From: Bacteroidales bacterium
Lineage (GTDB): Bacteria; Bacteroidota; Bacteroidia; Bacteroidales; ML635J-15
Direction of reading: 5' to 3'
Assembly: GCA_028702675.1 (NCBI GenBank)
Contig: JAQVOJ010000014.1
Coordinates: 1 to 41,373, forward strand
Length of the DNA stretch: 41,373 nucleotides
Shown here: positions 1 to 41,373 of the stretch, piece by piece
How positions within the stretch are numbered: the stretch's first letter is position 1
Layout of the letters: every line of letters begins with the position of its first letter
The notes under the pieces: generated by a model
What the model was told of the DNA's origin: nothing
Seen by the model: only the letters and a program-made list of their open reading frames with translations
The model's database searches: none
Made by a program: the position numbers and the translations under genes

Positions 1-114
1 AGCTTTATCCTGCTATTACAAAAAAACTTTTAGAGCAATATCCTTAAAATCTATTTTGATAATTCGCAACAAAGTATTAATATTGCACTCGCTTTTTGAA
101 ATATTTCAAATGCA

Positions 115-188
115 GGTCCCATAGCTCAGCTGGTTAGAGCACCTGACTCATAATCAGGGGGTCCTTGGTTCAAGCCCAAGTGGGACCA
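115..188 (+). tRNA. tRNA with CAT anticodon (Ile2 or elongator Met)
   Basis: A full cloverleaf is visible. The acceptor stem is GGTCCCA with TGGGACC, the D stem GCTC/GAGC, and the anticodon stem CCTGA/TCAGG encloses the loop CTCATAA with anticodon CAT. The discriminator is A188 and CCA is not encoded, as is usual in this phylum. It is not the initiator, because position 1 pairs with 72. C4-G69 and C5-G68 match the acceptor determinants that TilS uses on tRNA-Ile2, while the U29-A41 pair resembles elongator tRNA-Met of E. coli, so identity is unresolved. A strong hairpin terminator follows directly, so it is probably a single-gene transcript. Confidence 0.93.
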
Positions 189-194
189 CACAAC

Positions 195-235
195 AAAAAG
201 GATTCAATTGAAAGAATTGAATCCTTTTTGTTTTT
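195..235 (+). terminator. intrinsic terminator after the CAT tRNA
   Basis: Positions 195-209 pair perfectly with 215-229 (15 bp, loop GAAAG). The 3' arm ends in five T's and runs on into TGTTTTTATT. The 5' arm begins with five A's, so the hairpin can act in both directions. Confidence 0.85.
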
Positions 236-286
236 ATTATTACTTAAACATTATTGCTTTTTATCCGCTTGTCTTTTAATTATCCG

Positions 287-294
287 TACCTTTG
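287..294 (+). promoter_or_regulatory. Bacteroidota -7 box (TACCTTTG) before the nitronate monooxygenase gene
   Basis: It matches the TAnnTTTG consensus of the primary sigma factor of this phylum. The start codon lies 53 bases downstream. No TTTG -33 element sits at the standard 19-nt spacing, so this rests on the -7 box alone. Confidence 0.5.
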
Positions 295-347
295 CGTTAG
301 CTTTTATTTATTTAGTTTAGAAATTCTCGAAAAATTCCCAAAGTTTT

Positions 348-1424
348 ATGATTAAAATGAAACCCTTAAAAATTGGAAACTTATGTATTCCCATACCTAT
401 TATTCAAGGAGGAATGGGGGTAGGTGTTTCGCTGTCGGGGTTAGCTGCTGCCGTTACTATTCAAGGTGGTGTTGGGGTTATCTCAAGTGCCGGTCTTGGT
501 GTATTATATCGCAATTTAAGCAAAGATTATCTTGAAGCCAGCATTCTTGGACTTAAAGCTGAATTACAAAAATTTAGAGAAAAAACAAAAGGAGTGATTG
601 GCGTAAATGTAATGGTTGCTATGTCAAATTTTGCAGATATGGTAAAAACATCTATCTCCGAAAAGGTTGATATAATTTTTTGCGGTGCAGGATTACCTCT
701 TAATTTGCCGAGTTTCTTAAAGAGTGATAGCGTAAGTAAATTAGTTCCAATTGTTTCTTCAGGTAGGGCAGCAAAAATAATTTGCGAAAAGTGGAAGCAA
801 AATTACGATTATTTGCCTAATGCAATAGTAGTGGAAGGTCCAAAAGCAGGTGGACATTTAGGGTTTAAACCTAATCAGATTAACGATGAACATTATGCCT
901 TAGAGGTTTTAGTGAGCGATGTTGTAAATACTGTAAAAACATTTGAAATAGCTTATAAAACAACAATTCCTGTTATTGCTGCCGGAGGTATTTATACAGG
1001 ACAAGACATTGCTAATATGCAGAAACTTGGTGCTGCCGGTGTTCAAATGGGAACTCGGTTTGTTACTACTACAGAATGTGATGCATCAATTGAGTTTAAA
1101 AGAGCTTATATAAATGCTAAAAAACAAGATGTAGAAATTATTCAGAGCCCTGTTGGTATGCCCGGTAGAGTTATTGGTAATGAGTTTGTGAATAAACTAA
1201 AATTAGGTTTAAAGCACCCAATTAAGTGCCCTTATAAATGTATTAATACATGCGATATTTCAACTGCTCCTTATTGTATTATTAATGCTTTGTTTAATGC
1301 ATTTAAAGGGAAATTTAATAATGCTTTTGCTTTTGCCGGAACCAATGCTTACTTGGCACAAAAGATTATTTCTGTTAAACAAACTTTTGATGATATTTTA
1401 AGGGAGTACAAAAATGCAAAATAG
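348..1424 (+). CDS. nitronate monooxygenase / 2-nitropropane dioxygenase family flavoprotein
   Basis: This is a 358-residue FMN-dependent TIM-barrel enzyme of the NMO/FabK superfamily. Members oxidise alkyl nitronates or, as FabK, reduce enoyl-ACP. Visible signatures are the N-terminal PIIQGGMGVGVS strand-loop (residues 17-28), the VEGPKAGGHLGF segment with the conserved His170, the AAGGIYTG phosphate-binding loop (211-218) and GVQMGTRF (231-238). A C-terminal cysteine cluster (Cys294, 298, 302, 310) marks a subgroup of anaerobe-type NMO proteins. The start could be 348 or the second ATG at 357; both are plausible and no Shine-Dalgarno decides. The gene stands alone between the tRNA terminator and the convergent metK. 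The physiological substrate cannot be read from the sequence, and FabK activity is possible but not shown. Confidence 0.88.
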   Translation: MIKMKPLKIGNLCIPIPIIQGGMGVGVSLSGLAAAVTIQGGVGVISSAGLGVLYRNLSKDYLEASILGLKAELQKFREKTKGVIGVNVMVAMSNFADMVKTSISEKVDIIFCGAGLPLNLPSFLKSDSVSKLVPIVSSGRAAKIICEKWKQNYDYLPNAIVVEGPKAGGHLGFKPNQINDEHYALEVLVSDVVNTVKTFEIAYKTTIPVIAAGGIYTGQDIANMQKLGAAGVQMGTRFVTTTECDASIEFKRAYINAKKQDVEIIQSPVGMPGRVIGNEFVNKLKLGLKHPIKCPYKCINTCDISTAPYCIINALFNAFKGKFNNAFAFAGTNAYLAQKIISVKQTFDDILREYKNAK

Positions 1425-1432
1425 CATAAGAA

Positions 1433-1477
1433 AAGTCGGCAAGCAATCTTTATAAAATTAAAATCACTTACCGACTT
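1433..1477. terminator. possible bidirectional terminator between convergent genes
   Basis: AAGTCGG (1433-1439) pairs with CCGACTT (1471-1477). After one mismatch, AAG (1441-1443) pairs with CTT (1467-1469). The 23-nt loop is large and no long T run follows, so this is a weak call, supported mainly by its place between the two converging stops. Confidence 0.4.
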
Positions 1478-1512
1478 AATTAATGAATGATAGCTATTTA
1501 AAGAGAATCCTG

Positions 1513-2781
1513 TTAAATATTAAACTCTTTTTTTAACTTATCAACATAGTCAAGTTTCTCCCATGTAAATAGTTCTACCTCTATATCCAATTCGTAAGGT
1601 GGATTATATGGAGAACTGAAATGCTTCTTTACAATTCGTGGAGTGCGACCAAAATGACCATAGCTTGCAGTTTCTTTGTAAATAGGATTCCTTAGTTTTA
1701 ATCTTTCTTCGATAGCAGCCGGACGCATATCAAAAATCTGAGTTATTTTTTTAGCAATATTACCATCACTCATATTTACCTTAGCTGTTCCATAGGTATT
1801 TACAAACAAACCAACAGGTTTAGCAACTCCAATTGCGTAAGCTACTTGAATCAGTACTTCGTCGCAAATGCCTGCAGCAACCATGTTCTTTGCCATATGT
1901 CTGGCTGCATAAGCTGCCGAACGGTCAACTTTTGAAGGGTCTTTACCCGAAAAGGCTCCTCCACCATGTGCTCCTTTACCTCCATATGTGTCAACAATTA
2001 TTTTACGCCCTGTAAGACCTGTATCTCCGTGAGGTCCACCAATTACAAACTTTCCTGTAGGGTTTACATGAAGTGTATAGTCGTTACCAATAAGCGAAGC
2101 AACTCTTTCTGACAATTGTGACTTAACGCGTGGAATCAAAATATTTTGTACATCATCTTTGATTTTATTAAGCATTTTATTTTCGTCAGCATCAAAATCA
2201 TCATGTTGAGTCGAAACTACTATAGTGTCAACTCTCAAAGGCTGGTTATTATCACTATATTCTATTGTAACTTGCGATTTTGAATCAGGACGCAGATAAG
2301 TCATAACTTTACCTTCGCGTCTTATCACTGCAAGTTCTTGCAATAAACGATGTGATAAATCAAGTGAAAGTGGCATATAATTATCGGTATCTTTTGAAGC
2401 ATATCCAAACATCATACCCTGATCGCCTGCACCTTGCTCTTTATGTAATCCAACATTCTCTGTAACCCCCTGATTAATATCTGGGGATTGCTCGTGAATT
2501 GCAACTAATACACCACATGAATTTCCATCGAAACGATACTCACTTTTAGTATATCCAATTTCATTAATTACTTGTCTGGCTGCTTCTTGCAAATCCACAT
2601 AAGTATTACTTTTAACTTCTCCGGCAACTACAACCTGCCCAGTTGTTACCAGAGTTTCGCATGCAACTTTCGAATTCTTATCGAAAGCCAAAAAATCGTC
2701 TAAGATGGCATCTGAAATTTGGTCTGAAACCTTATCGGGATGTCCTTCCGAAACAGATTCTGATGTAAAATAATATCCCAT
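1513..2781 (-). CDS. metK: S-adenosylmethionine synthase
   Basis: MetK makes S-adenosylmethionine from methionine and ATP in the cytoplasm. The 422-residue protein carries SEGHPDKV (residues 11-18) at the N-terminus, the ATP-binding [12 protein letters not shown] motif (117-128) and the glycine-rich loop [19 protein letters not shown] (273-291). It is longer than the roughly 384 residues of E. coli MetK; Bacteroidota forms are usually of this longer size. The gene is monocistronic, convergent with the NMO gene, and preceded by a TAAATTTG promoter and a leader RNA that folds as a SAM-II riboswitch. The likely control is therefore feedback repression by its own product. The start ATG has no Shine-Dalgarno. 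Confidence 0.98.
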
Positions 2782-2841
2782 TTCTTTATATATTTAATTA
2801 CACAATATTAGTCGAAAGTGGGGATTGTACTGCTCAGAAGC

Positions 2842-2893
2842 GGTGTTTTAGCATTCTTTTCCTGTGGTTGCAATCACCCAAATCTTTCCACAT
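2842..2893 (-). promoter_or_regulatory. SAM-II riboswitch aptamer in the metK leader
   Basis: Read on the minus strand, the leader shows the SAM-II H-type pseudoknot. P1 is TGTGG (2892-2888) with CCACA (2867-2863). Loop 1 contains GATTT, five bases and ATTGCA, the family signature. In P2, GGTG (2878-2875) pairs with CACC (2845-2842), and GC (2871-2870) pairs with GC (2852-2851). GCTAAA (2852-2847), the conserved 3' strand that contacts SAM, is intact. The family is known from Alphaproteobacteria and Bacteroidota, where it controls methionine and SAM genes. The aptamer ends 60 nt before the metK ATG. I identified it by eye, without a covariance search. Confidence 0.85.
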
Positions 2894-2903
2894 AATTTAA
2901 TGA

Positions 2904-2934
2904 CAAATTTAAATCCTTTTATTATTATAAACAA
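2904..2934 (-). promoter_or_regulatory. metK promoter (TTG -33, TAAATTTG -7)
   Basis: On the minus strand, TAAATTTG (2911-2904) is a perfect TAnnTTTG -7 box, and TTG (2934-2932) lies 20 nt upstream as a -33 core. A start about seven bases downstream would place the first transcribed base just before P1 of the SAM-II aptamer, so promoter and riboswitch support each other. Confidence 0.65.
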
Positions 2935-2960
2935 GATTTTAATAATTCTTTTCATTTTAT

Positions 2961-2968
2961 TATATTTG
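2961..2968 (+). promoter_or_regulatory. -7 box (TATATTTG) of the bactofilin/ATP synthase operon
   Basis: It is a perfect TAnnTTTG match 33 bases before the bactofilin ATG. The upstream -33 region is T-rich (TTTT at 2937-2940) but lacks a clear TTTG. It is the only good promoter box I see before the nine-gene operon. Confidence 0.6.
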
Positions 2969-3001
2969 CAAACCTTGTGTTTTACTAAAAATCATTGAGT
3001 T

Positions 3002-3397
3002 ATGGCAAAAAATTTTGAACCGGAACAAGACAGTCACAATACTATCGGCAATGGAACAACGATAAAAGGCGATATTATTTCTAATGGAGACATTAGAATT
3101 GATGGACAATTACAAGGCAATTTACAAATTAAAGGTAAACTTGTAGTTGGGAATTCAGGAAAAATCATTGGAGAAGTTGATTGTAAAAACTCCGAAATAT
3201 CTGGAACGGTAGAGGGTAAGTTAGTTGTTAATGAGCTACTAAACTTAAAATCGAGTGCAAAGATTATGGGTGATATTATTACTTCTAAACTCTCAATTGA
3301 ACCAGGTGCAAGTTTTACAGGCACTTGTAATATGGGAGGGAATAAACACGAGCCTAAAGCTCCTGTTGAAAACATTGATGCAAAACAAGAAAAATAA
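3002..3397 (+). CDS. bactofilin family polymer-forming cytoskeletal protein
   Basis: A 131-residue protein of the bactofilin (DUF583) family. Bactofilins assemble without nucleotide into beta-helical filaments under the membrane and scaffold cell-wall or morphology enzymes. The central region from about residue 17 to 112 shows the regular short-strand repeat pattern (I-x-G-D/E-I, V-x-G-x-L) ending in TSKLSIEPGASFTG, the usual end of the helical core. The N- and C-terminal tails are charged and probably disordered. There is no membrane segment. It is the first gene of the ATP synthase operon, and its last 20 bases overlap the start of the atpZ gene. The family call is firm, but the specific cellular role is unknown. 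Confidence 0.9.
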   Translation: MAKNFEPEQDSHNTIGNGTTIKGDIISNGDIRIDGQLQGNLQIKGKLVVGNSGKIIGEVDCKNSEISGTVEGKLVVNELLNLKSSAKIMGDIITSKLSIEPGASFTGTCNMGGNKHEPKAPVENIDAKQEK

Positions 3398-3599
3398 TAA
3401 TCTCCCTTGGCAAAAATATGCCGAGATAACCGGTATTATTATCGAAATGATATTAATAATTGGAGGATTTGTATATGCCGGAATTTGGCTTGACGAAAAA
3501 AAATTCATTGATTTTCCAATATTTACAATTGTGTTATCTCTGGCAGGCGTAGGTATTGCTATGTATTTATTAATTAAACAAGCTAATAGAAATCAGTAA
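3378..3599 (+). CDS. AtpZ/AtpI family small membrane protein of the ATP synthase operon
   Basis: A 73-residue protein with two membrane helices (about residues 17-36 and 45-66) joined by the short loop LDEKKFIDFP. This is the hairpin architecture of the AtpZ/AtpI family, proposed to aid c-ring assembly or Mg2+ supply for the F-type ATP synthase. I chose the ATG at 3378 because earlier in-frame starts would lie deep inside the bactofilin gene and add a non-membrane tail. With this start it overlaps the bactofilin gene by 20 bases, which suggests translational coupling. The next gene follows after exactly TT (TAATTATG). The family assignment is from topology, short motifs and operon position. 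Confidence 0.8.
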   Translation: MQNKKNNNLPWQKYAEITGIIIEMILIIGGFVYAGIWLDEKKFIDFPIFTIVLSLAGVGIAMYLLIKQANRNQ

Positions 3600-3601
3600 T
3601 T

Positions 3602-4000
3602 ATGATTAAAGCTTTTTTTAAGCATATATCATTATTGTCGGGGTTTGGAATTATTATTTTTTTAATTCATTACCTTTTGAGTAAAGCATTAACAATTTTG
3701 CATTCCGAACAACTCATGTTTGATGTTCATATATTTATGTTCTTGTTAACTGCCGGAGGAATAATTGCAAGTTTATATCTATTGAAAAAACGCTCGCAAT
3801 TTGTTGGTTTTGCATTTGTTGGTGTTAGTGTCTTAAAAATGCTTTTATCAACAATTTTTTTATACCCTATAATAAAAGGGGAGCTTGATAATCCAAAGGT
3901 TTATGTTGTACAATTTATAATTATATACTTTGTGTATCTAGCTTATGAGGTATTGTATATTATTAATCTGCTTAAAAACAGTAATTCTTTGGACGAATGA
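3602..4000 (+). CDS. four-helix membrane protein between atpZ and atpB
   Basis: A 132-residue hydrophobic protein with four predicted membrane helices (about 8-30, 43-62, 66-90 and 100-124) and a short polar C-terminus. It occupies the slot between atpZ and atpB, where many Bacteroidota carry a poorly characterised protein (annotated in some genomes as DUF6168). The topology resembles the classical AtpI (four helices), which works with AtpZ in c-ring assembly or Mg2+ transport. That parallel is my inference, as no diagnostic residue is visible. It is in the operon: stop-TT-start spacing follows atpZ, and 50 bases precede atpB. Confidence 0.7.
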   Translation: MIKAFFKHISLLSGFGIIIFLIHYLLSKALTILHSEQLMFDVHIFMFLLTAGGIIASLYLLKKRSQFVGFAFVGVSVLKMLLSTIFLYPIIKGELDNPKVYVVQFIIIYFVYLAYEVLYIINLLKNSNSLDE

Positions 4001-4050
4001 TTTTTTTGATTATTTTCGTGTTTTCAATCTTGAAATCAAATTTATTTTGA

Positions 4051-5151
4051 ATGAAAGTCTCTTTATTTAAATACCTAATATTAAGCTTATTGATTATTGC
4101 ATCAAATGCTCTATTAGCCTCTGAAGAGGCTGACACTACTAAATCTAACGACTTTGATGTTAATGAAGTATTGATGCACCATATAAAGGACACTTACGAA
4201 TGGCATATACTAGATTATGTGAATAAAAACGACGAGCACGTTGTTGTTAGCATCCCTTTTCCAATAATTCTTATCGGTAACGGTCAATTTGATATATTTA
4301 TGTCTTCTGAGTTTCATCATGGCGATAAAACTGTAAAACGAGGAAATAACGAGTACATACTTTACCACGAAAAAATTTATTATAAATCGGAAAATGGTAA
4401 TGAACATGGTATTGAATATAAACTTAACGATAAAGGAGAAAAAATAGTTGCTAATGCTAAACCTTTAGATTTTTCGATTACAAAAAATGTAGTAGGTGTA
4501 TTTTTGATAGTTATTGTTATGCTACTTATTTTTTTAAGCGTAGCAAGAGGATACAAAAAACGACCTGGACGCCCCGCCGGATTACAAGCTTTTATGGAAC
4601 CTGTAATATTATTTGTAAAAAATGATATAGTTGTACCCGTAATCGGAGAACACAAATCTGAAAAATTCTTACCTTATTTACTTACAGTTTTCTTTTTTAT
4701 CCTATTTGGAAATCTATTTGGATTAATGCCAATATTTCTAGGAGGAGCAAATGTTACAGGGAATATTTCCGTAACATTTACATTAGCTCTTTTTACAATG
4801 CTAATAACAAACTTTTCTGGAAATAAAGAGTATTGGAAACACATTTTTGCAGTTCCCGGAGTGCCAATTTGGTTATATCCAATTATGATACCAGTTGAAC
4901 TTCTAGGAATAATAATTAAGCCATTTGCTCTTATGGTTCGTTTATTTGCAAACATTACTGCAGGTCATATAATTGTTTTAAGTCTTATCTCTGTAATTTT
5001 TATATTCAAATCGGCTGTTATGGCATCAGTTTCAATTCCATTAGGATTGTTTATGAATATATTAGAATTACTTGTAGCATTTTTACAAGCGTATGTATTT
5101 ACAATGCTTTCGGCTTTGTTTATTGGATTGGCGGTACAAGAAGAACATTAA
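4051..5151 (+). CDS. atpB: F-type ATP synthase subunit a
   Basis: This is the proton-channel stator subunit of F0. The 366 residues begin with a signal-peptide-like segment (1-23), then an extra-cytoplasmic polar domain (about 24-140) that proteobacterial subunit a lacks but Bacteroidota forms commonly have. The canonical membrane core follows. The essential arginine is Arg297 in PVELLGIIIKPFALMVRLFAN (281-301). The last helices contain MNILELLVAFLQAYVFTML with Gln346, the usual partner in the exit half-channel. The start ATG at 4051 is favoured because the signal peptide follows directly. It is followed by atpE after 47 bases. Confidence 0.97.
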   Translation: MKVSLFKYLILSLLIIASNALLASEEADTTKSNDFDVNEVLMHHIKDTYEWHILDYVNKNDEHVVVSIPFPIILIGNGQFDIFMSSEFHHGDKTVKRGNNEYILYHEKIYYKSENGNEHGIEYKLNDKGEKIVANAKPLDFSITKNVVGVFLIVIVMLLIFLSVARGYKKRPGRPAGLQAFMEPVILFVKNDIVVPVIGEHKSEKFLPYLLTVFFFILFGNLFGLMPIFLGGANVTGNISVTFTLALFTMLITNFSGNKEYWKHIFAVPGVPIWLYPIMIPVELLGIIIKPFALMVRLFANITAGHIIVLSLISVIFIFKSAVMASVSIPLGLFMNILELLVAFLQAYVFTMLSALFIGLAVQEEH

Positions 5152-5198
5152 TAATAATTGAATTATGAATTTTTTTGTTTCATTAAATATATAAAGTT

Positions 5199-5402
5199 AT
5201 GGTAGGATTAGCTAGTATTGGTGCAGCAATAGCAGTAATTGGAGCAGCTTATGGTATCGGTAAAATCGGTGCTGGAGCTATGGACGCTATTGCACGCCAG
5301 CCTGAAGCAGCAGGTAAAATACAAATGGCAATGATTATTGCTGCCGCTCTAGTAGAGGGTGTAGCACTTTTTGCTGTTGTTGTTGCTTTGTTGCAAGGTT
5401 AA
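5199..5402 (+). CDS. atpE: F-type ATP synthase subunit c
   Basis: A 67-residue hairpin of two membrane helices forming the rotor ring. The polar loop carries ARQPEA (residues 32-37) and the ion-binding carboxylate is Glu53 in [10 protein letters not shown]. Compared with the Na+-coordinating c subunit of Ilyobacter, the Gln32 position is Ile20, Ser66 and Thr67 are Gly54 and Val55, and Tyr70 is Phe58. All Na+ ligands other than the Glu are missing, so the ring should carry protons. It is short for the family. A strong hairpin directly downstream separates it from atpF. Confidence 0.97.
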
Positions 5403-5408
5403 AAAAAT

Positions 5409-5455
5409 CTGTCTCTCTTAGAGCGGTTGGCTCAGAGAGACAGTTCTATTTTTTT
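5409..5455 (+). terminator. terminator-like hairpin between atpE and atpF
   Basis: CTGTCTCTCT (5409-5418) pairs perfectly with AGAGAGACAG (5434-5443). An inner stem GAGC/GCTC (5421-5424 with 5430-5433) lies beyond a two-base bulge, and the loop is GGTTG. A T-rich tract follows at 5449-5455. It lies within the operon just after the gene for the most abundant subunit, so it may act as an attenuator or as a 3' stabiliser of atpE mRNA. Confidence 0.75.
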
Positions 5456-5484
5456 GTTTAATTAATTTTTAAAATTATTGAGTT

Positions 5485-5979
5485 ATGGATTTAGTAACTC
5501 CGAATGTAGGCTTAATTTTTTGGACTGGAATACTATTCGTCCTTTTGTTGCTCATACTCTGGAAGTTCGCTTGGAAACCAATTCTTGGAACAATTAACAA
5601 ACGAAACCAAAGTATCGAAGATGCACTTAATGCTGCCGATAAAGCTCGTCAAGATATGCAAAAGCTACAAGCTGATAACAAAAAGATTATTGCCGAAGCA
5701 GCCACAGAAAGAGACCGCATGCTTAAAGAAGCTAGAGAATTTGGGGATGATATCATAAAAAAAGCAAAAGAAGATGCTAAACTAGAGATCATAAAACTTA
5801 AAGAAAATGCTCAAATGGAGATATCAGCACAAAAAGCCGGCGCAATTAATGAAATTAAAAATCAAGTAGCAGTACTTTCAGTTGATATTGCCGAAAAAAT
5901 CTTAAGACGATCTTTAAGTACCGAAGAGAAACACGACGATCTAGTCAATGATATGTTGAAAGATATTAAGTTGAATTAA
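5485..5979 (+). CDS. atpF: F-type ATP synthase subunit b
   Basis: The 164-residue peripheral-stalk subunit links F0 to F1. One membrane helix sits at the N-terminus (about residues 8-28, FWTGILFVLLLLILWKFAW). A long charged helix rich in Ala, Lys, Glu and Asp runs to about residue 140 and forms the dimeric stalk. The C-terminal segment with LSVDIAEKILRRSLS contacts delta. The length is typical. The gene starts 82 bases after atpE, past a terminator-like hairpin. Its start context ATTGAGTTATGG is identical to that of the bactofilin gene, and its stop is separated from the atpH start by two bases (TAATTATG). Confidence 0.96.
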   Translation: MDLVTPNVGLIFWTGILFVLLLLILWKFAWKPILGTINKRNQSIEDALNAADKARQDMQKLQADNKKIIAEAATERDRMLKEAREFGDDIIKKAKEDAKLEIIKLKENAQMEISAQKAGAINEIKNQVAVLSVDIAEKILRRSLSTEEKHDDLVNDMLKDIKLN

Positions 5980-5981
5980 TT

Positions 5982-6539
5982 ATGAACCACAGCAGAATAG
6001 CAGTTAGATATGCAAAAGCCTTGTTTCTTACAGCATTAGAAAAAGATATGCTTGATAAGATACATAATGATATTGTTGTAATTAATCAGACTGTTATAAA
6101 TAATCCTAATATTATTGAAGCCTTAAAAAGCCCTGTAATTAAACCATCAAAAAAGAAGATCTTATTCCAACAAATATTTGATGAATTTATTGATAATCTT
6201 AGTATGGATTTCTTTAAACTTGTGATCAATAATTCACGCGAAATATTTATATCAGATATCTGTAGGGATTTTAAAGACCTTTATCGAAAAGAAAAAAACA
6301 TTATGAATGCAGAGTTGTGTACTGCAGTAGAATTGAAGCAGAATACAATTGATAAAATTTCAAATTTGCTCAAGGAAGCGAATCATGCAGATATTAACAT
6401 AGAAACTAAAGTTGACGAAAAATTACTGGGCGGCTTTGTACTTAAACTAGATGACAAACTATTAGATTCAAGTATTGCTAATTCCTTAAAGCAAATACAA
6501 AAGGCTCTAAAATCAAATGATTATCAAAGAAAATTGTAA
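5982..6539 (+). CDS. atpH: F-type ATP synthase subunit delta
   Basis: The 185-residue delta (OSCP) subunit caps the alpha3beta3 head and binds subunit b. The N-terminal helical bundle starts with SRIAVRYAKALFLTALEK (4-21), the hallmark of the family. The C-terminal part contains the conserved hydrophobic strand LLGGFVLKLDDKLLDSSIANSLKQI (residues 148-172), which matches the G-G-x-x-(I/V)-(K/R)-(I/V)-x-D-x-(V/L)-x-D-x-S signature. It lies between atpF and atpA on the same strand with close spacing. Confidence 0.96.
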   Translation: MNHSRIAVRYAKALFLTALEKDMLDKIHNDIVVINQTVINNPNIIEALKSPVIKPSKKKILFQQIFDEFIDNLSMDFFKLVINNSREIFISDICRDFKDLYRKEKNIMNAELCTAVELKQNTIDKISNLLKEANHADINIETKVDEKLLGGFVLKLDDKLLDSSIANSLKQIQKALKSNDYQRKL

Positions 6540-6570
6540 AGTTATTGATTAAGAAATAAAATAATTAGAT

Positions 6571-8157
6571 ATGGCAGACATTAAACCATCAGAAGTTTCT
6601 GAAATATTAAAACAACAGCTCGAAGGATTTCAGAATAGCACACAACTTGAAGAGGTTGGCTCTGTATTGGAAGTAGGCGATGGTATTGCTCGAATTTACG
6701 GACTCACAAAAGTTCAGGCAAATGAATTAATAGAATTCGAAAATGGTGATAAAGGTATTGTCCTAAACCTCGAAGAAGATAATGTTGGTGCAGTGTTGCT
6801 GGGAAATAGTTCAGACATTAAAGAAGGAGATACTGTAAAGCGTTTGCAAAGAATAGCATCAATCAAAGTTGGCGAAAGCTTATTGGGAAGAGTTATTAAT
6901 ACAATTGGAGAACCTATAGACGGAAAAGGCCCAATTGAAGGTGAATTATTTGAATTACCTTTGGAAAGAAAAGCTCCCGGAGTTATTTATCGTCAACCGG
7001 TAAACGAACCTATCCAAACAGGAATTACCGCTATTGATGCTATGACACCAATAGGTCGTGGACAGCGTGAGCTAATAATTGGAGACCGTCAGACAGGAAA
7101 AACTGCTATCGCAATTGATACAATAATTAATCAAAAACAATATTACGACAAAGGAGAACCTGTATATTGTATTTATGTAGCCATTGGTCAGAAAGGCTCA
7201 ACAGTAGCTCGTATAGCTGCTATTCTCGAAGACAAAGGAGCTATGCCTTATACTGTAATAGTAAGCTCTACTGCATCCGATCCAGCAGCTATGCAGTTTT
7301 ATGCTCCATTTGCAGGAGCCGCAATTGGAGAATTTTTCAGAGACACCGGTAAACCTGCATTAATTATTTATGACGACTTGAGCAAACAAGCTGTATCATA
7401 CCGAGAAGTATCATTATTGCTCCGTCGCCCTCCAGGACGTGAAGCTTATCCCGGTGATGTTTTTTATTTGCACTCTAGACTGTTAGAAAGAGCTGCAAAA
7501 ATTATTGAATCAGATACAATTGCCAGACAAATGAACGATTTACCCGATTGCTTAAAAGATAAAGTAAAGGGTGGTGGTTCTCTTACTGCATTGCCAATAA
7601 TTGAGACACAAGCAGGAGATGTTTCTGCATATATCCCTACAAATGTAATTTCTATTACTGACGGACAAATTTTCCTCGAAAGCAACTTGTTTAATGCAGG
7701 TGTACGTCCTGCTATTAATGTTGGTATCTCAGTATCGCGAGTAGGAGGTAATGCACAAATTAAATCTATGAAAAAAGTTGCCGGTACTCTTAAAATTGAC
7801 CAGTCGGCATACCGGGAACTTGAAGCATTTGCTAAATTTGGATCAGACCTTGACGCATCAACATTATCTATTATAGATAAAGGTCGTAAAAATGTTGAAA
7901 TATTAAAGCAAGGCCAATATCAACCCGTAAAAGTTGAAGATCAAATTTCGATGATATTTCTTGGAACAAATGCTTTGTTACGAAAAATTCCTATCGATAA
8001 AATTAAAGAATTTGAAAAAGAGTTTCTAAGTTATTTACACTTAAAACACGAAGATGATGTAATGAAACCTCTTGCCGAAGGTAAAATATCAAATGACATT
8101 ACTGATATTTTAAAACAAGTTGCAGCTGAAATAACTGAAAAATACAAAGTTGAATAA
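6571..8157 (+). CDS. atpA: F-type ATP synthase subunit alpha
   Basis: The 528-residue non-catalytic nucleotide-binding subunit of F1. The N-terminal beta barrel is followed by the Walker A loop GDRQTGKT (171-178), the [12 protein letters not shown] strand carrying Walker B, and the late [17 protein letters not shown] motif whose Arg reaches into the catalytic site of beta. Length and motif order are normal. The catalytic partner beta (atpD) and epsilon (atpC) are not in this window, so they must be encoded elsewhere. The stop is two bases before the atpG start (TAATTATG). Confidence 0.98.
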
Positions 8158-8159
8158 TT

Positions 8160-9032
8160 ATGGGAGGACTTAAAGAAATACGTTTGCGAATAAGTTCTGT
8201 AAAGTCCACAAGGCAAATTACTAGCGCCATGAAAATGGTTGCTGCTGCCAGACTAAAGGGTGCTCAAGACAAAATTACAGGCTTTAGACCCTTTGCAAAA
8301 AAAATGGATGAAATCATTTCAGGCCTTGGCATCGACAGCAAAGAACTCGAAAAATTCCCAATTACTGCACAACCCGAGCCAGATCGTGTTCTTATTGTAT
8401 TATTTACCTCAAACAGAGGACTCTGCGGCGGTTTCAATACTAATATTTATAAAAAATCAATTGAACTGATTGAAAATTCTTATTCAGATCAACTAAAAGA
8501 AAATAATTTGCATTACTTATGTATTGGGCGTAAGGGTGCTGATATGATTAAAAAGAAAAACATTAAAATCATTGAATCTGTCAATGAATTGTATGATGAT
8601 TTAAGTTTTGAAAATGTATCAAAAATGGCAGATCGCTTAATCAATTTCTTTTTATCAGGAGATTATTCGCGAATTGAACTTGTTTACAACGAGTTTAAAA
8701 ATGCTGCCGTTCAGGTACAAAAAACCGAACCTCTTTTACCCGTTGATATATCGCAAGGAGAAGATAGAAGCGGATTTTATATTTTTGAACCAAACCGCGA
8801 AGCATTGCTTAATAATCTGGTACCTAAGATGATTAGGTTAAAGTTTTTTAAAGCAATCCTAGATAGCAATGCTGCTGAACAAGGTGCAAGAATGACAGCA
8901 ATGCATCAAGCTACAGATAATGCTACTGAACTAATTCGTGAACTTACTTTACAATATAACAAAGCTCGTCAAGCTGCGATTACAAACGAAATACTCGAAA
9001 TTACTAGTGGTGCAGAAGCATTAAAATCATAA
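8160..9032 (+). CDS. atpG: F-type ATP synthase subunit gamma
   Basis: The 290-residue central rotor shaft. The N-terminal helix has the family signature RISSVKSTRQITSAMKMVAA (11-30), and the C-terminal helix ends in the conserved MTAMHQATDNATELIRELTLQYNKARQAAIT region, in which the two helices form the coiled coil inside the alpha-beta head. The middle alpha/beta domain carries TSNRGLCGGFN. It is the last gene of the operon and converges with the SixA-like gene. Confidence 0.97.
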   Translation: MGGLKEIRLRISSVKSTRQITSAMKMVAAARLKGAQDKITGFRPFAKKMDEIISGLGIDSKELEKFPITAQPEPDRVLIVLFTSNRGLCGGFNTNIYKKSIELIENSYSDQLKENNLHYLCIGRKGADMIKKKNIKIIESVNELYDDLSFENVSKMADRLINFFLSGDYSRIELVYNEFKNAAVQVQKTEPLLPVDISQGEDRSGFYIFEPNREALLNNLVPKMIRLKFFKAILDSNAAEQGARMTAMHQATDNATELIRELTLQYNKARQAAITNEILEITSGAEALKS

Positions 9033-9076
9033 GATTTAAGAATATAGTATTCAATATCTAATAAGCCTCTTTGATA

Positions 9077-9099
9077 AACTTTAATGTCTTTTTAAAGTT
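9077..9099. terminator. weak hairpin between atpG and the SixA-like gene
   Basis: AACTTTAA (9077-9084) pairs with TTAAAGTT (9092-9099) around the loop TGTCTTT. The stem is A+T-rich and has no clear T tail, so termination is only suggested by its position between convergent stops. Confidence 0.3.
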
Positions 9100-9111
9100 G
9101 ACTAATTCGGA

Positions 9112-9603
9112 TTATTTAAACATCTTGGGAGATAAGAATCTTAGTAACTTACCTGAATCACGAGTTATTTCAGTCCAATAATGGATGTTTAATTCGATAT
9201 GAGCTATTCCACATGTAGGAATATTAATAATATTTTCGTTACACAAAAAGTTGACAAAATTTGTGAGGCAGGGGTTGTGACTAAAAATATATATATGATT
9301 AATATCCTGATTAATAATTTCAATAATATCCATATACTCTTGAATTCCACAATGATAAAGAGATTTATCCAGTATTATTTCATTTAAAGGATAGTTTAAA
9401 TGCTGTGAAAATTCTAAAGCCGTTGAATATGCCCGCACAGCGGGACTGGAGAAAATTACATCTACTTTAGTAAGTTCGTTTTTTGCAATTGTAGCCATCA
9501 TAGGGGCATCCATTTTGCCACGCTTACTTAATGGTCTATCAATATCGTACAAATCATTATCCCAATCGCTTTTTGCATGCCTAACTAAAGTAAGAAGCTT
9601 CAT
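9112..9603 (-). CDS. SixA-like histidine phosphatase
   Basis: A 163-residue single-domain histidine phosphatase. Its active site is VRHAKSDW with the phospho-accepting His9 and Arg8. Arg57 in SSPAVRAY and the second histidine His109 in IFSHNP complete the pocket. Short enzymes of this type include SixA, which dephosphorylates phosphohistidine on signalling proteins; the substrate here is unknown. It lies 31 bases after metG on the same strand, so the two are probably one transcript, though a functional link is not evident. The ATG at 9603 gives a normal N-terminus. Confidence 0.88.
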   Translation of the reverse strand: MKLLTLVRHAKSDWDNDLYDIDRPLSKRGKMDAPMMATIAKNELTKVDVIFSSPAVRAYSTALEFSQHLNYPLNEIILDKSLYHCGIQEYMDIIEIINQDINHIYIFSHNPCLTNFVNFLCNENIINIPTCGIAHIELNIHYWTEITRDSGKLLRFLSPKMFK

Positions 9604-9634
9604 TTATGTGTAATTTGAAAATCAAAATAATTAA

Positions 9635-11668
9635 TTATCCGATTGTACTCCCTGCTACAGAGCTTTCGTCGGGGTTCAAAAACCTTAGAGTCCCATCCGG
9701 CTCTTGCACCATTAAAACCATCCCCTTTGATTCTATCCCTCTTATTTTTCGTGAACTTAGATTGGCTAAAAAGCAAACTTGTTTCCCAATAATTTCAGCA
9801 GGTTCATAGTATTTAGAAATACCACTAACTACTGTACGTTTATCTAATCCGGTATCAAGAGTTAATTTCAAAAGCTTATCTGTTTTTGGAACTTTTTCGG
9901 CTTCAATAATGGTGGCAACACGAATATCAAGTTTTGTAAAATCGTCAAAAGATATCTCTGATTTTGCTGCGACTAATTGTGCGTTATTTTTGTCGTTAAG
10001 TGCCTTTGTTGCCATTAGTTTATCAATCTGTTTTTGAATTTGCTCATCTTCAATTTTTTCAAATAATAATTCTACTGTATTAATATTGTGTTTTGGTTTA
10101 AGAATATCAAACTCATTTATTGTATCCCAAGATACATTCCCTAAATTTAAAAACTGCTTTAGTTTCTTGGCTGTAAATGGAAGAAAAGGTTCGCTTAAAA
10201 CAGCTATAGCAGCACAAATCTGCAATGAATGGTATAAAATAGTCTTTACTTTTTCTTCATCAGTTTTTATTAACTTCCAGGGTTCAGTATCAGCAAGATA
10301 TTTATTCCCAAGCCGCGACAAATTTATTGCTTCTTTTAAAGCTTCTCTAAATTTAAAATTTTCGAGATTACTTTCAATACCCTTTTTGTATTGAAACAAG
10401 AGCTTTCTTATTTCTTTTTCGGTTCCTCCAATATTGCCCGATTGTGGTACAATTCCATTAAAGTATTTATGTGTAAGCACTAATGTTCGGTTTACAAAAT
10501 TGCCTAAGATTGCAACTAATTCATTATTATTACGAGCCTGGAAATCCTTCCAAGTAAAATCATTATCTTTTGTTTCGGGCATATTTGCTGTTAAAACATA
10601 CCTTAAGACGTCTTGCTTTTCTGGAAAATCAATCAAGTATTCATGAAGCCAAACCGCCCAATTTCTGCTGGTCGAAATTTTATCGCCTTCAAGGTTCAAA
10701 AACTCATTTGCAGGCACATTATCAGGGAGTATATAACTACCCTCGTGCTTTAGCATACTTGGAAATATAATACAATGAAAAACGATATTATCTTTTCCAA
10801 TAAAATGTATTAAACGAGTTTCTTTATCTTTCCAGTATTTTTCCCAATCTTTTGTAAGCTCACGTGTAGCACTAATATAACCGATAGGTGCATCAAACCA
10901 AACATAAAGAACTTTGCCTTCGGCATTCTCAAGCGGAACTGGTACACCCCAATCCAAATCACGAGTAACGGCACGGGGCTTAAGTCCACTATCAATCCAC
11001 GATTTACATTGTCCATAAACATTGGATTTCCACTCCTTATGATCTTCTAATATCCACTGCTTCAACTCATCTTCGTATTTATCTAAAGGCAAATACCAAT
11101 GCTTTGTTTCTTTTAAAATTGGCTTATTCCCACTTATTACGGAATGTGGATTTAATAATTCTGTTGGACTTAACGAACTCCCACATTTCTCGCATTGATC
11201 TCCATAGGCATCCTCGTAACCACATTTAGGACAAGTCCCCTTAATATATCTGTCTGCTAAAAACTCTTGTTCTTGTTCATCATAATACTGTTCGCTAATT
11301 TTTTCAACAAATTCTCCTTTTTCTATCATGGTAATAAAAAACTCTGCAGCAGTTTTATGGTGCAATTTACTGCTCGTCCTACTATAGATATCGAAACTAA
11401 TCCCAAATTCAGAAAATGACTTTTTTATAATTTTATGATAACGATCAACTACTTGTTGGGGGGTAATACCTTCATTTTTAGCTCTTAAAGTTATGGGTAC
11501 TCCATGTTCATCTGAACCACCAATAAATAACACATCTTTTCCTCTAAGTCTTAAATATCTAACATAAATATCTGCCGGAACATATACTCCTGCTAAATGT
11601 CCAATGTGAATGGGACCGTTTGCATATGGCAAAGCCGAAGTTATTAAGTATCTTTTATATTCTTTCAT
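9635..11668 (-). CDS. metG: methionyl-tRNA synthetase
   Basis: MetG charges tRNA-Met in the cytoplasm. From the chosen start (677 residues) there is the HIGH motif (residues 21-24), a zinc knuckle with Cys146, 149, 159 and 162, the KMSKS-equivalent KISTS (330-334), the anticodon-binding helical domain, and a C-terminal EMAP/Trbp111-like tRNA-binding domain (about 573-677, [11 protein letters not shown] onward) that dimerises the enzyme. The reading frame is open back to 11707, but a -7 box (TATCTTTG, 11693-11686) lies inside that extension. Translation must therefore begin at 11671 or 11668; I chose 11668 (MKEYKRY). It is followed by the SixA-like gene. Confidence 0.96.
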
Positions 11669-11685
11669 CATTTCAATTTTTTTTG

Positions 11686-11693
11686 CAAAGATA
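11686..11693 (-). promoter_or_regulatory. -7 box (TATCTTTG) of metG
   Basis: It is a perfect TAnnTTTG on the minus strand, 15-18 bases before the two candidate ATGs. It implies a very short 5' leader and excludes the upstream start at 11707. No good -33 TTTG is seen at 19 nt. Confidence 0.6.
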
Positions 11694-11757
11694 AGAATAC
11701 AGCTCAAAATGTAGATAATTTAGTTTACTCAATTAAAAGTATGTCAAATCTATAGTG

Positions 11758-11789
11758 TTGCAAATATTGAGATATAAATATTAATTTTG
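11758..11789 (+). promoter_or_regulatory. promoter of the LD-carboxypeptidase gene
   Basis: TAATTTTG (11782-11789) fits TAnnTTTG, and TTG (11758-11760) lies 21 nt upstream as a -33 core. The start codon is 40 bases downstream. Confidence 0.5.
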
Positions 11790-11829
11790 AGCAAATTAAT
11801 ATTTACTTTATTATTTCTAATTTGATATT

Positions 11830-12726
11830 ATGATAATTCCACCTAAACTTAAACAGAATGATTTAATCGCAATTCTAAGTCCTTCGGGTCGAATAAATTC
11901 TAATATAATTGATAATGCAAAAACAAAATTAGAACAAAAAGGATATAGAGTAAAAATATTAAAACATGCAAAAGGGAATTATTATCAGTATGCTGCAACA
12001 GATAGCCAAAGACTTGAAGACTTGCAAAATGCCTTAGATAATCCTGAAATTTCTTGCATACTTTGTGCAAGAGGTGGATATGGTGCTATCAGAATTGTAG
12101 ATAAATTAAACTTTACGGAAATAAAAAAACACCCTAAATGGGTAGTTGGTTTTAGTGATATTACAGTATTGCATAGTGCTTTTCAAAATGCAGGTATTGC
12201 TAGCATTCATGGACCTATGGCTAAGAGCATTAGTAATGATGACTTCATTGCAGCAAAATATCTTTTTCAAGCTTTAGAAAACAATAATTTAGAATATAAT
12301 TTTAAAAACCACTTTCTTAATAAAACAGGAAAAGTAAAATCATTATTAACAGGAGGAAACCTATCTGTATTAGCAGGACTTTTAGGAACACCATATATGC
12401 CAGACTTAAAAAATAAAATTTTGCTTATCGAAGACCTAAACGAATACTTATACAAACTTGATAGAATAATGTGGAGTTTTAAACTTGCCGGCATCTTTAA
12501 ACAAATTAGAGGCTTAGTTGTAGGGGGCTTTACCGATATGCTTGACAATGATAATCCTTTTGGAAAAAATGCTTATGAAATTATTGCCGAGCATGTTAAC
12601 GAATACAATTATCCGATAGCATTTAATTTTTCAGTTGGGCATATTTTAGGTAACCATTCGGTAGTAATGGGAGCAGAAGCAGAACTTTGTGTAGATGAAT
12701 CATCTCATTTATCACAAAAGTGGTAG
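11830..12726 (+). CDS. LD-carboxypeptidase (peptidase S66 family)
   Basis: A 298-residue cytoplasmic-type serine peptidase of the LdcA family, which trims the terminal D-Ala from murein tetrapeptides during wall recycling. The catalytic triad is readable: nucleophile Ser109 in GFSD, Glu201 in LLIEDLNEY, and His271 in SVGHILGNH. The ARGGYG motif (80-85) is also typical. No signal peptide is seen, which agrees with a recycling role. Its own promoter lies upstream. The stop is only 3 bases from the stop of the convergent phosphohexomutase gene. The E. coli symbol ldcA would be reasonable but orthology was not tested. Confidence 0.92.
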   Translation: MIIPPKLKQNDLIAILSPSGRINSNIIDNAKTKLEQKGYRVKILKHAKGNYYQYAATDSQRLEDLQNALDNPEISCILCARGGYGAIRIVDKLNFTEIKKHPKWVVGFSDITVLHSAFQNAGIASIHGPMAKSISNDDFIAAKYLFQALENNNLEYNFKNHFLNKTGKVKSLLTGGNLSVLAGLLGTPYMPDLKNKILLIEDLNEYLYKLDRIMWSFKLAGIFKQIRGLVVGGFTDMLDNDNPFGKNAYEIIAEHVNEYNYPIAFNFSVGHILGNHSVVMGAEAELCVDESSHLSQKW

Positions 12727-12729
12727 ATG

Positions 12730-14121
12730 CTAATCAATAAGTATATTTATTTCCTTAATAATATTTTGAGCTAATAAATCAGCATTTTTATTGTTAGTAC
12801 TTTCTGCATAAATCCTAATAATAGGTTCAGTATTCGATTTACGTAGATGTACCCATTCAGAATTATTAAATATTATCTTAATACCATCAGCAGTATTAAT
12901 TTCCTTATCTTGATATTTCTTGTGTATTAATGATAATACATTATCCACGTCAATATCGGGTGTAAGTTGTATTTTATTTTTTGAAATTACATAGTTAGGA
13001 TAACCTGCCCTAAGCTTAGATACAGAAGTTCCTCGTTTTGCAAGATTGGTTAAGAACAATGCAATCCCAACTAATGCATCTCTACCATAATGAAGCGGTG
13101 GATAAATAACTCCTCCATTACCCTCTCCACCTATAACTGCATTTTGTTTTTTCATTTCAGCAACCACATTTACTTCTCCAACAGCCGAAGCAAAATGTTT
13201 TCCGCCATAAGATTCTGTAATATCTCTAAGTGCACGTGTTGAAGACATATTACTTACAGTATTTCCTTTTTTATGCTGAAGAATGTAATCAGCCACAGCA
13301 ACTAACGTGTATTCTTCTCCAAACATTTTTCCATCTTCACAAACAATAGCCAGCCTATCAACATCAGGGTCAACAACAAAGCCGACATCAGCTTTTTTGT
13401 TTACTATAAGCTCCGAAATTTCGGTTAAATGCTCAGGTAAAGGTTCAGGATTGTGTGGAAATTCACCTGTTGGCTCCGTATATAACTCTATAATTTCTTT
13501 AACTCCTAAAGCTTTAAGCAAAGGGGGAATACATATACCTCCAACAGAATTAACACAATCAATTGCAACCGTAAAATTAGCTTTTTGTATTGCACTAATG
13601 TCAACCAACTCTAAATCTATAATTGACCTAATATGCTTCAACTCATAATTACCAATAAAAGAAACAGTGCCAATATTGTCGATATCAGAGAAATCAAATT
13701 CTGCTGCTTCTGCAAGCTTTAAAATGTATTTCCCCTCTTCGGCATTTAAAAACTCCCCTTTATTATTCAAAAGTTTTAATGCATTCCATTGTCTTGGGTT
13801 ATGACTTGCAGTAATAATTATTCCTCCATAGGCATTTTCAAATTTTACAGCCATTTCGGTAGTTGGTGTACTTGCCATACCAATATCAATTACATTACAC
13901 CCCATGCTACATAAAGTCTGATTAACAATGCTATGTACCATTTTCCCCGAAATTCTTGCATCTCTACCTGTTACAATACTAATGCTCTTTTTCTTGTTTA
14001 GATTTTGAATCAAATCAGCATAAGCCGCAGTAAACTTTACAATATCAATAGGGCTAAGTCCTTCTCCTTGTTTACCACCAATTGTACCTCTAATCCCTGA
14101 AATAGATTTAATTAATGTCAT
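12730..14121 (-). CDS. glmM: phosphoglucosamine mutase-like phosphohexomutase
   Basis: A 463-residue alpha-D-phosphohexomutase. The phosphoserine loop is TASHNP with Ser106, the Mg2+ loop is DPDVDR (251-256), the sugar-binding loop is GGEGNGGVIYP, and the phosphate-binding C-terminal loop is RKSNTEPIIRIYAES. The start MTLIKSISGIRGTIGG is typical of Bacteroidota enzymes annotated GlmM, which convert glucosamine-6-phosphate to glucosamine-1-phosphate for UDP-GlcNAc. GEGNGG rather than GEMSGH in the sugar loop argues for GlmM over PMM/PGM. It converges with the LD-carboxypeptidase gene with no room for a terminator. Substrate specificity is inferred from motif and clade. Confidence 0.88.
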   Translation of the reverse strand: MTLIKSISGIRGTIGGKQGEGLSPIDIVKFTAAYADLIQNLNKKKSISIVTGRDARISGKMVHSIVNQTLCSMGCNVIDIGMASTPTTEMAVKFENAYGGIIITASHNPRQWNALKLLNNKGEFLNAEEGKYILKLAEAAEFDFSDIDNIGTVSFIGNYELKHIRSIIDLELVDISAIQKANFTVAIDCVNSVGGICIPPLLKALGVKEIIELYTEPTGEFPHNPEPLPEHLTEISELIVNKKADVGFVVDPDVDRLAIVCEDGKMFGEEYTLVAVADYILQHKKGNTVSNMSSTRALRDITESYGGKHFASAVGEVNVVAEMKKQNAVIGGEGNGGVIYPPLHYGRDALVGIALFLTNLAKRGTSVSKLRAGYPNYVISKNKIQLTPDIDVDNVLSLIHKKYQDKEINTADGIKIIFNNSEWVHLRKSNTEPIIRIYAESTNNKNADLLAQNIIKEINILID

Positions 14122-14138
14122 AAATTATTATTTTTAGT

Positions 14139-14146
14139 CAAAATTA
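14139..14146 (-). promoter_or_regulatory. possible -7 box (TAATTTTG) of glmM
   Basis: It matches TAnnTTTG on the minus strand 18 bases before the ATG. No -33 partner lies at the usual distance, and the region is very A+T-rich, so a chance match is possible. Confidence 0.35.
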
Positions 14147-14284
14147 TAAAATCAATACATAATCTAATACTATTATATTGCAAAACATTATGTAGAACCT
14201 TTAATTATTTACTTCTTCTTATTAAGCATACAATAATACAAATGTTTAGTTTCTAAAAACCATTTATTACAAATAATTTTTCTT

Positions 14285-14315
14285 TTTGAAAGAATAAATA
14301 TATTGTATATATTTG
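14285..14315 (+). promoter_or_regulatory. rpsU promoter (TTTG-N19-TATATTTG)
   Basis: The -33 TTTG (14285-14288) and the -7 TATATTTG (14308-14315) are separated by exactly 19 nt, a full match to the Bacteroidota vegetative promoter. The rest of the 14122-14345 gap is A+T-rich and holds nothing else I recognise. Confidence 0.8.
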
Positions 14316-14345
14316 CAGCCCTAAAAATAGAAAATACTAACGGAT

Positions 14346-14537
14346 ATGATTATAGTACCTGTAAAAGAAGGCGAAAACATTGACAGAGCATTAAAACGCT
14401 TTAAACGTAAATTTGAGAAGACAGGAGTAATTAAAGAATTACGTAATCGTCAAGCATTCACAAAACCTTCGATAGAAAAGCGTCAGCAAAAGCTACGCGC
14501 TATGTACAGACAGAAACTGCAAGATTTAGAGCAATAG
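14346..14537 (+). CDS. rpsU: 30S ribosomal protein bS21
   Basis: A 63-residue basic ribosomal protein. MIIVPVKEGENIDRALKRFKRK is the standard N-terminus. Tyr54, in RAMYRQKL, sits at the position reported from Flavobacterium johnsoniae ribosome structures to stack on the 16S 3' tail and hide the anti-Shine-Dalgarno (recalled from literature). Its own start context is ACGGATATG, with no strong Shine-Dalgarno, unlike the F. johnsoniae rpsU, which is reported to have one. It heads an rpsU-xerC-hpf cluster under a full-consensus promoter. Confidence 0.97.
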   Translation: MIIVPVKEGENIDRALKRFKRKFEKTGVIKELRNRQAFTKPSIEKRQQKLRAMYRQKLQDLEQ

Positions 14538-14586
14538 TTTTTGTTTTTTAGTTATTTTTCGCTTGTTTTTTGAAACAAAGCCTAAT

Positions 14587-14611
14587 TATTTACGTAAATA
14601 TTATTACGTGA
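14587..14611. promoter_or_regulatory. palindrome with a partial second copy upstream of xerC
   Basis: TATTTACGTAAATA (14587-14600) is a perfect 14-bp inverted repeat. A near half-copy TTACGTGA starts 14 bases after the first TTACGTAA. The xerC ATG is 14 bases further on. The arrangement resembles a tandem operator, but A+T-rich palindromes also occur by chance. Confidence 0.35.
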
Positions 14612-14624
14612 TTATAATTGACAT

Positions 14625-15512
14625 ATGTTAATAAAACAATTTGAGAAATATCTTACTTACGAAAAGAGATATTCGCATAATACAGTAATTGCATACATTC
14701 AAGATATAAATCAATTTTTCCAATTTCTAAAATTAAAAGAAGAAATTGATTTAGAAAAATATGTAGAAATAAAGCATATAAGAAATTGGATGATAAGTTT
14801 AATATCTGAAGGAGTTAAGCCAAGAACCGTACATCGCAAAATTACAAGTTTAAGAGTATATTTTAAATACCTTCAACAAAACTCTTACATTACAAGTAAT
14901 CCTGCTCTAAGAGTAAATCCTCCCAAGATGAGTAAAAAACTTCCGGAATTTGTTCCCGAACATCAAATGAATGAACTCGATATACCCGGACTATTTACAG
15001 ATGATTTTTCAGGGATTCGCGACAGAATTATTCTTGAGATGTTATACAATACAGGAATGCGTGTATCTGAGATGGTAGGTCTTAGAAACATTGATATCAG
15101 CACATCTGAAAAAACAGTTAAAGTTACAGGCAAACGAAATAAACAAAGAATTATTCCGTTAAACAATTATATTATTAATTTAATAATAAGGTACGAATCA
15201 GTGAAGAAAAAAAGTGGATTAAATATGTCTTCAAATATTCCTTTCATTTTAACTAATAAAGGATCCGGAGCTTACAGTAAATTCATATATCGTAAGGTAA
15301 ATCATTACCTTAGTGTAATTTCTACAATACAAAAAAAATCACCTCATGTACTCAGGCACACTTTTGCTACCCATATGTTAAATAATGGCGCCGACTTAAA
15401 TGCTATTAAAGAATTATTAGGTCATAGTAATTTATCAGCAACACAAGTTTATACACACAACACATTTGAGCAAATAAAAAAAGTATATAACCAAGCTCAT
15501 CCCAGAGCATAA
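14625..15512 (+). CDS. xerC: XerC/XerD-type tyrosine recombinase
   Basis: A 295-residue site-specific recombinase of the Xer type, which resolves chromosome dimers at dif with its partner and FtsK. An N-terminal SAM-like core-binding domain (about 1-85) precedes the catalytic domain. The catalytic residues are Arg146 (TGMRVSE), Lys170 (TGKR), His241 and Arg244 (PHVLRH), His267 (LLGHSNL) and Tyr276 (QVYTH). Length, the intact catalytic set and the housekeeping context (rpsU before, hpf 21 bases after) argue for the chromosomal Xer protein rather than a mobile-element integrase. XerC versus XerD cannot be settled without comparing the second copy in the genome. Confidence 0.9.
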   Translation: MLIKQFEKYLTYEKRYSHNTVIAYIQDINQFFQFLKLKEEIDLEKYVEIKHIRNWMISLISEGVKPRTVHRKITSLRVYFKYLQQNSYITSNPALRVNPPKMSKKLPEFVPEHQMNELDIPGLFTDDFSGIRDRIILEMLYNTGMRVSEMVGLRNIDISTSEKTVKVTGKRNKQRIIPLNNYIINLIIRYESVKKKSGLNMSSNIPFILTNKGSGAYSKFIYRKVNHYLSVISTIQKKSPHVLRHTFATHMLNNGADLNAIKELLGHSNLSATQVYTHNTFEQIKKVYNQAHPRA

Positions 15513-15519
15513 TTTAATT

Positions 15520-15526
15520 AAGGAGG
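15520..15526 (+). promoter_or_regulatory. strong Shine-Dalgarno of hpf (AAGGAGG)
   Basis: AAGGAGG lies 7 bases before the hpf ATG, close to ideal spacing. Only nusG has a comparable site in this window; all other starts have A+T-rich leaders. Confidence 0.8.
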
Positions 15527-15533
15527 AAACAAC

Positions 15534-15836
15534 ATGAATATTACAATTCACTCTTTACATTTTGATGCCGATAAGAAATTAATCGACTACATCGAAAACA
15601 AAGTAGGAAAACTATCTCAGGTTTCGGATGATATTTTAGGAGCAGATGTAACATTAAAATTAGAAAACAATGGAGAACGAGACAACAAAATCGCAGAAAT
15701 AAAAATAGATATTCCACGAGTAAATGATTTATTTGCCAAGAAGCAGACAAAAACCTTTGAAGAGTCTATTGATACAGCAACACAGGCACTCCGTCGTCAG
15801 ATTTTAAAGTCTAAGAAAAAGCAACGCGGACTATGA
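15534..15836 (+). CDS. hpf: ribosome hibernation-promoting factor, short form
   Basis: A 100-residue protein of the HPF/RaiA (YfiA) family, which binds the decoding region of idle 30S subunits. The beta-alpha-beta-beta-beta-alpha fold begins MNITIHSLHFDADKKLIDYIENKV and continues with GADVTLKLENN and KIAEIKIDIPR. It ends at residue 100 in a basic tail (LKSKKKQRGL), so it lacks the C-terminal dimerisation domain of long HPF. It has a strong Shine-Dalgarno (AAGGAGG), which is exceptional here, and follows xerC by 21 bases. A terminator was not found; a tRNA promoter lies 24 bases downstream. Confidence 0.93.
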   Translation: MNITIHSLHFDADKKLIDYIENKVGKLSQVSDDILGADVTLKLENNGERDNKIAEIKIDIPRVNDLFAKKQTKTFEESIDTATQALRRQILKSKKKQRGL

Positions 15837-15859
15837 TTTTATAAAAAATATCTTTTTTT

Positions 15860-15890
15860 TTTGGAATCAATCAAATTATTTATACATTTG
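15860..15890 (+). promoter_or_regulatory. promoter of the tRNA-tuf operon (TTTG-N19-TACATTTG)
   Basis: TTTG (15860-15863), exactly 19 nt, then TACATTTG (15883-15890): a full consensus match. The first tRNA begins 72 bases downstream. It probably drives the four tRNAs and tuf, and by read-through the genes beyond. Confidence 0.8.
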
Positions 15891-15961
15891 CAAACCTTTT
15901 TAGAAAGGTATTTAGGTCGTTCTTAAAATGTTGATAATTTGAGTTGAAAACAACTATTAAA

Positions 15962-16034
15962 GCCAATGTAGCTCAGTTGGTAGAGCAGCTGATTTGTAAT
16001 CAGCCGGTCGGCGGTTCGAGTCCGTTCATTGGCT
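15962..16034 (+). tRNA. tRNA-Thr (TGT)
   Basis: Acceptor stem GCCAATG/CATTGGC, D stem GCTC/GAGC, anticodon loop TTTGTAA with TGT, T loop TTCGAGT. The discriminator is T and CCA is not encoded. It is the first of four tRNAs in the order Thr-Tyr-Gly-Thr before tuf. Confidence 0.95.
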
Positions 16035-16054
16035 CAAGTTGATAATTTTTGTTT

Positions 16055-16137
16055 GGGGAGATACCAAAGTGGCCAACTGGGGCAGACTGTAAATCTGCTG
16101 GCGTACGCCTTCGTAGGTTCGAATCCTGCTCTCCCCA
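16055..16137 (+). tRNA. tRNA-Tyr (GTA)
   Basis: A class II tRNA with a long variable arm. The acceptor stem is GGGGAGA/TCTCCCC and the anticodon stem CAGA/TCTG holds loop CTGTAAA with GTA. The variable arm is GCGTACGCCTTCG-like and the discriminator is A. Confidence 0.95.
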
Positions 16138-16157
16138 CAACACTAATATTGCAGGAT

Positions 16158-16230
16158 GCGGGAATAGCTCAGTTGGTAGAGCACAACCCTTCCAAGGTTG
16201 GGGTCGCGAGTTCGAGCCTCGTTTCCCGCT
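16158..16230 (+). tRNA. tRNA-Gly (TCC)
   Basis: Acceptor stem GCGGGAA/TTCCCGC, D stem GCTC/GAGC, anticodon loop with TCC inside CCTTCCAAGG, T loop TTCGAGC. Discriminator T, no encoded CCA. Confidence 0.95.
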
Positions 16231-16238
16231 CTTTTTCT

Positions 16239-16310
16239 GCCAAAGTAGCTCAGGGGTAGAGCGTTTCCTTGGTAAGGAAGAGGTCACGGGTTCAATTCCC
16301 GTCTTTGGCT
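16239..16310 (+). tRNA. tRNA-Thr (GGT)
   Basis: Acceptor stem GCCAAAG/CTTTGGC. The anticodon stem TTTCC/GGAAG encloses loop TTGGTAA with GGT. Discriminator T. It is followed by tuf after 76 A+T-rich bases. Confidence 0.95.
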
Positions 16311-16386
16311 CTTATTCTTGACGTTATAATAATATGTGAATTAATAAATAAATTAAATTTTAAATTTTAAAGTAAATTTTTAAACC

Positions 16387-17574
16387 ATGGCTAAAGAAAA
16401 ATTCGAAAGAACCAAACCGCACGTTAATATTGGCACAATTGGCCACGTTGACCATGGTAAAACCACTTTGACCTCAGCCATTACAAAAGTGCTGGCAAAA
16501 AAAGGTTTGTCTGCAGAGATTGAATTCGATGCTATCGACAATGCTCCAGAAGAAAAGGAACGTGGTATTACCATTAACACTGCTCACGTTGAGTATCAAA
16601 CTGAATCAAGACACTATGCTCACGTTGACTGTCCAGGACACGCCGACTATGTAAAGAATATGGTAACAGGTGCTGCTCAAATGGACGGAGCAATATTGGT
16701 AGTGGCTGCTACAGATGGTCCTATGCCTCAAACCCGCGAACATATTTTGCTCGCTCGTCAGGTAAATGTTCCAAAAATTGTAGTATTCCTCAATAAAGTA
16801 GATATGGTTGACGATGAAGAACTCATCGAGTTGGTTGACATGGAGGTTAGAGAATTGTTAGACTTCTACGAATTCGACGGCGACAATACCCCCTTTATTA
16901 GAGGTTCTGCTTTAGGTGGACTCAATGGAGAAGAAAAATGGGAAGAAAAAGTAATGGATCTTATGAACGCTGTTGATGAGTGGATTCCAATTCCTCCTCG
17001 CGAAAACGAAAAACCATTCCTTATGCCCGTTGAAGACGTATTCTCAATTACAGGACGTGGTACAGTTGCAACTGGTCGTATCGAAACAGGTGTTGTTAAT
17101 ACAGGCGACGAAATGAACCTAATAGGTTTAGGTGCAGAAGGACGTAAAACAGTTATTACAGGTGTTGAAATGTTCCGTAAAATTCTCGATCGTGGCGAAG
17201 CTGGCGATAACGTTGGTTTATTACTTCGTGGCGTTGATAAAAAAGAAATTAAAAGAGGTATGGTTATCGCTAAACCTGGTTCAATCAAACCTCATACTAA
17301 ATTTAAGGCAGAAGTTTACGTTCTTAAAAAAGAAGAAGGTGGACGTCATACTCCATTCCACAATAACTATCGTCCTCAGTTCTACCTTAGAACATTAGAC
17401 GTTACAGGAGAAATTAAACTTCCTGATGGAGTTGAGATGGTAATGCCTGGTGATAATGTTACTATTGAAGTAACTTTGATTTATCCAGTTGCTTGTAATG
17501 TTGGTTTACGTTTCGCTATTCGTGAAGGTGGACGTACAGTTGGAGCTGGTCAAATTATTGAAGTTGCTGATTAA
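16387..17574 (+). CDS. tuf: elongation factor Tu
   Basis: The 395-residue GTPase that brings aminoacyl-tRNA to the ribosome. The G1 loop is GHVDHGKT (19-26), G2 lies in [13 protein letters not shown]3 is DCPGH and G4 is NKVD. Domains II and III are complete through [12 protein letters not shown] at the C-terminus. Codon usage is biased towards a restricted set, as expected for a highly expressed gene. It is preceded by four tRNAs and followed by a terminator hairpin, tRNA-Trp and secE, the ancestral tufB-type context. Confidence 0.99.
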
Positions 17575-17590
17575 TAATAATTTATATAAA

Positions 17591-17624
17591 AATTAATTCG
17601 GTTTTTATACCGAATTAATTTTTA
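17591..17624 (+). terminator. hairpin after tuf
   Basis: AATTAATTCGG (17591-17601) pairs perfectly with CCGAATTAATT (17610-17620) around TTTTTATA, followed by TTTAT. The stem is mostly A-T and the tail short, so read-through into tRNA-Trp and secE is plausible; I see no separate promoter there. Confidence 0.65.
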
Positions 17625-17629
17625 TGTTT

Positions 17630-17702
17630 ACGGGTGTAGCTCAATTGGCAGAGCGACGGTCTCCAAAACCGTAGGCTGTGGGTTCGATTCCTACCACCCG
17701 TG
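17630..17702 (+). tRNA. tRNA-Trp (CCA)
   Basis: Acceptor stem ACGGGTG/CACCCGT with discriminator G, the usual tRNA-Trp identity base. Anticodon stem ACGGT/ACCGT with loop CTCCAAA and anticodon CCA. It sits between tuf and secE, a common place for this tRNA in bacteria. Confidence 0.95.
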
Positions 17703-17726
17703 CAAATTATGAGTATGTAAACAGAT

Positions 17727-17921
17727 ATGTCAAAAGTAAAAACATATTTTAAAAGTACTTACGACGAGTTGGTTCATAAAGTTACGTGGCCAACTTGGTC
17801 GGAGTTGCAAACAAGTGCAATTGTTGTAATGGTTGCTTCCGTTATTATAGCCTTATTAGTATATGCAATGGATGTTTCGTTCAGAAATATTCTTGAATTT
17901 CTATATGGCTTATTTTATTAA
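17727..17921 (+). CDS. secE: preprotein translocase subunit SecE
   Basis: A 64-residue single-span SecE. A short amphipathic helix with the conserved [14 protein letters not shown] motif (residues 14-27) precedes one membrane helix (about 32-52, [19 protein letters not shown]). This minimal form is typical outside Gammaproteobacteria. It holds SecY stable in the Sec translocon. It precedes nusG by 17 bases. Confidence 0.95.
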
Positions 17922-17928
17922 TTTTTTT

Positions 17929-17933
17929 GGAGG
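17929..17933 (+). promoter_or_regulatory. Shine-Dalgarno of nusG (GGAGG)
   Basis: GGAGG ends 5 bases before the ATG at 17939. It decides the start: an in-frame TTG at 17927 would overlap this site and can be dismissed. Confidence 0.75.
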
Positions 17934-17938
17934 GTAGC

Positions 17939-18484
17939 ATGGGTGAACTTGATAAAAAATGGTATGTTGTTAAAGCATTGAGTGGGAAAGAAAAAAAGGT
18001 TAAAGAATACCTCGAAAATGAAATCTCACGTCAAAGCCTAACTCATCTAGTTTCGCAAGTATTGATTCCTACTGAAAAGGTTTACCAAATTAGAAAAGGG
18101 AAAAAAATCAGTAAAGAGCGAAATTTTTATCCCGGTTACATTTTGATAGAAGCTATACTTGGTGGAGAGGTAGAGCACGTTATCAGAGCTGTTCCCGGAA
18201 TATTAGGTTTTCTAGGCACTAAAGATGGAAAACCAATTCCCTTGCGTCCTACCGAAGTTGCCAGAATTTTGGGCAAAGTTGATGAACTTGCAGATAGTGA
18301 TGAAGAACTCAATATCCCATTTTTTGTTGGCGAATCGGTAAAAGTGATTGATGGTCCGTTTAATGGATTTAACGGAGTTATCGAAGAAGTGCATGAAGAA
18401 AAGAAAAAGCTAAAGGTTATGGTTAAAATATTTGGCCGTAAAACCCCGCTAGAACTTAGCTTTATGCAAGTTGAGAAAGATTAA
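17939..18484 (+). CDS. nusG: transcription termination/antitermination protein NusG
   Basis: A 181-residue NusG. The N-terminal NGN domain starts [21 protein letters not shown] and includes the [12 protein letters not shown] strand, which docks on the RNA polymerase clamp. The C-terminal KOW domain contains [21 protein letters not shown], which binds Rho or S10. The reading frame is open upstream to a TTG at 17927, but the ATG at 17939 is chosen for its GGAGG. It lies between secE and rplK as in most bacteria. Confidence 0.96.
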
Positions 18485-18505
18485 ACATTTTAGTTTTAAA
18501 AAGTT

Positions 18506-18943
18506 ATGGCTAAAAAAGTTGAAGGATTTATTAAACTTCAAATTCGTGGTGGCGCAGCCAACCCTTCACCTCCTGTAGGTCCTGCATTAGGAGCTAAAGG
18601 AGTGAATATTATGGAGTTTTGCAAACAATTTAATGCACGTACCCAAGATAAAGCAGGTAAAGTGCTTCCGGTTGTTATTACAGTTTATGGCGACAAATCG
18701 TTTGATTTTATTGTAAAAACACCACCGGTAGCTGTGCAATTAATAGAAGCAGCAAAACTTAAAAAAGGTTCTTCCGAACCAAATAGAGTCAAAGTTGGAG
18801 CAGTTACATGGGATCAGGTAAAAACTATCGCAGAAGATAAAATGCCTGATTTAAATGCTTTCACTATTGAATCAGCGATGAAGATGGTTGCTGGAACCGC
18901 TAGAAGTATGGGTATCACAATAAAAGGTGATAACCCTTTTTAA
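18506..18943 (+). CDS. rplK: 50S ribosomal protein uL11
   Basis: 145 residues. The flexible N-terminal loop [20 protein letters not shown] and the C-terminal rRNA-binding end GTARSMGI are present. With the L10-L12 stalk it forms the GTPase-associated centre. The start context AAAGTTATGG resembles that of several genes here. The 21-base gap from nusG leaves no room for a long leader. Confidence 0.98.
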
Positions 18944-18972
18944 AAACCAATTAAATAGCACTGTATTTTAAT

Positions 18973-19665
18973 ATGGCAAGGATTAATAAAAATAGAAAAG
19001 AAGCTTTATCCAAATTGGAAAAAAGCAAAAAGTACGATATCCTTGAAGGTGCTCGTGTTGTTAAAGATATTACTTACACAAAATTTGACGCATCTGTTGA
19101 TATTGATGTAAAATTAGGTGTAGATCCCAGAAAAGCCAATCAAATGGTTAGGGGAATATGTTCTTTACCACACGGAACCGGAAAAGTAATACGCGTACTC
19201 GTGCTTTGTACCCCCGATAAGGAAGATGAGGCAAAAGAGGCAGGAGCTGACTATGTTGGCCTTGATGACTATATCGAGAAAATCCAGAAAGGTTGGACAG
19301 ATATAGATATTATCATTACTATGCCTCAAGTAATGGCTAAGATTGGTAAGTTAGGGAAGGTTCTTGGCCCGAGAGGTTTAATGCCGAATCCAAAAGCAGG
19401 CACAGTTACAATGGATATTGGTAAAGCTGTAGCCGACGTAAAAAAGGGGAAAATCGATTTTAAAGTTGACAAATATGGTATTATTCATGCAGGAATTGGC
19501 AAAGTTTCGTTTGATGTAGAAAAAATTGTTGAAAATGCAAATGAATTGATGCAAACAATTCTTAAATTGAAACCAAGCGCTGCAAAAGGAACTTATGTTC
19601 AAAGCATTTTCCTAAGTAGTACTATGAGTCCTGGAATCGAAATTGACCCGAAATCATTTCAGTAA
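18973..19665 (+). CDS. rplA: 50S ribosomal protein uL1
   Basis: 230 residues, with the conserved [15 protein letters not shown] segment and the N-terminal [30 protein letters not shown]. It forms the L1 stalk and in many bacteria represses the rplKA mRNA. I did not find a clear L1-binding mimic in the short gaps around this gene. Confidence 0.98.
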
Positions 19666-19683
19666 TTTTTATAATTAGAAATT

Positions 19684-20202
19684 ATGATACGCGAAAGAAA
19701 AAACGAGCTTATCGAGGAACTAAAGGAAAAGCTTAATGAGTTTGGTCATTTTTATTTGACCGACTTAGCAAACCTTAATGCAAAAGATACTTCCGACCTT
19801 AGACGTAGATGCGCCGAACAAGAGGTTAAACTCGTTATGGTTAAAAATACATTGTTTAAGTTAGCATTAGACGGAACAGAAAAAGATTTTGAGCCTATCT
19901 ATGAACTATTAAAGAATAATACTTCTATAATGTTCTGCAATACGGCTAATGTCCCTGCTAAACTAATCAAAGAATTTAGAAAATCACACGACAAACCCGT
20001 TTTGAAAGGTGCATATGCCGAAGAGTCGTTTTATATTGGCGAAGAACAATTGGATATTTTAGCAAATCTAAAATCAAAAGAAGAACTTATTGCTGATGTT
20101 ATTCATCTGTTGAAATCACCAATGCAAACCGTTCTCGGACAATTGCAGTCTGGAGGAAATATTATTGCAGGTGTTGTAAAAACACTATCAGAGAGAGATT
20201 AA
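19684..20202 (+). CDS. rplJ: 50S ribosomal protein uL10
   Basis: 172 residues. The N-terminal domain binds 23S rRNA (FYLTDLANLNAKDTSDLRRRC, VKNTLFKLAL) and the C-terminal helix anchors L7/L12 dimers. Only 18 bases separate it from rplA, so the long L10 leader structure known from E. coli is absent between these genes. rplL follows after 35 bases. Confidence 0.97.
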   Translation: MIRERKNELIEELKEKLNEFGHFYLTDLANLNAKDTSDLRRRCAEQEVKLVMVKNTLFKLALDGTEKDFEPIYELLKNNTSIMFCNTANVPAKLIKEFRKSHDKPVLKGAYAEESFYIGEEQLDILANLKSKEELIADVIHLLKSPMQTVLGQLQSGGNIIAGVVKTLSERD

Positions 20203-20237
20203 ATAAATTAGGTAAACCCAAGTAAAAATCAATTAAA

Positions 20238-20615
20238 ATGGCAGATCTTAAAAAATTAGCAGAAGAGTTAGTAAACCTCACTGTTAAAGACGTTAATGAA
20301 TTAGCAGACATCCTTAAAGAAGAATATGGTATAGAACCAGCTGCAGCTGCTGCAGTAGTTGCAGGACCAGCAGCAGGTGGTGAAGCCGCCGCCGCTGAAG
20401 AACAAACAGAATTTGATGTTGTTCTCAAAGCAGCAGGACAAGCAAAACTTCAAGTAGTTAAATTAGTAAAAGAACTTACAGGTCTTGGACTTAAAGAAGC
20501 AAAAGAACTTGTTGATTCAGCACCAAAACCAGTAAAAGAAGGAGTAAATAAGGACGAAGCCGAACAACTGAAAGCAAAACTTGAAGAAGCTGGAGCCGAA
20601 GTTGAGGTTAAATAA
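20238..20615 (+). CDS. rplL: 50S ribosomal protein bL12 (L7/L12)
   Basis: 125 residues. The N-terminal dimerisation helix (about 1-33) is followed by an Ala/Gly-rich hinge (35-58, [20 protein letters not shown]) and the globular factor-binding domain starting [18 protein letters not shown] and containing [21 protein letters not shown]. It is present in several copies per ribosome. A strong hairpin follows directly and probably tunes expression of rpoB relative to the ribosomal proteins. Confidence 0.98.
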
Positions 20616-20640
20616 TAAGCATAAATATGCTTTTAAAATT

Positions 20641-20671
20641 AGGTTTAAAACCCGTTTCGGGTTTTAAACCT
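20641..20671 (+). terminator. attenuator-like hairpin between rplL and rpoB
   Basis: AGGTTTAAAACCCG (20641-20654) pairs over 14 bp with CGGGTTTTAAACCT (20658-20671), with loop TTT and a following TTCGTTGTT. The T tail is imperfect and no promoter consensus is seen before rpoB, so partial termination with read-through is likely, as known at this place in E. coli. Confidence 0.7.
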
Positions 20672-20711
20672 TTCGTTGTTATAGAATAAATTCCGTTTTA
20701 AATCAAAATAC

Positions 20712-23700
20712 ATGGCTAGTAAAGTAAACAAAAGAATAAATTTCGCTTCAATCAAAAATCAGTTCGAATACCCTGATTTTCTAGAAATTCAAATAAAAGC
20801 TTTCCAAGAATTCTTTCAAATTGAATCTACTGCCGAACAGCGAAAAAAAGAAGGATTATATAAAGTTTTTCAAGAAAACTTCCCAATATCAGACACAAGA
20901 AATAATTTCGTCCTGGAATTTTTGGATTATACTGTTGACTATCCAAGATATAGCATCCAAGATTGTGTTGAAAGAGGATTAACTTATAGTGTCCCCCTTA
21001 AGGCAAAACTTAAATTGTATTGTACCGACCCCGAACACGAAGATTTTGAAACTACTATACAAGACGTTTGGCTTGGAACTGTACCTTATATGACTCCAGG
21101 AGGTAGTTTTGTAATTAATGGTGCTGAGCGAATTGTTGTATCACAATTACATCGCTCACCCGGAGTGTTTTTCGGACAAAGTATCCATGCTAATGGCACT
21201 AAACTTTATTCCGCAAGAATAATCCCTTTTAAAGGCTCTTGGATAGAATTTGCTACAGATATTAATTCTGTAATGTATGCCTATATCGACCGTAAGAAAA
21301 AATTGCCTGTTACTACACTTCTTCGTGCTATCGGATTCGAAAGCGACAAAGAAATTCTTGAAATTTTTAACCTCGCCGAAGAAGTTAAAGTTTCTAAAAC
21401 CGGACTTAAGAAAATGATTGGCCGTAAACTGGCCGCCAGAGTCCTTAAATCATGGATTGAAGACTTTGTTGATGAAGATACAGGCGAAGTAGTTTCTATC
21501 GAACGTAACGAAGTAGTTGTAGATAGAGAAACTATTATCACTCAAGAAGATATCCCTAAAATTGTGGAATCAGGATCAAAAACTATTCTTTTACATAAAG
21601 AAAACCAAAACACTTCTGACTACGCAATTATTTATAATACATTGCAAAAAGACCCATGTAACTCCGAAAAAGAAGCAGTAGTACATATTTATCGCCAATT
21701 AAGAAATAGTGAACCACCCGACGAAGCTACTGCAAGGGATGTTATAGATAAACTTTTCTTTTCTGACAAAAGATACGACTTAGGAGAAGTTGGAAGATAT
21801 CGCCTAAATCGTAAATTGGGCTTGGAAGAAGATATTAATGTAAAAACACTTACTCGCGAAGATATTATCGCAATTATTAAATATCTCATTGAACTGATTA
21901 ACTCAAAAGCTGATATTGATGATATCGACCATCTAAGTAATCGTAGAGTTAGAACTGTAGGTGAGCAATTAGCAAATCAGTTTGGAGTTGGACTTGCTCG
22001 TATGGCAAGAACAATCAGAGAAAGAATGAATGTAAGAGACAACGAAGTATTTCACCCAATTGATTTAATTAATTCAAAAACACTTTCGTCTGTAATTAAC
22101 TCTTTCTTTGGAACTAATCAGCTTTCGCAATTTATGGATCAAACCAATCCTTTAGCGGAAATGACCCATAAAAGACGTATGTCGGCTTTAGGACCAGGAG
22201 GATTATCACGTGAACGTGCAGGTTTCGAAGTTCGAGACGTTCACTATACCCACTATGGAAGACTATGCCCAATAGAAACCCCTGAAGGACCAAATATCGG
22301 TTTAATATCTTCATTGTGCGTTTATGCTAAAGTTAACAATTTAGGTTTTATTGAAACACCTTATAGAAAGGTAAATAATGGTATTGTTGACTTAAGCGAT
22401 AATGTCGTTTATTTAAGTGCAGAAGAAGAAGAACAACAAATTGTTGCTCAAGCAAATGCTCCTATTGACGATAACGGTAAATTTTTAAACCCAAAAGTTA
22501 AAGCCAGAGTTGAAGCCGATTATCCTCTTGAGGATATAGATAATGTTCATTTAATGGACGTTGCTCCTAACCAAATTGCATCTATCGCTGCATCGCTCAT
22601 CCCATTCTTGGAACATGATGATGCAAATAGAGCTCTTATGGGATCAAATATGATGCGTCAAGCTGTACCATTGGTTAATCCTGAATCTCCAATTGTTGGA
22701 ACAGGTATTGAAGCTTATGTAGCTAAAGATTCCAGAAATCTTATTATTGCCGAAGGAGATGGTGTCGTAGAATATGTAGATTCTGAAGAAATTATCATTC
22801 GTTACGATTTTAACGAAGAGGAAAAATTTATCTCATTTACAGATGAAATAAAAACATACAAACTTCCAAAATTCCAAAAAACGAATCAAAGCACATGTAT
22901 CAACCTTAAACCTTTAGTAAAAAAAGGTGATAGAGTAACAAAAGGAGATATTATTACTGAAGGTTATGCTACTCAAGATGGAGAATTGGCTCTTGGCAGA
23001 AACCTTAAGGTTGCATTTATGCCGTGGAAAGGTTATAATTTTGAGGACGCCATTGTAATTAGTGAAAGAGTAGTTCGCGAAGATATGTTCACTTCTATTC
23101 ATATTGAAGAGCATCAACTCGAAGTTAGAGACACTAAAAGAGGTGTTGAAGAACTAACTTCGGATATTCCAAATGTAAGTGAAACTGCTACAAAAGACCT
23201 TGATGAAAATGGGATAATAAGAATCGGGGCATATGTAAAACCCGGAGATATTTTAATTGGGAAAATTACTCCAAAAGGGGAGTCTGATCCTTCACCTGAA
23301 GAGAAACTCCTGCGTGCGATTTTTGGTGAAAAAGCCGGTGATGTTAAAGATGCTTCCTTAAAAGCATCGCCTAGTACTAACGGAGTCGTAATTGATAAAA
23401 AATTATTTGCTAAAACTATAAAAGATAGAAAAACAAAAAATCAAGATAAAGTTCTTCTGGAAAAAATTGATGCCGAATTTAACGAAAATGTGGCAGCTCT
23501 AAAATCAAAACTTATTGATAAATTGTTTACTATTGTTAATGGTAAAACCTCACAAGGAGTTAAAGATAATTTCAATAACGACATTATCCCAAAAGGAACA
23601 AAATTTACACAAAAGCAACTAAACGAAGTTGATTTCTTAACCGTTAATCCTTCTAAATGGACAACAGATAAGAAAAAGAACAATCTTATTGAGAAAGTTT

Positions 23701-24518
23701 TATTTAACTTTATAATTGAATATAAACATATAGAAGGAGAAGCTCGTAGAGAAAGACTCAATATTAGTATTGGTGATGAACTACCTGCCGGCATAATTCA
23801 ACTTGCTAAAGTATATCTTGCCAGTAAACGAAAAATACGTGTAGGCGATAAACTTGCAGGACGTCATGGTAACAAAGGTATTTTGGCGAAAATTGTTCGA
23901 GAAGAAGATATGCCATTTATGGAAGATGGAACTCCAGTAGATATAGTTCTTAATCCATTAGGTGTACCATCAAGAATGAACTTAGGACAGATTTACGAAA
24001 CTGTATTAGGTTGGGCAGGGCAAAAACTAGGATTAAAATTTGCAACACCAATTTTTGACGGAGCTTCTATTGAGGAAATTAATAAACTTACCGAAGAGGC
24101 TGGTATTCCTAAATATGGTAAATGCCACTTATATGACGGTGGAACAGGTAGAAAGTTTGATCAACCAGCTACTGTAGGTATTATTTACATGCTTAAGCTT
24201 GGTCATATGGTAGAAGACAAGATGCATGCCCGTTCAATTGGTCCATATTCACTAATAACACAACAACCACTTGGTGGTAAAGCGCAATTTGGAGGTCAAC
24301 GTTTTGGTGAAATGGAAGTTTGGGCTCTCGAAGCATTTGGTGCTGCCAATATTTTACAAGAAATACTTACAGTAAAATCGGATGACGTAATTGGTAGAGC
24401 TAAAACATATGAAGCAATTGTAAAAGGTGATCCAATGCCGGAACCAGGAATACCCGAATCCTTAAATGTTTTACTGCACGAAATGCGTGGACTAGGTCTT
24501 AGTGTAGAATTAGAATAA
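20712..24518 (+). CDS. rpoB: DNA-directed RNA polymerase subunit beta
   Basis: 1268 residues, the usual Bacteroidota length. The rifampicin region [20 protein letters not shown] is present, with Asp476, His486 and Ser491 at the positions equivalent to E. coli 516, 526 and 531, so the common resistance residues are wild type. The [12 protein letters not shown] catalytic-centre segment, [21 protein letters not shown] and the C-terminal anchor helices are complete. It starts 96 bases after rplL, past a hairpin, and rpoC follows after 32 bases. Confidence 0.99.
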
Positions 24519-24550
24519 TTTAGATAGAAAAAAATTAAACATATATAAAC

Positions 24551-27500
24551 ATGGCTTTCAGAAAAGATAATAAAGCAAAACCAAATTTTGATTATATAAG
24601 AATAGGTTTAGCTTCTCCCGAAGAAATCCTTGACCGCTCAAGCGGTGAAGTAACAAAACCCGAAACAATAAATTACAGGACGTATAAACCTGAACGTGAC
24701 GGACTTTTCTGTGAGAGAATTTTCGGACCCGTAAAAGATTATGAGTGCCACTGCGGTAAATATAAACGCATACGCTATAAAGGAATAGTTTGCGACAGAT
24801 GTGGTGTAGAAGTTACCGAAAAGAAAGTAAGAAGAGAAAGAATCGGACACATAAAATTGGAAGTTCCAGTAGCTCATATTTGGTACTTTAAGACTTTACC
24901 AAATAAAATTGGCTATCTATTAGGATTTCCTTCAAAAAAATTAGATTCGATTATTTATTACGAAAGGTATGTAGTAATACAGCCTGGCGTAAAAGAAGCC
25001 GAAGGGATTCAATATCTTGATTTTTTAACTGAAGATGAGTATTTAGAAGTTTTAGATTCGCTCCCAAAAGATAATCACCTGCTCGAAGATGATGACCCAA
25101 ATAAATTTATTGCTAAAATGGGAGCTGATGCTGTTTATGATTTACTATCGCGCCTTGATTTAGATACAATGTCTTACGATTTGCGTGATAAAGCAAATAA
25201 AGAAACATCGCAGCAAAGAAAAAACGAAGCTCTAAAACGACTGAGTGTAATTGAAGCATTTAGAGCTTCGAAAGAAACAAATCGTCCTGAATGGATGATT
25301 ATGAAAGTTATTCCCGTAATTCCTCCTGAACTTCGCCCATTAGTACCTCTTGATGGTGGAAGATTTGCAACATCAGATTTAAATGACTTGTATCGTAGAG
25401 TAATAATAAGAAACAACAGACTTAAAAGACTTCTTGAAATAAAAGCTCCTGAAGTTATTTTAAGAAATGAAAAACGTATGTTGCAAGAATCGGTAGATTC
25501 TTTATTCGACAATAGTCGTAAATCAAATGCCGTAAAAACAGATGCAAACAGACCATTAAAATCTTTAAGCGACAGCTTAAAAGGGAAACAAGGAAGATTT
25601 CGTCAGAATTTGCTTGGTAAAAGAGTAGATTATTCGGCACGTTCGGTAATTGTTGTAGGACCCGAACTTAAAATGCATGAGTGCGGACTTCCTAAAGATA
25701 TGGCTGCCGAACTTTATAAGCCATTTATAATCAGAAAATTAATAGAAAGAGGCATTGTAAAAACAGTAAAATCAGCAAAGAAAATTGTTGAACGTAAAGA
25801 TGCTGTAATTTGGGATATACTCGAAAATGTTCTTAAAGGACATCCTGTTATGCTTAACCGTGCTCCTACTTTGCACAGGCTAGGAATTCAAGCATTTCAA
25901 CCCAAAATGATTGAAGGGAAAGCAATACAATTACACCCATTGGTTTGTACCGCATTTAATGCCGACTTCGATGGCGACCAAATGGCTGTTCACTTACCAC
26001 TTGGGAACGCTGCTATTCTTGAAGCTCAAATATTAATGCTAGCTTCACACAATATTCTAAATCCAGCTAACGGTGCTCCTATTACGGTACCTTCGCAAGA
26101 TATGGTTCTAGGTTTATATTACCTGACAAAAGACAGAAAAGGAAGTATGGGTGAAGGTAAAACTTTCTATTCACCAGAAGAGGTAATTATTGCAAATAAT
26201 GAAGGTAAACTCGATTTGCATGCCATTATTAAAGTTAGAATAGATGATATAGATACTGATGGTAATAAAATAAATCATATTATTGAAACAACATGTGGTA
26301 GAGTACTGTTAAATCAAGTTGTTCCCCAAAAAGTTGGATATATCAACGAAATTTTAACTAAAAAATCTTTACGTCAAATCATTGGTATGGTTCTTAAGCG
26401 TTGTGGAACAGCTGCAACTGCAAATTTCCTTGACGATATCAAATCTTTAGGTTTTAATACTGCTTTTAATGGTGGATTATCGTTTAATCTCGATAATGTT
26501 ATTGTTCCTGACGAAAAGATTCGTATGATAGAATCCGGTTATGCCCAAGTTGAAGAAATTTCGAATAATTACGAAATGGGTGTAATAACAAATAATGAAA
26601 GATATAATCAAGTTATTGATGTATGGACACATATCAATGCAAAATTAACCCATGAAGTAATGAAACAGTTAGCAACAGATAATCAGGGTTTTAACTCTGT
26701 TTATATGATGCTTGACTCAGGTGCTCGTGGCTCTAAAGAGCAGATTCGACAGCTTTGCGGTATGAGGGGCTTGATGGCTAAACCACAAAAATCGGTTGCT
26801 ACCGGTTCAGAAATTATTGAGAACCCTATTCTATCAAACTTTAAAGAAGGACTTTCTATCCTTGAGTATTTTATTTCTACTCACGGTGCTCGTAAAGGTC
26901 TTGCTGATACCGCTCTTAAAACTGCTGATGCAGGATATCTTACACGTAGATTAGTTGATGTAGCACAAGATGTAGTTATCTTAGAAGAAGACTGCGGAAC
27001 ATTAAGAGGTCTTGTTGCAACGGCTATCAAGAAAAATGAAGAGGTAGTAGAAACATTATATGAAAGAATTTTAGGTCGTACTGCTGTTCACGATATTTAT
27101 CATCCACTTACAGGAGAAATAATAATTGAGGCTGGCGAAGAAATTACCGAAGAAATTGCTACTCAAATTGAAGAATCACCAATCGAAGAGGTTGAAATAC
27201 GTTCAGTACTAACATGCGAATCGCGCAAAGGTGTATGCTCAAAATGCTATGGTCGTAACCTTGCAAGCGGAAGAATGGTACAAAAAGGAGAAGCCGTTGG
27301 TGTAATTGCAGCACAATCGATTGGAGAACCAGGAACACAGCTTACTCTTAGAACCTTCCACGTTGGTGGTGTAGCCGGTAATATAGCAGCCGAATCTTCG
27401 ATTAGAGCAAAATATAATGGTATAATTGAATTTGATGATTTAAGAACAATTGAACATTTTAACTCAACTTCGAATCAAACTGAAGAAAAAGTTGTAGGAC

Positions 27501-28834
27501 GAATGGGTGAAATGCGATTAATTGATAAAAAGACAGGTATAAATTTAATGACTAATACTATTCCTTACGGTAGTTCTCTTTTTGTAAAAGATGGTCAAGA
27601 AATTGAAAAAGGTTCATTAATTTGCAGTTGGGATCCATTCAACTCTGTAATTATTGCCGAAGTTGGCGGTAAAGTTGAATTTGAAAATGTAATTGAGGAT
27701 ATTACATACAGAGAAGAAAGTATTGAAGCTACTCGCCGTCCTGAAAAAGTAATAATAGAAACTAAAGATAAAAGCAAAATTCCTGTATTACACATAAAAT
27801 CATCGAAAAAAGAAATCCTTAAAACTTATAACCTCCCTGTTGGTGCTCATATTACTATTAATTCCGGCGATAAAGTAGCGCAAGGAGATGTTTTAGTTAA
27901 AATGCCTAGAATTGTTGGTAAAGGTGGAGACATTACAGGTGGACTACCACGTGTTACTGAATTGTTCGAAGCCAGAAATCCATCAAATCCCGCCGTTGTA
28001 AGCGAAATTAATGGTCAAGTAGAATTTGGTAAAATAAAAAGAGGTAACAGAGAAATTATTATTACTTCAAAAGAAGGTCAGGTTAAAAAATATCTTGTTC
28101 CATTATCAAAACAAATCCTTGTCCAAGAAAGTGATTTTGTTAGAGCTGGTACACCTCTATCGGATGGTGCAATAACTCCAATAGATATTCTTACAATTAA
28201 AGGACCCACAAAGGTACAGGAGTATATTGTAAATGAAGTACAGGAAGTTTATCGCTTACAGGGTGTTAAAATTAATGATAAGCATTTTGAAGTAATCGTT
28301 AGACAAATGATGCGTAAAGTGTTTATCGAAGATCCTGGCGACACTCGATTCCTCGAAAAATCTATTGTTGACAAATGGGAATTCCGTGAAGTAAACGATG
28401 ATATTTTTGATAAAAAGGTTGTGGTTGAAGCCGGCGATTCCCCTAATGTTCATGCAGGTCAAATTATATCAGCACGTAAATTGCGTGACGAGAATTCTCA
28501 GCTAAAACGTAGAGACAAAAAGTTAATTGAGGCTAGAGATGCTATTCCTGCAACATCAAGCCAAATATTACAAGGTATTACAAGAGCAGCACTGCAAACA
28601 AAAAGCTTTATGTCGGCTGCTTCGTTCCAAGAAACCACTAAAGTACTAAACGAAGCTGCTATAAGTGGAAAAATCGATAAACTCGAAGGATTAAAAGAAA
28701 ATGTTATTGTAGGTCATTTAATTCCTGCCGGAACTGGTATGCGTGAATATAGAAATTATAAAGTAGCAAATCAGGAAGAATTAGAAGCTGCATACAAAGC
28801 TTTAGAAGAATACCAAGTAACTAATAAAGAATAA
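24551..28834 (+). CDS. rpoC: DNA-directed RNA polymerase subunit beta'
   Basis: 1427 residues. The first zinc site uses Cys66, 68, 81 and 84. The catalytic NADFDGDQM (470-478) carries the three Mg2+-binding aspartates 472, 474 and 476. The second zinc site has Cys815, 889, 896 and 899, each one residue from its E. coli counterpart. The trigger-loop region [16 protein letters not shown] is intact. The protein is a single uninterrupted chain. The stop is followed by TT and the ATG of the DUF3467 gene (TAATTATG). Confidence 0.99.
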
Positions 28835-28836
28835 TT

Positions 28837-29157
28837 ATGGAAGATAAAGCAAAAAAAAATCAAGTTAATATTGAGCTAAAAGAAGATGTGGCTCAGGGTG
28901 TTTATAGTAATTTAGCTGTTATTACTCATAGTAATGCAGAATTTGTAGTGGATTTTGTAAGAATAATGCCAGGCTTACCTAAAGCTCAAGTAAAATCCAG
29001 AGTAATTCTTACTCCCGAACACGCTAAGCGTTTAATGATGGCACTTCAGGACAATATTAAAAAATTTGAACAAGCTAATGGCGAAATTAAAGTTAAAGAC
29101 CCAAATAAAGGTCCCATAATGCCACTTACTTTTGGTGGACCTACAGCTCAAGCTTAA
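28837..29157 (+). CDS. DUF3467 domain protein at the end of the rpoBC operon
   Basis: A 106-residue protein recognised as DUF3467 from the block VNIELKEDVAQGVYSNLAVITHS, then EFVVDFVRIMPG and RVILTPEHAKRLMMALQDNIKKFE. The fold looks like beta strands followed by a helix. There is no signal peptide or membrane segment, and the tail is rich in Pro and Gly. Its function is unknown to me. It is the last gene before the operon terminator and starts two bases after rpoC, so it is co-translated with RNA polymerase. This suggests, but does not show, a role with transcription. Confidence 0.85.
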   Translation: MEDKAKKNQVNIELKEDVAQGVYSNLAVITHSNAEFVVDFVRIMPGLPKAQVKSRVILTPEHAKRLMMALQDNIKKFEQANGEIKVKDPNKGPIMPLTFGGPTAQA

Positions 29158-29161
29158 AAAA

Positions 29162-29209
29162 ATGGATAAAAAAAATGAGGCAATTAATTGTCTCATTTTT
29201 TTTATCCAT
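29162..29209. terminator. bidirectional terminator between the rpoBC operon and clpS
   Basis: Eighteen bases (29162-29179: ATGGAT, eight A's, TGAG) pair perfectly with 29192-29209. The loop contains CAATTAATTG, which can add more pairs. The A8/T8 blocks supply a T tract on either strand. It is only 4 bases after the DUF3467 stop. Confidence 0.85.
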
Positions 29210-29237
29210 TGATCCTATTAAACAAGATTTATTGAAA

Positions 29238-29516
29238 CTATTCAATTGTAACATTGAGACCCTTAATTATAAACAAATCTTTTAAGGGCTTAAGACTATC
29301 GAAAACTCCGGCTTTAATTTCACATTTACCTTTATAATGTGCGAGTGTGGCACACTGTTCAGCTTGAATAATATCATGATGGCAAATTTCTATAAGGCAA
29401 TCAATAACATATTCAAATGTGTTAACATCATCATTATGTAGTAATAAAAAATGCTGCTTAAGCTCAATGTTTTTTTGATTAGATTTAAGTTCACTATTTT
29501 GTTTACCTGCACTCAT
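29238..29516 (-). CDS. clpS: ClpS-like ATP-dependent Clp protease adaptor
   Basis: A 92-residue adaptor that delivers N-degron substrates to the Clp unfoldase. The N-terminal 20 residues are a flexible tail. The core LLLHNDDVNTFEYVIDCL holds the alpha-amino-binding Asn28, Asp29 and Asp30. His60 in LAHYKG completes the pocket (E. coli Asn34, Asp35, Asp36, His66). The usual Val-His-x-x-Gly is Ala-His-Tyr-Lys-Gly here. It lies 29 bases downstream of the giant SPOR-domain gene on the same strand with no visible promoter, so the two are probably co-transcribed. No clpA-type gene is nearby. Confidence 0.88.
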   Translation of the reverse strand: MSAGKQNSELKSNQKNIELKQHFLLLHNDDVNTFEYVIDCLIEICHHDIIQAEQCATLAHYKGKCEIKAGVFDSLKPLKDLFIIKGLNVTIE

Positions 29517-29545
29517 ATTGCAATAATACTAAAAATATTTGAATT

Positions 29546-32500
29546 TTACAATACCTGATTCAATGGAATTCTTTGCCCATTACGTAATACAACAATAAAT
29601 GCATCATTTATACCATTTCCTTTTGCTCTTTTCTGATATATTAATGCTTCTTGATAATTTGATAATGGACCAAGCCGATAAATAACTAAACCATTATCGT
29701 ATCTAACAATTTTAATACCTGCCTCTTGTGCAATATTCTCAAATCGTTGTAATAACATATCTTCAACTTCGCTATGATATGCTCCTATTTGAACATAAAA
29801 CTCAGTTTCTAAATTTTCTGCGGTTTCTGTTTTTTCTTTGTCATCTTGTACAATTACGTCTGTGTCGCTTATTGTGTCATTAATAACATTTATTTCATTA
29901 GCATCATCAGAATGCCTAACATGCACACTTTCCGAATTTTTGGCAAGGTCTTCCGCTGTCATATTAGCTAATAATTGTAAAGCTTCGTTTACAGTTACTT
30001 TTTTACCGTAAGCATAAGCCGACACAAATGCATCTCCAATACCCGATAGCTTTATCCTATCTCTATTCGCTATCACAGAATTTAAATCATAATAAGTACC
30101 ATTAAGATGCCTTATGTAACCATTATCAGCAAACTCAATATAGTCGGTAGTTATACCATATAACAAATTAGGTTCTATTAAATTTTTTCCTGCTCCTATT
30201 TGAACTGTTAAGAAAACATTATGTGTAGCATTTACGTTTCTCGGTTTTACATCATCACTCATTTCTTCGTGCACATTCTGCTTATTAGTTGCAATACCAT
30301 TAGTCCCATTATATTCTAATACAACATATTGTGATGTTTCATTATAATCTTGGTTATTTTCAACCATATTAATCTCATCAGCCGATTGTTGATTATATGC
30401 CAAAATATCTTTTTGTGCCAATAAGCGATTAGCCTCATAAATTGAAATACGATTACCATTGTAGTAAGCAACTATAAATGCATCGTTAAACCCTTGTGCT
30501 TTAACTCTTGGCAATGCAGTATTGGCTCCTTCAAATGTATAAAAAGTGCCTACCATATACCTTATAATATTTCGGTTTGGAATTTCTTCGTAAAACAATG
30601 GCGACATATTGAATCTACTCTCAGGCATTAAGCGATTGTATGCTGCAAATTGTATCCTAAACAATAATCCTAATTCTGTAACATCCTTATTATTTTCTTG
30701 TTCCGGGAAATTATCCTCTAAATCGAGTATTTTAAAAGATGGAGTATTACTTCTATCATATGTTTTTGTTAAACCGTCTTCATCTGTATCAATAACTATT
30801 TCAGCATCTGTTAAAACTGTATCTAATAAAACCTCATTATTGTAATTATTCGTTTCCTCTTCGGATGATTCTGATACTTCTACTAATAATGGTTTTTCTA
30901 TCATCGACATATCATCTGCCATACGTAAAGTGATTGCTTGATTATTTAAAGCATTAGCTTTATCGTCATATTTTTTTGCTTCCTTGTGTAATTCATTCTT
31001 CTCTTTTTCTGTTAGTTTTTTATTGCTTGAGATGTATTCTGTAATTTCAATTGATTTTTTATGATACTCATCTGCTTCTCTTAATATATTGTTAGTATAA
31101 GAATATATCTCAGCATTTTCTACTTCAATACTGTCTATTAAGCGACGCTTGTTTTCATATACAAACAAATTCATACCTAATTCAGTCTCATAAAGATTAT
31201 TCTCTTGCTTAATTTTTTTGTTTTCTAATTTTCTGTATTTCTTCTCTTCTCTTTTGGGGGACAAGTCCTTATATTTAAGCTTCTCTATTCTTTCATTTGT
31301 TTTATATACTTTTTTTGATAACTTCTTCTGCTTTTCTGTATAAGAATTGTATCGTTTTTCTGTAGTTTCATCCTTAACTATAAGCTCTATATAAAATGCT
31401 TCGTCTTCCATCTCTATTTCTAAAGCATCAAATTCTGAATAATAGTATTCAGTATTAATAACTGAATCTTTGCTGTTATCTGAAATTATTTCATGTTTGA
31501 TTTCGTTTTCCGTTAATTCATATTCATTTACTTGCTCATTATCAACAATATTATCGGCAATAACCTCATCTTCTGATAATTGGGGGATTGTATCAGTTTT
31601 AGATATAAGGAGTTCATTATCTTCGGCTTCATCATAAAGTGTGTCAACACGATTTGTGATTTCGTTGTCTGCAACTATTTGAGTATCTACACTATCGGTA
31701 AGTTCAACTAATTCGTTATTTTTTATCTCAATAGTATCGCTTAAATAACCTTCATCGGCAACAATACCATCGGCAACTAGCTCAAATTCATAATCATTAA
31801 TATCATTTAATCGCAATTTGTGCTGTTCTAAAACTTTTTCAGCTACTTTTGCTTCGTCTTTTTCAGCCACATAATTGGCAATAGCAATTGTCCTTATCGC
31901 TTCATCTGCTAACTCATCAGCTTTTTGTATTCTTGCTTCATATTCTTGTTCATTTATTTTACTCCTATTGTTATTAGCATCATTTCTTATCGTTTTAGCT
32001 GTATTTAATAAAGTATCGGCAAGCTGTACTAGTGTTTTGGCGGTTTCTTCAACCGATTTATATACAGTTTTTTTGTTATCTATTAAGTCTTTTCCAGTAT
32101 TATAAGCCAATAAAGATATTTCTTCATTGTTTTCTTCAACTTGTTTCTCAATATTATTAAGTTCTTCTTGTGCTTTGTTTATTTGTTTTTGTATCTTTTG
32201 CTTTTCAGTTTGGTCAGCTACTACCAAATCCGATTCTAATTCTTTAATTATTAAACTTTTATTATCTATTTCTTTATTAAATTCTATATTTTCGGCAGAA
32301 AGTTTATCAATTTCTTTTGTTGTATTTTCTGAACTTGCAGCTAATTCATCAATAGTTTCGCTAATGTTCTGCTCTGTATATAAGTTATATTCAGAAACTG
32401 TAACAGCATTCTGTGCCATCCATGCTTCAGTTGCAATCATATCCGAACTTGCAGAATGTACTCTATTGTTAAACTCTTGAATCTTACTATTTTCGATATT

Positions 32501-35500
32501 CAACTTACCTATTATTTTTTCTTGGTCTTTTAATAAGTTTTCGCCAAGTACTATTACTTCACCAAGCAGAACATATTTATAATCTGAAGTATTATTATTT
32601 AAGGCATTACTCTTTGTACTATATTCAGAATAATCTTGTTCAATTTCTTTCGCTTTCTGTTGTTCTACTTCGCTTAATACATTTTCATTTTCGTTAATAA
32701 TACTTGTATTAATATTATATAGGGTATTATGATAAAGAGCAATATATTGTACAGCACTATCTAATGCTTCTTGCCGATGCGTATTTAATACAAGTATTTG
32801 ATCTCCTATTACCGACTTTTCATAACTATTAGCGCTTTTAAATGTATTTGATAATGTTTGAATTTCTATATTTAAAGAGTCAGCAATGCTCAAATATAAA
32901 TCAGCATTATAAGCGTATTTTAAACATTCTTTTTTAAGAGCCAAATACTTACTTTCTGTTTCGCTCTCAATAATTGGAACTACTATTTTATTATAGTTAT
33001 CAGTTATGCTTTTTGCTTTGTAGTTTATACTACTTGATACTAAAACGGTATCTTCATAATTTTTAATGTCTGCGTCTGTAATTACAGCGTATGCATTTCG
33101 GTAACTATTAACAGCTTTTTCTTTGTATTGTGCTGCTTCTATAATATAATCTTGTTTAATAGATTCATCATCTATCGTTTCAGAAAATTCTAATAGCTCG
33201 TTTGATTTAGCGTTAAGTATTTTTGCGTCTTCCTGATACTTGGCAGACAATTCTGTTTTTTCATTATCTGTTATAGTTGATTTAATGTCATCATATTTTT
33301 GATTATAATATTCATATTTTTCCTCATTTACAATAATTTCTTGTTGCGATAGTTCGGCATGTTCTTTTTTTGCATTTTTATAATCATTAATAAAATTATC
33401 TGCTAATAGTATTTGTTTTTCAGCATCTGTTTCAGATTCAATTTTAATAATGTCATCTTCGAGATTAGCATAAAATTGCTCAATTCGCTGTTTATCCTCT
33501 TCTGTTTTTGCTTTACTCACTGAATCTATTTTCTCAATTTCAGAGGTAATATCTTCGGTTTTTATAGCAATTAATTCATTATCGTCTAATACAAATTGTG
33601 TTGTATCCTCCACATTATCAGCAACTAAGGTATCAACAACAATTTCAGAAATTTCATTATTATAATCAACTAATTCATCCGAATTAGACAATGCATTATT
33701 AATATCATTATTTATTTTAACAAGCTGTGTTTGGTTTTCACTTATTTGTTCGGTTATCTCTTCCCTTGTTTCTATATCATTAATTGAATCAAGCTTTTTA
33801 GCGAGTATTTCAGATTCTTCGATTAAGTCTTTTGCAACAGAAATTTTTCCATCAATAATTCCCTCATATTTAGGATTAATTTCAAGCTTATGAAGTTTTT
33901 CATACTCATTGATTAGTTTCTTATTGGCTTCTTGTTGTTCCTTAATATGATTATTTTCAGTAATTAAGCTATCGAAATCGATTTGGGGTTTTACAAAATA
34001 ATCGCTACTATTTAAAATATCTGTCTGAATTTTAGCTAAATCTTTAAGGCTTTTCTGATTTTGCTTATTAATTAAAGCATTAGCTTGTTGTCTGATATCT
34101 TCATTTTTGTAAGTAGAATCATTTTCACTAAGAGTGTAAAATTGAGGAATCAATTCTTCCGAAAAACGATAACTCAACTCCGATTCATGCAAACTTCTTT
34201 TTGTAAATTCATATTGAGTCAGCAATGTTTTGTATTCGCTAATTTTTGCTGTTCGTTGTTTCTCAAGTCGTTTTATTTCTAAAAGGTTTTGTTGCTGTAT
34301 TGTTTTGTCTGAATTTGATAAAGTCCTAATACCTAATACTTCAATTGTTGAATCTATTTCAGCAATCTCAGTTTTAATTTTGTCTATATTTACTATATAT
34401 GTTTCTATCTTATTAGCATTATCGCTTTTTGCTTTTTGTTTTTGTGATAAGTATTCCTCTTTAGAATTATCAACATTCAATAGATTCAGATTCTTTTTAA
34501 TTTGATTTAATTTCTCAATATCGCTACTAATATTTTCAGATATCTTACTATAGCTTCTAAATTCATCTGTATAATAATTTAAATTTGTCTGATTAGTAGA
34601 TAATAGCTTGTTGTAATAACTGTTTATTTTCAATATTTCGTCAAGGAGTAGTGTTTTTTCAAAAATTTGCTCATCAATTTTTGAGAGTTCTATTTCGATT
34701 TGTTTTTCGCCTAAGTTGGAATTAGAAATTTCGTCTCTAAGTATATATAGTTCATTTATTTCGTTAACATATTCTTCTAACTTAATTTCGGAATTATTAA
34801 TAATACTATTGTAGTTATCGATTTTTTCCTCAATACTTTGTATTAAATCCTGAATAGAAACATATAATTTATCGTAAACATCATTATTAGAAGAATCTTG
34901 CAAAAATGCATCATCTTCAAAACTCAACAATACACTATCATTTTCTTCATAATTATAATCTGATATAGCAAGCCTATCCATATCAACTTTATGCATATCA
35001 GCAGTAATTGTTGTGTTAACTTCTAGTTTAGCATGTTTCCTCACGTCTGAAATATTATCAAGCACATAAATTTCAGGACTTTTGTTTACAAGAATTTTGA
35101 AAATACTTAATTTTCCGGCTTCTGTTTCACGTGTAGAAGCAAACCAAGCTTCTTCGCCATACAGGTCTGTTACATACATAATATCATCAAGGGGAGTATT
35201 TATAGGAAAATCTAAATTAATCGGGTCATCAAATTCTCTCGAATTATCATCATACTTTGCACTAAAAATATCATATCCACCCATGCTATTATGTCCTTTT
35301 GAGCTAAAATATAATACATTACCGCTAGGATGCAAAAACGGATAATTTTCATCCTCATCAGTATTAATATTACCACTTACAGGTCTAGGATTAGACCATT
35401 TGCCATTTTGCTGCTCTACCAAATAAATATCCAGAGAATTGTTTCTGTTATTACCATAACTACTAAAAAAAGCTTTATTATGCTGATGCGAAACATACAT

Positions 35501-36124
35501 CAAGCTTTCGAAATTTCGGCGTTTGTCAAATTTTGATCTAAATTCATCGGGAGTTTTTACAATTTCGCCATACGCATAAGAAAGTTCGTATGAGAAATAA
35601 AATTTATCTTGATTTACTTGTTTCTTATCAATTACATTAAGATTATAAGCAAACCGGACTAATTCTTCTCCATTTTTTGCCATATCCCTCTGTCTTTCAA
35701 AAGGATACCTTTCCTGAATTTTTTCATCTACTTTATCTACAAAAGTGTCATAATTAGTTAATGCTCTGTCGAACATATATTGAAGGTGATATGCAAGCCC
35801 TAAATAATAATATGCCTCTCCTTCACCGTTTTGAGCAGCATAATTTAAGAATTTTATGGCTTTTCGTAAATCTTCATTCGTATATACCATACAGGCACCA
35901 TAAGCAAGATTGAAATATGGCTCTCGTGGATATAATGTTATTAATTGGGAATAGTCTCTCTTTGCATTAAGGTAATCTTCGGATTCAAAAGACTTTACTG
36001 CTCTCTTAAAAACTTTTTCTTCGCCTGGATTTAGTTCTACTCCAATACTCTGAGCCTTAGCATTAATACAAAACAGACTAATGCTTAAAACAATTATACC
36101 AATAATAATCTTTCTATTCCTCAA
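29546..36124 (-). CDS. giant exported protein: TPR, PD40 propeller, coiled coil, three SPOR-like repeats
   Basis: 2192 residues. An N-terminal signal peptide (about 1-24, cleavage near AKAQ) precedes TPR-like helices (about 36-130) and a PD40/WD40-like propeller region (about 205-345, with YPFLHPSGNVLYFSSKG and GGYDIFSAK). Next come about 1400 residues (390-1780) of almost purely charged helical and coiled-coil sequence rich in Glu, Asn, Ile and Lys, broken by acidic linkers. The C-terminus has three SPOR-like modules at 1818-1902, 1968-2052 and 2106-2192, each ending in a G-x-x-DAF(I/V) strand and a G-x-(R/K) turn. SPOR domains bind peptidoglycan glycans. No T9SS sorting domain or lipobox is seen. 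The start must be TTG at 36124: the frame is closed upstream and the signal peptide follows directly. Inference: a periplasmic scaffold or wall tether. I know no named homologue. Confidence 0.85.
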   Translation of the reverse strand: MRNRKIIIGIIVLSISLFCINAKAQSIGVELNPGEEKVFKRAVKSFESEDYLNAKRDYSQLITLYPREPYFNLAYGACMVYTNEDLRKAIKFLNYAAQNGEGEAYYYLGLAYHLQYMFDRALTNYDTFVDKVDEKIQERYPFERQRDMAKNGEELVRFAYNLNVIDKKQVNQDKFYFSYELSYAYGEIVKTPDEFRSKFDKRRNFESLMYVSHQHNKAFFSSYGNNRNNSLDIYLVEQQNGKWSNPRPVSGNINTDEDENYPFLHPSGNVLYFSSKGHNSMGGYDIFSAKYDDNSREFDDPINLDFPINTPLDDIMYVTDLYGEEAWFASTRETEAGKLSIFKILVNKSPEIYVLDNISDVRKHAKLEVNTTITADMHKVDMDRLAISDYNYEENDSVLLSFEDDAFLQDSSNNDVYDKLYVSIQDLIQSIEEKIDNYNSIINNSEIKLEEYVNEINELYILRDEISNSNLGEKQIEIELSKIDEQIFEKTLLLDEILKINSYYNKLLSTNQTNLNYYTDEFRSYSKISENISSDIEKLNQIKKNLNLLNVDNSKEEYLSQKQKAKSDNANKIETYIVNIDKIKTEIAEIDSTIEVLGIRTLSNSDKTIQQQNLLEIKRLEKQRTAKISEYKTLLTQYEFTKRSLHESELSYRFSEELIPQFYTLSENDSTYKNEDIRQQANALINKQNQKSLKDLAKIQTDILNSSDYFVKPQIDFDSLITENNHIKEQQEANKKLINEYEKLHKLEINPKYEGIIDGKISVAKDLIEESEILAKKLDSINDIETREEITEQISENQTQLVKINNDINNALSNSDELVDYNNEISEIVVDTLVADNVEDTTQFVLDDNELIAIKTEDITSEIEKIDSVSKAKTEEDKQRIEQFYANLEDDIIKIESETDAEKQILLADNFINDYKNAKKEHAELSQQEIIVNEEKYEYYNQKYDDIKSTITDNEKTELSAKYQEDAKILNAKSNELLEFSETIDDESIKQDYIIEAAQYKEKAVNSYRNAYAVITDADIKNYEDTVLVSSSINYKAKSITDNYNKIVVPIIESETESKYLALKKECLKYAYNADLYLSIADSLNIEIQTLSNTFKSANSYEKSVIGDQILVLNTHRQEALDSAVQYIALYHNTLYNINTSIINENENVLSEVEQQKAKEIEQDYSEYSTKSNALNNNTSDYKYVLLGEVIVLGENLLKDQEKIIGKLNIENSKIQEFNNRVHSASSDMIATEAWMAQNAVTVSEYNLYTEQNISETIDELAASSENTTKEIDKLSAENIEFNKEIDNKSLIIKELESDLVVADQTEKQKIQKQINKAQEELNNIEKQVEENNEEISLLAYNTGKDLIDNKKTVYKSVEETAKTLVQLADTLLNTAKTIRNDANNNRSKINEQEYEARIQKADELADEAIRTIAIANYVAEKDEAKVAEKVLEQHKLRLNDINDYEFELVADGIVADEGYLSDTIEIKNNELVELTDSVDTQIVADNEITNRVDTLYDEAEDNELLISKTDTIPQLSEDEVIADNIVDNEQVNEYELTENEIKHEIISDNSKDSVINTEYYYSEFDALEIEMEDEAFYIELIVKDETTEKRYNSYTEKQKKLSKKVYKTNERIEKLKYKDLSPKREEKKYRKLENKKIKQENNLYETELGMNLFVYENKRRLIDSIEVENAEIYSYTNNILREADEYHKKSIEITEYISSNKKLTEKEKNELHKEAKKYDDKANALNNQAITLRMADDMSMIEKPLLVEVSESSEEETNNYNNEVLLDTVLTDAEIVIDTDEDGLTKTYDRSNTPSFKILDLEDNFPEQENNKDVTELGLLFRIQFAAYNRLMPESRFNMSPLFYEEIPNRNIIRYMVGTFYTFEGANTALPRVKAQGFNDAFIVAYYNGNRISIYEANRLLAQKDILAYNQQSADEINMVENNQDYNETSQYVVLEYNGTNGIATNKQNVHEEMSDDVKPRNVNATHNVFLTVQIGAGKNLIEPNLLYGITTDYIEFADNGYIRHLNGTYYDLNSVIANRDRIKLSGIGDAFVSAYAYGKKVTVNEALQLLANMTAEDLAKNSESVHVRHSDDANEINVINDTISDTDVIVQDDKEKTETAENLETEFYVQIGAYHSEVEDMLLQRFENIAQEAGIKIVRYDNGLVIYRLGPLSNYQEALIYQKRAKGNGINDAFIVVLRNGQRIPLNQVL

Positions 36125-36289
36125 TGTAATGCTTTATTCAACAACAATTATAATACAATAATAAAACAAGATTTTTTAAAATCATATAAATATACATTTT
36201 TTAATAAACTTATTGACAACTAGCAAGTAAATTTCTGCAATGTTGATAAACTTTTAAGTTGCTTAGGCTGTTTAATAATTGAAAAATTC

Positions 36290-36297
36290 TATATTTG
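36290..36297 (+). promoter_or_regulatory. -7 box (TATATTTG) of the bcp-recA operon
   Basis: A perfect TAnnTTTG 21 bases before the bcp ATG. No TTTG is found at 19 nt upstream. The 194-base divergent gap (36125-36318) holds nothing else I can identify, and I find no good promoter for the giant gene on the other strand. Confidence 0.55.
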
Positions 36298-36318
36298 TAA
36301 TAACAAAAAAATGCATAT

Positions 36319-36780
36319 ATGTCAGTTTTAAAAGTTGGAGAGAAAGCTCCTGATTTTATTGGGAAGAATCAAAATGGAGAATACGTAAAACTACAAGATT
36401 TTAAGGGTAAAAAATTGATTTTATACTTTTATCCAAAAGACAATACACCAGGTTGTACGTCTGAAGCTTGCGATTTAAGAGACAATTATAATATGTGGCT
36501 TAGCAAAGGATATCAAGTAATTGGTATTAGTCCTGATAGTGAAAATTCTCATATTAAGTTTATTGAAAAATATAATTTACCTTTTGATTTGATAAGTGAT
36601 ACAGAAAAAACAATTTTAAAATCTTATGGTGCATGGGGCGAGAAGAAAATGTACGGAAAAACATACGAAGGCGTATTGCGTACTACATATATTATTAATG
36701 AGAATGGAATTATTGAAGAAGTTTTTACAAAAGTAAAAACCAAAGAACATACAAAACAGATATTATCACAAATAAATTAA
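36319..36780 (+). CDS. bcp: thioredoxin-dependent peroxiredoxin (BCP/PrxQ type)
   Basis: A 153-residue thiol peroxidase. The peroxidatic Cys46 lies in [13 protein letters not shown] and the resolving Cys51 five residues on, the atypical two-cysteine PrxQ arrangement. The Thr43-Pro44 pair of the active site is intact. There is no signal peptide, so it acts in the cytoplasm on hydrogen peroxide and alkyl hydroperoxides, recycled by thioredoxin. It precedes recA by 10 bases, so oxidative defence and DNA repair share a transcript. Confidence 0.95.
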
Positions 36781-36790
36781 AAATATAATA

Positions 36791-37798
36791 ATGGCAAAAA
36801 CAAGCGACAATATTAAAGCAGAAAAGATGAAAGCCGTAGAATTGGCTATGGGGAAAATAGAAAAAGATTTTGGTAAAGGAGCTATTATGAAAATGGGTGA
36901 TCAGGCTATAGCCGATGTTGCAGTAATACCTTCAGGCTCTGTATCACTTGATTTAGCACTTGGTGTTGGAGGCTATCCACGCGGAAGAGTAATCGAGATT
37001 TTCGGTCCTGAATCTTCTGGGAAAACCACATTGGCAATTCATGCAATAGCCGAAGCTCAAAAAGCAGGAGGTATTGCTGCCATTATTGATGCCGAACATG
37101 CTTTCGATAGATTCTATGCCGAGAAGCTGGGTGTTGATATAGCAAATTTGTTAATATCGCAACCAGACAATGGCGAACAAGCTCTCGAAATAGCCGATAA
37201 TCTTATTCGTTCCGGTGCAATTGATATTATTGTAATCGACTCGGTTGCAGCACTTACTCCCAAAGCCGAAATTGAAGGCGAAATGGGAGAATCGAAAATG
37301 GGACTGCAAGCTCGTTTGATGTCGCAAGCATTACGTAAGCTTACTGCAAATATCAACAAAACACAAACTACCTGCATATTTATCAACCAACTTCGCGACA
37401 AAATTGGCGTTATGTTTGGAAACCCCGAAACAACTACAGGGGGTAATGCTCTTAAATTTTATTCAACCATTAGAATTGATATAAGAAAAATTGGACAACT
37501 AAAAGACAGCGATGACGCCACAGGAAACAGAACACGTGTAAAAATTGTTAAAAACAAACTTGCACCACCTTTCCGCAAAGCCGAATTTGATATATTGTAT
37601 GGAGAAGGTATCAGCAAAATCGGAGAAATAATTGATATTGGTGTTGAAGCTGAAATAATTAAAAAAAGCGGATCATGGTTTAGCTATGGTGATACTAAAC
37701 TCGGTCAAGGAAGAGAAGCCGTAAAAACACTTTTAGGCGACAATCCCGAACTGTGTACAGAGTTAGAAGAAAAAGTTAAAAATCATATTGCAAAATAA
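36791..37798 (+). CDS. recA: recombinase RecA
   Basis: 335 residues. The Walker A loop is GPESSGKTT (72-80), followed by IIDAEHAFD, the Walker B strand [13 protein letters not shown]1 and L2 regions ([49 protein letters not shown]) and a C-terminal domain. It is complete and free of inteins. No LexA-type box is evident in the 10-base gap from bcp, so its expression probably depends on the bcp promoter. It is followed by the TPR lipoprotein gene after 7 bases. Confidence 0.99.
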
Positions 37799-37805
37799 AT
37801 ATTAA

Positions 37806-38849
37806 ATGAAGAAATTCTGTTTTCGCAGAATCGCTATACTTTTTGTAGTTGTTTTGTTTTTTGTTTCATGCAACACAGGAAATAAGAACAAAAGCACAGA
37901 AACTAATACTATTTCTGAAACAAACGATACTGTTCAAATTATACAAAATCTCTCTGACGAAATTAGAGAAAATCCACGAAATCATAAACTGTTTGCTAAA
38001 AGAGCAGAACTGCAATATGCAAGCAATAATGTGCCTGAAGCTGTTAACGATCTCGAAATTGCTTTAAAATTAGACTCCCTAAATCCTAATTATTTAATTA
38101 AAATTAGTGAGTATTATTTAAGCATGGGTAGAAGCGGAAAAGCTTTAGACGCACTACTGAAATGCGTAAAATATTACCCAAACAATAGAGAAGCTCATTT
38201 TAATTTAGCTCATATTTATTTCTACGTTGAGCAATATAAAGATGCATTAAACGAAATTAGTATTATTGAAAAGCAAAACAAACAAAATGCAGACACATAT
38301 TTTCTTAAAGGTTTAATATATCGAGAAAATGGAGATAATACAAATGCAATCCATAATTTTAGAAAAACTCTTGAATACAATACAGAACACTGGGAAGCTC
38401 ATAATTTACTAGGACTAAGTTTTTATGAATTGAACGACCCTCTGGCAGTAGAGTATTTCAATACTGCGGTTCGGTTATTTCCTGATAATTATGAAATCTG
38501 TTTAAATTCGGCTATTACCTTGCAAAAGTTTGGAAAAATTCAAGAAAGTATATCGCAATACAAAAGCTTAATCGAAAAATTTCCTGATAGTTTTAATGCA
38601 AGATATAATCTGGGATATGTTTACTTAGTATATACCGAAAGCTATAATCTTGCTATTGAACAGTTTACAAATGCATTGAAAATTGATTCTATGTCGGGAG
38701 AAACTTATTACAACAGAGGATATACTTATGAGTTAATGGGTAAGTTAGACTCGGCTAAAGCAGATTATTTTAAATCACTTGAAATTATTCCAAATTACGA
38801 TATGGCAATCGAAGGATTAAATAGTATAGATAAGAAATTATTGAATTAG
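37806..38849 (+). CDS. TPR repeat lipoprotein
   Basis: 347 residues. The signal peptide has a lipobox ending FFVSC with Cys22 as the lipidated residue. A short Ser/Thr/Asn linker leads to about eight tetratricopeptide repeats from roughly residue 48 to 345, for example EAHFNLAHIYFYVEQYKDALNEI and GETYYNRGYTYELMGKLDSAKADYFKSLEI. It is expected at the inner face of the outer membrane or in the periplasm. TPR lipoproteins serve in T9SS gliding, wall enzymes or outer membrane assembly; nothing here singles one out. It is 7 bases after recA and 39 before the S9 peptidase. Confidence 0.85.
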   Translation: MKKFCFRRIAILFVVVLFFVSCNTGNKNKSTETNTISETNDTVQIIQNLSDEIRENPRNHKLFAKRAELQYASNNVPEAVNDLEIALKLDSLNPNYLIKISEYYLSMGRSGKALDALLKCVKYYPNNREAHFNLAHIYFYVEQYKDALNEISIIEKQNKQNADTYFLKGLIYRENGDNTNAIHNFRKTLEYNTEHWEAHNLLGLSFYELNDPLAVEYFNTAVRLFPDNYEICLNSAITLQKFGKIQESISQYKSLIEKFPDSFNARYNLGYVYLVYTESYNLAIEQFTNALKIDSMSGETYYNRGYTYELMGKLDSAKADYFKSLEIIPNYDMAIEGLNSIDKKLLN

Positions 38850-38888
38850 AACTACGCTTACTTATAAATGATTAAATAGTATTTTAAC

Positions 38889-40994
38889 ATGAAGAAAATT
38901 AAACTGTCTCTTTTAGGATTATTTCTAATTGCTATTACAATATCATGCAATCAGCAACAAGATAACAAAATGATTAATAATTTCAGCATTGATGTTTCTC
39001 TCTCTGAGGAAGAAATTGCAGAAGGGATTCTTACACCTGAAATTTTGTGGAAATTTGGCAGAATTGGTGAAGTTCAAATTTCAAAAGACGGTAAAAATAT
39101 CATTTATACTATTTCAAATTATTCATTAGAACTTAATAAGGGTTTTACTCATATTTATAAAATCCCTATTAATAATGGCAAACCCACTGCTCTTACTTCG
39201 GGTAAATTTAGTTGTTTTAATCCACGATGGATAAACAACGACGAACAAATTGCTTTTATCTCTACCGAAGAGGGAGTGCCACAAATTTTTATAATGAATT
39301 CAGATGGTTCTGATAAACAGAAAATTTCTGAAGTAGAATCAGGTATAAATAGTTTTGAATTTGCGCCTGATCAAGATAAATTGCTTTTCTGTTCTGATGT
39401 TAAAATTGATAAAACACCTGCTGATATTTACCCTGACTTACCGGAAGTAAATGTAATTATAGCTGAGGATTTAATGTATCGCCATTGGAATGCTTGGCAC
39501 GATTATGCTTACAGCCATATTTTTGTTGCCAATTATGACAATAATACATTAACTAATGTAAGCGACATTATGGAAGGTGAAGCTTATGATGCTCCTTTAA
39601 GCCCATATTTCGATAATACTGAAATTACATGGAGTCCAGATGGGAAATACATTGCTTATACTTGCAAGAAAATGTCTCGTTTTCAATATGCACTAAGCAC
39701 AGATTCTGATATATATCTATATAATACAGAAACCGAAGAAACCAAAAACATTACTGAAGGAATGTTAGGATACGACAAATATCCTGTATTCTCTAATAAT
39801 ATGGAATTTATTGCATGGCAAAGTATGCAAACACCCGGTTACGAATCAGATAAAAACAGGTTAATGATAATGAACCTTATTACAGAAGAAAAGGAAGATT
39901 TAACAAGAAATTTTGATCAAAATGTTTCACACTTGGTATGGAGTAAAGATGATAATTTTATTTACTTTATCAGTGGATATCATGCTCGTCATCAGATATA
40001 TAAAATAGACAAAAACAACAGAAGTGTAACACAAATTACAAATGGTGATCACGATTATTCCTATTTTGATCTTTTTGGAGAGGATAGTATCATTGCCAAT
40101 AAGATGAGCATAAAACAAGCTACTGAGATTTATATTGTTGATAATGAAGGTAGCGAAACTCAACTTACTCACACAAATCAACATATTTACGATAATATTG
40201 AAATGGCTGACTTCCAAGAGAAATGGGTTACTACCTCAGATGGTAAGCAAATGTTAGTTTGGTTAATTTTACCACCAAATTTCGATAGTACCGCTCAATA
40301 TCCTGCAATTTTATATTGTCAAGGAGGTCCCCAAAGTGCTGTTAGTCAGTTTTGGAGTTACAGATGGAATTTTCAAATCATGGCGTCTAACGGCTATGTT
40401 GTGATTGCACCAAACAGAAGGGGGTTACCAAGTTTTGGACATGAATGGAACGCCCAAATATCAGGCGACTACGGTGGACAAAATATGAAAGATTATTTAA
40501 CTGCTGTTGACGAAATGAAAAAATTAAGCTTTATTGATGAAGATAGAATTGGTGCTGTTGGTGCAAGTTATGGCGGATTTTCTGTTTTCTGGCTTGCCGG
40601 ACATCACGAAGGAAGATTCAAAGCTTTTATTTCGCATTGTGGAATGTTTAATCTCGAAAGTCAATATGCAGCTACCGAAGAAATGTTTTTTGTAAACCAC
40701 GATTTAGGTGGAGCGTATTGGGAAAAAGATAATCAGGTTGCAATGAATTCTTACGCAAATTCACCTCACCGGTTCGTTGACAAATGGGATACTCCAATAC
40801 TTATTATTTCGGGTATGTACGACTTTAGAATTCCTTATACCGAAAGCATTCAGGCTTTTAATGCAGCTCGTTTAAACGGAGTAGAAAGCAAATTATTAAT
40901 TTTCCCTGAAGAAACTCATTTTGTTTTAAAACCACAAAACTCAATTTTATGGCAACGTGAGTTTAAAGCTTGGCTTGATAAGTATTTAAAATAA
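38889..40994 (+). CDS. S9 family peptidase lipoprotein (prolyl oligopeptidase type)
   Basis: 701 residues. The signal peptide has a lipobox ending ITISC with Cys20. A beta-propeller (about 40-430) with WD40-like blades (NPRWINNDEQIAFIST, ITWSPDGKYIAYT) gates an alpha/beta hydrolase domain (about 450-701). The catalytic triad is Ser560 in GASYGGF, Asp645 in GMYDFRIPY and His677 in EETHFVL. PILYCQGGPQS-type oxyanion sequence is present. This is the dipeptidyl/acylaminoacyl-peptidase branch (S9B/C). It probably cuts peptides in the periplasm. The exact specificity is not readable; the Glu-Glu motif of DPP-IV is not evident. Confidence 0.9.
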   Translation: MKKIKLSLLGLFLIAITISCNQQQDNKMINNFSIDVSLSEEEIAEGILTPEILWKFGRIGEVQISKDGKNIIYTISNYSLELNKGFTHIYKIPINNGKPTALTSGKFSCFNPRWINNDEQIAFISTEEGVPQIFIMNSDGSDKQKISEVESGINSFEFAPDQDKLLFCSDVKIDKTPADIYPDLPEVNVIIAEDLMYRHWNAWHDYAYSHIFVANYDNNTLTNVSDIMEGEAYDAPLSPYFDNTEITWSPDGKYIAYTCKKMSRFQYALSTDSDIYLYNTETEETKNITEGMLGYDKYPVFSNNMEFIAWQSMQTPGYESDKNRLMIMNLITEEKEDLTRNFDQNVSHLVWSKDDNFIYFISGYHARHQIYKIDKNNRSVTQITNGDHDYSYFDLFGEDSIIANKMSIKQATEIYIVDNEGSETQLTHTNQHIYDNIEMADFQEKWVTTSDGKQMLVWLILPPNFDSTAQYPAILYCQGGPQSAVSQFWSYRWNFQIMASNGYVVIAPNRRGLPSFGHEWNAQISGDYGGQNMKDYLTAVDEMKKLSFIDEDRIGAVGASYGGFSVFWLAGHHEGRFKAFISHCGMFNLESQYAATEEMFFVNHDLGGAYWEKDNQVAMNSYANSPHRFVDKWDTPILIISGMYDFRIPYTESIQAFNAARLNGVESKLLIFPEETHFVLKPQNSILWQREFKAWLDKYLK

Positions 40995-41062
40995 AAAGTA
41001 TTGCCGGACTTTATTAATTCGTATTTCTGTATGATTATAAGATTGTTATAGTATTACAATTA

Positions 41063-41373
41063 CTATTCTAATAATTTTTTATTCTTTAAATCTAACTTAG
41101 TAATATTATACCCATCATCATACACCACATCATACAAAAACAATCCTTTAGCAGGTACCGATTGTCCGGCTTTGCATCGGTTTTTGGCCTCTAAAATATC
41201 TAAAACATCTGCAGGATTAAGCTTATTATTTCCAACCTCTATTAAAGTACCTACCATTGCACGAACCATATTTCGCAAAAAACGATTTGCACTAACCGTA
41301 AAAATGAAATTTTCCCCATCTTTTACCCATTTTGCCTCACTTACATTACAAATATTATTAGCTGTATCGGTAT
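41063..41373 (-). CDS. truA: tRNA pseudouridine synthase A, C-terminal part (cut by window edge)
   Basis: The frame is open from the right edge of the window, giving the last 102 residues or so of TruA, which makes pseudouridine at positions 38-40 of tRNA. FTVSANRFLRNMVRAMVGTLIEVG is the strongly conserved late motif. It is followed by AKNRCKAGQSVPAKGLFLYDVVYD, the usual C-terminal end. The catalytic Asp lies in the missing N-terminal part. It converges with the S9 peptidase gene across 68 bases in which I see no clear terminator. Confidence 0.93.
   Translation of the reverse strand, partial: TDTANNICNVSEAKWVKDGENFIFTVSANRFLRNMVRAMVGTLIEVGNNKLNPADVLDILEAKNRCKAGQSVPAKGLFLYDVVYDDGYNITKLDLKNKKLLE

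Follow-up and report, generated by a model that had tools for sequence, protein, structure and literature searches.

A SAM-II-type aptamer upstream of metK in a Bacteroidales genome and a predicted anti-aptamer in the spacers of Bacteroidota metK leaders

The presence of SAM-II riboswitches in Bacteroidota is not new: Bacteroides thetaiotaomicron already stood in the SAM-II alignment given by Corbino 2005 (PMC1273637), and “SAM-II long loops” (RF01726) were listed for Bacteroidetes and marine sequences in the main text of Weinberg 2010 (PMC2864571). The textbook mode of SAM-II, as described in passages of PMC10907184, is occlusion. An initial annotation of the locus reported here took an aptamer abutting the ribosome site as the classical case; passages of PMC6061858 describe this arrangement as a rare translational form, most SAM-II riboswitches being transcriptional. 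Bacteroidetes mRNAs are moreover described as being without Shine-Dalgarno sequences (PMC6847099), so the textbook SAM-II occlusion cannot apply as such to an aptamer that ends 60 nt from the start codon.

Here, we analyzed a 41,373-nt stretch of DNA, hereafter the window (contig JAQVOJ010000014.1 of a Bacteroidales bacterium, GCA_028702675.1). Scanning the window with cmscan against 4227 Rfam families placed RF01726, “SAM-II (long loop)”, in the leader of metK (Table 1), where the model aligned in full length (positions 1-60) with 63.5 bits, above its gathering cut-off of 44 bits, and an E value of 4.5e-10, or 3.3e-12 when only the 302 bases from 2700 to 3001 were scanned. Searched against the same 4227 families at E up to 1, this segment held no other plausible family, the only further match being a chance one of 16.6 bits, and neither SAM-V nor any of the remaining Rfam SAM riboswitch models matched the site. 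The initial annotation had proposed a SAM-II riboswitch and named RF00521 as the model by which to check it; at E up to 1 this model did not match the site (its 12 matches in the genome at E up to 10 all lie elsewhere), so that the claim would fail if that test were taken literally, the matching family being RF01726. The class itself is nevertheless supported by a score well above the cut-off, and the features that had been listed (P1, the GATTT-N5-ATTGCA loop, both pseudoknot pairings and GCTAAA) are all borne out by the sequence. The second of these pairings would join the GC in TTGCA with the GC in AATGCTAAA. The first, P2a, covaries among leaders that have an A before TTGCA as the window does (n=74, z 6.3), while leaders with a C at this place have no immediate P2a (z 0.0). 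Judged from its sequence, the element is almost certainly a SAM-II riboswitch aptamer; the family is known, and neither this member nor its position is out of the ordinary.

Table 1. Features of the metK leader and its surroundings (positions in the window).
Feature	Position	Strand	Basis
Bacteroidota-type promoter	2904..2934 (TTG 2934-2932, 20 nt, TAAATTTG 2911-2904)	-	sequence and conservation
SAM-II aptamer (RF01726, long loop)	2838..2897	-	full-length cmscan match, sole RF01726 match in genome
P1	TGTGG 2892-2888 with CCACA 2867-2863	-	sequence
Aptamer loop	GATTT 2884-2880, GGGTG 2879-2875, ATTGCA 2874-2869	-	sequence
Pseudoknot P2a	GGTG 2878-2875, can pair with CACC 2845-2842	-	sequence
Pseudoknot 3' strand	2842..2852 (GCTAAA 2852-2847, A, CACC 2845-2842)	-	sequence
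Aptamer 5' half, one strand of the proposed SAM-free duplex	2870..2892 (P1 5' strand 2892-2888 and SAM-pocket loop)	-	duplex energy
Anti-aptamer strand (predicted), ACAATCCCCACTTTCGACT	2810..2828	-	complementary to aptamer 5' half
Spacer (expression platform), 65 nt, GCTAAA to metK start	2782..2846	-	sequence
metK, S-adenosylmethionine synthetase, 422 aa	1513..2781	-	ORF and Pfam

RF01726 matches the 3.09 Mb genome at this site only, and SAM-I (RF00162) was not found in a whole-genome search. Two further RF00521 candidates for a second SAM-II, of 24.1 and 19.9 bits, both fall below the cut-off and were treated as chance; the former lies inside a topA-like ORF and the latter in the gap that precedes a holA-like ORF (names from a reading of the translations). 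Beyond this genome, RF01726 is present in 48 of 61 relatives, in 67 of 396 genomes sampled from the class and in 64 of 394 sampled from the phylum, the last two draws sharing many genomes. Some near-complete relatives of the same order, such as G033, G052 and G057, were not matched. With 48 of 61 relatives carrying the family, and examples in print since 2005 and 2010 in the papers cited above, the locus is not the notable Bacteroidota example that the initial annotation saw in it. At 109 of 112 RF01726 places from related genomes (the relatives and class sets together, oriented) metK lies downstream; three places were dropped before the counts, namely a sub-threshold hairpin without metK (L084) and two loci (L038, L042) with only 47 and 83 nt of contig left after the aptamer.

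The metK product of the window carries all three S-AdoMet synthetase domains (PF00438, PF02772, PF02773), which supports the proposed target gene. The aptamer match ends (2838) 56 nt from the gene, and the 60 nt given earlier for the distance between the end of CACC (2842) and the metK ATG (2781-2779) is correct. The spacer had also been thought unusually long; counted from GCTAAA to ATG it measures 65 nt, against a median of 72 and a range of 53-292 in 109 leaders, so its length is normal. On the other side of the leader a bactofilin gene runs in the opposite orientation, divergent from metK. An ATP synthase gene cluster, recognized from the translations, adjoins this divergent pair at 3255-9032 (+), and five of the window's tRNA matches form a tRNA gene cluster (+) at 15962-16310 and 17630-17702.

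Between TAAATTTG of the promoter and the GTGG of P1 there are 12 nt. The promoter consensus TAnnTTTG, as quoted in a passage of PMC7366714, occurs 3-25 nt (median 13) upstream of P1's GNGG in 140 of 166 dereplicated leaders, compared with a mean of 3.6 for shuffled upstream regions, and the suggestion that the promoter is placed for a start before P1 agrees with this spacing. Because the motif keeps a conserved distance, the transcript most likely begins just before P1, with a predicted start a few nucleotides upstream of it.

When leaders were compared side by side, parts of the spacer were seen to be complementary to the aptamer loop of the same leader. To put this in numbers, the duplex energy of each loop, or of each aptamer 5' half (the P1 5' strand plus the SAM-pocket loop), with the spacer of the same leader (taken as nt 10-75 past GCTAAA) was set against that with spacers swapped between leaders. 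For the loop only, 64 dereplicated leaders gave a mean of -11.0 for own and -8.7 (sd 0.25) for swapped spacers, reached in 0 of 5000 permutations; counting Watson-Crick runs instead of computing energies gave a weaker contrast (5.95 vs 5.37, 0/20000). Mapped by segment in 61 leaders, the loop pairs with spacer nt 17-34 (z -8.8), the pocket strand with 25-42 (z -3.4) and the P1 5' strand with 33-50 (z -3.3), an order that has the geometry of one antiparallel duplex across the whole aptamer 5' half. The pairing recurs in an independent set that was not used to form the idea and from which leaders similar to the first set were removed. Its 137 loci lost 25 (9 without the pattern, 5 short, 2 without metK and 9 whose metK begins at or within the aptamer), and the 112 kept became 89 after removal of near-copies. 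In these 89 leaders the 5' half pairs with the own spacer at z -8.3 (0/20000) and the P1 5' strand at z -2.2, whereas the controls gave z 0.4 for the P1 3' strand, 0.1 for the core, -0.9 for upstream DNA and -1.8 for the first 66 nt of metK.

Pooling yielded 153 dereplicated leaders, 13 long-loop leaders being left out, with own and swapped means of -16.6 and -13.6 kcal/mol (z -14.1, 0/5000). The difference persists when swaps are binned by GC content (z -12.6), when only 31 leaders with spacer identity of at most 0.45 are kept (z -5.8) and when one leader per unique loop is taken (n=104, z -12.8), and a reversed-spacer control gave z -1.1. Taken one by one, 72 of the 153 leaders reach p <=0.05 against dinucleotide shuffles. 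Spacer-length limits reduce the set to 137 leaders for the ensemble and GC-binned tests and for the C-over-G count given below. In pseudoknot-free ensembles, 115 of 137 leaders have more than 40% of their 5' half in pairs with the spacer (0.84, against 0.42 with shuffled spacers). None of the energies used here takes in the pseudoknot or SAM. Folded by itself, the spacer shows no structure (MFE z -0.24, 61 leaders). These comparisons lead us to conclude that across Bacteroidota the spacer carries a predicted anti-aptamer, complementary to the 5' half of its own aptamer. Comparison is what supports the pairing; the duplex would probably correspond to the SAM-free state.

Several leaders depart from the common form. 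An extra hairpin stands in the aptamer loop of the class-level leaders L094, L095, L105, L108, L110-L112, L114 and L116-L121, which have GTG, ATT or ATG before CTAA of the core and score low with RF01726, several of them below the cut-off; in L090, L098, L102-L104, L106, L107 and L109, long additional hairpins separate P1 from the GCTAAA strand. For the loop-hairpin clade, a spacer that sequesters the GCTAA core seemed good in L095 and L105, and by eye in L108, and was discarded at z -0.5 in 13 leaders. An RF01726-like aptamer of L175 (uncultured Bacteroidetes AG-349-C04) precedes a gene other than metK, whose start reads MEDSKLSTKALHAGHDT, suggestive of a PLP-dependent enzyme of the methionine pathway.

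In the window the duplex reaches -19.1 kcal/mol, a value as good being found in 25 of 2000 dinucleotide shuffles and 16 of 152 other spacers; for the loop only, p is 0.16 and not significant. The pseudoknot-free ensemble is dominated by the duplex, with 66% of the 5' half paired to the spacer, and the whole leader folds to an MFE of -22.4 (z -1.89, 3 of 200 shuffles as good). The nearest relative, G004, whose MetK is 81% identical, has the identical block TACAATCCCCA between differing flanking bases, but taken by itself its duplex does not reach significance, 406 of 2000 shuffles doing equally well. Given the loop value and that of G004, the evidence at the window is modest, and its case leans mainly on the population result.

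Put together, we think it probable on balance that this SAM-II riboswitch (RF01726) would turn metK off when SAM is plentiful, a feedback suggested by the aptamer family and the gene. Transcription would start just before P1, as the conserved promoter position suggests, and with SAM the first ~56 nt would fold into the P1/P2 pseudoknot around the ligand, as expected from family membership. Without SAM, once the spacer has been transcribed, 2828-2810 would pair with 2892-2870, opening P1, the pocket and the P2 5' strand, so that the bound fold and the anti-aptamer fold would be mutually exclusive. SAM binding would leave the spacer free, which in a minority of relatives could then fold into an intrinsic terminator. 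The output would most likely be premature termination, with the anti-aptamer as antiterminator.

Termination is the favoured output because terminators, found in a minority of relatives, mostly compete with the anti-aptamer; we put its probability at about even. Intrinsic terminators of at least 7 bp lie in the spacers of 16 of 166 leaders against 1.5 expected from shuffling, and of at least 5 bp in 22 against 5.8; examples are L137 (CCACAAGC-TAAAACAGTC-GCTTGTGG-CGTTTTTTTT) and L221 (TCAAATCTTCC...T8). In 12 of 16 leaders, taken from the 22 with terminators, the anti-aptamer duplex uses bases of a terminator arm, mostly the 5' arm (a count from a search bounded at the terminator end and made without a null), and such sharing is the logic of terminator and antiterminator. 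A terminator between P2 and the ORF, the mark of a transcription-terminating SAM-II, is thus present in 22 of 166 leaders and absent from the window, and the terminator scan found no intrinsic terminator or stable hairpin in the window spacer or in 144 of the 166. The final step in the window and in most leaders would therefore be Rho-dependent or otherwise non-canonical, and in these terminator-less leaders the output may be Rho-dependent termination, translation or decay. Compared with other upstream regions the spacers of 58 loci are rich in C (0.229 vs 0.171, p 1e-4), G being 0.149 vs 0.170 (p 0.07), and C exceeds G outside the predicted duplex too (86 vs 27 of 128 leaders). As a sign of Rho this is suggestive only, since the spacer pairs with a G-rich strand and the enrichment may partly be a by-product. 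The spacers of L137, L130 and L167 (Paludibacteraceae and relatives) hold textbook intrinsic terminators or sequences that nearly copy one; the terminator loop contains ACAGTC, which is complementary to GACTG in the aptamer loop.

A purely translational switch, in which SAM binding would limit access to the start region, whether directly or by letting the freed spacer pair with it, is possible and in our estimate rather unlikely. It draws on nine of the 137 loci of the independent set in which metK starts 0-5 nt after GCTAAA, as GCTAAA|ATG (L149, L152, L212, L155, L145, L171, L208, L142), or at the core's own ATG (L133). These loci place the ribosome-binding region in or next to P2, and without a spacer the anti-aptamer cannot exist in one; their sequences are most naturally read as direct occlusion of the start, which also seems to be the only possibility. 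The window differs in having its ATG 60 nt from the aptamer end, where the known occlusion route is unavailable in a phylum described as lacking Shine-Dalgarno sequences (PMC6847099). Spacer nt 10-42 do pair weakly with -22 to +20 of the own start in comparison with swapped ones (GC-binned z -3.3, 4/5000) and the aptamer 5' half tends not to pair with the start region (z +2.9), yet taken segment by segment the start-region signal is weak (z -2.3 to -0.2). The SAM-II of Sinorhizobium metA is described in PMC9373788 as acting on translation 74 nt downstream, but clear terminators in relatives speak against a switch with no transcriptional step. The zero-spacer trait requires at least five changes on a MetK tree of 102 rows, a quick tree without bootstrap.

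Regulation of mRNA stability, where the freed spacer would be an entry site for RNase and the anti-aptamer duplex would protect, appears improbable. It would suit the unstructured state of the lone spacer noted above, and SAM-II of Sinorhizobium is reported to alter mRNA stability; according to the same paper (PMC9373788), however, SAM stabilized that mRNA, which is the opposite sign. More improbable still, the spacer complement might be a displaced P2a 3' strand of the SAM-bound fold instead of an anti-aptamer. In some relatives the only good loop partner (e.g., GGATG/CATCC) does lie about 17-20 nt past GCTAAA, and leaders with C before TTGCA have no immediate P2a, but the pairing extends into the pocket strand and the P1 5' strand (z -3.3 and z -2.2 in the two sets), which the bound fold needs, and the spacer complement is just as present (z -8.4) in leaders of the window's kind, whose immediate P2a covaries. 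We hardly credit a regulatory upstream ORF, translated in a SAM-dependent manner from the ATG that most leaders have in the core AATGCTAAA (6 codons in the window; in L133 the metK start itself), and set it aside because its conservation is no better than shuffled, ORFs overlapping the metK start in 28 of 151 leaders against 29 with shuffled spacers, with widely varying lengths.

Returning to the anti-aptamer as SAM-free antiterminator, we tentatively propose, with a little less than even confidence, that Bacteroidota metK riboswitches share a platform that invades the whole aptamer 5' half and that, in a phylum lacking Shine-Dalgarno sequences, the output of this platform has changed again and again. 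Some leaders would end in a terminator, others have the start codon joined directly to the aptamer or lying within it, and most, including the window, would be terminator-less and probably Rho-dependent. metK is essential, and this riboswitch stands on it across much of Bacteroidota, gut and oral genera included. For the question of how a riboswitch is linked to expression in such a phylum, the conserved anti-aptamer offers a specific and testable switch of two exclusive folds with named bases, and nature provides a series of leaders with a terminator, without one and without any spacer.

In relation to described systems, what appears to be new here is the conserved, predicted anti-aptamer platform, the aptamer, the metK setting and SAM-II in Bacteroidetes being already known. 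We found no description of such a platform in the literature searched, which took in main-text passages of the 2010 paper. The RF01726 elements of Weinberg 2010 (PMC2864571) belong to the same covariance family and phylum, and the window element, upstream of metK, has an aptamer no different from theirs; an anti-aptamer spacer was not found in the main-text passages of that paper. With RF00521 (SAM_alpha, the metA-motif), as presented in passages of Corbino 2005 (PMC1273637), the window shares P1 and pseudoknot, GCTAAA and a promoter just before P1, but that model does not match it, and the alpha-proteobacterial members often have terminators where the window has none. The metX SAM-II from the Sargasso Sea metagenome (2QWY; passages of PMC10907184 and PMC6061858) has the same aptamer architecture, yet it carries its Shine-Dalgarno within P2 for direct occlusion, whereas the window, which belongs to a phylum lacking Shine-Dalgarno sequences, has 65 nt of spacer and a predicted competing duplex. 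The window would share with terminator/antiterminator riboswitches in general a ligand-free duplex between an aptamer strand and a platform strand, which in a minority of relatives goes together with a terminator; it differs from them in that its own leader is without a canonical one.

Follow-up and report, generated by a model that had tools for sequence, protein, structure and literature searches.

The window, a stretch of 41,373 nucleotides from a Bacteroidales bacterium, carries on its minus strand a gene for a protein of 2,192 residues, which raises the questions of what kind of protein this is, whether it is peculiar to this organism, and what it might do in the cell envelope. The original prediction had described an exported protein of this size in which an N-terminal TPR/PD40 module is joined to three C-terminal SPOR-like modules by some 1400 residues of charged helix. 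The features considered are as follows.

29546..36124, minus strand: gene for the giant TPR-PD40-helical-3xSPOR protein (2,192 aa, TTG start, ORF without internal stop)
36050..36124, minus strand: predicted N-terminal signal peptide, residues 1-25 (...INAKAQ), from sequence reading; the similar N-termini of orthologs end in AQ
35642..36028, minus strand: TPR helical bundle, residues about 33-161, from AlphaFold helices, Foldseek TPR matches and profile matches to TPR structures
35075..35557, minus strand: PD40 or partial beta-propeller-like region, residues about 190-350, from Pfam PD40 (252-287) and ortholog motifs
30695..34954, minus strand: acidic, Pro/Gly-poor spacer with amphipathic helical stretches, residues 391-1810, from composition, periodicity and ortholog comparison
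30431..30667, minus strand: predicted SPOR module 1, residues 1820-1898, from repeat HMM, module profile and AlphaFold; Pfam just under cut-off
29981..30217, minus strand: predicted SPOR module 2, residues 1970-2048, divergent, from repeat HMM and AlphaFold
29555..29800, minus strand: predicted SPOR module 3, residues 2109-2190, canonical, from repeat HMM, Pfam, AlphaFold and structural match
29238..29516, minus strand: clpS, 92 aa, conserved operon partner (Pfam ClpS E=2.9e-14), 29 bp downstream of the giant gene
29162..29209, no strand assigned: inverted repeat with an 18-bp stem and A/T tails between clpS (minus) and the DUF3467 gene (plus), read directly
28837-29157, plus strand: gene for a DUF3467 protein (Pfam 6e-33) right after rpoC, convergent with the giant-clpS unit

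The ORF proved intact and the signal peptide was present, in agreement with the original prediction. No lipobox was found by a simple pattern scan of the first 45 residues, and no membrane or lipid anchor was evident in the protein; its N-terminal sequence is best explained by export via a cleaved signal peptide. A Pfam scan of the whole protein returned SPOR (E=2.4e-7 over two stretches; 31.4 bits against a cut-off of 21), PD40 (E=1.6e-4, residues 252-287) and, weakly, TPR_6 (residues 103-131), and gave no match to an OmpA domain. Neither NCBIfam nor a direct PDB sequence search yielded a useful match with the full-length protein as query. From the N- to the C-terminus, the layout thus read is a signal peptide, a TPR bundle, a short PD40 region, an acidic spacer of ~1,430 residues and three SPOR modules.

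To characterize the C-terminal block, a module HMM was built from the three repeats of the giant protein and also run on its relatives, by which 108 modules were identified across the family. When the modules were tested singly against Pfam SPOR (PF05036), module 3 scored above the cut-off, module 1 fell just below it and module 2 went undetected. Since module 2 of the window protein is missed by Pfam alone, its SPOR identity rests on homology to the neighbouring repeats. A profile of 20 modules searched against the PDB gave as its sole match the SPOR structure of CwlC (1x60, E=4e-5). Structure prediction of residues 1800-2192, the check that had been proposed for the SPOR assignment, was carried out with AlphaFold using alignments only two rows deep (the window protein and L025); the strands and helices appeared in SPOR order three times, with pLDDT of about 60-83 in the modules, and the predicted modules displayed the beta-alpha-beta-beta-alpha-beta fold. 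The best structural matches of the module 3 model were the RlpA SPOR structures 6i09, with denuded glycan, and 6i05, without it (Z 8.2; rmsd 2.2 over 70 residues for 6i09), and CwlC 1x60 was matched with Z 7.9; unrelated ferredoxin-like folds scored almost as well, so that the fold alone is not specific.

In the SPOR domain of RlpA, Q270 is the Gln that touches NAM/NAG of the denuded glycan (PMC6895207). The matching Gln was kept in 107 of the 108 family modules, including all three in the window, and the position four residues further on was occupied by F or Y in 97; this aromatic is present in modules 1 and 3 of the window protein, and Gly stands there in module 2. In every complete SPOR-bearing protein of the family, the SPOR block ends 0-8 residues from the C-terminus. 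The assignment of the three repeats as SPOR modules in place of an OmpA domain was thus supported by Pfam, the repeat HMM, the 1x60 match and the predicted fold, and by analogy with RlpA they would bind denuded peptidoglycan. Chance repetition, considered for the C-terminal repeats, was ruled out by the family-wide HMM matches.

The N-terminal TPR/PD40 module, for which a relationship to PorE-type proteins had been claimed, was corroborated by Pfam PD40, a TPR model and Foldseek matches. The TPR bundle, a kind of head that often binds peptides, was modelled with pLDDT 76-93 over most of its length. GGYDIF and N-P-N motifs were conserved in the PD40 region in the ortholog alignment, and the model of this region, based on the two-row alignment, had pLDDT <60 in most places. 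The PD40 part comprises ~160-180 residues in the giant protein and is much shorter than the propeller of PorE, which spans residues 167-435 (PMC7192894).

The head and the SPOR block could be aligned between giant forms, whereas most of the spacer could not. Residues 391-1810 contain 13.5% Glu, 0.6% Pro and 0.9% Gly, carry a net charge of -137, and show a hydrophobic periodicity of 3.5-3.6 residues (z about 6.7). The helix-favouring, acidic character originally claimed for this region therefore stood, but the single helix did not, because only 13 of 39 local windows of the spacer were individually amphipathic and none were at about 1420-1640. A series of helical stretches and acidic linkers is, on composition and periodicity, more likely. 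As a single helix at 0.15 nm per residue, 1,420 residues would extend by calculation about 213 nm, well past the periplasm. A search for internal repeats in the spacer found none. The spacer was fast-evolving, and its length ranged from ~200 to 2,080 residues among SPOR-bearing relatives.

The protein did not turn out to be unique, as strict profile matches were obtained in 128 of the 295 genomes of the order, in single copy with one genome excepted. A looser head query matched in all 61 genomes searched, with many of these matches being PD40 paralogs. In a phylum-wide draw of 296 genomes, the strict profile was matched in four, namely the window's genome, two genomes of the order that had been found before, and G369 of another order in the same class, whose ortholog has 2,040 aa. 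Conversely, when a short relative was used as the query, the best match in the window's genome was the giant gene. Three size classes were distinguished: short forms of about 470-520 aa without SPOR; medium forms of 590-1,000 aa, of which those examined had one or two SPOR modules; and long forms of 1,370-2,850 aa, in which the number of SPOR modules varied between two and five and was usually three. In a tree of 57 heads, rooted by midpoint only, 44 of 45 long forms fell into one clade (99/97), with L080 as the exception, and the short forms made up one clade (100/99) whose sister was a one-SPOR protein, which suggested SPOR loss in the short forms. The short clade has thus probably lost its SPOR modules, and on the same tree the spacer probably expanded once or twice. 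The giant is the long form of a conserved, uncharacterised Bacteroidota gene family and not a one-off.

Some members deviate from this pattern. The long forms L079 and L085 of family f65 (1,389 and 1,411 aa) had no detected SPOR module and seem to have lost the wall-binding tail independently. The giant ORF is broken up in L047 (2113-8076) into 728+388+199+498 aa and in L059 (4455-13431) into 1872+1050 aa; these interruptions represent either true breakage or assembly error.

We then considered the gene neighbourhood. The inverted repeat, which was not listed by a pattern scan, is a probable shared bidirectional terminator ending the giant-clpS unit, and the DUF3467 arrangement beside this unit was also found in L044. 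On the other side, bcp-recA lies divergent to the giant-family gene in the window and in several relatives. Among medium and giant forms, the order giant-family gene-clpS-nfeD-floA was found in L030, L031, L032, L038, L067, L080, L088 and L089; the four giant forms that keep the complete order to floA (L067, L080, L088 and L089) belong to four families. With FloA called by an NCBIfam equivalog and NfeD by Pfam, floA lay within 10 kb downstream of the giant-family gene in 54 of 111 genomes and upstream in none, elsewhere in 27, and was absent from 30, these genomes being related rather than phylogenetically independent and some cases being hidden by contig ends. Chance placement within 10 kb of a ~3.5-Mb genome is well under 1%. 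By size, floA was located within this distance downstream in 25 of 29 short, 25 of 34 medium and 4 of 48 long forms. The linkage to clpS was variable, and short forms often had no adjacent clpS. From this gene order we regard giant-family gene-clpS-nfeD-floA as an ancestral operon. Neither this operon nor the clpS gene next to the giant gene had figured in the original prediction. The short TPR-PD40 orthologs of G087 and G178 have floA downstream.

At the window locus clpS is present, and floA and nfeD do not lie beside the giant gene. FloA was not detected in the window's genome, which is 98.9% complete, or in most genomes of its family, and floA loss was concentrated in one family of genomes. 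As the window's genome is without FloA, the giant protein must act independently of it in that organism. A rule by which the giant form replaces a lost FloA was rejected, many genomes having both.

We propose with moderate confidence that the giant protein is a periplasmic, peptidoglycan-tethered scaffold whose head docks an envelope partner. After export and cleavage of the signal peptide, the protein, with no evident lipid or membrane anchor, would grip peptidoglycan strands stripped of peptides through its three SPOR modules. We infer that this binding would bring the C-terminal end to the septa of dividing cells and to other amidase-active sites. The spacer would hold the TPR-PD40 head at an adjustable distance, and the head would dock an envelope partner, the ancestral one plausibly being the NfeD-FloA flotillin system. 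Against the scaffold, the aromatic contact is lost in module 2, and the models of the PD40 fold and the spacer are without confidence. Against NfeD-FloA as the partner, the window's genome has no FloA and floA is adjacent in so few of the long forms; moreover, gene linkage to clpS-nfeD-floA is not interaction. Flotillins have been connected with the fluidity of membranes, with peptidoglycan synthesis and with the movement of MreB (PMC7360373). A further and distinctly speculative extension would have a FloA-NfeD inner-membrane microdomain linked through the periplasm to peptidoglycan at the septum, the TPR-PD40 protein anchored by SPOR serving as the tether; its spacer would have grown several-fold in one lineage, and the tether would have outlasted the flotillin in the window's family.

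The same gene-order data may be read otherwise. The operon linkage might have arisen by accident of history, in which case the protein would be a SPOR factor for division or cell shape with no relation to flotillin, as would fit the 44 of 48 long forms that are separated from floA yet keep SPOR modules and the varying linkage to clpS. The nfeD-floA linkage, however, has been retained in many families, by short and medium forms as well as by four giant ones, and this explanation appears unlikely. The scaffold might instead serve envelope proteostasis, the operon of the protease adaptor ClpS with NfeD and FloA acting in quality control of membrane and periplasm and the wall-anchored head holding unfolded or mislocalised envelope proteins. 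The operon content and the peptide binding frequent among TPR heads are in line with this, and FloA microdomains of S. aureus are reported to hold unfolded proteins (PMC11222466). ClpS, however, is cytoplasmic while the giant protein is periplasmic, the window's genome lacks floA, and clpS is often not beside short forms, which leaves a role of this kind doubtful.

As for the scaffold's resemblance to known systems, the closest in general design is PorE of the T9SS (P. gingivalis PG1058), a periplasmic protein with an N-terminal TPR, a PD40/WD40 propeller and a C-terminal wall-binding domain (PMC7192894). PorE, at about 670 aa, is acylated as a lipoprotein, and its complete propeller is accompanied by a CRD and an OmpA domain, whereas the giant protein has no lipobox by pattern, a shorter propeller region and no detected CRD or OmpA, and adds the spacer of ~1,430 residues and three SPOR modules. 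Likewise, CHU_0125, a Pal-like outer-membrane integrity protein of Cytophaga hutchinsonii, combines TPR, PD40 and a wall-binding C-terminus (PMC5891637), but has 656 aa, OmpA_C where the giant has SPOR, and no long spacer. The PorE model (NF052230, cut-off 600 bits) had no match to the window protein at E<=1; giant-family relatives scored 57-94 bits against it and <=99 bits against the CHU_0125 model (cut-off 620 bits), and in some relatives both models matched only part of the propeller region.

A PorE-like scaffold by which a machine for secretion or motility is fastened to the wall, in keeping with the secretion or gliding component once suggested, is thus very improbable: the partial propeller matches in several relatives and the presence of the T9SS translocon SprA in most genomes with a giant-family gene are outweighed by the missing PorE match, by SprA occurring in 65 of the 68 genomes tested whatever the size form, so that co-occurrence is uninformative and lends a T9SS-specific role no support, by two 99%-complete genomes (G087 and G178, family f58) without SprA that keep a ~485-aa ortholog, and by the recurrent neighbours, among which no T9SS gene stood out.

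A paralog in the window's genome (L091:2222-4888, plus strand, contig C119) is an 888-aa TPR-PD40-OmpA-SPOR protein resembling PorE and CHU_0125. It scored 244 and 257 bits with the PorE and CHU_0125 models, respectively, under both cut-offs and above every giant-family member tested. Since this paralog has both SPOR and OmpA, SPOR tails on TPR-PD40 proteins are not exclusive to the giant.

SPOR proteins usually carry one SPOR domain, and FtsN, DamX and DedD also have a membrane anchor. The giant protein shares with these three, and with RlpA and CwlC, the SPOR fold and the conserved Gln at the denuded-glycan site (PMC6895207), but they lack a TPR-PD40 head and a spacer of comparable size. The likeness to the FloA-NfeD system of B. 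subtilis and S. aureus lies in the ancestral operon partners, and no TPR-PD40-SPOR partner was found in the titles and abstracts of the flotillin papers listed by a literature search. A literature search covering few subscription journals found no report of PD40 and SPOR domains together. No characterised protein was found to cover the whole layout, as had been supposed, and no characterised family to cover the whole giant family. Wall-binding TPR-PD40 proteins are thus already known as a kind, and the giant family is set apart by its short propeller region, no detectable CRD or OmpA, more than one SPOR module, a lengthened spacer and its operon.

This analysis defines a conserved, mostly single-copy, uncharacterised family of Bacteroidota envelope proteins in a clpS-nfeD-floA and bcp-recA context. 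For a phylum on whose SPOR and flotillin biology the literature searched has little to say, it offers the concrete prediction that a bacterial flotillin would have a wall-anchored periplasmic partner. The size series from ~480 to 2,850 aa, throughout which the head is conserved, constitutes a natural experiment on the length of a periplasmic spacer.
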